Below are positions 1 to 64,000 of a stretch of DNA of 64,000 bases, piece by piece (within the stretch, counting starts at the first letter, position 1; the number at the start of each line of letters is the position of its first letter). The notes below the pieces were generated by a model that was not told the DNA's origin, did no database searches, and worked only from the letters and a program-made list of their open reading frames with translations. Both the position numbers and the translations under genes were made by a program. The stretch is from Pseudomonas sp. S09G 359. GTDB lineage: Bacteria > Pseudomonadota > Gammaproteobacteria > Pseudomonadales > Pseudomonadaceae. The stretch lies in assembly GCF_002843605.1 (NCBI RefSeq), contig NZ_CP025263.1:2509501-2573500 (forward strand), written 5' to 3'.

Positions 1-374
1 TTGAGGGTGATCTGGCCGTGGTCGGTCAGTTCCATCACCTGGTCGAGGGTCATGGCTTGGCCCCCCAGCTGGGGCACCACGGCCGCGCCGTTATTGTAGA
101 AAAACGTCCACAGCCGGTTGGGGAAGGGCTGCCAGGTGATGGTCAGCGGCGTCTGTGTGCCGTAGCCGCTTTCGATGGGGTTGTAATAGCCCGAACGCGG
201 CGCGTCGTTGAGGTTGGACCAGGGGTTGCCGATGACCGACATCTGGGTCCAGCCGGTGACGTTGTTGTTCCAGTCTGTTTCGAAGGTGGATAGCTGGTCT
301 TCCAGGCCCAGCTTGTTGTAGTCCTTGGGCGCCTGTTCGGCGGGGGAGGTGAATTGGGTGAAGGGTGTGCTCAT
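1..374 (-). CDS. Unknown protein coupled to tyrosinase (5' part only)
   Basis: The first 124 codons of an open frame run off the left edge. The ATG overlaps the tyrosinase stop codon as ATGA, so the gene is very probably translated from the same mRNA by coupling. The protein begins MSTPFTQFTSPAEQAPKDYN and is rich in Asn, Trp and Tyr (for example GWTQMSVIGNPWSN and WQPFPNRLWTFFYNN), with no signal peptide or membrane segment in the visible part. I do not recognise the family. Its position suggests a role linked to the tyrosinase, such as copper loading, caddie or substrate handling, but that is inference from context only. Confidence 0.8.
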   Translation of the reverse strand, partial: MSTPFTQFTSPAEQAPKDYNKLGLEDQLSTFETDWNNNVTGWTQMSVIGNPWSNLNDAPRSGYYNPIESGYGTQTPLTITWQPFPNRLWTFFYNNGAAVVPQLGGQAMTLDQVMELTDHGQITL

Positions 375-2158
375 GTCGGTTCTCCAGCGTTGGTGTTGGC
401 GGAGGTGGAGCAGCAACCGGCCCTCGGAGCGGGGCCGGCGGCGGTCAGGCGTGGGTCGTCCCACACCAGTTGGGCGATAAAGCCAGGCAGCGGCGCGTAA
501 GCGTCGGGCGCCAATACCTGGCCACTATCGAGATGGGTCACGATCAGCGATAACTGCGCCGCGTCGGTGGGCGTGAGGCTCAGGGCCTTGGCGCTGCGTG
601 CGGCGTTCAGCGCCCGCGAGACGCCCTGGGTGATGCAGCGGCCCTTGTCATCCACCAGGCCCATGCCGATACGGCTGAAACGCCCGACGTAATGGGGGTT
701 GTCCGCACTGACGTGGTGCACGCTGGCGTCGGGCTGGTTGAGGAATACATCGATCAGGAAGGTGTCGTGGGTGCAGCGCACATGGTCGAACACCACCCAC
801 GGGCCGGTGCTCGCTGCGTGTGCCTGGCAGCAGGTTTTTGTCGCGCCGAACTGGGGCGCCACGGGCGCGCCGTAGTCGTAGCCGATATGCCGGCTGTCCT
901 GGGCCATGTCGCCCAGGGTGGTGTAGCACCAGGCGTCCGCGCTGGTGAAGTTCACGCTGTTGGCCTCACGCCCGGCGAACGGTTGCAGCACGCACTGGGT
1001 GGTGTACTGCGCGGCGGGGTTGGCGCGAATCCACACTTCCAGCATGCGGTCGATATTGGCGTGGTAGGAGCAGAACACCGGGTCGAAGGCGGTGTAGGCG
1101 TTGTCGGCCATGTCGCCGCCGATCCAGCCGTGGTAGTTGTCGTGGGGCTGCTCGTAGAGCCCGTCGAAATTCAGCGCGCGGTTGGGGTACAGGTTGTCCG
1201 GTTGCGGCGGGTCGAAACTGGTGATGTTGGCCCACGGGTAGCCCGGCACGCCCTGGGGCTGGCTGAAGGTGCTGAAGGCGAGCGCGTCGACCACTTGCTG
1301 CTGGAAGATCCGGCTCATGCCATACAGGCGCGTACGTTCGATGCGAAACGCCTCGCCTTGGGTGTAGAACAGCGGGTTGCGTTGTACGTACAGGCAGTCC
1401 ACGCCGTCGACGTCGCCGCGCGCGCACACTTTGGAGCGGCCATCCTTGGCTGCCGCGTAGCGCAGCGGGTTACGCCGCACCTCGCCGGTGTGCGGGTGCA
1501 CATAGGTTTCATCGAGGAACGCCTGGGGCAGGCCCGCTTGAGGGCTGCCGTCGACACTGGCGTCGGCGGCCATCCAGTCCCAATAAGGGATCGGGCAGTC
1601 GATCAGGGCTTCGAGGTACAGCAGATACGCGCGGTGCCACAGGGCGAACGCTTCCTGGTAATGCAGGCACCAGTTTGTGTGGATGTAGGCGTAACGCTGC
1701 CAGGGCGCGCCGCTGTCCGGATCGCCGATGTGCATCACATCGTCCAGGCGCGCGCGGTACCGGTTCAATTGCTCCGGGCTCAGGGCGCGGATGTCCTGGC
1801 GCACGCGTTGGACGGGCTGCGGCAGTGTCGGCGGGGGGATGCGCTCGGCCACGTCGAACGGTGAGTCGGCGTCGAGCCGCCAGCCCTGGTTGACCCATTG
1901 GCGAAAGGTTTCCAGGGCATCGATGGGCCAGAATTGCTGCGGGTCGGTGGTCAGCGGCATGTTGCGCGAGGCGAGGTGCTGGTAGATGGTTTGCGACCAG
2001 GTTTTTACCGAGCCCGGGTCTTCGAGGAACACCTCGTAGGCATTCATGCAGCCTACCCACGTGGCGGCTACAGCGGCGCGTTCGGTGGCGGGTATCCAGT
2101 AGGGCGCGCTGAAAAGTCCTTGGATATCAGCGGTCCATGTCGGTTTCGCGACTATCAT
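371..2158 (-). CDS. Tyrosinase / polyphenol oxidase, type-3 copper enzyme
   Basis: This 595-residue protein has both tyrosinase copper sites. CuA shows the H-x3-F-x2-WHR pattern at residues 166-176, with another candidate ligand at H160. CuB has H339 and H343, then the DPxF...HxxIDR signature with H366. Such enzymes oxidise mono- and diphenols to o-quinones. About 110 residues precede the catalytic core and include an MPLTTDP...FRQWVNQGW stretch that recalls cytochrome-c-like helical domains but lacks a CxxCH haem site. The C-terminus is Cys- and Ser-rich. No signal peptide is seen. A GAGGG Shine-Dalgarno lies 6 nt before the ATG. The gene is divergent from an Lrp-type regulator and coupled to the next gene by ATGA. 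Confidence 0.9.
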   Translation of the reverse strand: MIVAKPTWTADIQGLFSAPYWIPATERAAVAATWVGCMNAYEVFLEDPGSVKTWSQTIYQHLASRNMPLTTDPQQFWPIDALETFRQWVNQGWRLDADSPFDVAERIPPPTLPQPVQRVRQDIRALSPEQLNRYRARLDDVMHIGDPDSGAPWQRYAYIHTNWCLHYQEAFALWHRAYLLYLEALIDCPIPYWDWMAADASVDGSPQAGLPQAFLDETYVHPHTGEVRRNPLRYAAAKDGRSKVCARGDVDGVDCLYVQRNPLFYTQGEAFRIERTRLYGMSRIFQQQVVDALAFSTFSQPQGVPGYPWANITSFDPPQPDNLYPNRALNFDGLYEQPHDNYHGWIGGDMADNAYTAFDPVFCSYHANIDRMLEVWIRANPAAQYTTQCVLQPFAGREANSVNFTSADAWCYTTLGDMAQDSRHIGYDYGAPVAPQFGATKTCCQAHAASTGPWVVFDHVRCTHDTFLIDVFLNQPDASVHHVSADNPHYVGRFSRIGMGLVDDKGRCITQGVSRALNAARSAKALSLTPTDAAQLSLIVTHLDSGQVLAPDAYAPLPGFIAQLVWDDPRLTAAGPAPRAGCCSTSANTNAGEPT

Positions 2159-2239
2159 AAGATCCCTCTCATGCCGCCCCGAGGCCAGGTGTTGGCCGGG
2201 CTGCTAAGCTGAATCGAGGTTAACCAGCCTCTGCGCAGG

Positions 2240-2251
2240 ATTTGTGCAAAT
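2240..2251. promoter_or_regulatory. Possible Lrp/AsnC-type operator
   Basis: The palindrome ATTTG-TG-CAAAT lies in the divergent gap between the tyrosinase and the Lrp/AsnC-family gene. A second AT-rich stretch with TTGCAATTT follows at about 2275-2286. Lrp-family proteins often bind short AT-flanked palindromes beside their own gene. Assignment to this regulator is inference. Confidence 0.35.
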
Positions 2252-2304
2252 TGGTGCGTCTTGGCGACGTATTTATTGCAATTTCTCAAGGATGAATTGG
2301 ACCG

Positions 2305-2772
2305 ATGACCGATGCCATGGATCTGAAGATCCTGGGCCGGCTGCAAAAGGATTGCGGCCAGAGCCTGGACTTGTTGAGCGACAGCGTGGGGCTGTCATCC
2401 ACCAGTTGTTACCGGCGGATTCGCCGGATGGAAAGCGTGGGGATTATCAAGGCTAAAGTGGCGGTGTTGGATGAGCGCAAGCTGGGTATCCAGGTGACGG
2501 CGTTTTTCCTGATCAAGCTGGATAAGGACAGCCATGATATTGATCGCAGGATGCAGCATATTCTTGCGAGTCATCCGGAGATTCAGGATTGTTACTTGAT
2601 GACCGGGGAGTTTGATTTTGTGATGGTTGCGAAGTTTCGCGATGCTACGGAGTACACCGAGTATATCTATCGGTTTCTGGAGACTTATCGGGAAATTCCG
2701 ATTCGTACGTATTCTTCTACGTTGGTGGTACGTACGGTTAAGAAGTCTTATGAGTTGCCTTTGTATATGTGA
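2305..2772 (+). CDS. Lrp/AsnC family transcriptional regulator
   Basis: This 155-residue protein has the family layout: an N-terminal winged HTH (LKILGRLQKDCGQSLDLLSD, then SSTSCYRRIRRMESVGII) and a C-terminal RAM ligand-binding domain (residues about 70-150, with the YLMTGEFDFVM turn). These proteins sense amino acids or related metabolites. Its divergent position makes the tyrosinase operon, which consumes tyrosine-type substrates, the likely target (inference). An in-frame ATG three codons later is an alternative start. The 3' third has noticeably more A/T-ending codons than its neighbours. Confidence 0.9.
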   Translation: MTDAMDLKILGRLQKDCGQSLDLLSDSVGLSSTSCYRRIRRMESVGIIKAKVAVLDERKLGIQVTAFFLIKLDKDSHDIDRRMQHILASHPEIQDCYLMTGEFDFVMVAKFRDATEYTEYIYRFLETYREIPIRTYSSTLVVRTVKKSYELPLYM

Positions 2773-3289
2773 CGGCGTGTATATCTGTTATTTGGGTAAC
2801 GGCTAACCCGGCGTCCTGTCGGGTTACCCACGGGTTCAAACCTGCGCGCGGCCAGCGTGTTTGATGGGGCGCCTAAGATCAAAAGCACAGCACGGCGGCC
2901 TGAGAGCCGAGCGGTTTCTCAAGCCGAACTCAGGTCAAAAATGTGCGAGCGGGCTTGCTCGCGAATGCGGTGCATCAGATATACATGTGTTAACTGATAC
3001 ACCGCATTCGCGAGCAAGCCCGCTCCCACTTTTGGAGCTCTACACACCGCCTGGCCGAGGGGCACGAGCCTTTTGGTTGCTTCGGGCTGGGCCGGCATTC
3101 GGGCGTTTCCAAAGTGACCCGCTTTAAGAGCGGAACCCCCTCTAATACCACCCCCCAACCGCAAAAAATGAAGCTTTCATGACAAAAGTTCGGTAGTCCT
3201 TGGCCACTCCCGTCTCTCCTTTGTATCGCGATTGACAACGTCAGCACGGCGTTTTTTTCAACCGCCAGCAGGATGCCAGGAGTGGGGCG
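2773..3289. repeat. Gene-free repeat region with degenerate mosaic repeat
   Basis: No convincing gene lies here. The stretch holds a module with GGCGCCTAAGATCAAAAGC (2868-2886) and a tail module with AAAGTGACCCGCTTTAAGAG (3111-3130). Both modules recur at 13.41-13.67 kb, the first in inverted orientation. A REPIN is nested between them. The arrangement looks like a decayed copy of the structured repeat found after the LysR gene at 13.4 kb. Confidence 0.6.
2943..3030. repeat. REPIN (inverted REP pair)
   Basis: The left arm GAGCGGGCTTGCTCGCGAAT and the right arm ATTCGCGAGCAAGCCCGCTC are exact inverted copies around a short A/T-rich centre. This is the typical Pseudomonas REP doublet of the GCGGGCTTGCTCGC subtype. 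Confidence 0.85.
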
Positions 3290-3892
3290 ATGGGAACTAT
3301 GGAACGTTACTCGAAAGTCGGCATGCAGGAGCTCGATCAGCGCCTGTCGAAGATCGTCGAAGCGGCGCGCAAGAAGCCGGTGTCGGTCTATCGCTACGGC
3401 GCGCCGTGGGTATGGATCGTCTCCCAGGAGGATTGGCAAGGCGCCTTGAAGGAAGTCGCCAGCTTCATCCCGGCGGGCCATTCCCTGGTGCTGCTGCGCC
3501 CGCAGATCGATGAAGTACTGGACCAGCATCGTGACTGGCTGGCGGCCGAACCCACGATGTCGATTGCGCCACAGACCGTGTTGCAGATCCTGCTGCTGCA
3601 GCTGTTGTATTCCGTGCCCAGCGAACAGCAACTGCATGAACAGCTCAACTACAACCTGCTGTTCCGTTGGTTCGTCGGCCTGGACCTGAACCAGAAGGTC
3701 TGGAGCATCCACGTGCTCACCCGCGACATCGCCACGCTGCTGGACAACCCGCGCGCGGTGCAACTTATCCAGAAAATCATCGGTGACGTGTTTTGTGGCG
3801 CCTTGCTGCACATGCCGGAGTTCTCCTTGAACTTCGCCCTGTTGCACACCTGGCTGGCACGGCATGGCAGCACCTCGATATCCAGCAATTGA
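3290..3892 (+). CDS. PhdA-like protein: Phd-type N-terminus plus transposase InsH N-domain
   Basis: In this 200-residue protein, residues 4-50 resemble a Phd/YefM antitoxin (YSKVGMQELDQRLSKIVEAA, then VSVYRYGAPWVWIVSQEDW). Residues about 95-160 match the N-terminal domain of IS5/InsH-type transposases (LQLLYSVPSEQQLHEQLNYN, then LFRWFVGLDLNQKVW), with no catalytic DDE part. I recall P. aeruginosa PA0691 (PhdA, linked to prophage lysis and biofilm DNA release) as having this composition and the same position before a TpsB gene. An AGGAG motif precedes the ATG by 7 nt. The stop is 56 nt before the TpsB start. It is not an intact insertion sequence, because no transposase body or terminal repeats are present. 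Confidence 0.75.
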   Translation: MGTMERYSKVGMQELDQRLSKIVEAARKKPVSVYRYGAPWVWIVSQEDWQGALKEVASFIPAGHSLVLLRPQIDEVLDQHRDWLAAEPTMSIAPQTVLQILLLQLLYSVPSEQQLHEQLNYNLLFRWFVGLDLNQKVWSIHVLTRDIATLLDNPRAVQLIQKIIGDVFCGALLHMPEFSLNFALLHTWLARHGSTSISSN

Positions 3893-3948
3893 GCAGGCCG
3901 TACGCCGTGCAACCGGCGGCGCATAAAAATACAAGGTCAGGGGGCGGT

Positions 3949-5529
3949 GTGGAGCATCTGTTCAAATTAACGTTGGCGCTGTGTTGCGTGACGCTGGGGA
4001 GCTTGACGCAAACCGCGCGGGCCGAGGAGGAAACGGCGCGCAAGGTGGACGTCAACGAGTACTTCGTGCGCGGCAATACCGTGCTCGATGCGGCGACGAT
4101 CGAGGAGGCGGTGTACCCGTTTCTCGGGCCACAAAAGACCCTGGACGATATCGAAGGCGCCCGTGATGCGCTGCAGAAAATCTACCAGGCGCGCGGTTAT
4201 CAGTCGGTGTTTGTCGAGCTGCCGGAGCAGAAGGTCGATGACGGCATCGTCTACCTGCAAGTCAGCGAAACCAAGGTCGGCCGCGTGCGAGTGGTCGGCG
4301 CCAAGCATTACTCGCCGGTGGAGATCCGCGAGCAAGTGCCGGGCCTGGAGGAGGGCACGGTGCCGGACTTTGCCACGGTGCAAACCCAGCTCGCCGGCCT
4401 TAACCGTGGGGCCGGGCGCCAGGTCACGCCGCTGGTGCGTGAAGGCCAGCGCCCGGGCACCATGGATGTGGATCTGCAGGTGGAGGACCAGAACCCCTGG
4501 CACGCCAGCATCGGTCTGAACAACGACTACAGCGCCGACACCGAAAAACTGCGCTCAGTCGCGACCCTCGGCTACGACAACCTGTGGCAACTGGGCCACA
4601 GCATTTCCCTGACCTACTTCACCGCCCCCCAGGACACCGACAATGCCAAGGTCTGGTCGGGCTCCTACACCGCGCCGCTGAACGAGCGATGGAGCCTGCA
4701 GTTCTCCGGCTACCAGTCCGACAGCAATATCGCGACCATCGGCGGCAGCAACGTGTTGGGCAAGGGCCACTCCTACGGGGTGTCGGCGATCTACAGCCTG
4801 CCGGCCGCCGGTAATTGGGCCAACTCGTTCTCGTTCGGCATCGACTTCAAGGATTTCGACGAGGAGATGAAGTTCGGGTCCAGCAGCGACCAGGTGCCGC
4901 TCAAATACGCACCGTTTAACTTCGGCTACAACGGCTATCGCTACACCGAGCAATCGCAACTGGGCCTGGGCTTGAACCTGGTGGTGGGCACGCGTGCGTT
5001 TTTCGGCTACGGCAGCGACGCCGAGGAGTTCGACTACAAACGCTACAAGGCCAGCGCCAGTTTTGCCGTGCTCAAGGGCGACCTGAATTACACCTACACC
5101 TTCGCCAACGATTGGCAGTCCGCCTCCAAGGCCGGCTTCCAGTTGGCCTCGGGGCCGCTGGTGTCCAACGAGCAGTACTCCGCCGGCGGCGCCACCTCGG
5201 TGCGCGGTTACCTGGCGGCCGAGCGCACGGGGGATGACGGTTATCTGCTCTCCCAGGAATTGCGCACCCCGTCCCTGGCCAAGTTCCTCGGCAGCTACGT
5301 GCAGGAATGGCGCTTCTACGCCTTCGCCGAAGGCGCACGCATGCGTCTGCACGACCCACTGCCCGAGCAGGAAGACGAATACAGCCTGGCCAGTGTCGGC
5401 CTGGGCACCCGCGCCAGTTTGAGCAAATGGTTGTCCGGCAGCCTGGATTGGGGCTACCCGCTGCTCGATGGACCGAACACCCAGAAACAGGACTCGCGAC
5501 TGCACTTCAGTGTGCAGGCGACTTTCTGA
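3949..5529 (+). CDS. TpsB outer-membrane transporter (two-partner secretion, Omp85 superfamily)
   Basis: This 526-residue protein has a signal peptide (VEHLFKLTLALCCVTLGSLT ... ARA), two POTRA-like domains (residues about 35-190, with VNEYFVRGNTVLD and VGRVRVVGAKHYS) and a 16-strand-type barrel. The Omp85 signature VRGY is at 418-421. The frame is open back to 3793, but the GTG at 3949 was chosen because it starts the signal peptide and follows an AGGGGG motif. TpsB proteins export a large TpsA exoprotein through the outer membrane. None is encoded nearby, unlike the P. aeruginosa Pdt locus, where pdtA lies beside this gene set. The ExbB/ExbD/TonB genes follow closely in the same direction. 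Confidence 0.88.
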   Translation: MEHLFKLTLALCCVTLGSLTQTARAEEETARKVDVNEYFVRGNTVLDAATIEEAVYPFLGPQKTLDDIEGARDALQKIYQARGYQSVFVELPEQKVDDGIVYLQVSETKVGRVRVVGAKHYSPVEIREQVPGLEEGTVPDFATVQTQLAGLNRGAGRQVTPLVREGQRPGTMDVDLQVEDQNPWHASIGLNNDYSADTEKLRSVATLGYDNLWQLGHSISLTYFTAPQDTDNAKVWSGSYTAPLNERWSLQFSGYQSDSNIATIGGSNVLGKGHSYGVSAIYSLPAAGNWANSFSFGIDFKDFDEEMKFGSSSDQVPLKYAPFNFGYNGYRYTEQSQLGLGLNLVVGTRAFFGYGSDAEEFDYKRYKASASFAVLKGDLNYTYTFANDWQSASKAGFQLASGPLVSNEQYSAGGATSVRGYLAAERTGDDGYLLSQELRTPSLAKFLGSYVQEWRFYAFAEGARMRLHDPLPEQEDEYSLASVGLGTRASLSKWLSGSLDWGYPLLDGPNTQKQDSRLHFSVQATF

Positions 5530-5553
5530 CTTTTTCTCCCGGAGATTTCACCC

Positions 5554-7353
5554 ATGCAACGCCTAATCCTGAGCCTGTTGATCTGCCTGGGCTTCGCGCT
5601 CCCGGCCACCGCCCATGCCTGGTGGCAAGACGATTGGCACTACCGCAAGCAGATCTCGGTAGACACCACCGCCCAAGGCGCCGCGATCAGCCAGGCCCTG
5701 GGCCGCACTGCGCTGCTGGTGCGCCTGCACACCGGCAACTTCACCTTTGACGGGGTCAAGGACGACGGCGCCGACCTGCGCTTTGTGAGTGCCGATGACA
5801 AGACCGTGTTCAACCATCAGATCGAAAGCTTCGACCCGCTGATGGGCATGGCGCTGATCTGGGTCGATGTGCCCAAGGTCGAAGGCGGCCAGCGCCAGGA
5901 CCTGTGGATGTACTACGGCAACCAGAAGGCCCCGGCCACAGCCAACGGGCAACTGACATTTGATCCGAACTACACCGCGCTCTACCACTTTGACGGCGCC
6001 AACGGCACGCCGGCCCGGGACACCACGGCCTACGCCAATACCTCGGTTAACGCCAGCGGCGCGAGCATCGATGGCGTGATCGGCCGCGCCTTGCAGTTCG
6101 CCGGCCAGCCGTTGCTGTTGCCGGCCAGCCCGTCGTTGCAACACGCCGCCGGCGGCGCCTTCACCGCCAGCGCCTGGCTGCGCCTGGACCAGGCCAGTGG
6201 TGAGCAAGTGGTGCTGGCCCGCCGCGACGGCCCCCATAGCCTGTTACTGGGCGTGAACCAGGGCATGCCGTTTGTTGACGTCGACGGCCAGCGCGGCGTG
6301 TCGACCCAGCCGCTGAACCCCGGCCAATGGCAGCACCTGGCGTTCACCGCCGAGGGCGAAAAGATCACGCTGTATGTGAACGGCCGCGAAACCGCGACCC
6401 TCGCCGTGGCCCTGCCGGCGTTCAATACGCAACTGGCGGTTGGTGCCGACCTGCCAGACGCTGGTAGCACGCACCTGCCGTTCGCCGGGGCCATCGATGA
6501 GCTGCGCCTGTCCAAGGTGGCACGCCCGGGCGCACTGTTGCTGGCCGATGCCAATGCCCAGGGCGCCGAGTCGAAACTGGTGGCCTACGGGGTGGATGAA
6601 GAACAGTCGGGCTTCGGTTTTGGCAGCCTGGGCTTCCTGCTCAACGCCGTGCCGGTGGACGCCTGGGTGATCATCCTGGTGCTGGTGGCGATGATGTTCC
6701 AGTCGTGGGTCATCATGCTGCGCAAGAACCGCCAAGTCAGCCGTGTGAGCAGTGCCAACGAGATCTTCCGCGAGCACTTTGCACAGATCGGCACGCGCCT
6801 GGAGATGTATGCCGACGACGCCCAGTTGGGCGAACGTCTGCGCCATTCCTCGTTGTGGCGCCTGTACCTGGTGGCGGTCAAGGAGATCCGCACCCGCCGC
6901 GCCCAGGGCGCCGACACCTCGTCGGTCTCGGCCGCCACCATCGAAGCCATCCGTTGCTCCATGGACGGCGTACGCACCCGTGAAAACCAGCAGCTCAGCG
7001 CCAAGCTGTCGACCCTGTCCAACGCCATCGCTGGCGGCCCGTATATCGGCCTGCTCGGTACGGTGCTGGGGATCATGGTGGTGTTCCTCGGCACGGCCAT
7101 GGCCGGTGACGTCAACATCAACGCCATCGCCCCGGGCATGGCGGCGGCCTTGCTGGCCACGGCCATGGGCCTGTTCGTCGCGATCCCCGCGCTGTTTGGC
7201 TACAACCGCCTGATCACGCGCAACAAGGAAGTCAGCGCCGACATGCGCGTGTTCGTCGATGAGTTCATCACCCGCCTGGCGGAGATGCATGGCGAGAGCC
7301 AGCACAGTGAAGCCGCGCACCGCCGCGAGCATCACGCCGCGGTTCCGGCCTGA
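5554..7353 (+). CDS. DUF2341-LamG lectin domain fused to ExbB/MotA proton channel
   Basis: This 599-residue fusion starts with a signal peptide (residues 1-22, ending AHA). A DUF2341 segment (about 40-140; WMYYGNQKAP) and a concanavalin/LamG-like domain (about 145-330) follow and should lie in the periplasm. A membrane helix starts near residue 366 (VDAWVIILVLVAMMFQSWVI). The C-terminal ExbB/TolQ domain (about 400-585) has the GPYIGLLGTVLGIM and MAAALLATAMGLFVAIPA pore helices. ExbB proteins use the proton gradient to energise TonB. Here a glycan-binding-type ectodomain is attached. It is the first of a tight exbB-exbD-tonB set. Confidence 0.88.
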   Translation: MQRLILSLLICLGFALPATAHAWWQDDWHYRKQISVDTTAQGAAISQALGRTALLVRLHTGNFTFDGVKDDGADLRFVSADDKTVFNHQIESFDPLMGMALIWVDVPKVEGGQRQDLWMYYGNQKAPATANGQLTFDPNYTALYHFDGANGTPARDTTAYANTSVNASGASIDGVIGRALQFAGQPLLLPASPSLQHAAGGAFTASAWLRLDQASGEQVVLARRDGPHSLLLGVNQGMPFVDVDGQRGVSTQPLNPGQWQHLAFTAEGEKITLYVNGRETATLAVALPAFNTQLAVGADLPDAGSTHLPFAGAIDELRLSKVARPGALLLADANAQGAESKLVAYGVDEEQSGFGFGSLGFLLNAVPVDAWVIILVLVAMMFQSWVIMLRKNRQVSRVSSANEIFREHFAQIGTRLEMYADDAQLGERLRHSSLWRLYLVAVKEIRTRRAQGADTSSVSAATIEAIRCSMDGVRTRENQQLSAKLSTLSNAIAGGPYIGLLGTVLGIMVVFLGTAMAGDVNINAIAPGMAAALLATAMGLFVAIPALFGYNRLITRNKEVSADMRVFVDEFITRLAEMHGESQHSEAAHRREHHAAVPA

Positions 7354-7364
7354 GGAGAATCACC

Positions 7365-7790
7365 ATGGCTTCCGTAAATGCCTCCCACGACGATGACGAT
7401 GACGCCGCCGTCGACAGTATCAACATCACGCCCCTGGTGGACGTGCTGATGGTGGTGCTGGTGATGTTTATCCTCACCGCCACCGCCCAGGTCTCGGGCA
7501 TCCAGATTCACCTGCCCAAGGCCAGCGCCTCGGTGTCGTTGTCGGAGGCCAAGACCAAGGCGATCTCCGTGAATGACGGCGGCCAGGTGTTCCTCGACGC
7601 CTACCCGGTGACCCTCGGCGAGCTGGAAGAGCGCCTGCGTATCGAGAAAGCGCTGAACCCGGATTTCCCGGTGATCGTGCGCGGCGACGCGATGGTGCAG
7701 TACCAGAAAGTCATCGAAGTGCTCGATTTGCTGCGTCGGCTGGAGCTGTCCCAGGTCGGGCTGGTCACCGGCAAACCGAGCCAGGGCTGA
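7365..7790 (+). CDS. ExbD/TolR family biopolymer transport protein
   Basis: This 141-residue protein has a short acidic N-terminus (DDDDDAAVDSINITPLVDVL), one membrane helix (about 22-45) carrying the conserved Asp of the proton path (PLVDVLMVVLVMF), and a periplasmic ExbD domain. It lies 11 nt after the ExbB fusion and 3 nt before the TonB gene, so the three products should form one energising complex. Confidence 0.93.
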   Translation: MASVNASHDDDDDAAVDSINITPLVDVLMVVLVMFILTATAQVSGIQIHLPKASASVSLSEAKTKAISVNDGGQVFLDAYPVTLGELEERLRIEKALNPDFPVIVRGDAMVQYQKVIEVLDLLRRLELSQVGLVTGKPSQG

Positions 7791-7793
7791 GTC

Positions 7794-8498
7794 ATGACCG
7801 CACAGATCCCGATCGCGCCGTTGCCCGTGAAGAAGAAACCGCCGTTGCGCCCGCTGAAGTGGGGCGCCGGCCTGTTGCTGGGCGCCGTGGCAGCTTGGTT
7901 TTTATGGCAGTGGGCCAATGACATGAGTGGCGTGCGCCGCGAAGCGCCCAAGGTGCCGACGATTATTCCGTTGCCACCGCCGCCGCCACCACCGCCGGAG
8001 AAACCCAAGGAGCCCGAGCCCCAGGTCGAAGAAAAAGTCCCGGAACCGGTGCCCAGCCCCGAGCCCGAAGAGGTCAAGCCAGCCGAGGAAGCACCGCCTT
8101 CGCCTAACGAAGATTTAGCCAACCCGATGCAGATCGACGGCGATGCCCAGTCCGGCAATGACGGTTTCAACATCGGTGCCGGCAAGGGCGGCGGCATGGC
8201 GGGCAGCGGTGGCGGCGGGTTGGGCACCGGTACTTACAAACAGTACCTGGCCGGTACCTACCAACGCCTGATGCGCGAGGACCCGGAACTGCGCAAGAAA
8301 GCGTTTTCGATACAGATAGACCTGTGGTTGGGCGCTGAAGGCGAGGTGACCAAGGCAGTGGTGGCCAAGTCCAGCGGGGATGCCGAGACCGACGCCCAGA
8401 TGCTCGCCCTGGTGCGTGCGCCGCGTGCCACCCAGAAGCCTCCGGCGTCGCTGACGCTGCCCATGCGCCTGTCCCTCAAGGGCCGGCGCCCAGATTGA
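7794..8498 (+). CDS. TonB-like energy transducer
   Basis: This 234-residue protein has a cytoplasmic N-terminus, one membrane helix (about 23-43), a long Pro/Glu-rich spacer (residues about 58-105, including a run of eight prolines), a Gly-rich linker and a shortened TonB C-terminal domain (about 150-230). It follows exbD by 3 nt. It is likely the dedicated partner of the ExbB/ExbD pair and may energise the TpsB or the porin encoded next to it, but no TonB box was identified in either. Confidence 0.88.
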   Translation: MTAQIPIAPLPVKKKPPLRPLKWGAGLLLGAVAAWFLWQWANDMSGVRREAPKVPTIIPLPPPPPPPPEKPKEPEPQVEEKVPEPVPSPEPEEVKPAEEAPPSPNEDLANPMQIDGDAQSGNDGFNIGAGKGGGMAGSGGGGLGTGTYKQYLAGTYQRLMREDPELRKKAFSIQIDLWLGAEGEVTKAVVAKSSGDAETDAQMLALVRAPRATQKPPASLTLPMRLSLKGRRPD

Positions 8499-8553
8499 TC
8501 GTTTGCTGTTCTAACGACTTTTTTCAACGGTTTTTTACAGGAGTTGCGTACAC

Positions 8554-10254
8554 ATGATTTCCCCCGTGAATCGACTGACCCTGGCGGTTGGCATGGTCAT
8601 CGCGACCCTGGTTGGCCAGGCGGCGGCAGCCCCGGTCGCCCCCTCGGAAAACGTCACCATCAACCTGATCCGCCTGTTGGTGCAACAAGGCGTGTTGACC
8701 CAGGACACCGCCAATGGGCTGATTGCCCAGGCCGAAAAAGAAGCCCAGCAGGCGCGGCAGGCCAATGCCGCGCCGGTGGTGGCCGCAGGCCCGACCGCTG
8801 CGCCGGGCGATGTGCGCGTGCAGTACGTGCCGCAAGCGGTGCGCGATCAGATCCGCGACCAGGTCAAAGCCGAAGTCATGGCCACCGCCAAGCAGGAAAA
8901 CTGGGCCCAGCCCAATACCTTTCCGGACTGGATCTCGCGTATCAGCTTTGATGGCGACATCCGCCTGCGCGATGAATCGCGCTACTTTTCGGGCAATAAC
9001 AGCAACAACATCACTGACTTCGCGAAGCTCAATGACACCGGCCCCTACGACGTCAACAAAAACTCCAACACCCGCTTTCCACCCTTGCTCAACACCCGCG
9101 AGGACCGTGAAAACCTGTTCCGCCTGCGCGCACGCCTGGGCATGAAAGCGGTGATTTCACCGGAATGGACCGCCGGCATCCGCATCGCCACCGGCTCCGA
9201 CAACAACCCGGTTTCCACCACCCAGACCCTCGGCGGCGGCTTCGGTAAAAAGGATATCTGGCTGGACCAGGGCTACCTGACCTGGAAAACCACGGATGAC
9301 ATGACCTTGACCGCCGGGCGCATCGGCAATCCGTTCTACTCCACCGACATGATGTACTCCAACGACCTCAACTTCGACGGCGTGGCGGCGATCTTCAACC
9401 ACAGCCTCAATAGCGAATGGGGCCTGTTCGGGACGCTCGGCGCGTTCCCGGTCGAATACACCTCCGACACCGCCAGTTCCAACGGTATCGACAAGGAAGA
9501 CAGTCAAACCAAATGGCTGTTCGGCGGGCAAATCGGTGCCGACTGGAAGATCAATCGGGCTAACCGCCTCAAGCTTGCCGCTGCCTACTACCAGTTCCAG
9601 GATATCGAAGGCGAACGCTCCAGCCCTTGCTCGCCGTGGGCCGGAGCCGCGGGTTGCGATACCGACGGCACGCGTGTGGCCTTTATGCAAAAAGGCAACA
9701 CGGTGTTCAATTTGCGCAACAACACCACCAACCCGGCCACCCCAGCCACCACGCCGGACCCGCAATTCGTCGGCCTGGCCTCCAAGTTCAACGTGCTGGA
9801 CCTCAACCTGGTCTGGGACAGCGAACTGCCCAGCGACTTCAAGCTGCGCAGCCAGGGCAACTTCATCCACAACCTGGCCTACGACAAGAACGAGATGCTC
9901 AAGCGCAGCGAGGGCGAGATCGTCAACAACATCAACAGCAAGGGCCAGTTTGAAAGTGGCGGCAATGCCTTGATGGTCTCCTTCACCCTCGGCAGCGCGC
10001 TGGAGATGCGCAAGCGCGGCGACTGGAACGTGCTGGCCGGCTACAAGTACATCCAGCCCGACGCCTTGCCCGACGGTTTCAACGACTCCTCATTTCACCT
10101 CGGCGGCACCAACGCCAAGGGTTACTTCATTGGCGGCAACTACGGCATCGACAAGAACATCTACGCCAGTGCGCGCTGGTTGAGCGCGTCCGAAGTGTAT
10201 GGCGCGCCGTTCGAAGTGGATGTGATGCAACTGGAACTCAACACGCGCTTTTAA
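8554..10254 (+). CDS. Putative outer-membrane porin
   Basis: This 566-residue protein has a signal peptide (cleavage near residue 26, AAA-AP), a helical N-terminal section (LIRLLVQQGVLTQDTANGLI, then Gln/Glu/Ala-rich to about 75) and a beta-barrel-type body starting at about 125 (ISFDGDIRLRDESRYF). It ends in an outer-membrane-type NTRF. It fits the putative-porin family found at the same place in the P. aeruginosa Pdt region. AGGAG precedes the ATG. Substrate unknown. Confidence 0.82.
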   Translation: MISPVNRLTLAVGMVIATLVGQAAAAPVAPSENVTINLIRLLVQQGVLTQDTANGLIAQAEKEAQQARQANAAPVVAAGPTAAPGDVRVQYVPQAVRDQIRDQVKAEVMATAKQENWAQPNTFPDWISRISFDGDIRLRDESRYFSGNNSNNITDFAKLNDTGPYDVNKNSNTRFPPLLNTREDRENLFRLRARLGMKAVISPEWTAGIRIATGSDNNPVSTTQTLGGGFGKKDIWLDQGYLTWKTTDDMTLTAGRIGNPFYSTDMMYSNDLNFDGVAAIFNHSLNSEWGLFGTLGAFPVEYTSDTASSNGIDKEDSQTKWLFGGQIGADWKINRANRLKLAAAYYQFQDIEGERSSPCSPWAGAAGCDTDGTRVAFMQKGNTVFNLRNNTTNPATPATTPDPQFVGLASKFNVLDLNLVWDSELPSDFKLRSQGNFIHNLAYDKNEMLKRSEGEIVNNINSKGQFESGGNALMVSFTLGSALEMRKRGDWNVLAGYKYIQPDALPDGFNDSSFHLGGTNAKGYFIGGNYGIDKNIYASARWLSASEVYGAPFEVDVMQLELNTRF

Positions 10255-10272
10255 TGCGCAGGGAGATGCCAC

Positions 10273-10899
10273 ATGAACACGCGAATCTGCGGGCTGCTGT
10301 TGCTGTTCGTCGCCACAGCGGCGTCGGCCGAAGGCATGGAGGAACGCTTGCGTACGCAATTGCGCAGCACCACCCAGCAATTGCAGGCGCTGCAAAGCGA
10401 GCAGGCCCAGGCCAGCGCGGCGCGTATCGCCGCCGAAACCCAGGCCAAACAGGCTCAGGCACAAATCAAGCAACTGACCGCCGAGCTGGAGAAAACCCGT
10501 GGCGTGGCCGAGCAAATGGCCGGCCAGCAGCAGAGTTTGCACAACCAGGCGCAAGCGCAGGTGGCGGCGAGCAACGAGCAGATCGGTAAGTTCAAGAAGG
10601 CCTATGACGAACTGCTGGTGCTGGCCAAGGGCAAGGAAGCCGAGCGCGGCCGCTTGCAGGCACAACTGAGCGAACGTGACACACAAGTGCAGCAATGTTC
10701 AGTCAAGAATCAACAGATGTACGGCGTGGCCCAGCAATTGCTCGCGGCCTACGAAAAGATCGATGTGGCCGAGGTGATGAGTATTCGCCAGCCCTTCGCC
10801 AGCGGCGCGCGGGTCAAGTTCGAGGAACTGGCCCAGGGCTTTGGCGACGATCTGTACAAGAGCCGTTTCGATGCGCCCCAGGCGGGCGTCAATCATTGA
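10273..10899 (+). CDS. Periplasmic coiled-coil protein of the Pdt-like locus
   Basis: This 208-residue protein has a signal peptide (ending ASA near residue 18) and a long Gln/Ala/Glu coiled coil (about 25-155) that contains a single Cys near residue 140. The C-terminal part (AYEKIDVAEVMSIRQPFASG) is not coiled. I recall similar DNA-repair-ATPase-like annotations for this position in Pseudomonas, which reflect only the coiled coil. It is preceded closely by the porin gene and followed by the YbjN gene. A scaffold or tether in the envelope is a reasonable guess. Confidence 0.75.
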   Translation: MNTRICGLLLLFVATAASAEGMEERLRTQLRSTTQQLQALQSEQAQASAARIAAETQAKQAQAQIKQLTAELEKTRGVAEQMAGQQQSLHNQAQAQVAASNEQIGKFKKAYDELLVLAKGKEAERGRLQAQLSERDTQVQQCSVKNQQMYGVAQQLLAAYEKIDVAEVMSIRQPFASGARVKFEELAQGFGDDLYKSRFDAPQAGVNH

Positions 10900-10918
10900 T
10901 CACAAGGAAGAACCGCAC

Positions 10919-11392
10919 ATGAACGAATTGATCATCAACGTGACCACCCAGAGCCTCACCGACCTGCTGCAAGAGGCCGGTTATCGCGTGAACCAGACCG
11001 AGCAGAACGGTATCGTGCAGTTGCTCAGCGCCAGCCAGGGCATCGGCTTTGCCGTGCGCTTCGGCAACCCGGCGGCAGAGCAGGGCAGTTATGTGGATTT
11101 CACCTACAGCTGTGCGCTGCGCATTCAAGGGGAGCTGCCCGAGGGCCTGGCCCAGGTATGGAACGCCTCGCGACGGTTCGCGCGGCTGTCGGTGCAGGGT
11201 GAATTCCTGTTGATGGAAATGGACGTGGTGGTGGCCGGTGTTGGCGCACTGCACTTGCGCAGTCAGTTGGAATTGTGGGACCGCCTGCTGCAGGAGTTTA
11301 TTGTCTACCTGCGTGAATACAGCCAGCAGGCAGCGCAGTTGCAGGCCCAGGCCGAGGCGGTGGCCACTGACGCAGAGGCACCTGTCCTGTGA
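10919..11392 (+). CDS. YbjN domain protein
   Basis: This 157-residue protein matches the YbjN fold seen in secretion-chaperone-like proteins: an N-terminal helix and strand (SLTDLLQEAGYRVNQTEQNG), a central RFARLSVQGEFLLMEMDVVV strand-helix unit and a C-terminal helix. The open frame extends 26 codons upstream, but the ATG at 10919 was chosen because AAGGAAG lies 8 nt before it. The stop overlaps the GTG start of the PpiC gene. Its place in the envelope operon suggests a chaperone or regulatory role. Confidence 0.78.
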   Translation: MNELIINVTTQSLTDLLQEAGYRVNQTEQNGIVQLLSASQGIGFAVRFGNPAAEQGSYVDFTYSCALRIQGELPEGLAQVWNASRRFARLSVQGEFLLMEMDVVVAGVGALHLRSQLELWDRLLQEFIVYLREYSQQAAQLQAQAEAVATDAEAPVL

Positions 11393-12330
11393 AGAAGCCA
11401 ACCCTGATGGTCGGCGCGGGTGCGCTGGCCTTGCTGGTGGTGGCGGTGGGGTTGAGCGTACGCCCAGGCAGCGACCCGGTGGCCGCGCAACAACCGGCGC
11501 CGGCGCTCAGCCCTGCACCGAGCGGGCCGGCGGTGGCACGCCTGGGCAACCAGCAAATCGACCTGCCGGAGCTGAAAACCGTACTCGCCAGCCTGCCGGC
11601 CGAGTCCCGCGAGCAATTACGCGGTAACCGTGGCGCGCTGGAAACCTGGCTGCGCTCACGCTTGGCGCAAAAGGCCGTGCTCGAACAGGCTGACGCCCAG
11701 GGCTGGCGCCAACGCCCCGAGGTGGAACAGCAGACCCGCGCCGCCACCGAACAGATCGTGTTTCGCGACTACATGCTGTCGGTCAGCCAGGTGCCGGCCG
11801 ATTACCCCAGTGCCGCCGAACTGCAACAGGCTTATGACAGCGGCAAGGCGCAATGGGTAACGCCGCCGATGTACCGGGTGAGTCAGATTTTCCTCGCGGT
11901 GAATGACCCACAAAGCGCCGACGCCGTGCGCCGCCAGGCCCAGGAACTGAGCCGCCGTGCCCAGGCGGCGCCGGGTGATTTTGCCGCCTTGGCGACGCAA
12001 TATTCCCAGGACCCGGACACCGCCGCGCGCGGTGGCGATTCGGGCATGCAGCCGTTGCAGCAACTGGTGCCGCAGGTGCGCGAGGCGGTGTCGAAGCTCA
12101 AGGTCGGTGCCGTATCGGACGTGGTGCAGAGCGGGGCGGGCTTCCATGTGCTCAAGCTCACCGGCCAGCAACCGGCGCGTACCGCGAGCCTCGACGAATT
12201 GCGCGAACGCCTGACCCAGGCCCTGCGCGTCCAGCGCCAGGAGCAGATTGCCAAGGCCTATCTGGAAGGCATGCTCAACACCGCGACGTTGAGCATCGAC
12301 GGTGCCGAGTTGAACAAAGTGCTGGAGTAA
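11389..12330 (+). CDS. PpiC-type peptidyl-prolyl cis-trans isomerase (parvulin)
   Basis: This 313-residue protein begins with a GTG that overlaps the previous stop as GTGA. It has an N-terminal membrane anchor or signal (residues 5-22), a SurA-like helical chaperone region (about 50-150) and a parvulin domain (about 165-265) with YRVSQIFLAV, DPDTAARGGDSG and GAGFHVLKLTG motifs. It should assist folding of exported proteins in the periplasm. The genes of this locus (barrel proteins TpsB and porin) are plausible clients. Confidence 0.88.
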   Translation: MKKPTLMVGAGALALLVVAVGLSVRPGSDPVAAQQPAPALSPAPSGPAVARLGNQQIDLPELKTVLASLPAESREQLRGNRGALETWLRSRLAQKAVLEQADAQGWRQRPEVEQQTRAATEQIVFRDYMLSVSQVPADYPSAAELQQAYDSGKAQWVTPPMYRVSQIFLAVNDPQSADAVRRQAQELSRRAQAAPGDFAALATQYSQDPDTAARGGDSGMQPLQQLVPQVREAVSKLKVGAVSDVVQSGAGFHVLKLTGQQPARTASLDELRERLTQALRVQRQEQIAKAYLEGMLNTATLSIDGAELNKVLE

Positions 12331-12381
12331 CACGCGCCAACCCGCATTGGATGCATCGACCGACAAGACAGGGAGTCTCAC

Positions 12382-13359
12382 ATGGCATTACTGGAACCGT
12401 CCGGCCAACCAGGGCCTTCGGCCTATCGCGCACCCGCCGAGTCGCGCAGCAGCTGGTTGGCGCTGGCCAACGAGATCGACCCGGAGGTGGCACGTTATTT
12501 CCTGGTGAGCGCGCGTTGCGGCTGTTTCATGCAGGCGGCGCGCAGCCTGAATATCAAGGCGACCCTGCTGCGCAAGCGCCTGGCGCAGCTTGAGGAACAG
12601 GTGCGGCATGCGTTGTTCTGCTACCAGGGCAACGGCCTGGTGCTCAGCCGCGACGGCCAGCAATTACAGGCTCAGTTGGTTGCCCTGGCCCACGCGCGGC
12701 GCTTGCCGGTGGTAGAGCAGCCGCTGATCCGCCTGGCGGTCGCCGAGCCGATCCTGCATGACATCCTCGGTCGCGACCTGATTGCCTTGCTGCGGCGCAA
12801 CGCCAGCGTGCGCCTGGAGATCATCTCCCTCGACAGCCACCTGTCGCTGCAGGCGGTGGACGTGGATGTGGTGCTATGGCTGGCGGACGGCGACAGCCCG
12901 GTGCCTGGCCCGAGCTTTGCCACCAAACCGCCCCGGGCTCTCGCGCGCCTGCAGTATCTGCCGCATATCGCCAAGCGTTACTCACGACTGACCACGCGGC
13001 CGGACAGCGTGGAGGATTTGACCGACTACATGCTGGTGCAATGGCAGCCGGATGCGCAGGTGGATGCATTGCAGCCTTGGAACCAGGTGGTGCAACAGCG
13101 GCTGGCGGCGGTGGTGCAGGTGCAGGCGTATTCGCTGATGCTGGAGATGATCCGCTGCGGCGCCTGCATCGGGTTGCTGCCGCATTACATGAGTAGCTTT
13201 GACCGGGGGTTGGTGGCGTTGCCGGGGTTACTGGGTGAGAGCATGCAGCGTCGGGTTTGGTTGGCGGTGAATGCGCAGATAAAGGATGCGGAGGCGGTGC
13301 AGGGGGTTGTGGAGTTGATTGTGGGGACGTTTGAGGGGCGGCGGGAGTGGTTTGATTGA
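12382..13359 (+). CDS. LysR family regulator closing the Pdt-like locus
   Basis: This 325-residue protein has an N-terminal LysR HTH (residues about 35-95: ARYFLVSARCGCFMQAARSL, then RKRLAQLEEQV) and an effector-binding domain. GGGAG precedes the ATG at 12382. It lies in the same direction 51 nt after ppiC, in the position of a LysR gene in the P. aeruginosa PA0690-PA0701 block. LysR proteins usually control adjacent genes. No T-N11-A site was assigned. Confidence 0.85.
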   Translation: MALLEPSGQPGPSAYRAPAESRSSWLALANEIDPEVARYFLVSARCGCFMQAARSLNIKATLLRKRLAQLEEQVRHALFCYQGNGLVLSRDGQQLQAQLVALAHARRLPVVEQPLIRLAVAEPILHDILGRDLIALLRRNASVRLEIISLDSHLSLQAVDVDVVLWLADGDSPVPGPSFATKPPRALARLQYLPHIAKRYSRLTTRPDSVEDLTDYMLVQWQPDAQVDALQPWNQVVQQRLAAVVQVQAYSLMLEMIRCGACIGLLPHYMSSFDRGLVALPGLLGESMQRRVWLAVNAQIKDAEAVQGVVELIVGTFEGRREWFD

Positions 13360-13373
13360 CTGGGGGGGCAACA

Positions 13374-13604
13374 CTCGGCACCTCGCTTAGGCTCGGTGTG
13401 CGGCCAGCTTTTGATCTGCTCTGCTTTGGCTATTGATCTTGATCTTAGGCGCCCCGTTAACCACGCTGGCCGAAAACAGGTAGTACGGAGCGGGTAAACC
13501 GGCAGGACGCCGGTTTAGCCGCGACGGGGCAGGGACGCCCCGTCGCGGCGGCCCGCTCCGTAGTACCTGTTTTCGGGCACACCGAGCGTGAGCGAGGTGC
13601 CGAG
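13374..13604. repeat. Nested cloverleaf-like palindromic repeat
   Basis: A layered inverted repeat fills a 507-nt gap without genes. Outer arms pair 13374-13401 with 13577-13604 (CTCGGCACCTCGC against GCGAGGTGCCGAG, imperfect in the middle). A second, exact 24-bp pair is 13471-13494 with 13552-13575. Inside it lie two further hairpins: 13495-13517 (TAAACCGGC stem, AGGAC loop) and 13518-13549 (13-bp GC stem). Conserved flank modules continue to about 13672, with AAAGTGACCCGCTGTAAGGG. The structure would fold as a cruciform or structured RNA. A decayed relative is at 2.86-3.14 kb. Confidence 0.75.
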
Positions 13605-13866
13605 TGGTGGGGCAAGAGCATTTTGGTTACTTTTGTGCTTTTCAAAAGTGACCCGCTGTAAGGGCGGAACCCTACTCAGCCGTTACCGCAGCAACGGATA
13701 TGTACACATAAGGGGTGAAGCAGGCTCTGGCCTACGGCTGTAGGGCCGCATACAGTGGCGCGACCGCGCCGGCATCGAACCGGCTTGCTCTTTCATGTTC
13801 GTTGTAACATGTGAAACAACTTTGCCGGTCTACGCTGACTGCGCTTCGAAACCGAGTGAAATAGCC

Positions 13867-14454
13867 ATGCAGGCCACCCGTTTGACCCTTATTTGCCATG
13901 CCGTGACGCCGCTGCAGAAACAGGGGCGTTTCCCCGATGACGAGTCGGTGGCGATGGATTGGCAGGGTGCGGCGTTGTCCCTGGCCGGGCGCTACAAAAA
14001 AAGCCCGCGCCTGGTGTGCGGGCCGGAGGCACGAACCCGGCAGACGGCAGGTTTGTTCGGCGCGCACCCAGTGATTGAAGACGCTCTGCACGACGCTGAT
14101 TTTGGCGCTTGGAAAGGCCAGGCCATCGGGGACATTGAAAGTGCGCAACTCGATGCCTGGCTTACCGACAGCACCAGCGCGCCCCATGGCGGCGAATCGG
14201 TGCAGCAGATCTGTGGGCGGGTGGCACAGTGGCTGAAATCCCTTGAAACCGAGCCTGGCCATGTAGTCGCTGTGACTCACCCGTTTGTCATCCGGGCTGC
14301 ACTGCTGAACGTGCTGCAGCTGCCGATGACGATGTTTTATCGGATCGACGTCGAGCCCCTGGCCATCACCGAGCTGCGCTTTAACAGCGTGTGGCGCTTG
14401 CGCCTGGAGACTCACATGGCAAAATCGTCGCCCCGCAATGAGAGCAACCCATGA
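13867..14454 (+). CDS. Histidine phosphatase superfamily protein, altered RHG motif
   Basis: This 195-residue protein has the phosphoglycerate-mutase-like fold. The usual RHG at the N-terminus reads CHA (residues 10-12, LTLICHAVTPLQ), so the phospho-acceptor His11 is kept but the neighbouring Arg and Gly are lost. The second His is at 138 (AVTHPF), and GPEARTRQTA supplies an Arg. The frame is open from 13795, but the ATG at 13867 fits the family N-terminus. The stop overlaps the cobF start by 4 nt, which suggests a role linked to cobalamin (CobC-like), although activity is uncertain given the motif change. Confidence 0.8.
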   Translation: MQATRLTLICHAVTPLQKQGRFPDDESVAMDWQGAALSLAGRYKKSPRLVCGPEARTRQTAGLFGAHPVIEDALHDADFGAWKGQAIGDIESAQLDAWLTDSTSAPHGGESVQQICGRVAQWLKSLETEPGHVVAVTHPFVIRAALLNVLQLPMTMFYRIDVEPLAITELRFNSVWRLRLETHMAKSSPRNESNP

Positions 14455-15206
14455 AACGCATCCTGATCATCGGCATTGGCGCCGGCAACCCTGACTACAT
14501 CACGATGCAGGCCGTGAAGGCGCTGAACCGCACCGACGTGTTCTTCCTGATGGACAAGGGCCAGAGCAAAGACAAGCTGATCGACCTGCGCCGTGAGATC
14601 TGCGAAACCTATATCACCGAGCCCGGCTATCGTTTTGTCGAGGCTGATTGCCCTGAGCGCGTGCGCGGTGATATCGACTACACCACGGCCGTGCGCGACC
14701 TTAACCGCGACAAGCAGCAGACGTTTGAACGCATGATCAATGAGGAAATGGCCGACGATGAAGTGGGCGCTTTCCTGGCCTGGGGCGACCCGGCGCTGTA
14801 CGACAGCACCATTCGTATCCTGCAGGCGATCCTGGCCAGTGGCCGCTGCACCTTCGAATTCGAAGTGATCCCCGGCATCACCAGCGTGCAGGCCCTCGCA
14901 GCCCAGCACAAGGTGGCGCTGAACCGCATCGGCAAGTCCATCGAAATCACCACCGGGCGCCGCCTGGCCGCGGGGCAGGCGAGTGATGCCGATACCCTGG
15001 TGGTGATGCTCGACGCCGAGGACTCCTACCGCACGGTGGCCGATCAGGACCTGGATATTTACTGGGGCGCCTACCTGGGCACGCCGGATGAGATTCTCAT
15101 CAGCGGTAAAGTCAGTGACGTGGCCGAAGAAATCCAACGGGTGCGCAAGGCGGCGCGCCTGGAAAATGGCTGGATCATGGACACTTACTTGTTGCGCAAA
15201 CCCTGA
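14451..15206 (+). CDS. cobF: Precorrin-6A synthase (deacetylating) CobF
   Basis: This 251-residue SAM-dependent tetrapyrrole methylase has the glycine-rich N-terminal loop (IIGIGAGNPDYITMQAVKAL), a LAWGDPALYDS motif near residue 105, and the EVIPGITSVQALAA motif near residue 140. CobF methylates C-1 of precorrin-5 with loss of the acetyl group in the aerobic cobalamin pathway. It is coupled to the upstream phosphatase-like gene by an ATGA-type overlap. No cobalamin riboswitch was recognised upstream. Confidence 0.92.
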   Translation: MKRILIIGIGAGNPDYITMQAVKALNRTDVFFLMDKGQSKDKLIDLRREICETYITEPGYRFVEADCPERVRGDIDYTTAVRDLNRDKQQTFERMINEEMADDEVGAFLAWGDPALYDSTIRILQAILASGRCTFEFEVIPGITSVQALAAQHKVALNRIGKSIEITTGRRLAAGQASDADTLVVMLDAEDSYRTVADQDLDIYWGAYLGTPDEILISGKVSDVAEEIQRVRKAARLENGWIMDTYLLRKP

Positions 15207-15217
15207 GGTAACGTCCC

Positions 15218-15937
15218 ATGCTCAAACTGTTTGCTCTGGCACTGACCCTGCTGGCCGGTGCCGCCCAGGCCGACGCCAGCCTGCGTACCGACTTGCCGTT
15301 GGCGTACCTGGAACAGACCCAGGGCGACGCGCGTAACCAGCCATTGGTGATTTTCCTGCACGGGTTTGGCAGCAACGAGGAAGACCTGTTCGGCATCAAG
15401 GACGCGCTGCCGTCGACTTGGACCTACCTGTCGGCCCGCGCGCCGATGCCGGTGGACCCCCACGGTTATCGCTGGTTTACCAAGACCACTGGCGACGCCG
15501 ATTACAACGGCGAGACCGCCGACCTGCAACGCAGCGCCAGGCTGATCGAAGACTTTGTGACCCAGGCCACGGCCAAGTACCACACCCAAAGTGATCGGGT
15601 GTTCCTGGTGGGGTTCAGCCAGGGCGCGATCATGTCCTATGAGGTCGGGCTGCGTAAGCCTACGTTGGTGCGTGGGATTGCGGCGCTGAGCGGCAGCGTG
15701 TTGCCGGTGCTCAAGGCTGAGCTGAAGCCGGATGAACGTTTGAACCGGCTGTCGATCTTTATCGGCCATGGCACGTTGGATCAGGCTTTGCCCTATGCCT
15801 CGGCGACGCGGGCGAACGAGGTGCTGACCGGGCTGGGGCTGAAGCCTGAGTTTCATGGGTATCCAGGGATGCCGCATACCATCAGTGAGGCGGAAGTGCA
15901 GGACCTGAAAGCCTGGTTGGAAAAGAACCTAAGATAA
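15218..15937 (+). CDS. Exported alpha/beta hydrolase (phospholipase/carboxylesterase family)
   Basis: This 239-residue protein has a signal peptide (ends AQA near residue 18) and the alpha/beta-hydrolase motifs: LHGFGSNEEDL oxyanion region (47-57), nucleophile Ser134 in GFSQG, Asp188 (GTLDQALPY) and His220 (GMPHTIS). The family hydrolyses short carboxylic esters. It starts 11 nt after cobF in the same direction but has no clear link with cobalamin. Confidence 0.87.
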   Translation: MLKLFALALTLLAGAAQADASLRTDLPLAYLEQTQGDARNQPLVIFLHGFGSNEEDLFGIKDALPSTWTYLSARAPMPVDPHGYRWFTKTTGDADYNGETADLQRSARLIEDFVTQATAKYHTQSDRVFLVGFSQGAIMSYEVGLRKPTLVRGIAALSGSVLPVLKAELKPDERLNRLSIFIGHGTLDQALPYASATRANEVLTGLGLKPEFHGYPGMPHTISEAEVQDLKAWLEKNLR

Positions 15938-15969
15938 TCACAGTTTTAAATGTGGGAGGGGCGATCGGC

Positions 15970-16524
15970 TTACTTACCGCCAGTGATCTGCTTCACCAAC
16001 GCCGCATGCCCCTTGGCATCGTCGGCCCGCGAAATCGCCTGAATCACCAGCAGATGGTTGCCCGAACCGCCAAGGAAGGTGGAGTTCAGGGTCTTGCCGC
16101 CGCCCTGGGTGGCGGTGCTGTCCACCTGGCGCAGGCCGAGCCCTTTGAACGTGAGTTTTTTCTCGTTCAGTTTCTTGAAGTCGGGCAGGGCGGCGCGCTG
16201 GTCCTTGACGAACCCGGCCACGGCGCCGTCCAGGAATTGCGGGTCGTTATCCCCGATGGTTACCCCGTCGTTGCGCAGCGTTTCGGCGACGATCACCACA
16301 CTTTTCGTGGTTTGGTTGGCGTACATCGTGCCTTGGGTGTCGGCGGTACCGTCTTCGGCCTTGCCGGCCGGCAGGGTGTCGGCGGTGTAGGCCTTGGGCA
16401 GGTTGAAGGAAAACTTACCGCCCAAGGTGGAGATGGTTTGCGTGCTCGGTTTGGCGGCGGCGAATACGCTACCGGCGCTGAGCGCAAGGGCCAGCAGGAC
16501 TGCGGTCTTGGTGAGGGTGGCCAT
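15970..16524 (-). CDS. Small exported protein, DcrB/PsbP-like
   Basis: This 184-residue protein has a signal peptide (residues 1-22, SVFA-A) and a compact alpha/beta domain with TLGGKFSFNLPKAYTADTLP near the start and GSGNHLLVIQAISRADDA near the end. This pattern recalls the DcrB/PsbP-like fold of periplasmic proteins. Function is unknown. It is convergent with the esterase gene and follows the antiporter gene on the same strand. Confidence 0.72.
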   Translation of the reverse strand: MATLTKTAVLLALALSAGSVFAAAKPSTQTISTLGGKFSFNLPKAYTADTLPAGKAEDGTADTQGTMYANQTTKSVVIVAETLRNDGVTIGDNDPQFLDGAVAGFVKDQRAALPDFKKLNEKKLTFKGLGLRQVDSTATQGGGKTLNSTFLGGSGNHLLVIQAISRADDAKGHAALVKQITGGK

Positions 16525-16537
16525 GAAGCGCTCCGGT

Positions 16538-16589
16538 GATGAACGAATTTGCGCCGTATTCTGTCAGAAAAATCGCAAAATCGTTCATC
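16538..16589. other. Imperfect inverted repeat between antiporter and exported-protein genes
   Basis: GATGAACGA-AT-TTGCG pairs with CGCAA-AA-TCGTTCATC across a 20-nt loop. It spans the gap between the antiporter stop and the start of the next minus-strand gene. There is no U-run, so it could be an operator or an attenuating hairpin rather than a standard terminator. Confidence 0.4.
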
Positions 16590-16596
16590 CCCAGCC

Positions 16597-18405
16597 TCAC
16601 ACCTTGTCGGACTCTTCCTCAAGCCGATCCATCTCAAACAAGCGCGCCAGTTCCGCACGGGCTTCCTGGGCGGTTTGCATCACCTTCGCTGCATCGTCGT
16701 ACACCGCGTGTTGTGCGGCGAGCACCTGCAGGTCGTGGTTCTTGAAGCGGGTGATGCGCGCATCGGCCTGGGCCTGGCTCAACCCCAGGCCCACCAGGGT
16801 GCGGCGGCTCATTTCCAGGCTGGAATAGAAGGTCTCACGTACCGGCGACGCATCCAGGTCCACCAGGCGGTGCACGTGCTGGCGGTTACGCGCGCGGGCG
16901 ATGATCTTCATGTGTGGGTAGAGGCTGCGCACCAGCTCGGCCGTCTTGATGTTGATCTCCGGGTCGTCCATGGCGATCACGAAGAATTCCGCCTGGTCAA
17001 CCTTGGCCGCGTGCAGGATTTCCGGGCGTTGCGGGTCGCCGTAGAACACCGGCATGCCGCCGAAACTGCGGGTCAGCTCGATGGTTTCCACCGAGGTGTC
17101 GAGCGCGATGAACGAGATGTTCTGCGCACGCAGGATCCGCGCCACGATCTGGCCCATGCGGCCCATGCCCGCGATCACCACGCGCGGCGCATCGCTTTCG
17201 ATGGTGCGGTATTCCTCGGGCACTTCCACCGGCTTGACCTTGGGCTTGAACAGCTTCGGGCATATCAGCAGCAGCAACGGGGTCACGGCCATGGACAGGG
17301 TGATGGTCAGCACCAGGATGTCGTACAGGTGGGGCTCGAACAGGCCCTGGTCGCGGCCGATCTTGAACACCACAAAGGCAAATTCACCACCGGCCGCCAG
17401 CACCACGCCCAGGCGCAGCGCGCTTTCGCGGTTGAGATCACCCACCAGGCGGCCCACCGCATACAGCAACGGCAGCTTCAAGCCGATCAACAACAGGGTC
17501 AGGCCGATCACGACAAGCGGCGAGCTGAGCAGCAGGCTAAGGTTGGCGCCCATGCCCACGCTGATGAAAAACAGCCCGAGCAACAGGCCCTTGAACGGCT
17601 CGATCTGGGATTCCAGCTCGTGGCGGTACTCCGAGTCCGCCAGCAGCAGGCCGGCGAGGAAGGCGCCAAGGGCCATGGACACACCCACCAGCTCCATCAA
17701 CCAGGCGGTGCCGATCACCACCAGTAACGCGGTGGCGGTGGACACTTCGCGCAGGCCGGTCTTGGCGACGATGCGAAATACCGGCCGCAGCAGGTAGCGC
17801 CCGCCGATGATCACCACGGCGATACTGCCGAGGATCTGCAACACATGTTGCAGGCCTTGGGCTTCGGTGGTGGGGTGATCGCTGCCGGCCAGCAGTGGCA
17901 CCATGGCAATCAGCGGGATCGCGGCGATGTCCTGGAACAGCAGGATGGCAAACGCCAGGCGCCCGTGCGGCTGGTTCAGCTCCTTGCGTTCGGCCAGGCT
18001 TTGCAGGCCAAACGCGGTGGATGACAGCGCCAGGCCCAGGCCCAGCACGATTGCACTGTTCCACGGTTGGCCAAACAGCCACAACGCCACCACGCCCATC
18101 ACCAGGCCGGTGAGCAGCACCTGGGCCAGGCCGACGCCAAAAACAGCCTTGCGCATTACCCATAACCGCTTGGGTGACAGTTCCAGGCCGATGATAAACA
18201 GCAGCAGCACCACCCCCAGTTCGGAGAACTGCGCCACGCTTTGCGGGTTGCCAATCAGACCGAGCACCGACGGGCCGATAATCACACCGGCGAACAGATA
18301 GCCCAGCACCGCGCCCAGCTGCAGGCGCTTGGCCAGGGGCACGGTCAGCACGGCGGCGAGCAGGAACACCACGGCTGCTTGTAATAGGTTGCCTTCATGG
18401 GGCAT
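16597..18405 (-). CDS. CPA2 family monovalent cation:proton antiporter with TrkA-N domain (Kef-like)
   Basis: This 602-residue protein has about 12 membrane helices (residues 5-390) of the CPA2 exchanger type, with GVVLLLFIIGLELSP and AILLFQDIAAIPL. A Rossmann-like TrkA-N domain follows (about 410-530: RVVIAGMGRMGQIVARIL). It should exchange K+ or Na+ for protons under nucleotide control. The frame opens 9 codons earlier, but the ATG at 18405 was chosen because CTGGAG lies 6 nt before it. There is no KefF/KefG-type ancillary gene next to it. Confidence 0.9.
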   Translation of the reverse strand: MPHEGNLLQAAVVFLLAAVLTVPLAKRLQLGAVLGYLFAGVIIGPSVLGLIGNPQSVAQFSELGVVLLLFIIGLELSPKRLWVMRKAVFGVGLAQVLLTGLVMGVVALWLFGQPWNSAIVLGLGLALSSTAFGLQSLAERKELNQPHGRLAFAILLFQDIAAIPLIAMVPLLAGSDHPTTEAQGLQHVLQILGSIAVVIIGGRYLLRPVFRIVAKTGLREVSTATALLVVIGTAWLMELVGVSMALGAFLAGLLLADSEYRHELESQIEPFKGLLLGLFFISVGMGANLSLLLSSPLVVIGLTLLLIGLKLPLLYAVGRLVGDLNRESALRLGVVLAAGGEFAFVVFKIGRDQGLFEPHLYDILVLTITLSMAVTPLLLLICPKLFKPKVKPVEVPEEYRTIESDAPRVVIAGMGRMGQIVARILRAQNISFIALDTSVETIELTRSFGGMPVFYGDPQRPEILHAAKVDQAEFFVIAMDDPEINIKTAELVRSLYPHMKIIARARNRQHVHRLVDLDASPVRETFYSSLEMSRRTLVGLGLSQAQADARITRFKNHDLQVLAAQHAVYDDAAKVMQTAQEARAELARLFEMDRLEEESDKV

Positions 18406-18616
18406 TGCGAACTCCAGGATCTTTAAAGCCAATCAACAGGAGCGTATTAGAGCGCTTTTTACATTTCGATAATTGTGTTTTTGCAGCGTCTGACCGTTTG
18501 CCTTCACGCCGGAAGTACGTACAAACAATTTCCCAGGGCCCGTGGGTGGCAGCTCATCCGTTTTATCTACTAGTTTTTATGCTCTTGAGTTTATATTCCA
18601 TAGGTGGCATATTTTC

Positions 18617-18982
18617 ATGGGCTGGGAAATTGAATACACGGATGAATTCGGCGCCTGGTGGGAGCAACTGGGAATCAAGGAACAGGTGTCGGTATCTGCC
18701 AGCGTGGATCTGCTGGGGCTTTTCGGGCCGGGCCTGGGCTTTCCCCACAGCAGCGACATCAAGGGCTCCCGGCACGGCAACTTGCGGGAGCTGCGCATAC
18801 AGCATGCGGGGCGACCTTACCGGGTGCTCTACGCCTTTGATCCAAGACGATGCGCGTTATTGCTGATCGGCGCAGATAAAACCGGGCAACACCGATGGTA
18901 TGAGGCGTACATCCCAATGGCAGAAAAGTTATACGACGTACATTTGGAAATATTGCGTAAAGAGGGCCGTAACCATGGCTAA
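18617..18982 (+). CDS. higB: HigB-type (RelE/Gp49) toxin
   Basis: This 121-residue protein matches the Gp49/HigB family: WEIEYTDEFGAWWEQL at the start, then FPHSSDIKGSRHGNLRELRI and YRVLYAFDPRRCALLLIGAD. These toxins cleave mRNA at the ribosome. The toxin gene precedes the antitoxin, as is usual for higBA. The frame opens further upstream, but the ATG at 18617 follows AGGTGG and fits the family N-terminus. The last 8 nt overlap higA. Confidence 0.88.
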   Translation: MGWEIEYTDEFGAWWEQLGIKEQVSVSASVDLLGLFGPGLGFPHSSDIKGSRHGNLRELRIQHAGRPYRVLYAFDPRRCALLLIGADKTGQHRWYEAYIPMAEKLYDVHLEILRKEGRNHG

Positions 18983-19280
18983 GAAATTCGCTGAGCTTCA
19001 AGCCCGCATGACACCGCAGGCACGTGAAGACGCCAAGCAACTGTTCGAGCAACACCTGAAGGAAATGCCGCTGCATGAGCTGCGCAAGGCTCGGCAGTTG
19101 AGCCAGGAGAGTCTGGCCAAGCGCTTGAATATCAACCAGGCCGCCGTCTCGAAGATGGAACGGCGCACCGACATGTACATCAGCACGTTGCGCGATTACA
19201 TCCGCGCAATGGGCGGCGAGCTGGAAATTATTGCGACGTTTCCCGACGGTCAGGTAAGGATCGATAACTTTGCCTGTTGA
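18975..19280 (+). CDS. higA: HigA-type antitoxin, XRE family
   Basis: This 101-residue protein has an XRE helix-turn-helix (about 40-92: LRKARQLSQESLAKRLNINQ, then AVSKMERRTDM). HigA binds HigB and represses the operon. The ATG at 18975 lies inside the end of higB, which couples the two genes. GAGGG lies upstream of the start. Confidence 0.88.
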   Translation: MAKKFAELQARMTPQAREDAKQLFEQHLKEMPLHELRKARQLSQESLAKRLNINQAAVSKMERRTDMYISTLRDYIRAMGGELEIIATFPDGQVRIDNFAC

Positions 19281-19303
19281 GTAGGCGGCAGTACGCCGAA
19301 GCT

Positions 19304-19408
19304 GTGGCGAGCGGGCTTGCCGAATCGTCGCAGCGCCGCGTTGGACTGCATAGCAGGCCCATTTTTGGGGTCGCTTCGCAACCCAACGCGGGCAAGCCCG
19401 CTCGCCAC
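19304..19408. repeat. REPIN
   Basis: GTGGCGAGCGGGCTTGC (19304-19320) is an exact inverted copy of GCAAGCCCGCTCGCCAC (19392-19408). The longer centre contains its own partial pairings. It lies between higA and the convergent eamA gene. Confidence 0.82.
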
Positions 19409-19419
19409 AAGGTTCGGAT

Positions 19420-20322
19420 TTATTTTTCCGCCTGCATCACGGCCGGGCGCCCGGCAGGCACCAGATTCGCCGGCTTGCGATACAGCCCCACCGCCAACCC
19501 GGCGATGATGATCCCGATCGAGATCAGGTTTGGCGTGGAAATACGCTCGCCGATTATCAGCATCGAACTGGTGATGCCAAACACCGGAATCAATAGCGAC
19601 AGCGGCGCAACGGTCGACACCGGGTACAGCTTGAGCAGCGAGTTCCAGCCCCAGTAGGCGAAGTGCGTGGCCAAGTACACCTGGAACAGGATGGACAGGA
19701 TCGCCGTCAGGTCGAGGCTGGCTTGCAGGCCTTCGAACGCGGCGCTGCCATGCATCAGCCAGGCCGTGAGAAACAGCGGGATGGGTGGGATCAGGCTGGC
19801 CCACACCATGAATGAGAAGATCTCCTTGACCCCGGATTTCTTGATGATCACGTTACCCACGCTCCACGCCACCGCGCTGAGGACGATCAACATGACCCCC
19901 AGCACCGCATGGTTGCCTTCCTGGGTGGAAATGATGCCCGCCAGGCCGATCAGGGCCATGACGGCGCCGATCATCTGTGCCCCGCGGATTTTTTCCTTGA
20001 ACAGCACAAAACCCCAACCCATGGTGAAGAACACACTGAGTTGGATGATCAATGAAGCGATCCCCGGGCTCACGCCCACCTGGATGCCGTAGTTGATCAC
20101 GCCCCACATGCCCAGCCCGAAGATGAAGCCGTAGGCGGCCACGTAGCTGAATTTCACCGCCGGGCGTTTGATGAAGAACACCAGCGGCAAGGCGGCGAGG
20201 GCGAAGCGGATGCCGGTGAGCACAAACGGGTCGATCGCGCGCAGGCCCAGTTTGGTGATGGGGAAATTCACCCCCCACACCAGGGTGACGAGTACGGCGA
20301 GCGACAAATGTTTTTTCAGCAT
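19420..20322 (-). CDS. EamA/DMT family exporter
   Basis: This 300-residue protein has ten predicted membrane helices in two EamA repeats (WGVNFPITKLGLRA near residue 16, a second repeat from about 145). EamA proteins export amino-acid-like metabolites. The strong AAGGAGGG site precedes the ATG. It is the last gene of a four-gene minus-strand operon, 53 nt after asnB. It is therefore a good candidate to export the product of the crotonase/AurF/AsnB set. Confidence 0.87.
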   Translation of the reverse strand: MLKKHLSLAVLVTLVWGVNFPITKLGLRAIDPFVLTGIRFALAALPLVFFIKRPAVKFSYVAAYGFIFGLGMWGVINYGIQVGVSPGIASLIIQLSVFFTMGWGFVLFKEKIRGAQMIGAVMALIGLAGIISTQEGNHAVLGVMLIVLSAVAWSVGNVIIKKSGVKEIFSFMVWASLIPPIPLFLTAWLMHGSAAFEGLQASLDLTAILSILFQVYLATHFAYWGWNSLLKLYPVSTVAPLSLLIPVFGITSSMLIIGERISTPNLISIGIIIAGLAVGLYRKPANLVPAGRPAVMQAEK

Positions 20323-20375
20323 GGACCCTCCTTGGGTCTAGCGGCGCACCGCAGGAGCGATGCGCCGCATACAGG

Positions 20376-22280
20376 TCAGTTCAAGGCGAACCGTTTTTGC
20401 ATCAGGCACAGCCCGGCAATTTCCATCAGCAGGTTGTCGGCCGACGCGCGCTGGGCAGGAGACAGGCTTGGCAGGGTGGCCAGCAAGGCGCGCACTTTAC
20501 GCGAATCGAAGAACGGCACATTACTCAAGGCCGGGCCGCTCAACACGTCGTTGACCATTTCAAACAGCTTTGACTGCGGGCTTTCGGACGCCGGCGGCGC
20601 GCGGAAGTACTGCTTCTTGCGATCCAGCACGGCCTGGGGCACATACGGGCGCATGGCTTCGCGCAGGGCGTATTTTTCGGTAGCACCACGCACTTTCATG
20701 TTGACCGGCAGGCGGCAGGCAGCTTCGATCACCTGGTGGTCCAGCAGAGGCGGGCGGCCTTCAAGGCTGCCGGCCATTTCCATGCGGTCGCCCAGGGAGG
20801 TGAGGACCACATTGGGCAGGCTGGACTTGGCCACCATGTACAGCGAGCGGTTCACCGGCTCCCAGTTGTTGAGCGCGCGCGGGCTGAGGCGGTCGTAGAA
20901 CTGGCGGTAGGCATCCACATCACAGAAGCGTTCACGGAAGTCGTCGGTGTACAACTGCGCCAGGGGGCCGAACAGCGCCGACTGGGTTTGCAGCCAGGAC
21001 ACGCCGTGGCCCAGTTCATCCTGAACCCACTGCACGTCATTCTTGGCGCCAGGCAGGTAGCGGTCTGCGCTGGCGTGCAGGCGGCGGCTGAGTTCGGCGA
21101 TCACCGCCGGGTCCTGGTGTTCGTGGTTGTACAGCACCATATCGCGGCGGTAATGCGGGTAGCCGCCGAAGACTTCGTCAGCGCCTTCACCGGTCAGCAC
21201 AGCGCGCATGCCCTGGTTCTGCACGTATTTGCACAGCAAGTACTTGGCCACGCTGTGGGCGTTGGCGAACGGCATCTCGGCGTGCCACAACGCATTTTCG
21301 AAATTGTCCGCCATGTCGGAGGAATTTACCGACAACACATTGAGGTGTGCGCGGTTATGACGGGCGGCGATCTCGGCGTATTGGCGTTCGTCGTAGGCCT
21401 GTTCGCCTTCAAACGACAAGTGAAACGCCTGCAACGGCTGGCCGGTCAGTTCGGTGGCAATCCCCAGCATCGCCGAGGAATCCAGGCCGCCGCTCAGGCA
21501 CACACCCACTGGTACATCGGCATGCAGGCGCAGGCGCACGGATTCTTCGATGGTGTTGCGCAGGGAGTCGATCATTTCGGCTTCGCTGCGCTGCTCGGTG
21601 GCTTTGGCGTCGGGGAACTCCCAGTCCCAATACTGCTCGGTCTGCAGGCCGCTTTCGTCGGCGATGATCCAGCAACCCGGCTTGACGCTGCGGATGTTGT
21701 TGAACACCGTACGGTCGCGCAGGATAAAGCCACGGCTGGCGTAGGCTTCGTGGTCCCACTGCGCCGGTACGCCGGCCGCCAGCAGGGCCTTGATTTCGGA
21801 AGCGAAGTACCAGGCGCCTTCATGTTCGGTGTAATACAGCGGCTTGACACCCACTCGGTCGCGCACGGCAAACAGCTTTTTGCGCAGGCGGTCGAAAATC
21901 AGGATGGTGAATTCGCCGCGCAGTTGCTTGAGCCCACGTACGCCGTGGCGGCGGTACAGGTGCATGGCGATTTCGCTGTCGGAGGAGGTCTTGAAGCGGC
22001 AACCGTAACCTTCAAGCTCTGCGCGAATGCGTTGATAGTCATAGAACTCGCCGTTGACCATCATGACCAGGTCGCCTTCGTCGGCGACGATAGGCTGGGT
22101 GCCATTACCCAGCCCGACCAGGCCCAGGCGCACATAGCCGAACGCTGCCTGGCCCTTGGGGTCGAACCACTGGCTGGAGCTGTCGGGGCCGCGATGATGG
22201 ATCGCGCGCAGGGCGGCATCGAACATGTTCGGGTTGAACGTACGAGGTTGTTTGGCAAACACGCCAATGTATCCACACAT
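20376..22280 (-). CDS. asnB: Glutamine-hydrolysing asparagine synthetase-type amidotransferase
   Basis: This 634-residue protein starts at the ATG giving MCGYIGVF, so that Cys2 is the glutaminase nucleophile. Two upstream codons in frame are ignored for that reason. The N-terminal class II glutaminase (NGEFYDYQ, SSDSEIAMHLY) is followed by an ATP-pyrophosphatase domain with SGGLDSS near residue 263. AsnB enzymes amidate Asp or, in secondary pathways, other carboxylates. It is embedded between an AurF-like oxygenase (45 nt gap) and an EamA exporter, which suggests a pathway-specific amidation rather than housekeeping asparagine synthesis. Confidence 0.9.
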   Translation of the reverse strand: MCGYIGVFAKQPRTFNPNMFDAALRAIHHRGPDSSSQWFDPKGQAAFGYVRLGLVGLGNGTQPIVADEGDLVMMVNGEFYDYQRIRAELEGYGCRFKTSSDSEIAMHLYRRHGVRGLKQLRGEFTILIFDRLRKKLFAVRDRVGVKPLYYTEHEGAWYFASEIKALLAAGVPAQWDHEAYASRGFILRDRTVFNNIRSVKPGCWIIADESGLQTEQYWDWEFPDAKATEQRSEAEMIDSLRNTIEESVRLRLHADVPVGVCLSGGLDSSAMLGIATELTGQPLQAFHLSFEGEQAYDERQYAEIAARHNRAHLNVLSVNSSDMADNFENALWHAEMPFANAHSVAKYLLCKYVQNQGMRAVLTGEGADEVFGGYPHYRRDMVLYNHEHQDPAVIAELSRRLHASADRYLPGAKNDVQWVQDELGHGVSWLQTQSALFGPLAQLYTDDFRERFCDVDAYRQFYDRLSPRALNNWEPVNRSLYMVAKSSLPNVVLTSLGDRMEMAGSLEGRPPLLDHQVIEAACRLPVNMKVRGATEKYALREAMRPYVPQAVLDRKKQYFRAPPASESPQSKLFEMVNDVLSGPALSNVPFFDSRKVRALLATLPSLSPAQRASADNLLMEIAGLCLMQKRFALN

Positions 22281-22325
22281 AAACATTACTCTATTGAATT
22301 TGTATTGGTCAGCGGCACGCTGGGT

Positions 22326-23321
22326 TCAAACGGTGATCGCCGGCTCTGGCGTCACAGGCAGCTCAGGCAGCACCGAGGCGGGATGTATGCCAATTGAGCT
22401 GAGGATCTCGGGCATGGCCGAGTAATCCGCTTCGCCGGTCTCGATAAATTGAGTGGGCAACAGCAGCGAGCGGTCGCCGAACACTTCGAGCAGTTGCGGC
22501 AGGATGATTCGCCACGCGGAAATTTCGCGCATCGGGAACACGCGGATCGAGTTGGCGATGCCACGGGTAAACAAGGCGGTTTGCTCTGGGGTGAAGTCGC
22601 CGACCACCTGCTGCACGAACAACGGGAAGATGTGCTTGTGCACCAGCTCGTCTTTTTTGTGCAGGGCCACCACGTGACGAAACACCGGCTGGATCTCCGG
22701 TGCGTCGCTGAGGTCGGCCAGGTAGTCGCTGATGAACGTCTCCGACACCAGCGAGAAGGCCAGGCGGTAAATCTTGAAATCCGCCTCGGACAGGGTGGCC
22801 TGGGCCTGGCTCAGGTGGCGGGTCAGTTCCAGCTCCGGCCATTTGATGCGGATGCCACGCTGGGTGATCGCCAGTTCGCACATGTTGATCGAGAACAGCG
22901 TGTGGTAGGCCTCATCCGCCAGGGTTTCGGAAATCGTCGCGGCGCTGGCCGAACTCAGGCGCGAGCCCAGTTGCAGCAGGTCCAGGCACGACGGGCAGAT
23001 GATTTCGGTTTCGATGGCGATGGTTTTCTGGTTGTAGATCACCCAGCCGGCCGACAGGATCAGCAACTTCAGGGCGTGGGGGTAATTCTGGTAATGCGGG
23101 TCATGGGCGAAGGGCAGCAGGGCTTCGAGAAAGTCCGGCGCCTGCAGGTCAAGCTGGATATCCGGGCGCTGGGAGTCGAGCTTGATCTGTGCGCGTTTGT
23201 GCCAGCTGCGTTCGATTTTGATCAGTCGTTCATCGGCTGCGTCATTGCTGCGATAAAGATCGTCTTGAGTGCTGTGCTGAAACATGGTTTCACCGGGTTG
23301 ATAGTGAGTTGTGAAGGCCAT
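22326..23321 (-). CDS. AurF-like di-iron N-oxygenase
   Basis: This protein (331 residues from the first ATG; 319 if the ATG at 23285, which has the better upstream GGTGA, is used) has the complete AurF ligand pattern with matching spacing: E104 (or E106), E137-xx-H140 (LADEAYH), E194 (VSETF) and H221-xxx-E225-xx-H228 (HKKDELVH). AurF-type enzymes oxidise amino groups to hydroxylamine, nitroso or nitro groups. A CPSC motif follows the first ligand. The gene lies in an operon with a crotonase, asnB and an exporter. The substrate is unknown. Confidence 0.85.
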   Translation of the reverse strand: MAFTTHYQPGETMFQHSTQDDLYRSNDAADERLIKIERSWHKRAQIKLDSQRPDIQLDLQAPDFLEALLPFAHDPHYQNYPHALKLLILSAGWVIYNQKTIAIETEIICPSCLDLLQLGSRLSSASAATISETLADEAYHTLFSINMCELAITQRGIRIKWPELELTRHLSQAQATLSEADFKIYRLAFSLVSETFISDYLADLSDAPEIQPVFRHVVALHKKDELVHKHIFPLFVQQVVGDFTPEQTALFTRGIANSIRVFPMREISAWRIILPQLLEVFGDRSLLLPTQFIETGEADYSAMPEILSSIGIHPASVLPELPVTPEPAITV

Positions 23322-23365
23322 CCATGGTTTGCCGAGGCACGCTCGGCAACGTTCACGACCGGGAG

Positions 23366-24154
23366 TTACACCGCCTCTGGCGCGGTTTGGATCTTGTCTT
23401 TCTTGCGATCCAGGAAGTCCGCCAGGCGATCCTGTGTGCGGACGTCGGAGGACACCACCGCAGCAATCAGGGCTTCTGTCATCAGGCCGTCCTGTTGGCT
23501 CTGATCCACAATGCGCGGCAATACGTGGGTGACCGCGTAATTGGTCATGGGCAGGTTGCCCGCGATCTTGTGGGCCAATTCGGTGGCCTTGAGCACTGCC
23601 TGGCCGACCGGCACCAGGTATTGGGCCACGCCACGCTCGTAGCTTTCTTTGGCGTAGAGCGTGCGGCCGGTGAGCATCATGTCGGTCATCAGGGCGATGC
23701 CGGCGATACGCGGGAAGCGCACCGAGGCGCCTACCCCCACATACAGGCCGCGCATGGCTTCGGGCAGCGAGAAGAAGGCGCTGTCATCGACCACGCGCAG
23801 GCTGCAGGCCGTGGCGATTTCCAGGCCGCCACCGATGGCCGCACCGGTAATGGCGGCTACCACGGGTACTTTGCCGAACTGGATCAGTTCGAACGTCTTG
23901 TGCCATTCGCGAAAGGCCTGCACGTTGTCGATCACCGATTGGTCGCGGATTTCCGACAGGTCCAACCCCGTACAAAAATGCTGGCTGGTGCTGTAGAGCA
24001 CGGCGGCACCAATGCCTTCAGGCAGGTTGCTGAAGGTGTCGCGCAGTTCGTGCATGACTTCGAGCGACATGGCGTTGCGCTTCTGCGGGCGGTTGAGCCC
24101 TACCATCAATACAGCGCCGTCTACCCGTACGTCCAAGTAGTTTTTGACCGTCAT
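23366..24154 (-). CDS. Enoyl-CoA hydratase/isomerase (crotonase) family protein
   Basis: This 262-residue protein has both crotonase glutamates: one in IGGGLEIATA and one in SLPEAMRGL. The oxyanion-hole segment HFCTGLDL is also present. It should bind a CoA thioester and catalyse hydration or isomerisation. The ATG at 24154 (MTVKNYLDV) was preferred over a frame opening 14 codons earlier because it fits the family and follows GAAGGG. It is the first gene of the minus-strand operon and divergent from an AraC regulator. Confidence 0.88.
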   Translation of the reverse strand: MTVKNYLDVRVDGAVLMVGLNRPQKRNAMSLEVMHELRDTFSNLPEGIGAAVLYSTSQHFCTGLDLSEIRDQSVIDNVQAFREWHKTFELIQFGKVPVVAAITGAAIGGGLEIATACSLRVVDDSAFFSLPEAMRGLYVGVGASVRFPRIAGIALMTDMMLTGRTLYAKESYERGVAQYLVPVGQAVLKATELAHKIAGNLPMTNYAVTHVLPRIVDQSQQDGLMTEALIAAVVSSDVRTQDRLADFLDRKKDKIQTAPEAV

Positions 24155-24261
24155 TGTCCGAATATCCCTTCGAAATGAACCCAACTTGGGGAGCAACGAT
24201 TCTAGGTGGGGAACTTTTGGCCTGCTTGCTATGTCAGGTCATAGTTTGACAAAATCGGGCC

Positions 24262-25059
24262 ATGCCACCGACCTTCACCTTTTCGCCCTATGAACCCGAC
24301 AGCCCTGAAGCGGTGGTGACGCTGCGCGAGTACGCCTCTGGTACGGTATTTCCACGCCACACGCACCGCCGTGGGCAGTTCGCCTATGCCTCCACCGGCG
24401 CGTTGAAGATGTTCACCGACCTGGGCAACTGGGTGGTGCCGCCGCAACGGGCGATCTGGGTGCCGGGCGGGGTGTCGCATGAGATGCACATGCGCGGCGA
24501 TGTGGTGATGCTCAACACCTACCTGGACGACGATGCCGCCCAGCGCGCAGGGTTGCAGAACCATTGCCAGGTGTTTGGCGTATCGCCGCTGCTGCGCCAC
24601 CTGCTGGAGGCAGCGCTGGCGATCGGGCCATCCGCTTCGCCCAGCGTGCGCGACCGTTGCGTGCTGACCTTGCTGATTGACGAAATCGGCAACATGCCCG
24701 AGTTGCCCCTCAGTGCGCCATTGCCCTCCGAGTCGCGCCTGGCCCGTTCTTGCCAGCGCTTTCTGGAAGCGCCCACGCAGAAAATCTCCATCGGCGAAAT
24801 GGCCGACTGGTCGAGCATGAGCCGGCGAACCTTTACGCGAAATTTTCGTGAGTGCACCGGCATGACGTTTGTGTCTTGGCGCCAGCAGGTTTGCCTGCTG
24901 GAGGCAACGGCGCGGCTGAGCCACGGTTCATCCATCACCGATGTGGCGCTCGAGTTGGGTTTCAGCAGTTCCAGTGCGTTTACTTCGGTGTTCCGCCGTA
25001 ACCTGGGGGATTCGCCGGCGCGGTACCTGGCCAAGTCCAAGGCCGCATCGATGTTCTGA
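24262..25059 (+). CDS. AraC family regulator of the crotonase-AurF-AsnB operon
   Basis: This 265-residue protein has a cupin-like N-terminal domain (HTHRRGQFAYASTGALKMFT, VPPQRAIWVPGGVSHEM) and a C-terminal double HTH (about 165-262: ISIGEMADWSSMSRRTFTRN, then DVALELGFSSSSAFTSVFRR). It is divergent from the four-gene operon, with a 107-nt gap holding the small inverted repeat CTATG-TCAGGT-CATAG at 24229-24244. Control of the operon is inferred from this layout. Confidence 0.88.
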   Translation: MPPTFTFSPYEPDSPEAVVTLREYASGTVFPRHTHRRGQFAYASTGALKMFTDLGNWVVPPQRAIWVPGGVSHEMHMRGDVVMLNTYLDDDAAQRAGLQNHCQVFGVSPLLRHLLEAALAIGPSASPSVRDRCVLTLLIDEIGNMPELPLSAPLPSESRLARSCQRFLEAPTQKISIGEMADWSSMSRRTFTRNFRECTGMTFVSWRQQVCLLEATARLSHGSSITDVALELGFSSSSAFTSVFRRNLGDSPARYLAKSKAASMF

Positions 25060-25162
25060 AAGGAGGAGGGCGCCAACCGGGTGCCTTTCCCCCCAACGGT
25101 ACCGCGTTGAGCCTCACCCTTTGTTAATATCGCCCTCCCTTGTCACCAGGAGTCACCGCCCC

Positions 25163-26716
25163 ATGCAGCACCAGTGGGATGAAATGCACCGCACCCGCAA
25201 GCCCACGTTCGTGTTGTGTGGCGAGCCCCAGGGGGATGTGCTCAATCTCTATGTTCACGGTTATTCGGCGTTCTTCAACCGCCAACAACTGGGCAGCTTC
25301 AAGGCGCAGTTGGCCGGTATCGAAGGCTCGACCAACCTGATGCTGTTCTGGCCGGCGGGGCATTTCCTGGAAAACCTGTTCGCGCCTTTCAAGGATGTCA
25401 TCGGCGCGATGCTCGGCGGCGGCAGCCTGGGTGCGGCGACGGTGGGGGTGGGCAAGGCGATTGCGTATTTCCTCGATCACTATAAAAGCGTCGAGGCCCG
25501 GGTGGACGAAGTGGCCAGAGGCTTGCTGCCGGAGCTCGCCGCGTACCTGCACGGCGAGTCACTGCAGGTACGCCGTATCAACCTGATCGGGCATTCACTG
25601 GGCGCGCGGATTCTGGTCAAGAGCCTGCTGGCCAGCCCGGAAACCGCCCGTGAGCTGCCGCTGGACAACCTGCTGTTGATGGGCGGCGCGATCTGTACCT
25701 CAAGCCCCTGGGACGAAGTTTCGGCGCCGCTCAAGGGGCGGGTCATCAATTGCCACTCCAGCAAGGACTGGGCGCTGGCCATGAAGCCCGACACCGAGCG
25801 CTGCATCGGCCGTTATGCGATCCCGGTGACGCCGGCGCTCAAGGCCAAGGTCACCAATGTGCACCTGGCGACCTTCGATCACGCCGCCTATTGGCCACAA
25901 TTGCAAACCGTGGTGCAGTACACCGACCTGTTGCACGAGCGGCGTGGCCTGATCCGCTCCGACCAGCGCAGCCGTGAGGTGCGTTTCGCCGAGGAAGACG
26001 CGGAGCTGTTCCCGGCGCTGGTGCAGGCACGGCCGGAGGAGTTGAAGTTCCTCGCCGAGTTGATGGCGCAAAAGCGCAGTGCGTCGATCGATGCCACGGT
26101 GCGTGAGCCGCTCAAGCTGACGATCGAGTTGCAGCGCATGGGCGGCGATACCTTTATGAACCTGGCCCGGGGCCATGGTGTGGGCTATCGCCAGATCGCC
26201 GAAGCTGTGGCGCAGCGCCTGGGCATCAAATTCGACGAGCCCCTGGCCAGCGTGGCGCTGGCGGACCTTGAAGCCCAGGTCGCGGAAACACTCATCGAGC
26301 AGTACAAGGACAAACTCAGCAATGCCGACCGGCAGGTATTCGAGGCTGAGCTCAAGGCCGCCGCGCAAAAAGAACAGGGGTTGTTCAATCGCATTGACGT
26401 CGGCCGCTCGGCCACCACGGCCTTGAGTGGTACGGCATTGGCCGGGCTGACCGGGTTTATCCTGCGCCGAGGCGCCGCCACGGCAATCCCCGTGGTAGGC
26501 CAGGCGTTGGCCGCCGCGATGCTGCTGGTGAGTGGGGTGCGCGCGTTTTCCGGCCCGGCGTACTCGATCACCACCCTGGCGGTGCTGGTGGTCGGCGTGA
26601 TTCGCCAGCGCATGGAGCGTGAAGCGCTGAACCAGGAGATGGACTTGGTGGTGCAGGTAGTGGAAGCGTTTGACCTGCCGCGGGACACGGTGATGCGCAC
26701 GGTTGCGTCCGACTGA
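25163..26716 (+). CDS. DUF726-type alpha/beta hydrolase with C-terminal membrane segment
   Basis: This 517-residue protein has an N-terminal alpha/beta hydrolase domain with the nucleophile Ser145 in GHSLG and LNLYVHGYSAFF near residue 27. This fits the DUF726 (TMCO4-like) group. The C-terminal half has a helical region and two hydrophobic segments (about 412-475: GTALAGLTGFILRRGAATAI, then AMLLVSGVRAFSG). The ATG at 25163 follows AGGAG, although the frame opens further upstream. No operon partner is evident, and the role in lipid or membrane turnover is a guess. Confidence 0.75.
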   Translation: MQHQWDEMHRTRKPTFVLCGEPQGDVLNLYVHGYSAFFNRQQLGSFKAQLAGIEGSTNLMLFWPAGHFLENLFAPFKDVIGAMLGGGSLGAATVGVGKAIAYFLDHYKSVEARVDEVARGLLPELAAYLHGESLQVRRINLIGHSLGARILVKSLLASPETARELPLDNLLLMGGAICTSSPWDEVSAPLKGRVINCHSSKDWALAMKPDTERCIGRYAIPVTPALKAKVTNVHLATFDHAAYWPQLQTVVQYTDLLHERRGLIRSDQRSREVRFAEEDAELFPALVQARPEELKFLAELMAQKRSASIDATVREPLKLTIELQRMGGDTFMNLARGHGVGYRQIAEAVAQRLGIKFDEPLASVALADLEAQVAETLIEQYKDKLSNADRQVFEAELKAAAQKEQGLFNRIDVGRSATTALSGTALAGLTGFILRRGAATAIPVVGQALAAAMLLVSGVRAFSGPAYSITTLAVLVVGVIRQRMEREALNQEMDLVVQVVEAFDLPRDTVMRTVASD

Positions 26717-26757
26717 TAAGCTGCGCGCTTGTCTTAAGTGTTTGCCTGGGATACCGC

Positions 26758-28077
26758 GTGAAATTCAGCCTGCCGAAAATTGCTACCGCCCCGTTCTGCC
26801 CGCCGGAAGTGGCCGGCTCCGTCGCCGTTGATCCCAAGGCTTCATTCTTCAAGCGCATGCTGATGTTTGCCGGGCCGGGGCTGCTGATCTCCATCGGCTA
26901 CATGGACCCGGGCAACTGGGCCACGGCCATCGAGGCCGGGTCGCGCTATGGCTACAGCCTGTTGTTCGTGGTGTTACTGGCCAGCCTGGCGGGGATGGCC
27001 GTGCAGTGCCTGTGCTCGCGGCTGGGCATCGCCACCGGCAAGGACCTGGCGCAACTGTGCCGCGAACGCTATAGCCGGCGCTCCGCACGAACCCAGTGGG
27101 TATTGGCGGAAATCTCCATCATCGCCACCGACCTTGCGGAGGTGCTCGGCTGCGCCCTGGCGTTTCACTTGCTGCTCGGGGTGTCGTTGACCACCGGTAT
27201 TGTCATCACCGCCTTTGATACGTTATTGATCCTGGCCCTGCAAAACCGGGGCTTCCGCCGCCTGGAGGCGATCATGCTGGCGCTGGTGGCGACCATCGGC
27301 GTGTGTTTCGTCATCGAGCTGGTGCTGATCAAACCCTACTGGCCGGACGTGCTCAGCGGTTTTACGCCGTCACTGGCGGCCATCAGTGATGCCGCGCCGC
27401 TGTACCTGGCCATCGGCATTCTTGGCGCCACGGTGATGCCCCATAACCTGTACCTGCACAGTTCGATCGTGCAAACCCGGCTGATCGGCAAAGACCTCGC
27501 CAGCAAACAGGACGCGGTCAAGCTGGCGCGTATCGACACCATCGGTTCCCTGGCCCTGGCGCTGCTGGTCAACGCCGCGATCCTGGTACTCGCCGCTGCG
27601 GCGTTCCACAAGACCGGCCACACCGAGGTGGTGGAAATCCAGGACGCCTACCACCTGCTTGACCCGTTGGTGGGCGGCGCGTTTGCCAGCATCCTGTTCG
27701 GCGTTGCGTTGCTGGCGTCCGGGCAAAGCTCTACGTTTACCGGCACCATCGCCGGGCAAGTGATCATGGAGGGCTACCTCAACCTGCGCATCCCTTGCTG
27801 GCAACGCCGCCTGATTACCCGTGGGCTGGCGCTGATCCCGGCGTTTCTCGGCGTGTGGCTGATGGGCGACGATGCCATTGGCAAGTTGCTGATCCTCAGC
27901 CAGGTGGTGCTCAGCCTGCAATTGCCGTTTGCGCTGTACCCGCTGATCCGCATGACCGGCGATAAGCAACTGATGGGCCCGTTCGTCAATCGGCTGCCCA
28001 CGAGGGTGTTGGCGTGGTTTCTGTTTGCAGTGATCAGCGGGGCGAATGCGTGGTTGATTGGGCAGTGGGTGTTTTGA
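26758..28077 (+). CDS. mntH: Nramp-type divalent metal (Mn2+) transporter MntH
   Basis: This 439-residue protein has 11 predicted helices. It carries the Nramp metal-binding signatures DPGN (near residue 50) and MPH (near 227), and GQSSTFTGTIAGQ near 323. It imports Mn2+ and Fe2+ with protons. Translation starts at GTG. No MntR-type operator was recognised in the short 41-nt upstream gap. Confidence 0.92.
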   Translation: MKFSLPKIATAPFCPPEVAGSVAVDPKASFFKRMLMFAGPGLLISIGYMDPGNWATAIEAGSRYGYSLLFVVLLASLAGMAVQCLCSRLGIATGKDLAQLCRERYSRRSARTQWVLAEISIIATDLAEVLGCALAFHLLLGVSLTTGIVITAFDTLLILALQNRGFRRLEAIMLALVATIGVCFVIELVLIKPYWPDVLSGFTPSLAAISDAAPLYLAIGILGATVMPHNLYLHSSIVQTRLIGKDLASKQDAVKLARIDTIGSLALALLVNAAILVLAAAAFHKTGHTEVVEIQDAYHLLDPLVGGAFASILFGVALLASGQSSTFTGTIAGQVIMEGYLNLRIPCWQRRLITRGLALIPAFLGVWLMGDDAIGKLLILSQVVLSLQLPFALYPLIRMTGDKQLMGPFVNRLPTRVLAWFLFAVISGANAWLIGQWVF

Positions 28078-28093
28078 TCGAGGTCGGGCGGTA

Positions 28094-28471
28094 CTAAACG
28101 AGGATCGCCAAGGATGTGTACTGGGCGACCTGTGGATCAGCGGTCAATAACTTCATCGGTTCGCTCATGGCTGTCGCAACAATGAGCCTGTCGAAAGGAT
28201 CTTTGTGATGGTGCTCAAGGTCCTTTACCGCTATAGCATGTTCTGAGGTGATGGGCAGTTCGACAAATCCGCTATCCAGGCAGCATTCACGGATTTCCTC
28301 CAGGTCGACCGTAAGTTTTCCCAGGCCGACCTTGATTGCCATCTCCCAAAATGTGGCAGCGCTGATGTAAATTTCCGCTGCACTCTCAATCAGCTTTTTG
28401 GCTTTATTGGATAACTTGGGGTCATCAGTCAGTACCCATAGCAGGATATGGGTATCCAACAGCACTCTCAT
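28094..28471 (-). CDS. PIN-domain toxin (VapC-like)
   Basis: This 125-residue protein has the PIN acidic residues: LLDTHILLW at the N-terminus, AATFWEMAIKVGLGKL in the middle and DPFDRLIVATAM toward the end. PIN toxins are RNases. The start overlaps the antitoxin stop as ATGA. The partner is a Phd-type antitoxin rather than VapB. Confidence 0.9.
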   Translation of the reverse strand: MRVLLDTHILLWVLTDDPKLSNKAKKLIESAAEIYISAATFWEMAIKVGLGKLTVDLEEIRECCLDSGFVELPITSEHAIAVKDLEHHHKDPFDRLIVATAMSEPMKLLTADPQVAQYTSLAILV

Positions 28472-28707
28472 GAAGAACTGCCTTCGAAGGCAGCCAATAT
28501 ATCGTCAGGTAAGGCGGCGTCAAAGTCTTCAGGGATGACGAGCTTCCCTTTCATTGCGCCAATTCGTCGACCTTTGGATTTGCCCACGGGTACAAGCTGC
28601 GCCATCGCACGTCCATGCTTGGCGATGGTGATGATTTTGCCGCTGGCGGCTTCATCGACCAGTTTGGACAAGTTATTTTTCGCTTCACCCAAAGGTACGG
28701 TAATCAT
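28468..28707 (-). CDS. Phd/YefM-type antitoxin
   Basis: This 79-residue protein has the Phd fold (ITVPLGEAKNNLSKLVDEAA, then ITIAKHGRAMAQLVP). The ATG at 28707 was chosen because it matches the family start. The same frame is open for 63 more codons upstream, including an ATG at 28827 with a good GGAG site, but a probable operator lies between the two. The short tail should bind the PIN toxin. Confidence 0.87.
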   Translation of the reverse strand: MITVPLGEAKNNLSKLVDEAASGKIITIAKHGRAMAQLVPVGKSKGRRIGAMKGKLVIPEDFDAALPDDILAAFEGSSS

Positions 28708-28721
28708 GTGGCGTTCCCCAT

Positions 28722-28745
28722 ATTTTGGCCAAATATAGCCAAAAT
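28722..28745. promoter_or_regulatory. Operator/promoter of the Phd-PIN pair
   Basis: The exact inverted repeat ATTTTGGC-N8-GCCAAAAT lies 15 nt upstream of the antitoxin start. Its centre on the minus strand reads TATATT, a good -10 element. Binding of the antitoxin here would block RNA polymerase, which is the usual autoregulation. Confidence 0.6.
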
Positions 28746-28951
28746 TAAGAGAGCTATCAAAGTTCGTCCGACAGTTGGCTGAAGCAGTTCGTCCAGCGGG
28801 GGATTTTTTGTAGTAGATGACTTCCATGGCATATCTCCAAAAAGAGTTAGCCGGAGTTTGCGCCAGACGTCCTTGTCTAGAAATACTGGCCCGCAAAATC
28901 AGAGCAAACCTACTTTTCCAGGTAGGAAATTTTCTCTATAGCTCTGGCCAC

Positions 28952-29884
28952 TCATCGATCCCAATACGGTACCACCCCAAAACACTCCACAAAATAATCA
29001 ATCACCGTGCGCACCTTCAACGACAGGCGCCGGCTGCCGGGCCATAGCGCGGCAATCTGCTGCGGTTCCAGGGTGGTCGCCACTTCGTAGTCGGTCAGTA
29101 CCGCCTGCAAGGTGCCGGCGCGCAGGCCTTCGCCGATCAGCCAGGACGGAAACACCACCAGCCCCAGGCCCTGTTCGGCGGCGTGGGTGAGGGTGTCGGC
29201 GTGGTTGCCGGTGATCGGACCGTTGACGCTGTAGGGCTTCCAGTCGCCGTGGCCCTTGCGGAAGAACCAGCGTTGCTGGCCGGTGATGCCCTTATAGGCC
29301 AGGCACTGGTGGTTGCTCAGTTCGTCCGGGTGTTGAGGCGTGCCGTGCCGGGCCAGGTAGGCCGGGCTGGCGGCCACGCGAAAGCGTTGGGGGGCAAAGA
29401 TGCGCGCCTGCATGCTGGAGTCGTTGAGCACGCCGATGCGGAACATCAAGTCGGTACCGTCCTGCAACGGGTCTACATAAGTGTCGGTCTGCTGGATATC
29501 CAATTGCAGCTTCGGATAGCGCCGGCACAACTCGCCCAGCCACGGTGACAGGTGACGCTGGCCAAATACCATCGGTGCGTTGATCCGCACCAGGCCGCTG
29601 GGTTCGCTTTGCTGTTCCTGCAGTGCCTGGCCGGCGGCTTCCAGTTGCTCGAGCATCAAGCGCGCATGCCGCCCGAGCAGGCGGCCCGCCTCGGTGGGGC
29701 TGACCGCGCGGGTGTGGCGATAGAGCAACTGCTGGCCGAGGGCCTGCTCCATCAGCTGGATCTGCCGGGAGATCGAAGACGGCGCCAGGCCTTCGCGGCG
29801 CGCCACTTCGGAAAAACTGCCGTGGTCCAGTACCGCGACGAACAGGCGTAGTGCCTTGAAACCCAGTTCATTCAAACCCTGCAT
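28952..29884 (-). CDS. LysR family regulator
   Basis: This 310-residue protein has an N-terminal HTH (ALRLFVAVLDHGSFSEVARR, then EGLAPSSISRQI) and an effector domain of the type seen in CrgA-like LysR proteins. The ATG at 29884 (MQGLNELGF) fits the family. The frame opens 24 codons earlier. It is divergent from two small membrane transporters of the YdcZ type, which are its likely targets. Confidence 0.88.
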   Translation of the reverse strand: MQGLNELGFKALRLFVAVLDHGSFSEVARREGLAPSSISRQIQLMEQALGQQLLYRHTRAVSPTEAGRLLGRHARLMLEQLEAAGQALQEQQSEPSGLVRINAPMVFGQRHLSPWLGELCRRYPKLQLDIQQTDTYVDPLQDGTDLMFRIGVLNDSSMQARIFAPQRFRVAASPAYLARHGTPQHPDELSNHQCLAYKGITGQQRWFFRKGHGDWKPYSVNGPITGNHADTLTHAAEQGLGLVVFPSWLIGEGLRAGTLQAVLTDYEVATTLEPQQIAALWPGSRRLSLKVRTVIDYFVECFGVVPYWDR

Positions 29885-30000
29885 CGTGGCTCCGTGCTGT
29901 GCGTAATGCGCAAAGGTGTTATCCGTATGCTCCCATTTATCGCACAGGACAGCCACCGGATAATGCGCGCCATGTTCCTTTCCTAACGCGCAGGTGATGT

Positions 30001-30489
30001 ATGCAGGCCAGTTCCATCGAGGGTGTAGCGCAGGCTACGCCGAAAAAAAACCTACTACGGTTGTTGTTGCTGCCGCTGGTGATTCTGGCCGGCATGGGCC
30101 TGTCGGTGGAAGCCGGTTTGCTCGGGCCTCTAGGGGCGCAGGTCGGGCATTTGTGGGCGACGCTGAGCATTTTTGGCGTCGGCACGGCGATCCTGTTTTT
30201 GCTGCTGCTGTTCAGCGGCCCGCAAAAGGGCCCGGCATTGACCGACCTGCCACGCTGGCAGTTGATCGGTGGCTTCCTGGGGCCAATGTATGTGGTGGTG
30301 CTGACCCTGGCCACGCCGCATATCGGTATTGCGATGACCATGATCGCGATTCTGTCGGGCCAGGTGGGCAAGAGCGTGCTGATCGACCATTTCGGCTGGT
30401 TCGGCACGGCGCGCAAACGCGTGAATGGCGAGCGCTGGATTGCCCTGGCGTTGATTGTGGCGGCACTTGTTCTAATTGCACGAGGTTAA
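30001..30489 (+). CDS. YdcZ/DUF606 family small membrane transporter, first of pair
   Basis: This 162-residue protein has five hydrophobic segments typical of the half-size DMT proteins of the YdcZ (DUF606) family, with PRWQLIGGFLGPMYVVVLTL and AILSGQVGKSVLIDHFGWFG. The last motif (GQ...DHFGW) recurs in the next gene. The two may form a heterodimer. Substrate unknown. Confidence 0.85.
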   Translation: MQASSIEGVAQATPKKNLLRLLLLPLVILAGMGLSVEAGLLGPLGAQVGHLWATLSIFGVGTAILFLLLLFSGPQKGPALTDLPRWQLIGGFLGPMYVVVLTLATPHIGIAMTMIAILSGQVGKSVLIDHFGWFGTARKRVNGERWIALALIVAALVLIARG

Positions 30490-30493
30490 GGCG

Positions 30494-30946
30494 ATGAATC
30501 TGATTCTGTTATTGGTGGTGGTGGTTGCCGCAGGCGCGGTCCTGAGTGTGCAAGCGGCAATCAACGGTCGCCTGGGCCAGACGGTGGGCGTGTTGCGCAG
30601 CAGCTTGGTGACCTTTGCGGTCGGCGCCCTGGTCACCGCGCTGCTTATTTTCTTCTTTGAACCGGCCCAGGCCGTGAGCTTGCTGGAGGTGCCGAAGTGG
30701 CAGCTGACCGGCGCCCTGTTTGGCGTGGTATACATGATGGTGATGGTCGGCGCGGTACCGGTCGTCGGCACTGCGGTGGCCACCGTTGCGGTGATCACGG
30801 GCCAATTGGGCATGGGCATGCTGATCGACAACTTCGGCTGGCTGGGCAACCCGGCCATAGAACTGTCGAGTGGTCGGATCGTGGCAATGGCCTGTCTGGC
30901 CCTGGCGCTGGTGTTCATGTACCGCAGCAATACGCGCACCGACTGA
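30494..30946 (+). CDS. YdcZ/DUF606 family small membrane transporter, second of pair
   Basis: This 150-residue paralogue of the preceding protein shares PKWQLTGALFGVVYMMVMVG and VITGQLGMGMLIDNFGWLG. The ATG at 30494 is 4 nt after the previous stop, so the genes are co-translated. The paired arrangement suggests a heteromeric carrier, possibly controlled by the divergent LysR protein. Confidence 0.85.
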   Translation: MNLILLLVVVVAAGAVLSVQAAINGRLGQTVGVLRSSLVTFAVGALVTALLIFFFEPAQAVSLLEVPKWQLTGALFGVVYMMVMVGAVPVVGTAVATVAVITGQLGMGMLIDNFGWLGNPAIELSSGRIVAMACLALALVFMYRSNTRTD

Positions 30947-31035
30947 TGGGGTGAACCATCGACGATGGGCGACAGTCACTGCTTAAGGTGCTGGCGCCCG
31001 CCGCACCGGGACGACCATGAAGAAGGAGTCTGACC

Positions 31036-31206
31036 ATGCCAGATAAAACCTGTGCCTGCCCACATTGCAAATGTGTGCTGGGTGTTGATGCGGTGATGAA
31101 GGACGGTAAAGGTTATTGCTGTCAGGGCTGTGCGGAGCACCACGCGCACGGTGAGCCCTGCGCGGCGGCCACGGGCTGTGAGTGCGCCAAGTCGGCTCAT
31201 GGTTAA
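31036..31206 (+). CDS. bmtA: Bacterial metallothionein
   Basis: This 56-residue protein has ten cysteines: CxCPHCxC at residues 6-13, then C28, C29, C32, C42, C48 and C50. Histidines at 10, 35, 36, 38 and 55 add possible ligands. Pseudomonas metallothioneins bind Zn and Cd with this CxCxxCxC ... CCxxC layout. A strong AAGGAG precedes the ATG by 7-8 nt. The gene is independent of its neighbours and is followed by a REP-type hairpin. Confidence 0.92.
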   Translation: MPDKTCACPHCKCVLGVDAVMKDGKGYCCQGCAEHHAHGEPCAAATGCECAKSAHG

Positions 31207-31219
31207 ACGCGGTTGACAG

Positions 31220-31262
31220 TGTGGGAGGGCGCAAGTCGAATCGTCGCACCGCCCCTCCCACA
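31220..31262. repeat. Short REP hairpin after the metallothionein gene
   Basis: GTGGGAGGGC pairs with GCCCCTCCCAC with one bulged base across a short centre. It resembles a compact REP doublet and sits between convergent genes, where it could also act in 3'-end stabilisation. Confidence 0.65.
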
Positions 31263-31282
31263 TTTCATCTGTTTGGCTTGGG

Positions 31283-31555
31283 TTATTGGGTTTCCAATTC
31301 CAGCCGCAGACTGTGATCGGACATGCGCTGTCGATCTTTGACTACACCGCTTGTGCGTCGCCCCTCCAGCGCAAACACCACGGTTTGCGCGTGATGCAAA
31401 TCATCCGGCAGTGGCTGGAACACCTTCAGCACCAGCCAACCAGGCTTATGCTGCAAGCTCACGTGGCACTCCGCGTGCTTGGCCAGTGGCCCGAACAGGG
31501 TGTCCTGGGTGTAGTCAATGCGCGCCTTGCCATTGACTTGCGCTGGTAAATTCAC
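31283..31555 (-). CDS. Small conserved protein, unknown function
   Basis: This 90-residue protein has a predicted GTG start at 31555, chosen because AAGGAG lies 7 nt upstream. The frame is open 12 codons further but without a ribosome site there. Content: KARIDYTQDTLFGPLAKHAE and HKPGWLVLKVFQPLPDDL. No membrane segment and no family recognised. It follows the DUF6555-like gene by 16 nt, so the two are probably co-transcribed. Confidence 0.65.
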   Translation of the reverse strand: MNLPAQVNGKARIDYTQDTLFGPLAKHAECHVSLQHKPGWLVLKVFQPLPDDLHHAQTVVFALEGRRTSGVVKDRQRMSDHSLRLELETQ

Positions 31556-31571
31556 CGGTATCGCTCCTTGA

Positions 31572-31814
31572 TCAAGCTTGGGCGCGCGCATCCGAGCGAC
31601 GCCATTGCACGTTGGTAATGCCGTACCTTTCGGCCTGTTCCTGGCTGGTCTTCTTCACCTGTTCACGGGCGAAACGGCCGATACGGCCCACGCCGGCGTC
31701 GCAGCTTGCCCAATGCCAGGCTTCAGCAGCGTCGAGCTTCTCCAGGCGGATGATGAACGACTTGGGTTCGCCCTGTAGGGTGTAGTCGATCACGAACAGT
31801 TTTGCGTTATTCAT
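31572..31814 (-). CDS. Small conserved Pseudomonas protein (DUF6555-like)
   Basis: This 80-residue cytoplasmic protein begins MNNAKLFVIDYTLQGEPKSF and contains AAEAWHWASCDAGVGRIGRF and a basic C-terminus. I recall this pattern as DUF6555, a Pseudomonas-restricted family of unknown function. It is the first gene of a two-gene minus-strand unit, divergent from an AraC gene. Confidence 0.7.
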   Translation of the reverse strand: MNNAKLFVIDYTLQGEPKSFIIRLEKLDAAEAWHWASCDAGVGRIGRFAREQVKKTSQEQAERYGITNVQWRRSDARAQA

Positions 31815-31931
31815 TGGCCCATCGATCCTGGTGGTCTAAAGCTAGTGATCCCCCTGGGCGGCAAAAATTCACTCGGATTGTCGGACGGTCGTCATTACCA
31901 TGGTGGCTCACCCTTGCCTGATGTGCACCCC

Positions 31932-32708
31932 ATGGCCCTGGCTGCGCCCCCTGACCTCAGTGATCACGCCGTCCCCGTACAACCGCTCGCGCGTACCTAC
32001 CCGCGTGGCTTGTATGTGGAGCCCCACAGCCATGACTGGGGCCAGTTGCTCTATGCGATGAGCGGTGTGATGTGGGTCGAAACACCCCGCGAAGCCCTGG
32101 TGGTGCCACCCCAGCGAGCGGTGTGGCTGCCGCCGGGGGTGGAGCATGGAATTCGCGTGGTGTCGGATTTGCAGATGCGCAATATCTACCTGCGCCCGGC
32201 GCTGGCGGCGACGCTGGACAGCCAGGTGCAAGTCATTGAGGTCGGTGGGTTGCTGCGCGAGCTGATCGTGACGCTGGTGGAGCAGGGCGACAGCGGCGAC
32301 GCGGCGTACTACGACGCTGTGGTCGGCCTGGCATTGCTGGAACTGCAACGAGCGCGCCGCTCGCAGATCCGCATCGGCATGCCGGTGGCGGCCGACCGGC
32401 GCCTGATCAACGCGTGCCAGGCGGTGATGGCCGCGCCGTCGCTGGAGATCCCGTTCGAGCAGCATGCCGAAGCGGCGGGTGCCAGCGTGCGCACCTTGGC
32501 GCGGTTGTTCCAGAACCATCTGGGCATGGGCTTCGCCGAATGGCGCCGGCAGGTGCAACTGGCCACGGCGGTGGCAGAGTTGATCCAAGGCGAACCGATC
32601 AGCGCCATTGCGCGCTCCCTGGGCTACTCGCCGAGCAGTTTCAGCGACATGTTCCGTCGCGAACTGGGGATGGCGCCGTCGCAGTATGTGGGTTGGCCGA
32701 AATCCTGA
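31932..32708 (+). CDS. AraC family regulator
   Basis: This protein is 258 residues from the ATG at 31932 (287 if the upstream ATG at 31845 is used; neither has a clear ribosome site). It has a cupin-like N-domain (GLYVEPHSHDWGQLLYAMSG, VPPQRAVWLPPGVEHGI) and a C-terminal AraC HTH (VRTLARLFQNHLGMGFAEWR, AIARSLGYSPSSFSDMFRRE). It precedes a XapX protein and a quinone-reductase-like dehydrogenase, which it may control. Confidence 0.83.
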   Translation: MALAAPPDLSDHAVPVQPLARTYPRGLYVEPHSHDWGQLLYAMSGVMWVETPREALVVPPQRAVWLPPGVEHGIRVVSDLQMRNIYLRPALAATLDSQVQVIEVGGLLRELIVTLVEQGDSGDAAYYDAVVGLALLELQRARRSQIRIGMPVAADRRLINACQAVMAAPSLEIPFEQHAEAAGASVRTLARLFQNHLGMGFAEWRRQVQLATAVAELIQGEPISAIARSLGYSPSSFSDMFRRELGMAPSQYVGWPKS

Positions 32709-32728
32709 AGCACTTGGCCGATGCTTCA
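32706..32728 (+). terminator. Possible hairpin at the end of the AraC gene
   Basis: TGAAGCA-N9-TGCTTCA is an exact 7-bp stem that starts at the AraC stop codon. No U-run follows, so it may be a weak terminator or a protein site. Confidence 0.3.
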
Positions 32729-32777
32729 GGGTCGGGCTTCCTACACTGAGCGCATCAATCAATCAGGCGCCCACCCC

Positions 32778-32951
32778 ATGAATTATCTGATCTCCCTGGC
32801 CATCGGCCTGTTTGTCGGCGTGATCTATGGCGCCCTGGATTTCCGCTCGCCCGCGCCGCCGGCTATCGCCCTGGTGGGCCTGATGGGCATGTTGCTGGGC
32901 GAGAAGCTGTGGCCCATGGGGCGGCAGCTGGTCAGTGGTTGGTTGTCGTGA
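32778..32951 (+). CDS. XapX domain small membrane protein
   Basis: This 57-residue protein has two membrane helices (NYLISLAIGLFVGVIYGAL and PAIALVGLMGMLLGEKLW) joined by the RSPAPP turn that is typical of XapX (DUF1427) proteins. It lies 28 nt before the dehydrogenase gene. The family is small and poorly characterised. Confidence 0.85.
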   Translation: MNYLISLAIGLFVGVIYGALDFRSPAPPAIALVGLMGMLLGEKLWPMGRQLVSGWLS

Positions 32952-32979
32952 TCTTCTTTCCCTTCGATGGATACTGCCC

Positions 32980-33939
32980 ATGAAAGCCCTGCAATTTTCC
33001 GCCACCGGCGACCTCAATGCCCTGCGTTTCGTCGACGTCGCCACCCCAGTGCCGGCGGCCAATGAGGTGCTGGTACAGATCAAGGCCGCAGGCCTCAACC
33101 CCAGCGACGTAAAAAACCTGCTCGGCCGCTTCCCCTATACCACCTTGCCGCGCATTCCCGGCCGGGACTTTGCCGGGGTGGTGGTGCAGGGCCCGCAGGC
33201 GCTGGTGGGCCAGGAAGTCTGGGGCACCGGGCGCGACCTGGGGTTTTTCGCCGACGGCTCCCACGCGCAGTACCTCACCGTGTCGGCCAAGGGCGTGGCG
33301 CATAAACCCAGCCACCTGAGTTTCGCCCAAGCCGCCAGCCTCGGCGTGCCGTACACCACCGCCTGGGACGCGCTGGAGCGCAGCGGTGTGGGCAAAGGCA
33401 CGCGGTTGCTGGTGATTGGCGCCAATGGCGCCGTAGGCAGCGCGACGTTGGCCTTGGCGAAAATTCGCGGCGCTGAGGTGCTGGCGGCGGTACGCCGGGC
33501 GGATCAGGTCGAGGTGCTGCAGGCGCAGGGTTTCGACGCGATTGCCCTGGCCGCGCCGGAAGAACTCGGCGCGCAGGTGAATGCAGTATTCAAGGGCGGT
33601 GCCGATGTGATCTTCGATACCACCGGGTTCTGGCTCCCCGCGGCCGTGGCCGGCCTGGCGCCGTTCGGTCGTATCGCGATCATTGCCGCACCGGTGGACG
33701 GCCACGTGCAATTGCCGGCCCTGGCCCTGTACCGCAAGGGCGGCTCGGTGGTGGGGATCAATTCGTTGCTTTACAACTGCGAGCAGTGCGCGGTCATGCT
33801 GGAGCAGTTCGGCCGCTTCTTTGATGAAGGCTTGCTGCCGCTGCCCACCGGCCTGCGCGCAGTGGCGCTGGCCGATGGCGTGCAGTGCTTTGAAGAAGTG
33901 AATCAGGGCAGTGCGGACAAGATCATTTTCCTGCCCTGA
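32980..33939 (+). CDS. Quinone oxidoreductase-like MDR dehydrogenase
   Basis: This 319-residue protein has the zinc-independent MDR layout: LNPSDVKNLLGRFP (about 40-53), PRIPGRDFAGVV, and the NAD(P)H loop VIGANGAVGSATLALA near residue 147. No structural or catalytic zinc cysteines are seen. It probably reduces quinones or enones with NADPH. The ATG at 32980 was preferred over a frame opening 15 codons upstream. Confidence 0.88.
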   Translation: MKALQFSATGDLNALRFVDVATPVPAANEVLVQIKAAGLNPSDVKNLLGRFPYTTLPRIPGRDFAGVVVQGPQALVGQEVWGTGRDLGFFADGSHAQYLTVSAKGVAHKPSHLSFAQAASLGVPYTTAWDALERSGVGKGTRLLVIGANGAVGSATLALAKIRGAEVLAAVRRADQVEVLQAQGFDAIALAAPEELGAQVNAVFKGGADVIFDTTGFWLPAAVAGLAPFGRIAIIAAPVDGHVQLPALALYRKGGSVVGINSLLYNCEQCAVMLEQFGRFFDEGLLPLPTGLRAVALADGVQCFEEVNQGSADKIIFLP

Positions 33940-33951
33940 CACATCTCTAAT

Positions 33952-34039
33952 GTAGGAGGGGGCTTGCTCCCGATGGCGGTGGATCAGTTACAGATGGGCT
34001 GACTGATATACCGCATCGGGAACACGCCCCCTCCCACAT
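33952..34039. repeat. REPIN
   Basis: TGTAGGAGGGGGCTTGCTCC at the left and a degenerate complement ending CCCCCTCCCACA at the right flank a centre with GGATCAG and CTGACTGATA. It separates two convergent genes. One arm has decayed (ACACGCCCC in place of CAAGCCCCC). Confidence 0.75.
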
Positions 34040-34049
34040 TTGATCTTCA

Positions 34050-35078
34050 CTAGGCTTCTGGAACGCCTTTTTCCCAGGCCGACCAGTTCTTGAGAATCGC
34101 CTGTACCAGCGGGTTCCCCGTGCGGTACAGGTTCTCCAGCGCCGGTACAAAACCGCCCTGGTCGGCGTATTTGAGCAGGTTGTCGACTTCGCTGTAGCCG
34201 GGGTACGGCCGGTCGAAATCGGAACCGGCGCGCACCACGGCCAGGCGCTGGATGTCCACCAGGCCTTCACGGCTGGCGCGCAGCAGCGCCTCGTAGGTGG
34301 AGTTGTCTTCCTGCTGGGTGGTGCAATATTCGCCTTTGTTGTCCGTGAGCAGCTTGGTCCAGACTTCGGCGCGCTCGCTCAGGCGCGTGCCGGAGAACCA
34401 GGTATTGCCCGCCAGGGTGTCGCAGCGGGTGACTTGCGGCGGCTGGTTGGCCGGTGCGGCCGGGTAGTGTTTGCGCCAGGCGCTGGACTCCTTGCTTTCC
34501 GTCAGCTCGACTGTCTGCGACAAGGCAAACGCCTTGGCTTGCAGCTTGGGGTTCAGCTCGAACACTTCGGTCTTGTAGTCCAGCGGCGGTTTCTCGTTGG
34601 GCCCCTTGGTGTTGATGCCGATATAGCCGGTCGGCCAATCCTTGGGCGCGTCGCGCGAATCCAGCTCCCACTGGGTGCCGAATTCCACCAGGTAATGGGC
34701 CCAGGCGGCAGTACCGATGGTGCCGTGCTTGGGGCTGATACCGGCAATCCCGGCGATCAGGAAGTAGCTTTGGCGCAGGTCGAACTTGGGCGACAACGCC
34801 AGGGCCAGGGTGGACGCGGCGGCATTGGTCTGGCCCATGCCGGTGACCAGCAGGCACACATCCTGGGTGTTGCAACGGATCACCGGGTAGTCGGCGGACA
34901 GGCCCGGCACGCGCACTTCCTGCTTGAGCTCCAGGCGGTCGATCCAGGTTTGCGCCTCGGGGGCGAACATGGTGATCAGCATCACCTTGGGCTTGATCGG
35001 CGCTGGAGTATCCGCCAGCACTACGTGGGGCAGCAGGGCCAGGCCCACGGCCAGTGAGACACGGGTAAACGTTTTCAT
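34050..35078 (-). CDS. Purine nucleoside permease (NUP) family protein, exported
   Basis: This 342-residue protein has a signal peptide (ends VLA near residue 22). The NUP family core includes KPKVMLITMFAPEAQTWIDR, LLVTGMGQTNAAASTLALAL and IAGIAGISPKHGTIGTAAWA. The fold is nucleoside-phosphorylase-like. The last motif and a late Asp (VVRAGSDFDRPYPG) match a nucleoside-binding site. It follows a Tsx-type channel gene by 14 nt. The pair should take nucleosides across the outer membrane and bind or process them in the periplasm. Confidence 0.87.
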   Translation of the reverse strand: MKTFTRVSLAVGLALLPHVVLADTPAPIKPKVMLITMFAPEAQTWIDRLELKQEVRVPGLSADYPVIRCNTQDVCLLVTGMGQTNAAASTLALALSPKFDLRQSYFLIAGIAGISPKHGTIGTAAWAHYLVEFGTQWELDSRDAPKDWPTGYIGINTKGPNEKPPLDYKTEVFELNPKLQAKAFALSQTVELTESKESSAWRKHYPAAPANQPPQVTRCDTLAGNTWFSGTRLSERAEVWTKLLTDNKGEYCTTQQEDNSTYEALLRASREGLVDIQRLAVVRAGSDFDRPYPGYSEVDNLLKYADQGGFVPALENLYRTGNPLVQAILKNWSAWEKGVPEA

Positions 35079-35092
35079 CTCATACTCCTTGA

Positions 35093-36055
35093 TCAGAATT
35101 GGTAGCCCACGCCGGCGTAGTAACCCCAGCCGTCGGAACGGGCGCGGAAGTTGCCCTCGCCGAAGTTCAACTCACTGCCATCCTCCCAGTTGCCGCCGTT
35201 ATGAAAGTAACGGCCGACCAGGGTGAAGCGCAGGTGGGTAAACGAGTACAGCAGCACGTTGGTGGCCACCGTGGAGTTGGCGGTGCGTGCCGGGTTGTCC
35301 TTGTGCAGGCTTGAGCCGAAATCGTGGTTGGTGAAGCCGATATAGGTCAGCGAGGCGCCATTGTCGAAGCTGCTGATGGGCACGATGTACTTCATTTGCG
35401 CGCGGTAGCCGTCCCATGAGTATTCATTGCTGGCGCCGTAGTTTTCCCACTGGTAGCGCCCGTAGAAGTTGGCCGACAGGTTGACCCGCGAGTGGGTGTC
35501 GATATCGGTGCCGAAGCCGCTGTACAGGGTGTTGGCGCGGTTGGCCTGGTTGCTGCCGTGGTCGTAGATCCAGTCAAACGCCACATACCATTCCTTGAAG
35601 GGGCCGATGGCCAGGCTGCGACCGGCCAGGTAGTCGATGGAAATACGCGGCTCATGCTCCATGAACAGCGGCGAACCATGGTCCCACACGCCTTTGTCAT
35701 TACTGTTGCCGATGCCGAGGATCTTGGGCACGTCGATGTAGCCGTACAGTTCGAACGGACCCTTGCGGCCGAAGTATTCGTACTCCAGGTACACGTCATC
35801 GGCGGGTTTGGGGCCGAAGCTGATGTCTTTGCTGCCGATCAACGTCAGGTCCTGGTTGAACCAGTCTGACAGGTACACGCCTTTTTTCCCGGGGTTGGCT
35901 TCAGGGGGCTTGGTTTCAGGGCTAAGCGTTTCGCCCTGAGCTGAGTCATCGGCAGGCTTTTGCTGCGCCAAAATGGGTGCACTGAGTACTCCCGTAACGG
36001 CGGCCAGTAGCAAGGAAACACCAAAGCAAATGCGAGGCCTTGAGGTGGAGTGCAT
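35093..36055 (-). CDS. Tsx-like nucleoside-specific outer-membrane channel
   Basis: This 320-residue protein has a signal peptide (ends LAQ near residue 31), a short Pro/Lys-rich linker, then a Tsx-type barrel (SDWFNQDLTLIGSKDISFGP, YLEYEYFGRKGPFELYGYID). It ends in YQF, a normal outer-membrane C-terminus. AGGG precedes the ATG by 7 nt. It is the first gene of the nucleoside pair and lies below two palindromes. Confidence 0.88.
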   Translation of the reverse strand: MHSTSRPRICFGVSLLLAAVTGVLSAPILAQQKPADDSAQGETLSPETKPPEANPGKKGVYLSDWFNQDLTLIGSKDISFGPKPADDVYLEYEYFGRKGPFELYGYIDVPKILGIGNSNDKGVWDHGSPLFMEHEPRISIDYLAGRSLAIGPFKEWYVAFDWIYDHGSNQANRANTLYSGFGTDIDTHSRVNLSANFYGRYQWENYGASNEYSWDGYRAQMKYIVPISSFDNGASLTYIGFTNHDFGSSLHKDNPARTANSTVATNVLLYSFTHLRFTLVGRYFHNGGNWEDGSELNFGEGNFRARSDGWGYYAGVGYQF

Positions 36056-36105
36056 TGAAAATCCCTATTCGTACGCGGTTTGAACCCGATTCTTCGGGTA
36101 ACAGT

Positions 36106-36141
36106 GAACTTGGCTACCAAGTTCGTTTCGCAAACGTTTGC
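36106..36141. promoter_or_regulatory. Twin operator upstream of tsx-nup, including a PurR-like box
   Basis: GAACTTGG-CTA-CCAAGTTC (36106-36124) is an exact 8-bp inverted repeat. GCAAACGTTTGC (36130-36141) is an exact palindrome within CGCAAACGTTTGCAC, close to the E. coli PurR consensus. Both lie 50-90 nt upstream of the Tsx ATG. A LacI-family purine-responsive regulator encoded elsewhere is the likely binder of the second site. Confidence 0.6.
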
Positions 36142-36210
36142 ACGTGGCGTACCAACTTTGTTCAAGGGGTTGAACAGAATAGAAAAAACGGCGATTAGTC
36201 GACCTTTTGG

Positions 36211-37149
36211 TCAAAATTGACTGGGTGTCATTTTCTCGATGCGCTTGAACAGGTGCATCGCCGTTTCCCGACGATACTCGCTGGGCGTCTGGTTCATCTC
36301 GATGCGAAAATGCCGGTTGAAATTGGACAGGTTGGCGTAGCCCACTTCAAAACAGATATCCGCCACCGACATCTCGCTTTGCAATAACAAGCGGCAGGCG
36401 CGCTGCACGCGGAACTTGCGCATCAGGTCGATAAACCCGTGGCCGGTGTTGCGCTTGAAGAAGCGTGAGAAGCCCGGTTCGCTCATGTCCAACTGTTGCG
36501 CGATCACCGACAGGCGCACGTCGCCGGTGAGTTCGCGCATCAAGTAGTCGAAGGCCTTGTTAATGCGTTCGGCGCTGCGTGCATCCAGGGTCGGTGCGTA
36601 GCAGGGGCTGGCCAGCGCTTTTACCTGCGGCGGTGTGGCGTTTTTCAGGGTGTCCAGCAGTTGCAGGAACAGGATCAGCCGCTGCAGGCCGTGGGCGCTG
36701 CCGATGGCTTCCATCAGGCGCGCCGCCTGCACAGCCGTTTCGCCGCTGAACTCCAGGCCACGTCGTGCCTGTTCGAACAACGCGTGCAAATCGCCGAGCT
36801 CCGGCAGGGTCTTGCGCAGGGCGAGCAGGGCGGCGCCGTCGAATTGCAGCACCACATCGCGACCGGCGAGGTATTCGCCGGGGGCCAGTTCGCCGATCCA
36901 GTCGTGGGGCAGGTCGGGGCCGATCAGCGCGACATGCCCGGCACTAAACGCGCCGATATAGTCGCCCGCCACCAATTTGCCGCTGCCCTGGCGGATCAGG
37001 TGGATTTCGAATTCGGGGTGGTGGTTCCAGCGCGCCAGATCAAACGGATAGTCGTGTTCGAACCAGCGAAAGCAGTGGTCCGGTTCCGGCAGGATCACCT
37101 CCAGCTCGGCGGGGCGATGCTCGAACAGGGTGGCGCGGTCGACGGGCAT
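36211..37149 (-). CDS. AraC family regulator of polyol uptake (MtlR-like)
   Basis: This 312-residue protein has a cupin-like N-domain (WNHHPEFEIHLIRQGSGKLV, then GPDLPHDW) and a C-terminal AraC domain (VRLSVIAQQLDMSEPGFSRF, DICFEVGYANLSNFNRHFRI). It is divergent from a polyol-type binding protein, as MtlR is in P. fluorescens mannitol operons. The gap holds a long inverted repeat suited to an AraC dimer. Confidence 0.83.
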   Translation of the reverse strand: MPVDRATLFEHRPAELEVILPEPDHCFRWFEHDYPFDLARWNHHPEFEIHLIRQGSGKLVAGDYIGAFSAGHVALIGPDLPHDWIGELAPGEYLAGRDVVLQFDGAALLALRKTLPELGDLHALFEQARRGLEFSGETAVQAARLMEAIGSAHGLQRLILFLQLLDTLKNATPPQVKALASPCYAPTLDARSAERINKAFDYLMRELTGDVRLSVIAQQLDMSEPGFSRFFKRNTGHGFIDLMRKFRVQRACRLLLQSEMSVADICFEVGYANLSNFNRHFRIEMNQTPSEYRRETAMHLFKRIEKMTPSQF

Positions 37150-37231
37150 TGAGGCTGCCTCTTGTACAGTGGGTCACGCCAAAATACGCGTCTCGGGTAG
37201 GCCGGCGCTACCCCCGGTTCCGCCCGGCACT

Positions 37232-37271
37232 GATACTTTTTTGCTCCTGGGGCCGCGGTTAAAAAAGTATC
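37232..37271. promoter_or_regulatory. Inverted-repeat operator between araC-like gene and binding-protein gene
   Basis: GATACTTTTTT (37232-37242) and AAAAAAGTATC (37261-37271) are exact 11-bp inverted copies separated by 18 nt. The arrangement fits two half-sites of an AraC-type activator about 90 nt before the downstream ATG. Confidence 0.6.
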
Positions 37272-37358
37272 GGTCGAGCATGCGCCGTTCGTTTGTGAGG
37301 CCCTGACCAAGCTGCTGTAATCGGCGCTCAACAACAAAAACAACAGGTGGAAACCGCC

Positions 37359-38669
37359 ATGCTCAAGCTTCCTCACGCATTGTTCCTGCTGTCCGCTCTG
37401 GCGTTGGCCATGCCCAGCCACGCTGCCGACACGGTGACCATCGCCACGGTCAACAACAGCGACATGATCCGCATGCAGCGCCTGTCCAAGGTGTTTGAAG
37501 CACAGCACCCGGACATCAAGCTCAACTGGGTGGTACTGGAAGAAAACGTGCTGCGCCAGCGCCTCACCACCGATATCGCCACTCAGGGCGGCCAGTTTGA
37601 TGTGCTCACCATCGGCACTTACGAAACCCCGTTATGGGGCGCCAAGCACTGGCTGGAACCGCTCACCCAGTTGCCGGCTGGCTACGACGTCGACGACATC
37701 TTCCCGGCGGTGCGCCAGGGCCTGTCGGTGAATAATAGCCTGTATGCGTTGCCGTTCTACGGCGAAAGCACCGTCACCTACTACCGCACCGACTTGTTCC
37801 AGCAGGCCGGCCTGAGCATGCCCGCGCACCCGACCTGGAGCCAACTCGGCGATTTCGCCGCCAAACTCACCGCCAAGGACAAGGGCCAGTACGGCATGTG
37901 CCTGCGCGGCAAGGCCGGCTGGGGTGAGAACGTCGCGTTGCTGAGCACCATGGCCAACGCCTTTGGCGCGCGCTGGTTCGATGAGCAGTGGGAGCCCGAG
38001 CTGACCAGCCCCGAGTGGACCGCAGCGGCCAACTTCTACGTCAACACCCTCAAGCAATATGGCCCGCCGGGCGTGTCCAGTAACGGTTTCAATGAAACCC
38101 TGGCGCTGTTCAATAGCGGTAAATGTGCGATCTGGGTCGATGCCAGTGTCGCCGGCTCCTTCACCACCGACAAAACCCAGAGCAAGGTCGCCGACAGCGT
38201 AGGCTTTGCCGCCGCCCCCACCGAGGTCACGGACAAGGGCTCCTCATGGCTGTACGCCTGGTCCCTGGCGATCCCGGCCACCTCCAAGCACAAGGACGCC
38301 GCCAAGGCCTTTATCACCTGGGCGACCTCCAAGGACTACATCCAACTGGTCGCCGATAAAGAAGGCATCACCAACGTACCGCCAGGCACGCGCCAATCCA
38401 CCTACAACGCGGCGTACTTGGAGGCTGCACCGTTTGCCCAGGTGACCCTGGAAATGATGAAGCACGCCGACCCCGCACACCCGTCGGTCAAACCCGTGCC
38501 GTATGTGGGCATCCAGTACGTGACCATCCCTGAGTTCCAGGCCATTGGTACCTCGGTAGGCAAGCTGTTCTCGGCGGCGCTCACCGGCGGCATGACGGTT
38601 GATCAGGCGTTGCGTGAAGCCCAGTCCACCACCGAGCGCGAAATGAAACGCGCCGGCTACCCTAAATGA
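37359..38669 (+). CDS. Polyol/sugar ABC transporter substrate-binding protein (MtlE-like)
   Basis: This 436-residue protein has a signal peptide (ends SHA near residue 22) and the family-1 extracellular binding fold (QRLSKVFEAQHPDIKLNWVV, FYGESTVTYYRTDLFQQAGL). It resembles mannitol/sorbitol-binding proteins. The ATG at 37359 follows AGGTGG. No permease or ATPase genes follow. The next gene, 13 nt on, is a dehydrogenase, so the ABC membrane parts must be encoded elsewhere or have been lost. Confidence 0.87.
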   Translation: MLKLPHALFLLSALALAMPSHAADTVTIATVNNSDMIRMQRLSKVFEAQHPDIKLNWVVLEENVLRQRLTTDIATQGGQFDVLTIGTYETPLWGAKHWLEPLTQLPAGYDVDDIFPAVRQGLSVNNSLYALPFYGESTVTYYRTDLFQQAGLSMPAHPTWSQLGDFAAKLTAKDKGQYGMCLRGKAGWGENVALLSTMANAFGARWFDEQWEPELTSPEWTAAANFYVNTLKQYGPPGVSSNGFNETLALFNSGKCAIWVDASVAGSFTTDKTQSKVADSVGFAAAPTEVTDKGSSWLYAWSLAIPATSKHKDAAKAFITWATSKDYIQLVADKEGITNVPPGTRQSTYNAAYLEAAPFAQVTLEMMKHADPAHPSVKPVPYVGIQYVTIPEFQAIGTSVGKLFSAALTGGMTVDQALREAQSTTEREMKRAGYPK

Positions 38670-38682
38670 ACAGGACCTTTCC

Positions 38683-39456
38683 ATGAACCGACTCGAAGGT
38701 AAAAGCGCGCTGATCACCGGATCGGCGCGCGGTATCGGTCGCGCGTTTGCCCAGGCGTATATCGCCGAAGGCGCCAGCGTTGCCATCGCTGATATCAACC
38801 TGCAACGCGCCCAGGCCACGGCGGCAGAACTCGGCCCCCAGGCTTACGCGGTGGCGATGGACGTCACCGACCAGGCCTCTATCGACAGCGCGATTGCCGC
38901 CGTGGTGGCTCATGCCGGCAAGCTGGATATCCTGGTCAACAACGCCGCGCTGTTCGACCTGGCGCCGATTGTCGATATCACTCGCGACAGTTATGAGCGG
39001 CTGTTCTCGATCAACGTCGCCGGCACGCTGTTCACCCTGCAGGCGGCGGCGCGGCAGATGATCAGCCAGGGCCATGGCGGCAAGATCATCAACATGGCCA
39101 GCCAGGCCGGGCGGCGCGGCGAGCCATTGGTGGCGATCTACTGCGCGACCAAGGCGGCGGTGATCAGCCTGACGCAATCGGCGGGGCTGAACCTGATCAA
39201 GCAGGGAATCAACGTGAATGCCATCGCGCCGGGCGTGGTGGATGGCGAGCATTGGGATGGGGTGGATGCTCTTTTTGCCAAACACGAAGGCCTGCAGCCC
39301 GGCGAGAAGAAGAGGCGGGTAGGGGCCGAGGTGCCCTTTGGGCGGATGGGCACGGCGGAGGATTTGACCGGGATGGCGATCTTTCTGGCTTCGAAGGAGG
39401 CTGATTATGTGGTGGCCCAGACCTACAACGTCGACGGCGGCAACTGGATGAACTAA
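38683..39456 (+). CDS. Short-chain dehydrogenase, sorbitol (L-iditol) 2-dehydrogenase type
   Basis: This 257-residue SDR has the GSARGIG cofactor loop (13-19), NNA motif (86-88) and catalytic Ser140, Tyr153, Lys157. It resembles PolS/SmoS enzymes that oxidise D-sorbitol to fructose with NAD+. It is probably co-transcribed with the binding-protein gene, which supports a polyol substrate. Exact substrate preference cannot be read from sequence. Confidence 0.87.
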   Translation: MNRLEGKSALITGSARGIGRAFAQAYIAEGASVAIADINLQRAQATAAELGPQAYAVAMDVTDQASIDSAIAAVVAHAGKLDILVNNAALFDLAPIVDITRDSYERLFSINVAGTLFTLQAAARQMISQGHGGKIINMASQAGRRGEPLVAIYCATKAAVISLTQSAGLNLIKQGINVNAIAPGVVDGEHWDGVDALFAKHEGLQPGEKKRRVGAEVPFGRMGTAEDLTGMAIFLASKEADYVVAQTYNVDGGNWMN

Positions 39457-39509
39457 GCCGATCACTGATTAAAAATGTGGGAGGGGCGTTGTTTTTCCTG
39501 GAATAAGGG

Positions 39510-40202
39510 CTACTCGGCAAAACTGCGATCAAAGAAATACACCGCTCCAGGCTTCAGGTTCTGCACGGTCGCCTGGGGCCGGCCGCCTTCACCGTTCTTC
39601 TTGCGCCCGGTCTCGCGCAAATACCCCGCCTCAGTCAGCTTCAACAACCGCTGGCGAATGCTGGTCTTGAGCACCGGCCGCTCCAGCACCAGGGAAAAGA
39701 TCGTGGTCGCTTCCGGCGCGCTGAATTCATCGCCCAGGAACAACAGCGGCAAACTGCTGTACAGCGATTTGGACAGCAGGCGTTCCTGCACCGCCGCCAC
39801 AATGCTGTTGTGGTCGAACGGCAACTTGATACTGCCATCCGCCAGCGCCTTCAGCGCAAACCAACCCTGATGCTCACCCAGGCGCACCTCGTCTGCCACG
39901 ATCGCCAGGTAAAAGGTGGACGACGACCAGCAACGTGGGTCGCGAAACGCATCACCCACCGTGCCCACTTGCTCGCTCCAGGCCAGGGGCAGGCCGACCT
40001 TGTTGCTGGCGCGCAAGCGTTCCACGGCATCCTTGAGGCTCAGATCTTGCACGTCGCCATTCACCACCACGCCCGGCAGCGCCCAGTGCCCGGCGAACGG
40101 CTCAGCGTCACGTTTATTCAGCAACAGTTTCAGTTCGCCCGAGACGCGACAGTAGAACAGTGCGCACAAGTCGACAGTATGGAGGTAGGGGCTTAGGGGC
40201 AT
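39510..40202 (-). CDS. nrtR: NrtR-type Nudix regulator of NAD metabolism
   Basis: This 230-residue protein has an N-terminal Nudix-like domain (KLLLNKRDAEPFAGHWALPG) without the full Nudix catalytic box, and a C-terminal winged HTH (RPVLKTSIRQRLLKLTEAGY). NrtR proteins bind ADP-ribose and repress NAD salvage genes. The ATG at 40202 follows AAGGA by 6 nt. It is divergent from pncA. Confidence 0.9.
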   Translation of the reverse strand: MPLSPYLHTVDLCALFYCRVSGELKLLLNKRDAEPFAGHWALPGVVVNGDVQDLSLKDAVERLRASNKVGLPLAWSEQVGTVGDAFRDPRCWSSSTFYLAIVADEVRLGEHQGWFALKALADGSIKLPFDHNSIVAAVQERLLSKSLYSSLPLLFLGDEFSAPEATTIFSLVLERPVLKTSIRQRLLKLTEAGYLRETGRKKNGEGGRPQATVQNLKPGAVYFFDRSFAE

Positions 40203-40255
40203 GTGACGTCCTTCTGAACAGCAGTGGGGCACAGTCTAACGGATCGAACAAATAT

Positions 40256-40322
40256 GTCATGTACTGGCTTCAGCATAGATAAACAAATGTTTCTTGCAAT
40301 GAAAGTACATGACGTGTACTTT
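40256..40322. promoter_or_regulatory. NrtR operator region
   Basis: AAAGTACA-TGACG-TGTACTTT (40302-40322) is an exact 8-bp inverted repeat 26 nt before the pncA ATG. A partial copy in opposite orientation, GTCATGTAC (40256-40264), lies closer to nrtR. The palindrome fits an NrtR box. It would let NrtR control both divergent units. Confidence 0.65.
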
Positions 40323-40348
40323 TGTTTCCAGGCCACCGGAGAACCACC

Positions 40349-40996
40349 ATGACCCTTGCGAAAACTGCCATTGCTTCTTTCGACGTCGATGCCCAGAAGA
40401 GCTTTACGCCGCTGTGCCCCAACGAGTTGCCGGTGGCCGGTGGTGACCAGATCGGCGCCGAACTCAACTACATGGCCAGCCTCGCCGGCCATCGCGTCGG
40501 CAGCAAGGATGCCCACACCCCGCACGCACCGTGGGTGGTCACGCAACACAGCGAGATGCTGCAACCCACCGGTCTGGCCCATGCCGATGTCACCTGGGTC
40601 AGCCACTGCGTGCCGGGCACTGAAGGTTTTACGCTGTTGGACGAATTGCCCACGCCCTATGACTACGACTACTTCATCTGGAAAGGCGTCGAGCCCGACT
40701 TGCACCCCTACGGTGCCTGCTACCACGACCTGCACGACAAACTCTCCACCGGCGTCATCGAGTACCTCAAGGCCCACGGCGTAACCCGTGTGATCGTTGG
40801 CGGCCTGGCCCTGGATTACTGCGTCAAGACCACCGCGTTACAGCTGCTCAAGGCCGGTCTGGAAGTGCTGCTGCACCTGCCGGCATGCCGGGGTATCAGC
40901 GAGGAGGGCGGCGTGCAGGCCGTGAATGAGTTGCACAAGGCCGGTGCCGCCATCAGCCGCACCCGCGAAGAACTGGCCGCGATGGCCACGCGTTAA
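40349..40996 (+). CDS. pncA: Nicotinamidase
   Basis: This 215-residue protein has the nicotinamidase triad Asp14 (VDAQKSF), Lys112 (FIWKG) and Cys158 (DYCV), and metal ligands Asp54 and His56 (SKDAHTP) and His86. It converts nicotinamide to nicotinate. GGAG precedes the ATG. pncB follows 11 nt downstream. Confidence 0.92.
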   Translation: MTLAKTAIASFDVDAQKSFTPLCPNELPVAGGDQIGAELNYMASLAGHRVGSKDAHTPHAPWVVTQHSEMLQPTGLAHADVTWVSHCVPGTEGFTLLDELPTPYDYDYFIWKGVEPDLHPYGACYHDLHDKLSTGVIEYLKAHGVTRVIVGGLALDYCVKTTALQLLKAGLEVLLHLPACRGISEEGGVQAVNELHKAGAAISRTREELAAMATR

Positions 40997-41007
40997 GGAG
41001 AACCACC

Positions 41008-42246
41008 ATGGAAAGTGCCTACGACTACGAAACCCCGGTGATCCAGGGCTTGCTCGATACTGATTACTACACCTTCACCATGATGCAAGCGGTGTTGCAC
41101 CAGTACCCCAACGTGGATGTGGAGTACAACTTCATCGTCCGCTCCCGGGAGAAACTCACTCACCTGATCCCCGAGTTGCGTGCCGAGTTGGAGAAACTCG
41201 CCGGCCTGCAAATGCGTGAAGGCGAGCTGCGCTTTCTGTTCAACCCGCGTTTTCGCGAATACCTGACGCCTGATTACGAGCGCTTCCTCGGCCTGTTCCG
41301 CTTCAACCTGCGTTATATCCACATCAGTGAAGTCGACGGCCAACTGAACATCCGCGTGGTCGGCCCGATGCTGCACTGCATCATGTTCGAGCAGCCGGTA
41401 CTGGCCTTGGTCAGCGAGTTGCGCAACCGCGAAAAATACCCCGACGTGACGCTTGAGGACGTCACCCGCAAGCTCTACCAGAAGTTCGACTGGCTGGAGA
41501 AAAACCTCAGCCGCGACGAGCTGGCCGACCTGCGCGTTTCCGACTTTTCAACGCGCCGGCGCCTGTCGTTCAAGGCCCAACGCGAAGTGGTGGACATCAT
41601 GCGCCGCGACTTCCCCGGCCAGTTCGTCGGCACCAGCAACGCGCACCTGGCCTACGAATTCGACTTGCCGCTGATCGGCACCATGGCCCACCAATGGCTG
41701 ATGGTGCACCAGCAACTGGGCCGCCTGCGCGAAAGCCAGAACGCCGCGCTGGAACACTGGGTGCGGGAATATCGGGGTCGCCTGGGTATCGCCCTGACCG
41801 ATTGCATCAGCACCGACTTTTTCCTCAAGGATTTCGACCTGTACTTCGCCAAACTCTACGATGGCCTGCGTCAGGACTCCGGCGACCCCATCGCCTGGGC
41901 CGACAAAGTGCTGGCCCGCTACAAACAACTGGGCATCGACCCGATGACCAAGGACCTGATGTTCTCCGATGGCCTGAACTTCGAAAAATGCCTGCCGATC
42001 CTGCGGCACGTGCGTGGCAAGGCCAAGTTTGGTTTCGGCATGGGCACCAGCCTGGCCTGCGATGTGGAAGGCGTGGAGCCGCTGAGCATCGTGATGAAAC
42101 TGGTGCGGGTACACGGTGAGCCGGTGGTCAAATTCTCGGATGACCCGATCAAGAACGTCTGCGAAGACCCGTCGTTTTTGCAGTACGCAGCGCAAGTGTT
42201 CTCTGTGGGAGGGGGCTTGCTCCCGAACGCGGTGGGCCAGCACTAA
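41008..42246 (+). CDS. pncB: Nicotinate phosphoribosyltransferase, C-terminus supplied by a REP element
   Basis: This 412-residue protein has the family motifs (LLDTDYYTFTMMQAVLH; FVGTSNAHLAYEF; RQDSGDP; DGLNFEKC; GFGMGTSLACDVEG). It makes nicotinate mononucleotide from nicotinate and PRPP. The family usually ends near AQVFG. Here the last 13 residues (VGGGLLPNAVGQH) are read from the left arm of a REPIN that begins at 42204, and the stop codon lies inside that repeat. The catalytic part is intact. Confidence 0.92.
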   Translation: MESAYDYETPVIQGLLDTDYYTFTMMQAVLHQYPNVDVEYNFIVRSREKLTHLIPELRAELEKLAGLQMREGELRFLFNPRFREYLTPDYERFLGLFRFNLRYIHISEVDGQLNIRVVGPMLHCIMFEQPVLALVSELRNREKYPDVTLEDVTRKLYQKFDWLEKNLSRDELADLRVSDFSTRRRLSFKAQREVVDIMRRDFPGQFVGTSNAHLAYEFDLPLIGTMAHQWLMVHQQLGRLRESQNAALEHWVREYRGRLGIALTDCISTDFFLKDFDLYFAKLYDGLRQDSGDPIAWADKVLARYKQLGIDPMTKDLMFSDGLNFEKCLPILRHVRGKAKFGFGMGTSLACDVEGVEPLSIVMKLVRVHGEPVVKFSDDPIKNVCEDPSFLQYAAQVFSVGGGLLPNAVGQH

Positions 42247-42292
42247 GTCGGTTGGCTGACACGCCGTCTTCGCGAGCAAGCCCGCTCCCACA
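42204..42292. repeat. REPIN overlapping the 3' end of pncB
   Basis: The left arm TGTGGGAGGGGGCTTGCTCC belongs to the GGGGGCTTGC subtype. The right arm GAGCAAGCCCGCTCCCACA belongs to the GCGGGCTTGC subtype, so the doublet is mixed. Its first 43 nt are translated as the end of pncB. Confidence 0.85.
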
Positions 42293-42321
42293 GGTCAATG
42301 TAGGCAACAAAGAGGTGTGAC

Positions 42322-43137
42322 ATGCAGATTCAAGACCGTATCGCACAGGAACTGAATATCAACCGCGCATTGGTCGAGGGCGGCGAGCCCCAGGAGATTC
42401 AACGGCGCATCGACTTCATCAAGAGAACCTTGCGGCAGTCCGGCTGCAAGGCCCTGGTTCTGGGCATCAGTGGCGGTGTGGATTCCCTCACGGCTGGCCG
42501 CCTGTGCCAATTGGCGGTCGAGCAATTGCGCAGCGAAGGCTATGCCGCGCGCTTTATCGCCATGCGCCTGCCGTACAAGACTCAAGCGGATGAAGCTGAC
42601 GCGCAGGCCTCGCTGAACTTCATCACCCCGGACCATATCGACAGCCTCAACATCGCCGCCAGTGTCGACGGCCTGATGGCCAGCCTGACCGCTACCGAAG
42701 CCAGCGCCGCACATGTCGATTTCATCAAAGGCAACGTCAAGGCGCGCACGCGCATGCTCGCGCAATACGCCGTGGCCAACCTGCACGGTGGCCTGGTGGT
42801 CGGCACCGACCATGGCGCCGAAGCGCTGATGGGTTTCTTCACTAAATTCGGCGACGGCGCCTGCGACCTGGCCCCGCTGTCGGGCCTGACCAAGACCCAG
42901 GTACGCCTGCTGGCCAGCGCCCTCGGTGCGCCGGCCAACCTGGTGCACAAGCACCCCACCGCCGACCTGGAAGAGCTGGTGCCGGGAAAACTGGATGAGC
43001 ATGCCTATGGTTGCTCGTACGCGGAGATCGACGCGTACTTGATGGGCGAGCCGGTGAGCGAGCGGGTGAGGGCAATTGTCGAGGGCGCCTACAGCAAGAC
43101 AGCGCACAAACGTGCGCTGCCAATTGTTCCGGTTTAA
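42322..43137 (+). CDS. nadE: Ammonia-dependent NAD+ synthetase
   Basis: This 271-residue protein has the ATP-pyrophosphatase loop SGGVDS (50-55), [15 protein letters not shown] and [20 protein letters not shown]. It amidates nicotinate adenine dinucleotide to NAD+ with ammonia; no glutaminase domain is present. It follows pncB across the REPIN and completes the nrtR-pncA-pncB-nadE salvage group. Confidence 0.93.
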
Positions 43138-43199
43138 TCAACGCTCAATCGACCGATTCCACCGCCCCTCCCACATTTGGATCTCCATACATCATGCGG

Positions 43200-43865
43200 T
43201 CAGATGGCGGCCAACGCGACGGACGTGGCCGCTGTTCGGGTTTCCACCCCCAACTTCACATACACATGCTCCAAATGCTTGTTCACCGTCCTTGGGCTCA
43301 ACCCCAAAATGTCCCCTATATCCCGATTGGTCTTGCCACACGCCACCCAGCGCAGCACCTCCACCTCGCGCTCGGTCAACTGGAACCTGGCCGACAGCAG
43401 CCGTTGCGCCGGCGCATCTTCAAGGGTCAGCACACTCGACTGCTGCCCCGCCCGCGCCGATAACAGAATCCGCGATGTGCGCAAATGCGCCGCCACCCGC
43501 GCCAGCACCTCATCCGTCTGGATCGGCTTGGTCACGTAATCGCTGCCGCCCACCTCGAACCCCTGCACCACATGCTTGCTGTCGGTCAGCCCGGTCATGA
43601 ACACCACCGGGATATCCGCGCTGGCCGGCTGCGCCTTGAGCCGGCGGCAGGTTTCGAAGCCATCCAGGCCAGGCATCATCGCGTCCAGCAGGATCAGGTC
43701 CGGGCGGCGGCGTTGCACGCGGTTGAGCGCGCTGAGGCCGTCGAGGGCCACCAACACCATGTAGCCGGCGTCGTCGAGGGCGTCGGAGAGCATGGCCAGG
43801 TTGTCCGGTGTGTCATCGACGATCAGCACCACGCCGGGTTCAGTGCTGCGGGTGAGTGCATTCAT
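43200..43865 (-). CDS. LuxR/NarL-type response regulator of the amide system
   Basis: This 221-residue protein has an N-terminal receiver with Asp61 as phospho-acceptor (LILLDAMMP) and acidic pair 17-18. The C-terminal LuxR HTH reads TEREVEVLRWVACGKTNRDI, then LGLSPRTVNKHLEHV. AAGGAGG precedes the ATG by 7 nt. The start overlaps the end of the histidine kinase gene by 26 nt, so kinase and regulator are a pair. Confidence 0.92.
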   Translation of the reverse strand: MNALTRSTEPGVVLIVDDTPDNLAMLSDALDDAGYMVLVALDGLSALNRVQRRRPDLILLDAMMPGLDGFETCRRLKAQPASADIPVVFMTGLTDSKHVVQGFEVGGSDYVTKPIQTDEVLARVAAHLRTSRILLSARAGQQSSVLTLEDAPAQRLLSARFQLTEREVEVLRWVACGKTNRDIGDILGLSPRTVNKHLEHVYVKLGVETRTAATSVALAAI

Positions 43866-46800
43866 CTTCGGCCTCCTTAAGGGTTCGGTTGAGTTCATCC
43901 AGGCGAAAACCCTTGAGCAGTCCGCGCACCTTGCTGATGAAAGGTGCGGTGTCGGGGCGTTGTTCAAGGATCGTGTCGAGTTTGGCGTGCAGGCCGCGTA
44001 CATAGCCGATGGCACTCAGTTCGGCGAGTTCGGCCAGGTCCTCAGGGCTGGGCAGCACGCTCGGCGGCGGTGGCGCAGTGAAGGTCTTGGTGCGGCGCAG
44101 CCAATGCAGGTCCAGGTGTTGTTGCAGGCGCCCGAGCAGTTCCGGGGTGCGCACTGGCTTGGCCAGGTAGTCGTTGCAGGCGGCGGCAATGCTGCGTTCG
44201 CGGTCGTCGGTAAAAGCGTTGGCGGAAATCACGATGATCGGTGCCGTGGACAGCGCATTGCGGCGGATCAAGCGGCTGGTTTCATAGCCGTCCAGGGTCG
44301 GCATCGACAGGTCCATCAGAATCAGATCCGGCGACAGCAGTGCGACCTGGCGGATCGCATCCTGGCCATTGCTGGCCTGCACCACCTCAAAGCCCAGCGG
44401 CGTGAGCATACCGCTGAGCACCTTGCGATGGTCCACATGGTCATCCACCACCAGGATGCGTCGGCGCGCGCCCTGGTAGCCGATGATGTCGTGCTCCACA
44501 TGTACCACCGCCTGCGGTGCGCGCACCTGGGACAGGAACAGGCGCACCTGGAAGCAGGTGCCTTTGTCGAGTTCGCTGGTGACGCGTAACTCGCCGCCCA
44601 TCAAGGCGGTCAGCATGCGCGTGATGGTCAACCCCAGGCCCACGCCCTTGTCCTGGCGCATCAGGTCGCCGCGCTCAAAGGGCTGGAAAATCCGTTCGAT
44701 CTGCCCCGGGTCAATGCCGATGCCGGTGTCGATGATTTCGAAATTGGCGGTCTCGCGCATGTAGCTCACCCGCAGGCACACCTCGCCGCTGTCGGTGAAA
44801 TTCACCGCGTTGCCGAGCAGGTTGATCAGGATCTGCCGCACGCGTTTTTCATCGCCGCGCACCACCGCCGGGATCTTGCCCGCGCAGTCCAGGCGAAAGC
44901 GCAGGCCCTTGTCCTGGGCCTGGGGCGTGAACATTTGTTCGAGGTCGTGGAGCAATTCGGGGAAGGGAATTTCGGTGAGTTCCAGGCGCAGCTTGCCGGC
45001 CTCGATCTTGGCCACATCCAGCAGACCGTCGATCAGCGACACCAAGTGCGAGCCGCTGCGCAGGATGGTCGCCAGGGCGTCCTGGTGCTGCTCGGGCATG
45101 GCGTTGTCGCGCTGCAGGATCTGGGTGAAGCCGAGGATGCTATTGAGTGGCGTGCGCAGTTCGTGGGACAGCCCGGTGACATAGCGGCTCTTGGCAGCGT
45201 TGGCGGCTTCCGAGGCCTCCTTGGCCTGTTGCAGGGCTTGGTCGGTGAGGCTGTGGGCGTCGATTTCCTGCATCAGCAACAGGGTCTGGCGGTCCGATTC
45301 TTCCTGGGCCACGCGGCGGCTTTCGCGGGTCAGCACCACCCACCAGGCGAGCACGGCGGCCAGTACCGAGAGGGTCAGGAAGGCCTTGAAAAACGCCTGG
45401 TACAAGGTCTCGGAGTGCGGCAACCCTTGGGCCGCCTGCACGTAGATCAAGGCCAGCGCACTGGCGAGCAGCAACTCCAGCACCAGCAGCAATCCAAGGT
45501 AGTGGGCCAGACGCGTATGCAGGCGCGGCATCAAGGTGTTGGGCAGCAGCCAGCGCAACACGCCTTCGAACTGGGTGACCAGGCGCGCATGGGGTTTGCA
45601 GCGATCGCCGCAGCGCGCGTCCAATGAACAACACAGCGAGCAGATCGGCGTGCTGTAGGCCGGGCAGAACGCCATGTCCGCCGTTTCGAAGGGGTTGCTG
45701 CACAGCCCGCAAACGGCGTGGGTGGCAGGCGCTATCGGGTGAATCAACTGCAGGTCGCTGGTGCGTGCGATGTAGTACTTGCCTTTGGTCAGCCAAGCCA
45801 GCAACGGCGCCATCACCAGCGCGGTCCCCAGCGCCACGAAGGGCGGCGCCGCCTGGGCCAGGCTGCCAAACAAACCGAAGTGCGCGAGGATCGACAGCAA
45901 CGAGGCAATCAGCATCGCGCCGACGCCCACCGGGTTGATGTCGTAGAGATGCGCGCGCTTGAATTCGATGTGTCTGGGCGACAGGCCCAATGGCTTGTTG
46001 ATCACCAGGTCGGCCACCAATGTGCCGATCCAGGCAATCGCGATGTTGGCGTACAGCCCCAGCACCTGGTCGATCACATCGAACACGCCCAGCTCCATCA
46101 GCATCAGCGCGATGGCCACGTTGAACACCAGCCACACCACGCGGCCGGGGTGGCTGTGGGTGACGCGGGCGAAGAAGTTCGACCAGGCCAGGGAGCCTGC
46201 GTAGGCGTTGGTGAGGTTGATCTTCATCTGCGAGATGAACACAAACAGCACCATGGCGCCGAGGGCCCATTCCGGCGAGCTGAACACGTAGCGGAACGCG
46301 ACCAGGTACATCTGCGTCGGCTCGGCTGCGCGCTCCATGGGTATTTCATGTTGCAGGGCGAGAAACGCGAGGAACGCACCGGCGAACATCTTCAGCGCGC
46401 CGGGAATGATCCAGCCCGGGCCGGCGCAGAGCAGGGCAGCCCACCAGCGCTTGCGGTTGGCAGCGGTTTTTTCCGGCAGGAAGCGCAGGTAGTCGACCTG
46501 TTCGCCGATCTGCGTCACCAGTGACAGCGCCACGGTGCAAGCGGCGCAGAACGCCAGCAGGTTGAAGCCGCCGCCATCGCCGCTGCGCCCGACAAAGCTG
46601 GTCCAGTCGCTGAAGGCGTCCGGGTTTTTCCACCACACAAAGCCGTAGGGCAACACCAGCAACAGCAGCCAGACCGGTTGTGTCCACAGTTGCAGGCGGC
46701 TGATCAGGGTCACGCCATAGGCCACCAGCGGGATCACCAGCAGCGAGCAGATCACATAGGCGATGGCCAGCGGGATATGGAAATACAGCTCCAGGGCCAG

Positions 46801-47223
46801 GGCCATGATGGCCGCTTCCAGGGCGAAGAACAGGAAGGTGAAGCTGGCATAGATCAACGAGGTGATGGTGGAGCCGATATAGCCGAAGCCGGCGCCTCGG
46901 GTCAGCAGGTCCATGTCGACGCCGTAGCGTGCCGCGTAATAGCTGATGGGCAGGCCGGTGAGGAAGATCACCAGGCTGATGGTGAGGATCGCCCAGAAGG
47001 TGTTGGTAAAGCCGTAACTCAAGGCCAGCACGCCGCCGATGGCCTCCAGTGCGAGAAACGACACCGCGCCGAGGGCGGTGTTGGCGATGCGCAGCTCCGA
47101 CCATTTGCGAAACGACTTGGGGGTGTAGCGCAGGGCGTAGTCTTCCATAGTCTCGTCGGCGACCCAGGTGTTGTAGTCGCGGCGGATCTTGACGATGCGC
47201 TGGGTGCCGGGGGTGGGGTGCAC
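43840..47223 (-). CDS. NCS1-permease hybrid histidine kinase
   Basis: This 1127-residue protein starts at the GTG at 47223 (GGAG upstream; the frame is open 20 codons earlier). It has a complete NCS1-type permease (about 12 helices, residues 35-480), a Cys-rich motif (about 510-545: CGLCSNPFETADMAFCP, CSLCC, CGDRC), two more helices, HisKA with His687 (GLSHELRTPLN), HATPase_c, a receiver with Asp971 (ILMDLSMPTLDGYE) and a C-terminal tail. NCS1 permeases carry purines, pyrimidines, allantoin or hydantoins. It presumably senses a transported amide or ureide and passes the signal to the adjacent LuxR-type regulator. Confidence 0.9.
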   Translation of the reverse strand: MHPTPGTQRIVKIRRDYNTWVADETMEDYALRYTPKSFRKWSELRIANTALGAVSFLALEAIGGVLALSYGFTNTFWAILTISLVIFLTGLPISYYAARYGVDMDLLTRGAGFGYIGSTITSLIYASFTFLFFALEAAIMALALELYFHIPLAIAYVICSLLVIPLVAYGVTLISRLQLWTQPVWLLLLVLPYGFVWWKNPDAFSDWTSFVGRSGDGGGFNLLAFCAACTVALSLVTQIGEQVDYLRFLPEKTAANRKRWWAALLCAGPGWIIPGALKMFAGAFLAFLALQHEIPMERAAEPTQMYLVAFRYVFSSPEWALGAMVLFVFISQMKINLTNAYAGSLAWSNFFARVTHSHPGRVVWLVFNVAIALMLMELGVFDVIDQVLGLYANIAIAWIGTLVADLVINKPLGLSPRHIEFKRAHLYDINPVGVGAMLIASLLSILAHFGLFGSLAQAAPPFVALGTALVMAPLLAWLTKGKYYIARTSDLQLIHPIAPATHAVCGLCSNPFETADMAFCPAYSTPICSLCCSLDARCGDRCKPHARLVTQFEGVLRWLLPNTLMPRLHTRLAHYLGLLLVLELLLASALALIYVQAAQGLPHSETLYQAFFKAFLTLSVLAAVLAWWVVLTRESRRVAQEESDRQTLLLMQEIDAHSLTDQALQQAKEASEAANAAKSRYVTGLSHELRTPLNSILGFTQILQRDNAMPEQHQDALATILRSGSHLVSLIDGLLDVAKIEAGKLRLELTEIPFPELLHDLEQMFTPQAQDKGLRFRLDCAGKIPAVVRGDEKRVRQILINLLGNAVNFTDSGEVCLRVSYMRETANFEIIDTGIGIDPGQIERIFQPFERGDLMRQDKGVGLGLTITRMLTALMGGELRVTSELDKGTCFQVRLFLSQVRAPQAVVHVEHDIIGYQGARRRILVVDDHVDHRKVLSGMLTPLGFEVVQASNGQDAIRQVALLSPDLILMDLSMPTLDGYETSRLIRRNALSTAPIIVISANAFTDDRERSIAAACNDYLAKPVRTPELLGRLQQHLDLHWLRRTKTFTAPPPPSVLPSPEDLAELAELSAIGYVRGLHAKLDTILEQRPDTAPFISKVRGLLKGFRLDELNRTLKEAEDECTHPQH

Positions 47224-47293
47224 GGTGGAGAACTCCGGAAGAGGACAAGGTTGGCTGAGCAAGTTCCATGCCCTTGAACACACTGAGGATCCA

Positions 47294-47386
47294 AATGTGG
47301 GAGGGGGCTTGCCCCCGATGGCGGTGGGTCAGTTAAACATTTATCAACTGACACTCCCTCATCGGGGGCAAGCCCCCTCCCACATT
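47294..47386. repeat. REPIN
   Basis: AATGTGGGAGGGGGCTTGCC and its complement GGCAAGCCCCCTCCCACATT are exact outer arms; a second inner pairing is GTCAGTT with AACTGAC. It lies between the kinase gene and the importer promoter. Confidence 0.88.
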
Positions 47387-47441
47387 GGATCTCCAGTGTC
47401 TGGGGGAGCGCGATCCTGCGCGAAAATGGTGCGCAACGGCA

Positions 47442-47470
47442 TACGTCAAATGACGTACGCCGTTACGTCA
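47442..47470. promoter_or_regulatory. TACGTCA operator cluster upstream of the amide importer
   Basis: TACGTCAAATGACGTA (47442-47457) is an exact inverted repeat, and a third TACGTCA follows at 47464-47470, 22 nt after the first. The cluster is about 70 nt before the binding-protein ATG. A related 16-mer lies before fmdA. The LuxR-type regulator encoded nearby is the likely binder. Confidence 0.6.
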
Positions 47471-47536
47471 GGCTGCGTATACCCGCGTTGGCCCACTGCC
47501 GCCATGCTGAGCCCCTCATTGCAGAGGAGTCGCCCC

Positions 47537-48745
47537 ATGGAACCACGATTGATCCGCTCCAAACCGCTGTTGGCCTTGTCCTTGTTGGCGGCCGCGCTGT
47601 TCAGCCAGGGCGTGCTGGCCGATAACGAAGGCCTGGCCGTGACCCCCACAGAAGTGACCGTCGGCCAGTTGCACTCGGCCACCGGCACCATGGCGATCTC
47701 CGAAACCGGCTCGATCCAGGCCGAACGCCTGGCCATCGAACAGATCAACGCTGCGGGCGGGATCCTCGGCCGGCAGATCAAGGTGATCCAGGAAGACGGC
47801 GCGTCCGACTGGCCAACCTTCGCTGAAAAAGCCAAGAAGCTGCTGGTCAACGACAAGGTCGCCGCCGTGTTCGGCTGCTGGACCTCGGCGTCGCGCAAAG
47901 CCGTGCTGCCGATCTTCGAAAAAGAAAATGGTTTGCTTTACTACCCGACCTTTTATGAAGGCCTGGAACAGTCGAAAAACGTGATCTACACCGGGCAGGA
48001 AGCGACCCAGCAGATCCTCGCCAGCCTCGACTGGATCGCCAAGACCAAGGGCGCGAAAACCTTCTACCTGGTCGGCTCCGACTACATCTGGCCGCGTACC
48101 TCGATGAAGATCGCGCGCAAGCACATTGAAAACGTCCTGCATGGCACGGTCGTCGGCGAAGACTACTACCCGCTGGGCAACACCCAATTCGGCTCGCTGA
48201 TCAACAAGGTCAAGCTGAAAAAGCCTGATGTGGTGTTCGCGGCAGTGGTCGGTGGCTCGAATGTGGCCTTCTACAAACAACTCAACGCGGCCGGTGTGAA
48301 CTCGGCCAAGCAGACCCTGCTGACCTTGTCGGTGACCGAAGACGAATTGCTCGGCATCGGCGGCGAAAACATGGCCGGTTTCTACGCCTCGATGAAGTAC
48401 TTCCAGAGCCTGGACAACCCCAACAACAAAGCCTTCGTCGAAGCATTCAAGGCCAAGTACGGCAAAGATGCAGTGATCGGCGACGTGACCCAGGCGGCCT
48501 ACCTCGGTCCTTGGCTGTGGAAAGCTGCGGTGGAGAAGGCCGGCAGTTTCGACGTGGATAAAGTCGTGGCGGCAAGCCCTGGCATCGAACTGAAAACCGC
48601 GCCGGAAGGTTACGTGAAGATCCACGAAAACCACCACCTATGGAGCAAGTCGCGGATCGGCGAAGTGCTGCCCAACGGTCAGTTCAAGGTGATCTACGAG
48701 TCGGATCTGATCGAGCCGAACCCGTTTCCAAAGGGTTACCAATAA
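47537..48745 (+). CDS. Urea/short-chain amide ABC transporter substrate-binding protein
   Basis: This 402-residue protein has a signal peptide (ends VLA near residue 28) and the UrtA/AmiC-like two-lobed fold (VGQLHSATGTMAISETGSIQ, FGCWTSASRKAVLPIFEKEN, FYLVGSDYIWPRTSM). It resembles both UrtA (urea) and FmdD (amides). AGAGGAG precedes the ATG. The downstream formamidase and amidase genes favour short amides, with urea as an alternative. Confidence 0.88.
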   Translation: MEPRLIRSKPLLALSLLAAALFSQGVLADNEGLAVTPTEVTVGQLHSATGTMAISETGSIQAERLAIEQINAAGGILGRQIKVIQEDGASDWPTFAEKAKKLLVNDKVAAVFGCWTSASRKAVLPIFEKENGLLYYPTFYEGLEQSKNVIYTGQEATQQILASLDWIAKTKGAKTFYLVGSDYIWPRTSMKIARKHIENVLHGTVVGEDYYPLGNTQFGSLINKVKLKKPDVVFAAVVGGSNVAFYKQLNAAGVNSAKQTLLTLSVTEDELLGIGGENMAGFYASMKYFQSLDNPNNKAFVEAFKAKYGKDAVIGDVTQAAYLGPWLWKAAVEKAGSFDVDKVVAASPGIELKTAPEGYVKIHENHHLWSKSRIGEVLPNGQFKVIYESDLIEPNPFPKGYQ

Positions 48746-48767
48746 CCCCTGGGCACACTGAGTTTCA

Positions 48768-48860
48768 AAATGTGGGAGGGGGCTTGCCCCCGATGACGGT
48801 ACATCAGCAATGCATCCGTTAACTGGCCCACCGCTATCGGGGGCAAGCCCCCTCCCACAT
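48768..48860. repeat. REPIN inside the importer operon
   Basis: AAATGTGGGAGGGGGCTTGC and CAAGCCCCCTCCCACAT are near-exact outer arms. It lies between the binding-protein gene and the first permease gene. At this position it may favour higher levels of the upstream binding-protein mRNA, as REP sequences do in other operons. Confidence 0.88.
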
Positions 48861-48921
48861 AAAGCAAAAGCAAGGCAACAGCAGAAGCCTGCATTTCATC
48901 TCTCTGTAGGAGACCATCATC

Positions 48922-49839
48922 ATGGAATGGCTATCGGAATTTGGAGCCATCGCGGCAATGCAGGGGTTCAACGGCTTGTCCGTGTTCTGCGTGCTGTTGC
49001 TGATGGCATTGGGGTTGGCGATCATCTTTGGCCAGATGGGCGTGATCAACATGGCCCACGGTGAGTTCCTGACCATCGGCGCCTACACCACCTACGTGTG
49101 TTCCAGCCTTACCGCGCACTTCGCGCCGGGCTTCCAGCCCTATTACTTCTTCTTCGCCATCGCCTTGTCATTCCTGGTCGCCGGTGCCATCGGCTGGCTG
49201 GTGGAGTGGGCGATGATCAGCCGTTTGTACAAGCGCCCGCTGGACACCTTGCTCGCCACCTGGGGCCTGTCCCTGGTGATGCAGCAAACCTTCCGCTCGG
49301 TATTTGGCGCCCGTGAAGTCAGCGCCGAACCGCCGGCCTGGCTGATGGGCTCGGTGAACTTCACCGACGCCATCGAAATCCCGCGCAACGGCCTGTTCAT
49401 GATGGGCCTGACCCTGCTGCTGACTGGCGCGATCTTCCTGATGCTCTACCGCTCGCGCTGGGGCCTGCAGGTGCGCGCCACGGTGCAGAATCGCCTGATG
49501 AGTCGTGCAGTGGGCATCAATACCCGCAAGGTCGACCGCATGACCTTCGCCCTTGGCTGCGGCGTGGCCGGTGTGGCCGGCGCGGCGTTCACCACCATCG
49601 GCTCCACTGGCCCCACGGCGGGCTCGCAGTACATCGTCGACACCTTCCTGGTAGTGGTCTTCGGCGGCGCGCAAAGCCTGTTCGGCACCATCGCCTCGGC
49701 GTTCGTGATCGCCCAGACCCAATCGTTGTCGGAGTTTTTCCTCAGTGGCTCGATGGCCAAGGTGCTTACCTTGTCGTCGGTGATTCTGATCCTGATGCTG
49801 CGCCCGCAAGGGTTGTTCTCCATCAAAGTGCGCAAGTAG
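48922..49839 (+). CDS. Amide/urea ABC transporter permease, LivH/UrtB type
   Basis: This 305-residue protein has about eight helices and LivH-family motifs (LGLAIIFGQMGVINMAHGEF, KRPLDTLLATWGLSLVMQQT). It forms the channel with the LivM-type partner encoded 10 nt downstream. AGGAG precedes the ATG. Confidence 0.9.
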   Translation: MEWLSEFGAIAAMQGFNGLSVFCVLLLMALGLAIIFGQMGVINMAHGEFLTIGAYTTYVCSSLTAHFAPGFQPYYFFFAIALSFLVAGAIGWLVEWAMISRLYKRPLDTLLATWGLSLVMQQTFRSVFGAREVSAEPPAWLMGSVNFTDAIEIPRNGLFMMGLTLLLTGAIFLMLYRSRWGLQVRATVQNRLMSRAVGINTRKVDRMTFALGCGVAGVAGAAFTTIGSTGPTAGSQYIVDTFLVVVFGGAQSLFGTIASAFVIAQTQSLSEFFLSGSMAKVLTLSSVILILMLRPQGLFSIKVRK

Positions 49840-49849
49840 AGGCGAGCGG

Positions 49850-50997
49850 ATGAAGGCTTTAGACAAGCTGCTGGGCGGCCAGCAAAACCTGATCGGCATC
49901 GTGCTGCTGGCGCTGTTGATCCTTGTGGTGTTCCCCCTCACGCTGGACGCATTCCGCTTGAACATGGTCGGCAAATACCTGACCTACGCGTTTGTGGCGG
50001 TCGGCCTGGTGCTGTGCTGGGGCTATGGCGGCATTCTCAGCCTGGGGCAGGGCGTGTTCTTTGGCGTCGGCGGCTACTGCATGGCGATGTTCCTCAAGCT
50101 TGAGGCCTCGGACCCGGAGAGCACCAAGATCCAGTCCACCCCCGGTATCCCGGACTTCATGGACTGGAACCAGATCACCGAACTGCCGTGGCTATGGCAG
50201 CCGTTTCACAGTTTCAGCTTTACCCTGGTGGCAGTGATCGCCGTGCCGGTGTTGCTGGCGTTTATCATCGGCATGGCGCTGTTCAAGCGACGCGTGGGCG
50301 ATGTGTATTTCTCCATCGTGACCCAGGCGATTGCGCTGATCCTCACCGTGCTGATTGTCGGCCAGCAAGGCCTCACCGGCGGGGTCAACGGCATCACTGA
50401 CCTCAAGACCCTGCTCGGTTGGGACCTGCGGACCGACAGTGCCAAGCTGATCCTGTACTTCATCAACGCCGGCTTGCTGTTCGGGTGCATCTTTATCGGC
50501 CGCTTCATCCTCGCGTCCAAGCTCGGTCGGCTGTTGATGGCCATGCGCGACAAGGAAGAGCGCGTGCGGTTTTCCGGCTACGACGTGGCCAGCTTCAAGA
50601 TCTTCGTGTTCTGCGTGGCGGCGGCGTTTTCCGCGATTGGCGGGGCCATGTTTGCCTTGCAGGTGGGCTTTATGTCGCCGTCGTTCGTGGGCATCGTGCC
50701 GTCGATCGAAATGGTGATTTTCGCTGCGGTGGGCGGGCGTATGTCGCTGCTGGGCGCGGTGTATGGCGCGCTGCTGGTGAACTACGGCAAGACCTACTTT
50801 TCCGAGTCCTTCCCCGAGTTGTGGCTGTACCTGATGGGCGGGCTGTTTATCGCGGTGGTGATGTATTTCCCCAACGGCCTCGCCGGTTTGTGGGAAAGCC
50901 ACGGGCGCCAGGCGCTGGCGAAGCTGTTACGGCGTAAGCCCCTAGCGGCAGCACCGGTGAAAGCCAAGGCGAAAACCAAGATCCTGGAGACCCAGCC

Positions 50998-51001
<4 letters not shown>
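49850..51001 (+). CDS. Amide/urea ABC transporter permease, LivM/UrtC type
   Basis: This 383-residue protein has LivM-family motifs (LCWGYGGILSLGQGVFFGVG, GQQGLTGGVNGITDLKTLLG, RDKEERVRFSGYDVASFKIF). The C-terminus is Lys/Ala-rich. The stop overlaps the next start as ATGA. Confidence 0.9.
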
Positions 51002-51756
<755 letters not shown>

Positions 51757-51766
51757 GGAGTCCGGC

Positions 51767-52456
51767 ATGTTCAAGATCAACCAGTTGTCCTGCGGCTATG
51801 GGCAGAGCCAGATCCTCCACGACCTGGACCTGAACGTGGCCAAGCGCGAGATCGTCGCGGTAATGGGCCGCAATGGCATGGGCAAGACCACCTTGTTCAA
51901 GAGCCTGATGGGCATCCTGCCGCAGTGGAAAGGCCAGGTCAGCGTCGATGGGCACAATGTGTCGGCGCTGGAAACCCACGAACGGGTAGCGCGCGGGATC
52001 GCCTATGTGCCCCAGGGCCGCATGATTTTCCCGAGCATGAGTGTGTTGGAGAATATCCAGACCGGGTTGCCCGCGTCGGCGCGGGGCAAAGTGCCGGAGG
52101 ACTTGTATGCGTTGTTTCCGGTGCTCTATGACATGCAGTCGCGCAAGGGTGGCAACCTCTCTGGCGGGCAGCAACAGCAGCTGGCGATTGCCCGGGCGTT
52201 GGCGACCAACCCCAAGGTGTTGTTACTCGATGAGCCGACGGAGGGCATCCAGCCGTCGATCATCAAGGACATTGCGCGCACGCTCAAAGAGATCCGCAAC
52301 CTGCGCGACTTGACCATCGTGGTGTCCGAGCAGGTGTTGTCGTTCACCCTGGAGATCGCCGACCGCTTCCTGGTGATCGAGAAGGGCCGCTTCGTGATTG
52401 AAGAGACCCGGGATCGGGTGGATGAGGCGACCATAAGCCGCTACCTGTCCGTCTAG
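51767..52456 (+). CDS. Amide/urea ABC transporter ATPase, LivF/UrtE type
   Basis: This 229-residue protein has Walker A GRNGMGKTT, the signature LSGGQQQQLAIARAL and Walker B VLLLDEPTEGIQPS. It is the last gene of the importer operon, followed by a REPIN. Confidence 0.92.
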   Translation: MFKINQLSCGYGQSQILHDLDLNVAKREIVAVMGRNGMGKTTLFKSLMGILPQWKGQVSVDGHNVSALETHERVARGIAYVPQGRMIFPSMSVLENIQTGLPASARGKVPEDLYALFPVLYDMQSRKGGNLSGGQQQQLAIARALATNPKVLLLDEPTEGIQPSIIKDIARTLKEIRNLRDLTIVVSEQVLSFTLEIADRFLVIEKGRFVIEETRDRVDEATISRYLSV

Positions 52457-52471
52457 ATGTAACACCGCTCA

Positions 52472-52565
52472 AAATGTGGGAGGGGGCTTGCCCCAGATAG
52501 CAGTCGTTCAGCCACTTATACCGTGACTGACCCAGCGCTATCGGGGGCAAGCCCCCTCCCACATT
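52472..52565. repeat. REPIN
   Basis: AAATGTGGGAGGGGGCTTGC pairs with GCAAGCCCCCTCCCACATTT. The centre contains CCAGATAGC and GCTATCGGG as inner arms. It lies between the importer operon and the fmdA promoter. Confidence 0.88.
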
Positions 52566-52592
52566 TGTTTTGTGTTGCACCTGCGAGATTTA

Positions 52593-52608
52593 TACGTCAT
52601 CCAACGTA
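52593..52608. promoter_or_regulatory. TACGTCA-type operator upstream of fmdA
   Basis: TACGTCATCCAACGTA has the same length and ends as the 16-mer before the importer operon (TACGTCA-N4-ACGTA). It lies 69 nt before the fmdA ATG. A further half-site, CACGTCATCC, is at about 52652-52661. Shared control by the LuxR-type regulator is inferred. Confidence 0.55.
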
Positions 52609-52676
52609 TTCCCCGTTTTACCTGGCTCCACGAGACTGGATCGAACGCACCACGTCATCCGTCCAGGAGCCAGCCC

Positions 52677-53906
52677 ATGACCGAAACGCTGATCAAAGTC
52701 GACCTCAACCAACCCGTCACCGAGAACGAGCAGATCCATAACCGCTGGCACCCGGATATCCCGATGGCCTGCTGGGTGAAGCCGGGCGACGACTTTATCC
52801 TCGAAACCTACGACTGGACCGCCGGCGCGATCAAGAACAATGACGACGCCAGTGATGTGCGCGATGTGGACCTGTCCACCGTGCATTACCTGTCGGGCCC
52901 GGTGGGTGTGCACGGCGCCGAGCCGGGTGACTTGCTGGTGGTGGACTTGCTCGATATCGGCGCCAAGGCCGATTCCCAGTGGGGCTTCAACGGGTTTTTC
53001 TCGCGCCAGAATGGCGGCGGTTTCCTCACCGATCACTTCCCCAGCGCGCAAAAAGCCATTTGGGATTTCAAGGGCATGTTCACCAGCTCGCGGCATATCC
53101 CAGGGGTGAATTTCGCCGGCCTGATCCATCCCGGCCTGATCGGCTGCCTGCCCGACCCGGTGATGCTCGCCGACTGGAACCGCCGCGAGCAGGAACTGAT
53201 CGACACCAACCCCACCCGCGTACCGCCACTGGCGAATGCACCGCTGGCCGCTACCGCCCACATGGGCAAGATGCAGGGCCAGGCCCGCGACGACGCGGCC
53301 GCCACCGGCGCACGCACCGTGCCGCCGCGCGAACACGGCGGTAACTGCGATATCAAGGATTTGTCGCGGGGTTCGAAGATTTTCTTCCCGGTCTATGTCA
53401 ACGGCGCCGGGCTGTCGGTAGGCGACCTGCACTTCAGCCAGGGCGACGGCGAAATCACCTTTTGCGGCGCCATCGAAATGGCCGGCTGGGTGCATATGAA
53501 GGTCGAGCTGATCAAGGGGGGTATGGCCAAGTACGGCATCAAGAACCCGGTGTTCAAGCCCAGCCCGATCACGCCGAACTACAAAAACTACCTGATCTTC
53601 GAAGGTATCTCGGTGGACGAGCAGGGCCAGCAGCACTACCTGGACGTCAATGTCGCCTACCGCCAGGCGTGCCTGAATGCGATCAACTACCTGACCAAGT
53701 TTGGCTACTCGCCTGCCCAGGGCTACGCGCTGCTCGGCTCGGCGCCGGTGCAGGGGCATATCAGCGGCGTGGTGGATATCCCGAATGCCTGCGCCACCTT
53801 GTGGCTGCCCACGGAAATCTTCGAGTTCGATATCAACCCCAACGGCAACGGCCCGACCAAATTCCTCGACGGCAGCATCGACCTGCCCATCGCCCCGGAC
53901 CTGTAG
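52677..53906 (+). CDS. fmdA: Formamidase, acetamidase/formamidase family
   Basis: This 409-residue protein has family motifs throughout: KVDLNQPVTENEQIHNRWHP at the start, GFFSRQNGGGFLTDHFP, PGVNFAGLIHPGLIG, REHGGNCDIKDLSRGS and HFSQGDGEITFCGAIEM. It hydrolyses formamide to formate and ammonia. AGGAG precedes the ATG. It is unrelated in fold to AmiE, which is encoded two genes downstream. Confidence 0.93.
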   Translation: MTETLIKVDLNQPVTENEQIHNRWHPDIPMACWVKPGDDFILETYDWTAGAIKNNDDASDVRDVDLSTVHYLSGPVGVHGAEPGDLLVVDLLDIGAKADSQWGFNGFFSRQNGGGFLTDHFPSAQKAIWDFKGMFTSSRHIPGVNFAGLIHPGLIGCLPDPVMLADWNRREQELIDTNPTRVPPLANAPLAATAHMGKMQGQARDDAAATGARTVPPREHGGNCDIKDLSRGSKIFFPVYVNGAGLSVGDLHFSQGDGEITFCGAIEMAGWVHMKVELIKGGMAKYGIKNPVFKPSPITPNYKNYLIFEGISVDEQGQQHYLDVNVAYRQACLNAINYLTKFGYSPAQGYALLGSAPVQGHISGVVDIPNACATLWLPTEIFEFDINPNGNGPTKFLDGSIDLPIAPDL

Positions 53907-53908
53907 CC

Positions 53909-54256
53909 ATGCCGACCTACGAATACGCCTGCGAGGCGTGCGGCACCTTCACCCTGCTACGGCCGATCGCCCAGCGCAACGAACCCAGCCAATGCCCGTA
54001 CTGCGCGGGCGCGGGTGGGCAACTGCTGGTATCGGCCCCGGCGCTGCAAACGCTGTCGGCCAACCAACGCAAGGCCATCGCCGGCAATGAACGCAGCGCC
54101 CACGCGCCGCAAACTGTCGGCGAATACCAGGAAAGCCGCAGGCACCCGGCCGGTTGCAGCTGTTGCGGCACCAGCAAGAAGGTGCTGCCGAGCAAGGCCA
54201 ACCCGTTGGGCCTGAAGACCAAGACCGGGCCACGCCCGTGGATGATCAGCCACTAG
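53909..54256 (+). CDS. fmdB: FmdB-type zinc-ribbon protein
   Basis: This 115-residue protein has two Cys pairs of a zinc ribbon (CEACGTF and CPYCAGAGG) and a further CSCCG. FmdB proteins accompany fmdA and are thought to regulate or assist it. The ATG is 2 nt after the fmdA stop, so the genes are co-translated. Confidence 0.9.
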   Translation: MPTYEYACEACGTFTLLRPIAQRNEPSQCPYCAGAGGQLLVSAPALQTLSANQRKAIAGNERSAHAPQTVGEYQESRRHPAGCSCCGTSKKVLPSKANPLGLKTKTGPRPWMISH

Positions 54257-54271
54257 ACCAGGAGCGTTGTT

Positions 54272-55315
54272 ATGCGTCATGGCGACATTTCCAGCAGCCC
54301 GGACACCGTCGGTGTCGCGGTAGTGAACTACAAGATGCCGCGCCTGCACAGCAAGGCCGAGGTTATCGATAACGCGAAGAAGATTGCCGACATCATTGTC
54401 GGCATGAAGCAGGGCCTGCCCGGCATGGACCTGGTGGTGTTCCCGGAATACAGCACCATGGGCATCATGTACGACCATGCCGAGATGATGGCCACCGCCG
54501 CGAGCATCCCCGGTGAAGAAACCGCGATTTTCTCCGCCGCCTGCCGTCAGGCAAATACCTGGGGCGTGTTTTCCCTGACCGGCGAGCGCCATGAGGAGCA
54601 TCCGCACAAGGCGCCCTACAACACCTTGGTGCTGATCAATAACCTCGGCGAAATCGTGCAGCGCTATCGCAAGTGCATCCCCTGGTGCCCCATCGAGGGC
54701 TGGTATCCCGGTGATCGCACCTATGTGTGCGACGGGCCCAAGGGCATGAAGATCAGCCTGATCATCTGCGATGACGGCAACTACCCGGAGATCTGGCGCG
54801 ATTGCGCGATGAAGGGCGCGGAGTTGATCGTGCGCTGCCAGGGCTATATGTACCCGGCCAAGGAACAGCAGGTGCAGATGTCCAAGAGTATGGCCTGGGC
54901 GAATAACTGTTATGTGGCCGTGGCCAACGCGGCGGGCTTCGACGGGGTGTATTCGTACTTCGGCCACTCGGCGATTATTGGCTTTGACGGGCGCACGCTC
55001 GGCGAGTGCGGCGAGGAGGAAATGGGCATTCAGTACGCGCAGCTTTCGGTTTTGCAGATTCGCGATGCGCGGGCTAACGACCAGTCGCAGAACCATCTGT
55101 TCAAGTTGCTGCACCGGGGTTACACCGGCATGCATGCCTCGGGCGATGGCGACAAGGGCGTGGCGGATTGCCCGTTTGAGTTCTACCGCACCTGGGTGCT
55201 GGACGCGCAAAAGGCCCAGGAAAATGTCGAGAAAATCACCCGCAGTACCGTGGGCGTGGCCGAGTGCCCGGTGGGGCAACTGCCCCACGCTGGTAAAGAA
55301 AAAACGGCGGGGTAG
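54272..55315 (+). CDS. amiE: Aliphatic amidase AmiE (nitrilase superfamily)
   Basis: This 347-residue protein closely follows the recalled P. aeruginosa AmiE sequence and has the catalytic triad at the standard positions: Glu59 (VVFPEY), Lys134 (YRKCIPW) and Cys166 (LIICDDGN). It hydrolyses short aliphatic amides such as acetamide or propionamide. The stop is 3 nt before the amiB-like gene. No amiC, amiR or amiS is present nearby, so the classical AmiC/AmiR antitermination control is absent here. Confidence 0.95.
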
Positions 55316-55318
55316 GGC

Positions 55319-56275
55319 ATGCGTTTTACCTTTGACCCGGCCCAGGTGATGGCCTTGTTGCGCAGCCGAATTGTCGGCCAGGACGCGGCGCTGGCCCAGG
55401 TGGAAGGCCTGCTCAAGGTGGTCAAGGCGGATATCGGCGAGCGTGACCGGCCCCTGAGCGTCAACCTGTTCATGGGCCCGACCGGGGTGGGCAAGACCGA
55501 AATCGTGCGCCTGCTGGCCCAGGCACTGCACGGGCGTGCCGACGGTTTCTGCCGTATCGACATGCACACCCTGGCTCAGGAGCATTACGCCGCTGCACTC
55601 ACCGGTGCGCCGCCTGGCTATGTGGGCAGCAAGGAAGGCATCAGCCTGTTCAACAGCGAGTTGATCCAGGGCACCTACAGCACGCCCGGGATTGTGTTGT
55701 TCGATGAACTGGAAAAGGCCAGCCATGAGGTGGTGCGCAGCCTGCTCGGCATCCTTGAAAACGGCCAACTGACCCTGGCCGGCGGCACGCGCACCCTGGA
55801 CTTTCGTAACAGCCTGATCTTCATGACCAGCAATATCGGCGCGCACCAGGCGCGTCGGCATCGCCAACGTTTTGCCCGGGGCTGGCGGCGCCTGCTGCGG
55901 GTATTTGCCCGAGGCGAGGCGGCGGTGCTGGAAGAAGCATTGCACGGGCACTTCGAACCGGAGTTCCTCAACCGCATCGACCGCATCCTGCTGTTCGAGC
56001 CCATCGACGCCCAGTGGCTGGAGGCCTTGCTGGACGTGGAGTTGGCCAAGCTCAACAGACGCCTGGCGGCGCAACAATGCGCTTTGACGGTGGATGCGCA
56101 GGCGCGGGCGTGGCTATGTCGCCAGCACGACGTGCGTTTTGGTGCGCGCGCATTGAACCGGCGCTTGCGGGTCGAGCTGGAGCCGGCGATTGCCGAGTGC
56201 GTGTTGCGCGGTGAGGTCCAGCACTTGTGGGCAACGCTGCACGATGGCCGCCTGGTGGTTGAGCCCCTGCACTGA
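55319..56275 (+). CDS. amiB: AmiB-like AAA+ ATPase of the amidase operon
   Basis: This 318-residue protein has a ClpA/B-type AAA+ core: Walker A GPTGVGKT (53-60), GAPPGYVGSKEG pore loop, Walker B IVLFDELEKA, sensor FMTSNIGAHQARR, and a C-terminal D2-small domain (FEPEFLNRIDRI, VRFGARALNRRL). In P. aeruginosa the same gene follows amiE. It may remodel amidase complexes or the importer. Its function is not well established. Confidence 0.88.
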   Translation: MRFTFDPAQVMALLRSRIVGQDAALAQVEGLLKVVKADIGERDRPLSVNLFMGPTGVGKTEIVRLLAQALHGRADGFCRIDMHTLAQEHYAAALTGAPPGYVGSKEGISLFNSELIQGTYSTPGIVLFDELEKASHEVVRSLLGILENGQLTLAGGTRTLDFRNSLIFMTSNIGAHQARRHRQRFARGWRRLLRVFARGEAAVLEEALHGHFEPEFLNRIDRILLFEPIDAQWLEALLDVELAKLNRRLAAQQCALTVDAQARAWLCRQHDVRFGARALNRRLRVELEPAIAECVLRGEVQHLWATLHDGRLVVEPLH

Positions 56276-56348
56276 TAAAGCGCAGGAAGATAGGATCCAA
56301 TTACGGTATAAACCTCGGACGCTTTAGCTCTTCGAGGCCCCGTTCTTC

Positions 56349-57704
56349 ATGCAAAGCCCTTTGCAACGCCCGCTGTGGCAGGTCTACCTGATCTTCCTGG
56401 CACCGATGGTGCTGTCCAACTTCCTGCAGAGTTTTTCCGGCACGCTCAATGGTATCTATGTCGGGCAAATGCTCGGTACCCAGGCGCTGGCGGCGGTGTC
56501 GGGGATGTTCCCCATCGTGTTTTTCTTTATTGCCTTGGTGATCGGCCTGGGGGCGGGCGCCTCGGTATTGATCGGCCAGGCCTGGGGCGCCCAGGAAACC
56601 GCAATGGTCAAGTCGATTACCGGCGCCACCCTGACCCTCGGCGCGCTGGTGGGCCTGATTGCGGCAGTGTTGGGCAGCCTGTTCGCACGCCCGGCGTTGC
56701 AGGCGCTGGGCACGCCGTTGGATGTACTCGACGATGCGGTGGGTTATGCCCAGATGATGATGCTGATCATGCCGCTGCTGCTGGTGTTCATTCTCTATAC
56801 CCAGTTGCTGCGCGGGGTCAGCGACACGATCTCGCCGTTGCTGGCACTGATGGTCTCGACCCTGGTGGGCCTGCTGCTGACCCCGGCGCTGATCCGTGGC
56901 TGGGTTGGCCTGCCGCCCCTGGGCATCCAGAGCGCGGTGTATGCAGGCTTGGTGGGTAACGCGTCGGCCATGCTGTTTCTGATCCTGCGCCTGCGGCATA
57001 AAAACCATGTGATGGCGCCCGACCGTGAGCTGCTCGCGGCCTTGCGCCTGGACCGCGTGATCCTCGGCAAAGTCCTGCGTATCGGCTTGCCCACCGGCTT
57101 GCAGATGGTGGTGCTGTCGCTGTCGGAGCTGGTCATCCTGGCCCTGGTCAATGGCCATGGTTCCCAGGCCACGGCGGCGTACGGCGCGGTGACCCAGATC
57201 GTCAACTATGTGCAATTCCCCGCACTGTCGATTGCCATCACGGCCTCGATTCTCGGTGCCCAGGCGATTGGCGCCGGGCGGCTGGAACGCATCGGGCCGA
57301 TCCTGCGTACCGGGTTGCTGATCAACACCTGCCTGACCGGTGGCCTGATTGTGTTGGGCTATGTGTTATCGCACTGGTTGCTTGGCCTGTTCATCACCGA
57401 CGACGTGGCGCGGGTCAACGCCGAACACCTGTTGCACATCATGTTGTGGAGCATCCTGGTATTTGGCTTCCAGGCCGTGATCGGCGGCATCATGCGCGCC
57501 AGTGGCGTGGTGCTGATGCCGGTGGCTATCTCGATATTCTGCGTGCTGTGCGTGGAACTACCGATGGCGTATCTGCTCAACGCGCATTTCGGCCTGGAAG
57601 GGGTGTGGATGGCGTTTCCGCTGACGTACCTGGCGATGCTGGCGTTGCAGACCGCGTATTACCGGTTGGTGTGGCGGCACAAGCAGATCAAGCGGTTGGT
57701 GTGA
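56349..57704 (+). CDS. MATE family efflux transporter
   Basis: This 451-residue protein has 12 helices in two MATE repeats (LAPMVLSNFLQSFSGTLNGI, IGLGAGASVLIGQAWGAQE, then GLPTGLQMVVLSLSELVILA). It exports cationic compounds with Na+ or H+. The start is unmarked by a strong ribosome site. The MFS gene starts 2 nt after its stop. Confidence 0.9.
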   Translation: MQSPLQRPLWQVYLIFLAPMVLSNFLQSFSGTLNGIYVGQMLGTQALAAVSGMFPIVFFFIALVIGLGAGASVLIGQAWGAQETAMVKSITGATLTLGALVGLIAAVLGSLFARPALQALGTPLDVLDDAVGYAQMMMLIMPLLLVFILYTQLLRGVSDTISPLLALMVSTLVGLLLTPALIRGWVGLPPLGIQSAVYAGLVGNASAMLFLILRLRHKNHVMAPDRELLAALRLDRVILGKVLRIGLPTGLQMVVLSLSELVILALVNGHGSQATAAYGAVTQIVNYVQFPALSIAITASILGAQAIGAGRLERIGPILRTGLLINTCLTGGLIVLGYVLSHWLLGLFITDDVARVNAEHLLHIMLWSILVFGFQAVIGGIMRASGVVLMPVAISIFCVLCVELPMAYLLNAHFGLEGVWMAFPLTYLAMLALQTAYYRLVWRHKQIKRLV

Positions 57705-57706
57705 GC

Positions 57707-58879
57707 ATGGCAAACCCTTACGCAGAGTTGTTCCAGGCCCCCGGCGCCCGGGCGTTTGTGCTGGCAGGCATGTTGGCGCGGATGCCGGTGTCGATGACCG
57801 GCATTGGCCTGATCACCATGTTGTCGCAAGTGCATGGCGGCTATGGCCTGGCTGGCTCGGTGGCGGCGGTGTTTGCGCTGGCCACGGCGTTTTGCGCGCC
57901 GCAGGTGTCGCGGCTGGTCGACCGCTACGGCCAGGGCCGCGTGCTGCCGATTGCGGCGTTGATCGGCGGCGGGGCATTGCTGATGCTGTTGCTGTGCACC
58001 CGCTTGCAGGCGCCGAGCTGGACGTTGTTCCTGTTCGCCGCCCTGGCCGGCTGCATACCGAATATGTCGGCCATGGTACGTGCGCGCTGGACCGAGCTGT
58101 ACCGGGGCCAGCCCAGGCTGCAAACCGCGTTTGCCCTGGAGTCGGTGTTGGATGAAGTGTGCTTTATCATCGGCCCGCCGATTTCAGTCGGACTGAGCGT
58201 GGTGCTGTTCCCGGAAGCCGGCCCCTTGGTGGCGGCGTTGCTGCTGGCGGTGGGCGTAACCACCTTTGTGCTGCAGCGTGCGACTGAACCGCCAGTGCAC
58301 GCGCACCATGATCATCACGGCCGCTGGCTGATCGCCTCGCCTGCGGTGCTGATCCTGATGATCCTGCTGTTGGACATGGGCGTGATTGTCGGTGTGGTGG
58401 ACGTGGTCAGCGTGGCGTTCGCCCAGCATCAGGGGCAGCCTGCGGCGGCGAGTATCGTGCTGTCGGTGTATGCCATCGGTTCGTGCCTCGCGGGGTTGGC
58501 ATTTGGCACACTCAAACTCAAGGCGCCGTTGCCCCGGCAGTTCCTGTTCTGCGGCGTGGCGACGGCGCTGACCACCTTGCCGTTGCTGCTGGTGAGCAAC
58601 ATTCCGGGCCTGGCGGCGGCAATCTTCATCTCCGGCTTGTTCTTCGCGCCTACCTTGATCGTGTCCATGGCCCTGGTGGAACGAATCGTGCCGCCCAGCC
58701 GCCTCACCGAAGGCATGACCTGGCTGATCACCGGCCTCAGCATTGGCGTGGCCATCGGTGCCGCCAGCTCGGGCTGGATGATCGACCATTTTGGCGCCAC
58801 CAGCGGCTTCTGGGTGGCGTTGGCCGCGGGGGCGGTGGTGCTGGGTTCAGCAGTGTTGGGGTATCGGCGGTTGGGCTGA
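57707..58879 (+). CDS. Major facilitator superfamily transporter
   Basis: This 390-residue protein has 12 predicted helices with MFS-type loops (VSRLVDRYGQGRVLPIAALI, EPPVHAHHDHHGRWL). A His-rich loop (residues about 188-198) connects helices 6 and 7. The ATG follows the MATE stop by 2 nt, so both exporters are probably made together. The substrate is unknown. Confidence 0.87.
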   Translation: MANPYAELFQAPGARAFVLAGMLARMPVSMTGIGLITMLSQVHGGYGLAGSVAAVFALATAFCAPQVSRLVDRYGQGRVLPIAALIGGGALLMLLLCTRLQAPSWTLFLFAALAGCIPNMSAMVRARWTELYRGQPRLQTAFALESVLDEVCFIIGPPISVGLSVVLFPEAGPLVAALLLAVGVTTFVLQRATEPPVHAHHDHHGRWLIASPAVLILMILLLDMGVIVGVVDVVSVAFAQHQGQPAAASIVLSVYAIGSCLAGLAFGTLKLKAPLPRQFLFCGVATALTTLPLLLVSNIPGLAAAIFISGLFFAPTLIVSMALVERIVPPSRLTEGMTWLITGLSIGVAIGAASSGWMIDHFGATSGFWVALAAGAVVLGSAVLGYRRLG

Positions 58880-59245
58880 TCAGCCGATCGCCGGGGACGC
58901 ATCGCTGCTGTGGTGCTGCAGAAATTCATCCAGCGCTTGGCGGGTCAGTTCGTTGAGGGTCACCTTTTTGCGGATCGCCACCAGCGCTGCCGCCAGGTGC
59001 AGGTCGTGGCCCACTCGGACATTGAAAGAACCTTTGCAAGGTTTCTCCGGCGTTTGCCCAAGGCTCTGGCAGGTAGCGAGATAATCTTCCACCGCCTCCC
59101 GGAACGCCGCGTCGAGTTCGGCAACGGTTTTCCCTTCGTAGCTCACCAACGCCTTGATGAACAGGATCTTGCCGAACAGGCAGTTGTCCTCGACGCTGGC
59201 CTCGATAGAGCCGATGTAGCCTTTATGTTTCAGTTGGTTGTCCAC
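58880..59245 (-). CDS. hicB: HicB-type antitoxin with C-terminal ribbon-helix-helix
   Basis: This 121-residue protein has an N-terminal RNase-H-like HicB domain (HKGYIGSIEASVEDNCLFGK) and a C-terminal CopG/Arc-type helix pair (FNVRVGHDLHLAAALVAIRK, LNELTRQALDEFLQ). The GTG at 59245 was chosen because AGGAGG lies 9 nt upstream, whereas the ATG at 59254 directly abuts AGGAGG and is too close. The start overlaps the end of hicA. Confidence 0.87.
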   Translation of the reverse strand: MDNQLKHKGYIGSIEASVEDNCLFGKILFIKALVSYEGKTVAELDAAFREAVEDYLATCQSLGQTPEKPCKGSFNVRVGHDLHLAAALVAIRKKVTLNELTRQALDEFLQHHSSDASPAIG

Positions 59246-59493
59246 TGAACCCATCCTCCTGATTTCAATTGTTCGATGATCTGGCGCCGAATGTAGTGTT
59301 TCAGTTCGTTGCCGGGGTGGGGCCTGTGCAAGGTGATCATTGCACTGGGGTCGCCGATGTCGAATTTGACGCGGCTTCCAGCCCCCTCGATCTGTGTATA
59401 GCCAAGCCAGCGGAGCAGTGTGACGAGCTCGGGCCAGGTAAATGCCATTTGCTCATTGAGCAGTTTGGCGAGCAGCTTTTCATTTTTGGACAC
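59230..59493 (-). CDS. hicA: HicA-type toxin
   Basis: This 87-residue protein has the double-stranded-RNA-binding-like HicA fold (AFTWPELVTLLRWLGYTQIE, ITLHRPHPGNELKHYIRRQI). The usual GSH segment reads GSR (AGSRVKF), as in one recalled HicA subfamily, so the catalytic His may be replaced by one in LHRPHPG. It is first in a toxin-antitoxin operon. A weak inverted repeat AACTA-AATG-TAGTT (59510-59523) lies upstream. Confidence 0.87.
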   Translation of the reverse strand: MSKNEKLLAKLLNEQMAFTWPELVTLLRWLGYTQIEGAGSRVKFDIGDPSAMITLHRPHPGNELKHYIRRQIIEQLKSGGWVQWTTN

Positions 59494-59623
59494 GGCGTTC
59501 CCTGCGTGTAACTAAATGTAGTTGCAAAAAGTGGTGTTCGTCAATGCTAGCTCGGTTGGAGAAGCCTTTCCCGGCTTTGATGTAACCCTTGATGACACCT
59601 CCCCCACGCCAGCATCCCTGCGC

Positions 59624-59646
59624 TAATTTTTCCCTCCGCGATTCGT
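59624..59646 (+). promoter_or_regulatory. Degenerate iron-starvation (PvdS-type) promoter of the NRPS gene
   Basis: GCTAAT-N16-CGT followed by TTTTATAGG resembles the iron-starvation box TAAAT-N16-CGT with one A missing in the first element. It lies 56 nt before the NRPS ATG. A PvdS-like ECF sigma factor would be expected to use it. Confidence 0.5.
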
Positions 59647-59701
59647 TTTATAGGGACGACGTGCCTTTGTGCTTCCTGCCTATTGCTCCGGATCCCAACA
59701 A

Positions 59702-62700
59702 ATGAATGCTGAAGACTCCCTGAAACTTGCTCGCCGGTTTATCGGGTTGCCCCTGGAAAAACGCCAGATGTTCCTGCAGGCCTTGCAGAAAGAAGGGGTG
59801 GATTTTTCGCGGTTTCCGATTCCGGCAGGTGTGGAGGCTGAGGATCGCCAGGCGCTGTCCTACGCCCAGCAACGGATGTGGTTTCTTTGGCAGTTGGACC
59901 CGGCCAGTGGCGCCTATAACTTGCCCAGCGCGGTGCGCCTGGTCGGGCGGCTGAACAGCCCGGCCCTGGAGCAGGCCTTTATGGCGCTGGTCGAGCGCCA
60001 TGAAACGCTGCGTACGGTGTTTGTCCAGGACGCGGATGACCAGGCCCGGCAAGTGCCTTGCCAGCAGCCGTTGCACATCACTCACACGGATATTTCGTCC
60101 CGGGCTGCCGACGCGCGGGAGGCCTGGGTGCAGGGTGAGGCCGAGCGCGTGGCCTTGGAACCTTTCGACTTGAGCCAGGGGCCCTTGCTGCGGGTGCAAG
60201 TGATCAAGCTGGCCGAGCAGGAGCACGTGCTGCTGCTGACATTGCACCATATCGTTTCTGATGGTTGGTCCATGGGCGTGCTGATCGAGGAGTTCACGCA
60301 GCTGTACGGTGCGATCGATGCGGGCCTGGCGCCGCGTCTTGAACCCTTGCCGATCCAGTATTCCGACTACGCCCTTTGGCAGCGCCGTTGGCTGGAGGCG
60401 GGCGAGCAACAGCGTCAGCTCGACTATTGGCGTGGAGTGCTGGGTGAGGAGCACCCGGTACTGAACATGCCTACCGACCACCCGCGTCCTGCTCGGCCCA
60501 GCCAGCGTGGTGCACGACATGAGTGGGTGATTGCCAAGGATCTGGCCGACGGCTTGCGTCACAGCGCACGTCAACAGGAAGTCACGCTATTCATGTTGCT
60601 GCTGGGGGCATTCGGCACCCTGTTGCACCGTTATTGTGGCCAGGACGACATCCGTATCGGCGTGCCGATCGCCAACCGCAACCGCAGTGAAATAGAGGGG
60701 TTGATCGGCTTTTTCGTCAACACCCAAGTGCTGCGGATGCAATTCGATGCGCAGGTGCCAGCTGACCAGTTGATCCAGCAAGTCAAGGCTGCCGCATTGG
60801 GGGCTCAAGCGCATCAGGACCTGCCGTTCGAGCAATTGGTGGAGGGCTTGAACCTGGCCCGTGATGCGAGTCATCACCCGCTGTTCCAGGTGATGTACAA
60901 CCACCAACCGCAAGTCGCCGACCTGGAAACCCTGACCGTCAGTGCTGATTTGCAATTGAGCCAGGTGCAATGGGCCAGCCGTACCACGCGCTTCGATTTG
61001 ACCCTGGATACCTTCGAGCGTGGCGGGCAGTTATGCGCCGCTTTCACCTATGCCAGCGACCTGTTCACCGCGCAAACCATCGAGCGCCTGGCCGATTACT
61101 GGCAAGCGCTGCTGGCTGCGTTGGTGAGAGATCCCAAGGCGCGTATCGGCGACTTGCCGCTACTGACGGCCGGGCAGGCGCAGCAGGCAGTGGGGCAGGG
61201 CAATGAGCCGCTCGTCGAGGGTGATTCGCAGCTATGCATCCATCATCTGATCGAGCGCCAGGCCGCCAGCGTGCCCGACGCCACCGCCCTGGTGTTCAGC
61301 GGCCATGCGTTGAGCTACCGCGAGTTGAACGCGCAGGCCAACCGCCTTGCGCACCGTTTGATCGCGTTGGGCGTGGGGCCGGATGTGCCGGTGGGGATTG
61401 CCGTCGAACGCTCGCTGCAGATGGTGGTGGGCATGCTGGCGGTGCTCAAGGCGGGCGGGGCGTATGTGCCGCTGGACCCGGACTTCCCGCCCCAGCGCCT
61501 GGTACACATGGCGCAGGACAGTGGTATCCGGTTGCTCGTGACCCAGGCGGACGTCAGCGAACGCCTGCCGGTGCTGGCGGGTGTCCAGTCGGTGCTCATC
61601 GATGCTCACGATGAGCTTCCCGCCAGCAACCCGGACCTGGCGCTGAACCCCGATCACCTGGCTTACGTGATCTACACCTCCGGCTCCACGGGTACGGCCA
61701 AAGGTGTGAGTCTCAGCCATCGCTCCCTGGTCAACTACGTACAAGGCATCCTGCACACCTTGCCGTTGGCCGATGCGCGCAGCATGGCAGTGGTCTCGAC
61801 CTTGTCCGCCGACCTGGGGCATACCACCTTGTTTGGCGCGCTATGTTCCGGTTGCGCCCTGCATGTGCTGGGCCTTGACCTGACCCTGGATGCAGAGCGG
61901 TTTGGTGCCTACATGGCCGAACAGCAAATCGATGTGTTGAAGATCGTGCCGTCCCATATGGAGGCATTGCTCAGTGACAACCCAGCTGCCAGCGGGTTGC
62001 CACGCCAGTGCCTGGTCATGGGCGGCGAGGCAGCTTCCCCGGCATTACTGGAACGCATCCGTGCGTTGGGTGGAGAGTGTCGCGTGGTCAATCACTACGG
62101 GCCGACCGAGACCACGGTTGGCGTACTGACCACGGCAGATGAGCTGCCTGAGCAGGCGATGGCGTCCCTGGGACGGCCGCTGCCCAATACCACAGCATGG
62201 GTGCTGGAAGATGGCCTGCAACCGGCAATGGTCGGTGCCTGCGCCGAGTTATACCTGGGCGGTGCAGGCCTGGCCCGTGGCTACCTCGGGCGTGCAGCCA
62301 TGACCGCCGAGCGCTTTGTACCGCACCCGTTCGGTGTGGCTGGGGAGCGCTTGTATCGCACCGGCGACCTGGTTCGCAGCCGTGCTGACGGCACGATCGA
62401 ATTCAAGGGCCGGGTCGACCATCAAGTCAAAGTGCGCGGCTACCGGATCGAATTGGGTGAGATCAACGCCTGCCTGCGCCAGCATGCGGCAGTGCGCGAG
62501 GCGGTTACGCTTGTGGCCGGCGAGGCGAACAACCCGCACATCGTCGCGTACGTGGTCCTCGATCACGCTTGCAGCAACGAAGAGCTGCGCCACGCGCTGA
62601 GTGCCGAACTGCCGGACTACATGGTGCCCGCCACGTTTGTCTGCCTTGATGCTCTGCCGCTGACCCTCAATGGCAAGCTCGACTTGCAGGCGCTGGCCGC

Positions 62701-64000
62701 GCTGCAGCACGACCTGCCACGCGTGCTGTACGAGGCGCCGGTTACCGACCTGCAAAAACGCCTGGCCAGCGTCTGGGCCCAGGTGCTGAAGGTCGAGCAG
62801 GTGGGCCTGCAAGACAACTTCTTCAGCCTGGGTGGTCATTCCCTGCTGGCCACCCAAATCATCTCCCGAGCTCGACGTGTGCTGGGTACTGATGTGGCCC
62901 TGCGCACGGTGTTCGAAACCGCCAGCTTCGGTGAGTTTTGTGCCGCGGTGGCGCTGGCTGATCCTGTCGGCACGCGTCCGGCGCTCACGCGCCTGACCGG
63001 CCAGCAACCTCGGCTGGCCTCGTTTGCGCAGCAGCGCCAGTGGCTGTTCTGGACCCTGGAGCCCGACAGCGTTGCCTATCACACGCCGATCATCGTCAAG
63101 CTGCAGGGCGAGCTGGACCGTCGGGCGCTGGAGCAAACGTTCGCGGCGCTGGCTGCCCGTCATGAGGCATTTCGTACTCGCTTCGTGCTTGACGGCGATG
63201 TGTTGTGCCAGCAGGTAGAGGCGCAATCACGGGTTGCGGTGCAATGGCAGTCGCTGGCGGGTTCGGTGGAGCCTGCGGTGCTGGCCGAGACGCACGCGTT
63301 GTTTGACCTGGCCGACGGCCCGTTGATGCGGGTCAAGGTGTTCCAGCTCGAGCCACAACAGCATCTGCTGGTGGTGACGTTGCATCACATCATTTCCGAT
63401 GGCGCGTCCATGGGCGTGCTGGGGCGTGAGTTCGCCGCGCTGTATGCGGCGTTCCACGCCGGCCAGGCCCCGCAACTGTCAGCGTTGGCGGTGCAATACA
63501 GTGACTATGCGCAATGGCAGCGCGACTGGCTGGCCACGGGCGAAATGCAGCGCCAACTGGACTACTGGCGTGGGCAATTGGGCACCGAGCATCCGGTGCT
63601 GGAACTGGCCACCGATCACCCGCGTCGCGACGGCCAGGGCTACCGCGAGGGCCGCGTGGATTTCACGCTTGATCCGCTGTTGGCGTCGGGCGTGCGCGGC
63701 CTGGCTCAGCGCAGCCAGCTGACGCTTTTCCAGCTGTTTGTTGCCTCATTCGGTGTGCTGCTGCAGCGCTATTCGAGCAGCGATGACGTGCGCATCGGCG
63801 TGCCGGTCAGCAACCGTAACGCTCAGGAACTGGAAGGCGTTGTGGGCTTTTTCGTCAACACCTTGGTGCTACGCCTGCAACTGGACCCGCAGTTGTCGGT
63901 GCTGGAGGTTCTGCAGCAGAGCAAGACCACCGCCTTGGCGGCCCAGGCCCATCAGGACCTGCCGTTCGACAAGCTGGTGGAGGCGCTGAACCCGCAACGC
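59702..64000 (+). CDS. Non-ribosomal peptide synthetase, pyoverdine type (5' part, C-A-T-C)
   Basis: The first 1433 residues of an open frame. The start (MNAEDSLKLARRFIGLPLEK) resembles the N-terminus of PvdI/PvdJ-type enzymes as I recall them. Domains: condensation C1 (HHIVSDG at 182-188), adenylation A1 (core YTSGSTG from 658), carrier T1 (phosphopantetheine Ser1047 in LGGHS), and a second condensation domain (HHIISDG at 1228-1234) that is cut by the window end. No epimerisation domain is seen between T1 and the second C. The A1 specificity residues, aligned to GrsA, read D-L-T-K-V-G-H-V-G, an Asp code, which fits aspartate or hydroxyaspartate in a pyoverdine. Confidence 0.88.
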   Translation, partial: MNAEDSLKLARRFIGLPLEKRQMFLQALQKEGVDFSRFPIPAGVEAEDRQALSYAQQRMWFLWQLDPASGAYNLPSAVRLVGRLNSPALEQAFMALVERHETLRTVFVQDADDQARQVPCQQPLHITHTDISSRAADAREAWVQGEAERVALEPFDLSQGPLLRVQVIKLAEQEHVLLLTLHHIVSDGWSMGVLIEEFTQLYGAIDAGLAPRLEPLPIQYSDYALWQRRWLEAGEQQRQLDYWRGVLGEEHPVLNMPTDHPRPARPSQRGARHEWVIAKDLADGLRHSARQQEVTLFMLLLGAFGTLLHRYCGQDDIRIGVPIANRNRSEIEGLIGFFVNTQVLRMQFDAQVPADQLIQQVKAAALGAQAHQDLPFEQLVEGLNLARDASHHPLFQVMYNHQPQVADLETLTVSADLQLSQVQWASRTTRFDLTLDTFERGGQLCAAFTYASDLFTAQTIERLADYWQALLAALVRDPKARIGDLPLLTAGQAQQAVGQGNEPLVEGDSQLCIHHLIERQAASVPDATALVFSGHALSYRELNAQANRLAHRLIALGVGPDVPVGIAVERSLQMVVGMLAVLKAGGAYVPLDPDFPPQRLVHMAQDSGIRLLVTQADVSERLPVLAGVQSVLIDAHDELPASNPDLALNPDHLAYVIYTSGSTGTAKGVSLSHRSLVNYVQGILHTLPLADARSMAVVSTLSADLGHTTLFGALCSGCALHVLGLDLTLDAERFGAYMAEQQIDVLKIVPSHMEALLSDNPAASGLPRQCLVMGGEAASPALLERIRALGGECRVVNHYGPTETTVGVLTTADELPEQAMASLGRPLPNTTAWVLEDGLQPAMVGACAELYLGGAGLARGYLGRAAMTAERFVPHPFGVAGERLYRTGDLVRSRADGTIEFKGRVDHQVKVRGYRIELGEINACLRQHAAVREAVTLVAGEANNPHIVAYVVLDHACSNEELRHALSAELPDYMVPATFVCLDALPLTLNGKLDLQALAALQHDLPRVLYEAPVTDLQKRLASVWAQVLKVEQVGLQDNFFSLGGHSLLATQIISRARRVLGTDVALRTVFETASFGEFCAAVALADPVGTRPALTRLTGQQPRLASFAQQRQWLFWTLEPDSVAYHTPIIVKLQGELDRRALEQTFAALAARHEAFRTRFVLDGDVLCQQVEAQSRVAVQWQSLAGSVEPAVLAETHALFDLADGPLMRVKVFQLEPQQHLLVVTLHHIISDGASMGVLGREFAALYAAFHAGQAPQLSALAVQYSDYAQWQRDWLATGEMQRQLDYWRGQLGTEHPVLELATDHPRRDGQGYREGRVDFTLDPLLASGVRGLAQRSQLTLFQLFVASFGVLLQRYSSSDDVRIGVPVSNRNAQELEGVVGFFVNTLVLRLQLDPQLSVLEVLQQSKTTALAAQAHQDLPFDKLVEALNPQR

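Follow-up and report, generated by a model that had tools for sequence, protein, structure and literature searches.

AurF-family diiron enzymes have been described as working with enzymes that handle glutamine in several systems. In PMC5719088, the AurF-like and AsnB-like pairs of actinonin and matlystatin biosynthesis, ActI/ActJ and MatA/MatC, are proposed to amidate a carboxylate on an acyl-CoA-derived skeleton and then to oxidize the amide to a hydroxamate, and their genes lie in thiotemplate (NRPS/PKS) clusters together with a crotonyl-CoA carboxylase-reductase and a mutase. Trichostatin employs the pair TsnB7/TsnB9 for its hydroxamate, and the cassettes TsnB6/7/9 and SaAmOx-AS/SaAmOx/SaHAT combine an AurF-like amidooxygenase with an AsnB-like hydroxyamidotransferase; SaHAT, a homologue of TsnB9, forms benzohydroxamate from free benzoic acid and not from benzoyl-CoA, as stated in the excerpts of PMC13418202. 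These published AurF-like/AsnB-like pairs come from actinomycetes, as far as the excerpts indicate. The Dnf (Dirammox) cluster of Alcaligenes likewise joins an AurF-family diiron enzyme (DnfA) to a glutamine-handling amidotransferase, with the class-I GATase DnfC and the 2Fe-2S protein DnfB beside DnfA (parts of PMC11160463, PMC11440038, and PMC9136411). In lipothrenin biosynthesis, the diiron N-oxygenase LitN, which has the DUF4873 protein LitO as a partner, is proposed to oxidize directly the amide of a threonine-fatty acid conjugate (part of PMC10616846). DmdD is a methylthioacryloyl-CoA hydratase/hydrolase that cleaves certain CoA esters only (part of PMC3660561).

The window analyzed here, a 64,000-nucleotide stretch from Pseudomonas sp. 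S09G 359, contains a compact locus of five genes and one candidate regulatory element:

24262..25059, + strand: AraC-family regulator with a cupin-type sensor domain (PF12833, PF00165, PF02311), divergent from the enzyme operon
24218..24261, - strand: operator-like element of 44 bp abutting the AraC start codon, a putative binding site
23366..24154, - strand: DmdD-like crotonase of 262 aa (PF00378; the ORF reaches 24196)
22326..23285, - strand: AurF-fold diiron N-oxygenase of 319 aa (PF11583; the ORF reaches 23321)
20376..22280, - strand: AsnB-like glutamine amidotransferase of 634 aa, with Cys directly after Met (PF13537 and PF00733; the ORF reaches 22286)
19420..20322, - strand: EamA/DMT-family protein of 300 aa, an exporter by family (PF00892)

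Comparison with relatives favors start codons at ATG 24154 for the crotonase, ATG 23285 for the oxygenase, and ATG 22280 for AsnB, the last of which gives the N-terminus MCGYIG. With these starts, the gaps between the operon genes are 80, 45, and 53 nt, in agreement with the tight spacing (44-80, 45, and 53 nt) of the original prediction, and 107 nt separate AraC from the crotonase. Pfam finds all five genes with their predicted domains at the predicted places. No assembly-line (NRPS/PKS) gene is present in the five-gene unit.

Set against the same excerpts, the operon resembles the actinonin and matlystatin systems in its AurF-like/AsnB-like pair and in a presumed acyl-CoA-derived skeleton, but it has a DmdD-like crotonase, an EamA exporter, and an AraC regulator instead of their other genes. 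Both gene types of the trichostatin cassette are present; however, its AsnB is only distantly similar to ours, and the TsnB6 accessory-subunit gene, which was looked for in the operon, is missing there. Dnf shares the cooperation of an AurF-family enzyme with a glutamine-handling amidotransferase, but the operon has a class-II AsnB-like enzyme and neither a class-I GATase nor a 2Fe-2S protein. LitN is similar to the operon oxygenase as a diiron AurF-like enzyme for which an amide is a possible direct substrate, although LitO and the other lipothrenin genes differ. The operon crotonase is like DmdD in its subfamily and both catalytic glutamates, but the genes of the DMSP pathway are absent from the operon.

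The five-gene block holds together as a genuine unit. All 10 of the 10 named loci carry the five genes in one and the same order, which argues against a chance arrangement and bears out the prediction of a small pathway unit that is conserved together and has a divergent regulator. Purifying selection acts on every gene, as 50 gene-by-locus comparisons gave dN/dS values of 0.00-0.10. P. lini carries the full unit at a different chromosomal place, ~3 kb from a phage-integrase fragment. The whole unit is rare, occurring in 7 of 298 genus genomes drawn evenly from a larger group, and the frequencies given here hold for that sample. Searches of open-licence PMC papers listed none that describes the five-gene set in its title or in the opening of its abstract.

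The oxygenase matches PF11583 with 102.4 bits (cut-off 29.6). It carries the seven AurF-type iron ligands E92, E125, H128, E182, H209, E213, and H216 (319-aa numbering), all seven of which are invariant across 36 aligned sequences, the query included, and line up with those of AurF and CmlI. Its predicted structure also matches CmlI and AurF, so that the full AurF ligand spacing originally claimed is found in the alignment and is consistent with the modeled fold. Neither of the two outcomes named as refuting the original prediction, genes that are not conserved together or oxygenase ligands that fail to align, was seen. In contrast, the score against the curated 4-aminobenzoate N-oxygenase family NF045603 was 63.6 bits, far below the cut-off of 620. 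A tree that left out TsnB7, ActI, LitN, and DnfA, and that has long branches on many rows and an arylamine split drawn as open, places the oxygenase across a split (88/89) from AurF, CmlI, and two pab-linked enzymes. Two amidotransferase-linked relatives stand on its own side; one of them, L053, is surrounded by GATase, rubredoxin, and reductase genes (Pfam) and by ORFs that by eye resemble serine hydroxymethyltransferase and aminotransferase. The oxidation of amines, amides, and hydroxylamines is not separable by the sequence similarity of the oxygenases. At 1e-40, the oxygenase profile matched 2 of 369 class genomes and 3 of 398 phylum genomes, our own genome in each; the 16-18 kb fetched around the three non-self matches (L053, L054, and L055) contain neither a crotonase nor an AsnB of the kind seen here.

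The crotonase scores 324 bits against NF006013 (cut-off 232), and its nearest solved structures are 3hin and DmdD (4izb/4izc). The two catalytic glutamates claimed for it are E112 and E132, which align with Glu121 and Glu141 of DmdD. The AsnB-like enzyme exceeds the cut-off of the asparagine synthase family TIGR01536 (419.2 bits vs. 267.1), its motifs Cys2, R51, NGE76-78, D101, and SGGLDSS are intact, and the catalytic Cys2 is invariant in 24 aligned sequences. Its best solved relative is 7ylz, a named hydroxyamidotransferase, whose match covers only parts of the protein and scores 175 bits; the canonical AsnB 1ct9 gives 142 bits. An NAHSxAK-type motif was considered as a signature of an unusual acceptor and set aside, being common to the subfamily down to 44% identity. 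A crotonase and an AsnB-like enzyme also occur as CarA/CarB in the carbapenem-type route, where CarA-type beta-lactam synthetases have lost the N-terminal catalytic cysteine. The operon AsnB has kept this glutaminase cysteine and matches CarA weakly (42 bits), and the beta-lactam synthetase or carbapenem-like reading was rejected.

The AsnB subfamily recurs beside CoA-ester enzymes and another oxygenase. L139 combines an HMG-CoA-synthase-like enzyme, a crotonase, an AsnB (57%), an FAD monooxygenase, an acyl-CoA dehydrogenase, and a thioesterase, and Methylobacterium nodulans has AsnB, FAD monooxygenase, acyl-CoA dehydrogenase, and thioesterase in the order of L139; the FAD monooxygenase of L139 may carry out quite different chemistry. 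Crotonase-AsnB pairs are also carried by Chromobacterium and Paraburkholderia. In searches with AsnB, our own genome alone matched among 369 class genomes at 1e-180. At 1e-150, none did among 200 genomes of G841's family, a result of little weight because none of these genomes was known beforehand to match, and relatives on plasmids reached 60% identity at most.

In the 10 named loci and in 16 relatives, the AraC gene is transcribed away from either the operon or EamA; it is truncated in L124 and has a dN/dS of 0.02-0.09 (10 loci). The 44-bp element matches at 34-43 of 44 bases in 27 of 27 loci, the runner-up site per locus reaching 22-25, in a pattern derived from the same loci on which it was scored; 23 columns are invariant across the loci. 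With up to three mismatches allowed, the genome holds a single copy of the conserved 34-bp core of this element, which lies next to the start of AraC, and as a putative operator it lends indirect support to the view of AraC as a dedicated regulator. An EamA orthologue with 78-100% identity is present in 23 of 298 genus genomes (the next best reaches 59%). EamA scores 186 bits against the O-acetylserine/cysteine exporter family NF008523, below its cut-off of 472, and its family membership suggests a metabolite exporter.

The unit probably makes, exports, and senses a small nitrogen-oxidized molecule, perhaps a hydroxamic acid. An N-oxidized and amidated product had been predicted, which is plausible, and analogy with the published AurF-like/AsnB-like pairs would sharpen it to a hydroxamic acid. 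The crotonase would hydrate and/or hydrolyze an enoyl-CoA and free a carboxylic acid, which AsnB, whose class is indicated by its intact motifs, may convert to a primary amide with ATP and glutamine. The diiron oxygenase would then hydroxylate the amide nitrogen to give the hydroxamic acid, as the published pairs and the phylogeny suggest, and EamA would export the product. AraC, bound at the 44-bp element, may sense the compound or a precursor and control both exporter and enzymes, and the exporter may also serve self-protection, as enzyme-less relatives keep exporter and regulator. That amidation precedes N-oxidation is suggested by L127, where the oxygenase is broken but crotonase and AsnB are kept (dN/dS 0.02 and 0.05 vs. 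P. lini), and by the sharing of apparent contigs, a proxy for linkage: among the matches listed (best 120 of 1217 and best 120 of 3189), crotonase and AsnB share seven, only one of which also has the oxygenase, and the protein search can miss oxygenases with few words in common. Against the pathway stand the lack in the operon of a CoA ligase, reductase, or ferredoxin gene that would account for the acyl-CoA and the electrons, the general asparagine-synthase match of AsnB, whose NAHSxAK-type motif is no mark of an unusual acceptor, and the restriction of DmdD to the hydrolysis of some CoA esters. Taken whole, from acyl-CoA through acid, amide, and hydroxamic acid to export, with AraC sensing and exporter self-protection, the scheme falls just short of an even chance.

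The same product class would result if the order were that of trichostatin, with the oxygenase making glutamate gamma-hydroxamate from the glutamine side-chain amide and AsnB moving the hydroxylamine onto the acid. The rank of 7ylz among the solved relatives fits this order, and so does the use of free benzoic acid by SaHAT, which suits an acid-freeing crotonase; but the match to 7ylz is partial and 1ct9 matches as well, the operon has no spare gene for TsnB6, and AsnB of L127 is under selection without a working oxygenase, and we regard this order as unlikely. Less likely still is a route in which the oxygenase converts a primary amine to a nitro, nitroso, or hydroxylamine product and AsnB amidates a separate carboxylate: the oxygenase shares its fold and ligands with the arylamine oxygenases CmlI and AurF, but it stands apart from these and the pab-linked enzymes in the tree and falls short of the 4-aminobenzoate N-oxygenase cut-off, and the operon has no aromatic-amine genes. 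The passing scores of AsnB (TIGR01536) and the crotonase (NF006013) would also suit an ordinary catabolic or amino-acid operon, with acyl-CoA breakdown, asparagine synthesis, and amino-acid export by EamA. Such an operon is highly improbable, since it has no role for a diiron N-oxygenase, and the rarity of the unit, its repeated loss, and the single-copy element suit specialized metabolism better.

A separate question is the history of the exporter and regulator. At the locus, 7 of the 23 exporter-bearing genomes have the whole unit, 1 has the oxygenase alone broken, and 15 have AraC and EamA alone, a persistence beyond the enzymes that is a new observation, absent from the original prediction. 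The two-gene loci keep the conserved operator-like element, 12 of the 15 were tested and show purifying selection on AraC and EamA (in L124 on EamA alone), and 14 of the 15 genomes have no AsnB of this kind elsewhere at 1e-100. Scars of asnB remain in four of the 15, and none was seen in the other 11. In the AraC and EamA tree, which has many weak forks and was used for gross interleaving only, weak forks put L076 and L119 among the full loci, L123/L124 are neighbors of the full locus of P. lini with a bootstrap of 100%, and most scar-less loci form a separate group with longer branches. The scars and tree placement show enzyme loss in at least L076, L119, L123, and L124, where exporter and regulator stayed under selection; this retention suggests protection against a bioactive product. 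However, the 11 scar-less loci mean that exporter and regulator may form a module independent of the enzymes and older than they are. An ancient efflux system for some common metabolite, into which three enzymes were inserted later and whose two-gene state is mostly ancestral, would explain these loci, their grouping apart, and the element common to all 27 loci; the four scarred loci and their positions in the tree speak against it, and we hold it to be a serious contender, somewhat short of probable.

Hydroxamic acids are metal binders that inhibit metalloenzymes. It is conceivable, though rather doubtful, that this NRPS/PKS-free pathway leads from an enoyl-CoA-derived acid to an exported hydroxamic acid for competition between pseudomonads, and that species which lost the enzymes have repeatedly kept AraC, EamA, and the operator as a resistance-and-eavesdropping module with which non-producers detect and expel the compound. 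If so, the AraC and EamA remnant would be the leftover of a lost weapon. A hydroxamate-making unit would in any case be a five-gene, genetically tractable version of the AurF-like/AsnB-like system in pseudomonads. The natural series of whole unit, broken oxygenase, scarred enzyme loss, and exporter with regulator only lets one ask whether non-producers remain immune to a product they no longer make, or still sense it.

The window covers 2,509,501-2,573,500 of a single 6.77 Mb contig. Within 19420-25059 of the window, four minus-strand genes (crotonase, AurF-like diiron oxygenase, AsnB-like amidotransferase and EamA exporter) lie beside one divergent gene, an AraC regulator. Following relatives' starts, three starts were moved inward:

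start at 24154, minus strand, crotonase, 262 aa
start at 23285, minus strand, AurF-like oxygenase, 319 aa
start at 22280, minus strand, AsnB-like protein, 634 aa, beginning MCGYIG

The last start leaves a cysteine as the N-terminal nucleophile. With the revised starts, the gaps are 107 nt between the AraC and crotonase genes, and then 80, 45, and 53 nt. The oxygenase matches only itself in the home genome, and the crotonase has 16 further matches there, all at ≤36% identity. Just past the exporter, at 18542-19280, lies a Gp49-like toxin, HigB-type, with an HTH antitoxin-like partner; the pair is kept, partial, or missing in relatives, and ~1.4 kb of additional DNA precedes it in L031, L034, L035, and L040 (L numbers are fetched relative loci). 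Small genes near the Nramp gene, at 28094-28896, look PIN-like and antitoxin-like, by eye a VapBC-type pair, and similar ORFs are present in several relatives.

When named genomes were scanned using the oxygenase as query, ten loci emerged, from P. aylmerensis, P. viridiflava-labelled records (three), P. canadensis, P. nabeulensis, P. simiae, P. marginalis, P. lini, and P. reactans. The order of all five genes is identical in all ten, and nine have the AraC-side neighbours DUF726 and Nramp in common. The P. lini unit, 78-88% identical, occupies a different chromosomal place, with an amidase gene lying between it and a phage-integrase fragment ~3 kb away. All 50 gene-by-locus comparisons gave dN/dS of 0.00-0.10, and the aligned stretches contain no stop codon. 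Gene content, catalytic residues, fold, and co-conservation of the unit are thereby observed features, as is a conserved 44-bp operator-like element (24218..24261) touching the AraC start codon; 34-43 of its 44 positions match in all 27 loci scanned, from which the pattern was itself derived, and the next best site in each locus reaches 22-25. Allowing ≤3 mismatches, the home genome contains a single copy of the 34-bp core of this element. In the P. viridiflava-labelled L032, L033, and L034, the KefB, DUF726, and Nramp neighbours are 93-99% identical to those of the window, and these labels may be wrong.

Among 298 genomes sampled across the genus, 48 have an AurF-like match at 1e-20; seven, counting the home genome, carry the close oxygenase (94-100% identity), and the best identity in the remaining 41 is ≤30%. 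By eye, one remote AurF-like group (L013) adjoins TauD-like and aminotransferase-like ORFs, and others (L008, L009, L019) adjoin GATase-, MOSC-, or ferredoxin-reductase-like ORFs.

The exporter is matched at 1e-95 in 62 of the 298 genomes, with a sharp identity gap between 23 at 78-100% (own genome counted) and the others at ≤59%. The whole unit is present in seven of these 23; in one (genome G145, locus L127) everything but a working oxygenase is present; and the other 15 retain EamA and the divergent AraC with no enzyme between them, AraC being truncated in L124. Genome-wide, the close oxygenase was found in none of the 15, and AsnB at 1e-100 was absent from 14, the same search matching all three positive-control genomes; the fifteenth, G102, has an AsnB in a separate operon (L139). 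In the close relative L077, AraC and EamA are both absent from the interval flanked by the same neighbours. EamA and AraC showed dN/dS of 0.08-0.26 in 13 pairs spanning 12 of the 15 two-gene loci (L120, L130, and L133 left out; EamA only for L124; two pairs against the full P. lini locus), and hence are under purifying selection in the tested loci, laxer than in full loci. Past the exporter in L129 (10311-18986) and L132 (10761-18983) are open frames of 2891 and 2740 aa, repeat-rich and autotransporter-like by eye, which extend nearly to the edge of the fetched region.

Locus L076 has lost the enzymes from the crotonase start to the last codons of asnB. Such asnB 3' remnants also occur in L119, L123, and L124 (score/best of 200 shuffles: L076, 90/31; L119, the weakest, 40/33; L123, 52/27; L124, 54/25), and none was found in the other 11 two-gene loci. 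Full and two-gene species intermix in flank-gene trees. In the AraC+EamA tree, L076 and L119 fall among full loci at weak forks, L123/L124 join P. lini with 100% bootstrap, and a separate group holds most of the scar-less loci. Remnants and tree placement together make at least three separate enzyme losses likely (L076, L119, and L123/L124); the remaining two-gene loci could reflect either enzyme loss or a two-gene module that is ancestral.

The G102 operon (L139 6040-12708) is a same-strand row of HMG-CoA-synthase-like, crotonase, AsnB, FAD monooxygenase, acyl-CoA dehydrogenase, and thioesterase genes; its AsnB is a 57% relative, its crotonase is 24% identical to that of the window, and the AraC-EamA pair lies elsewhere in the genome. 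Methylobacterium nodulans (L058 37-4665) has AsnB (52% identity), FAD monooxygenase, acyl-CoA dehydrogenase, and thioesterase genes in the L139 order, and a Streptomyces plasmid carries a remote asnB, inositol-phosphatase, and diiron-oxygenase run adjoining an MFS gene. From these rows, AsnB of this kind beside CoA-ester enzymes and an oxygenase is a recurring theme.

In the literature, AurF-like ActI/MatA are paired with AsnB-like ActJ/MatC in the actinonin and matlystatin clusters, with trichostatin TsnB7/TsnB6/TsnB9 also described (PMC5719088); free benzoic acid is converted to benzohydroxamic acid by SaAmOx-AS/SaAmOx/SaHAT (PMC13418202); and for the diiron N-oxygenase LitN, the amide is a possible substrate (PMC10616846). 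DnfA/B/C are treated in PMC11160463 and PMC11440038; the latter reports that DnfA did not bind glutamine, so its oxidation of glutamine is disputed. By analogy with the published pairs, the pair here would most economically predict a hydroxamic acid.

Such a hydroxamate could arise by amidation of an acid followed by N-oxidation, the order favoured for their systems by the authors of PMC5719088, or by hydroxylamine transfer. The L127 oxygenase has lost ~710 bp internally; its crotonase and AsnB are kept, with dN/dS against P. lini of 0.02 and 0.05. With equal contig size as a proxy for linkage, seven sizes (19,618; 104,761; 457,389; 77,485; 8,240; 484,183; 7,242) are shared between the best 120 of 1217 AsnB matches and the best 120 of 3189 crotonase matches. 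Only 19,618 recurs among the 36 oxygenase matches, a search that can miss relatives with few common words, and size 4,403 is common to the oxygenase and those best 120 crotonase matches. L127 and the matched sizes suggest that the oxygenase is dispensable for crotonase and AsnB to work, and this favours the amide first and N-oxidation second, although the L127 loss could be too recent to be informative on order. We give a hydroxamate made by amidation first a nearly even chance and consider one made by hydroxylamine transfer unlikely. The five-gene block is a genuine, selected, small biosynthetic unit, with putative functions in product export, regulation, and immunity.
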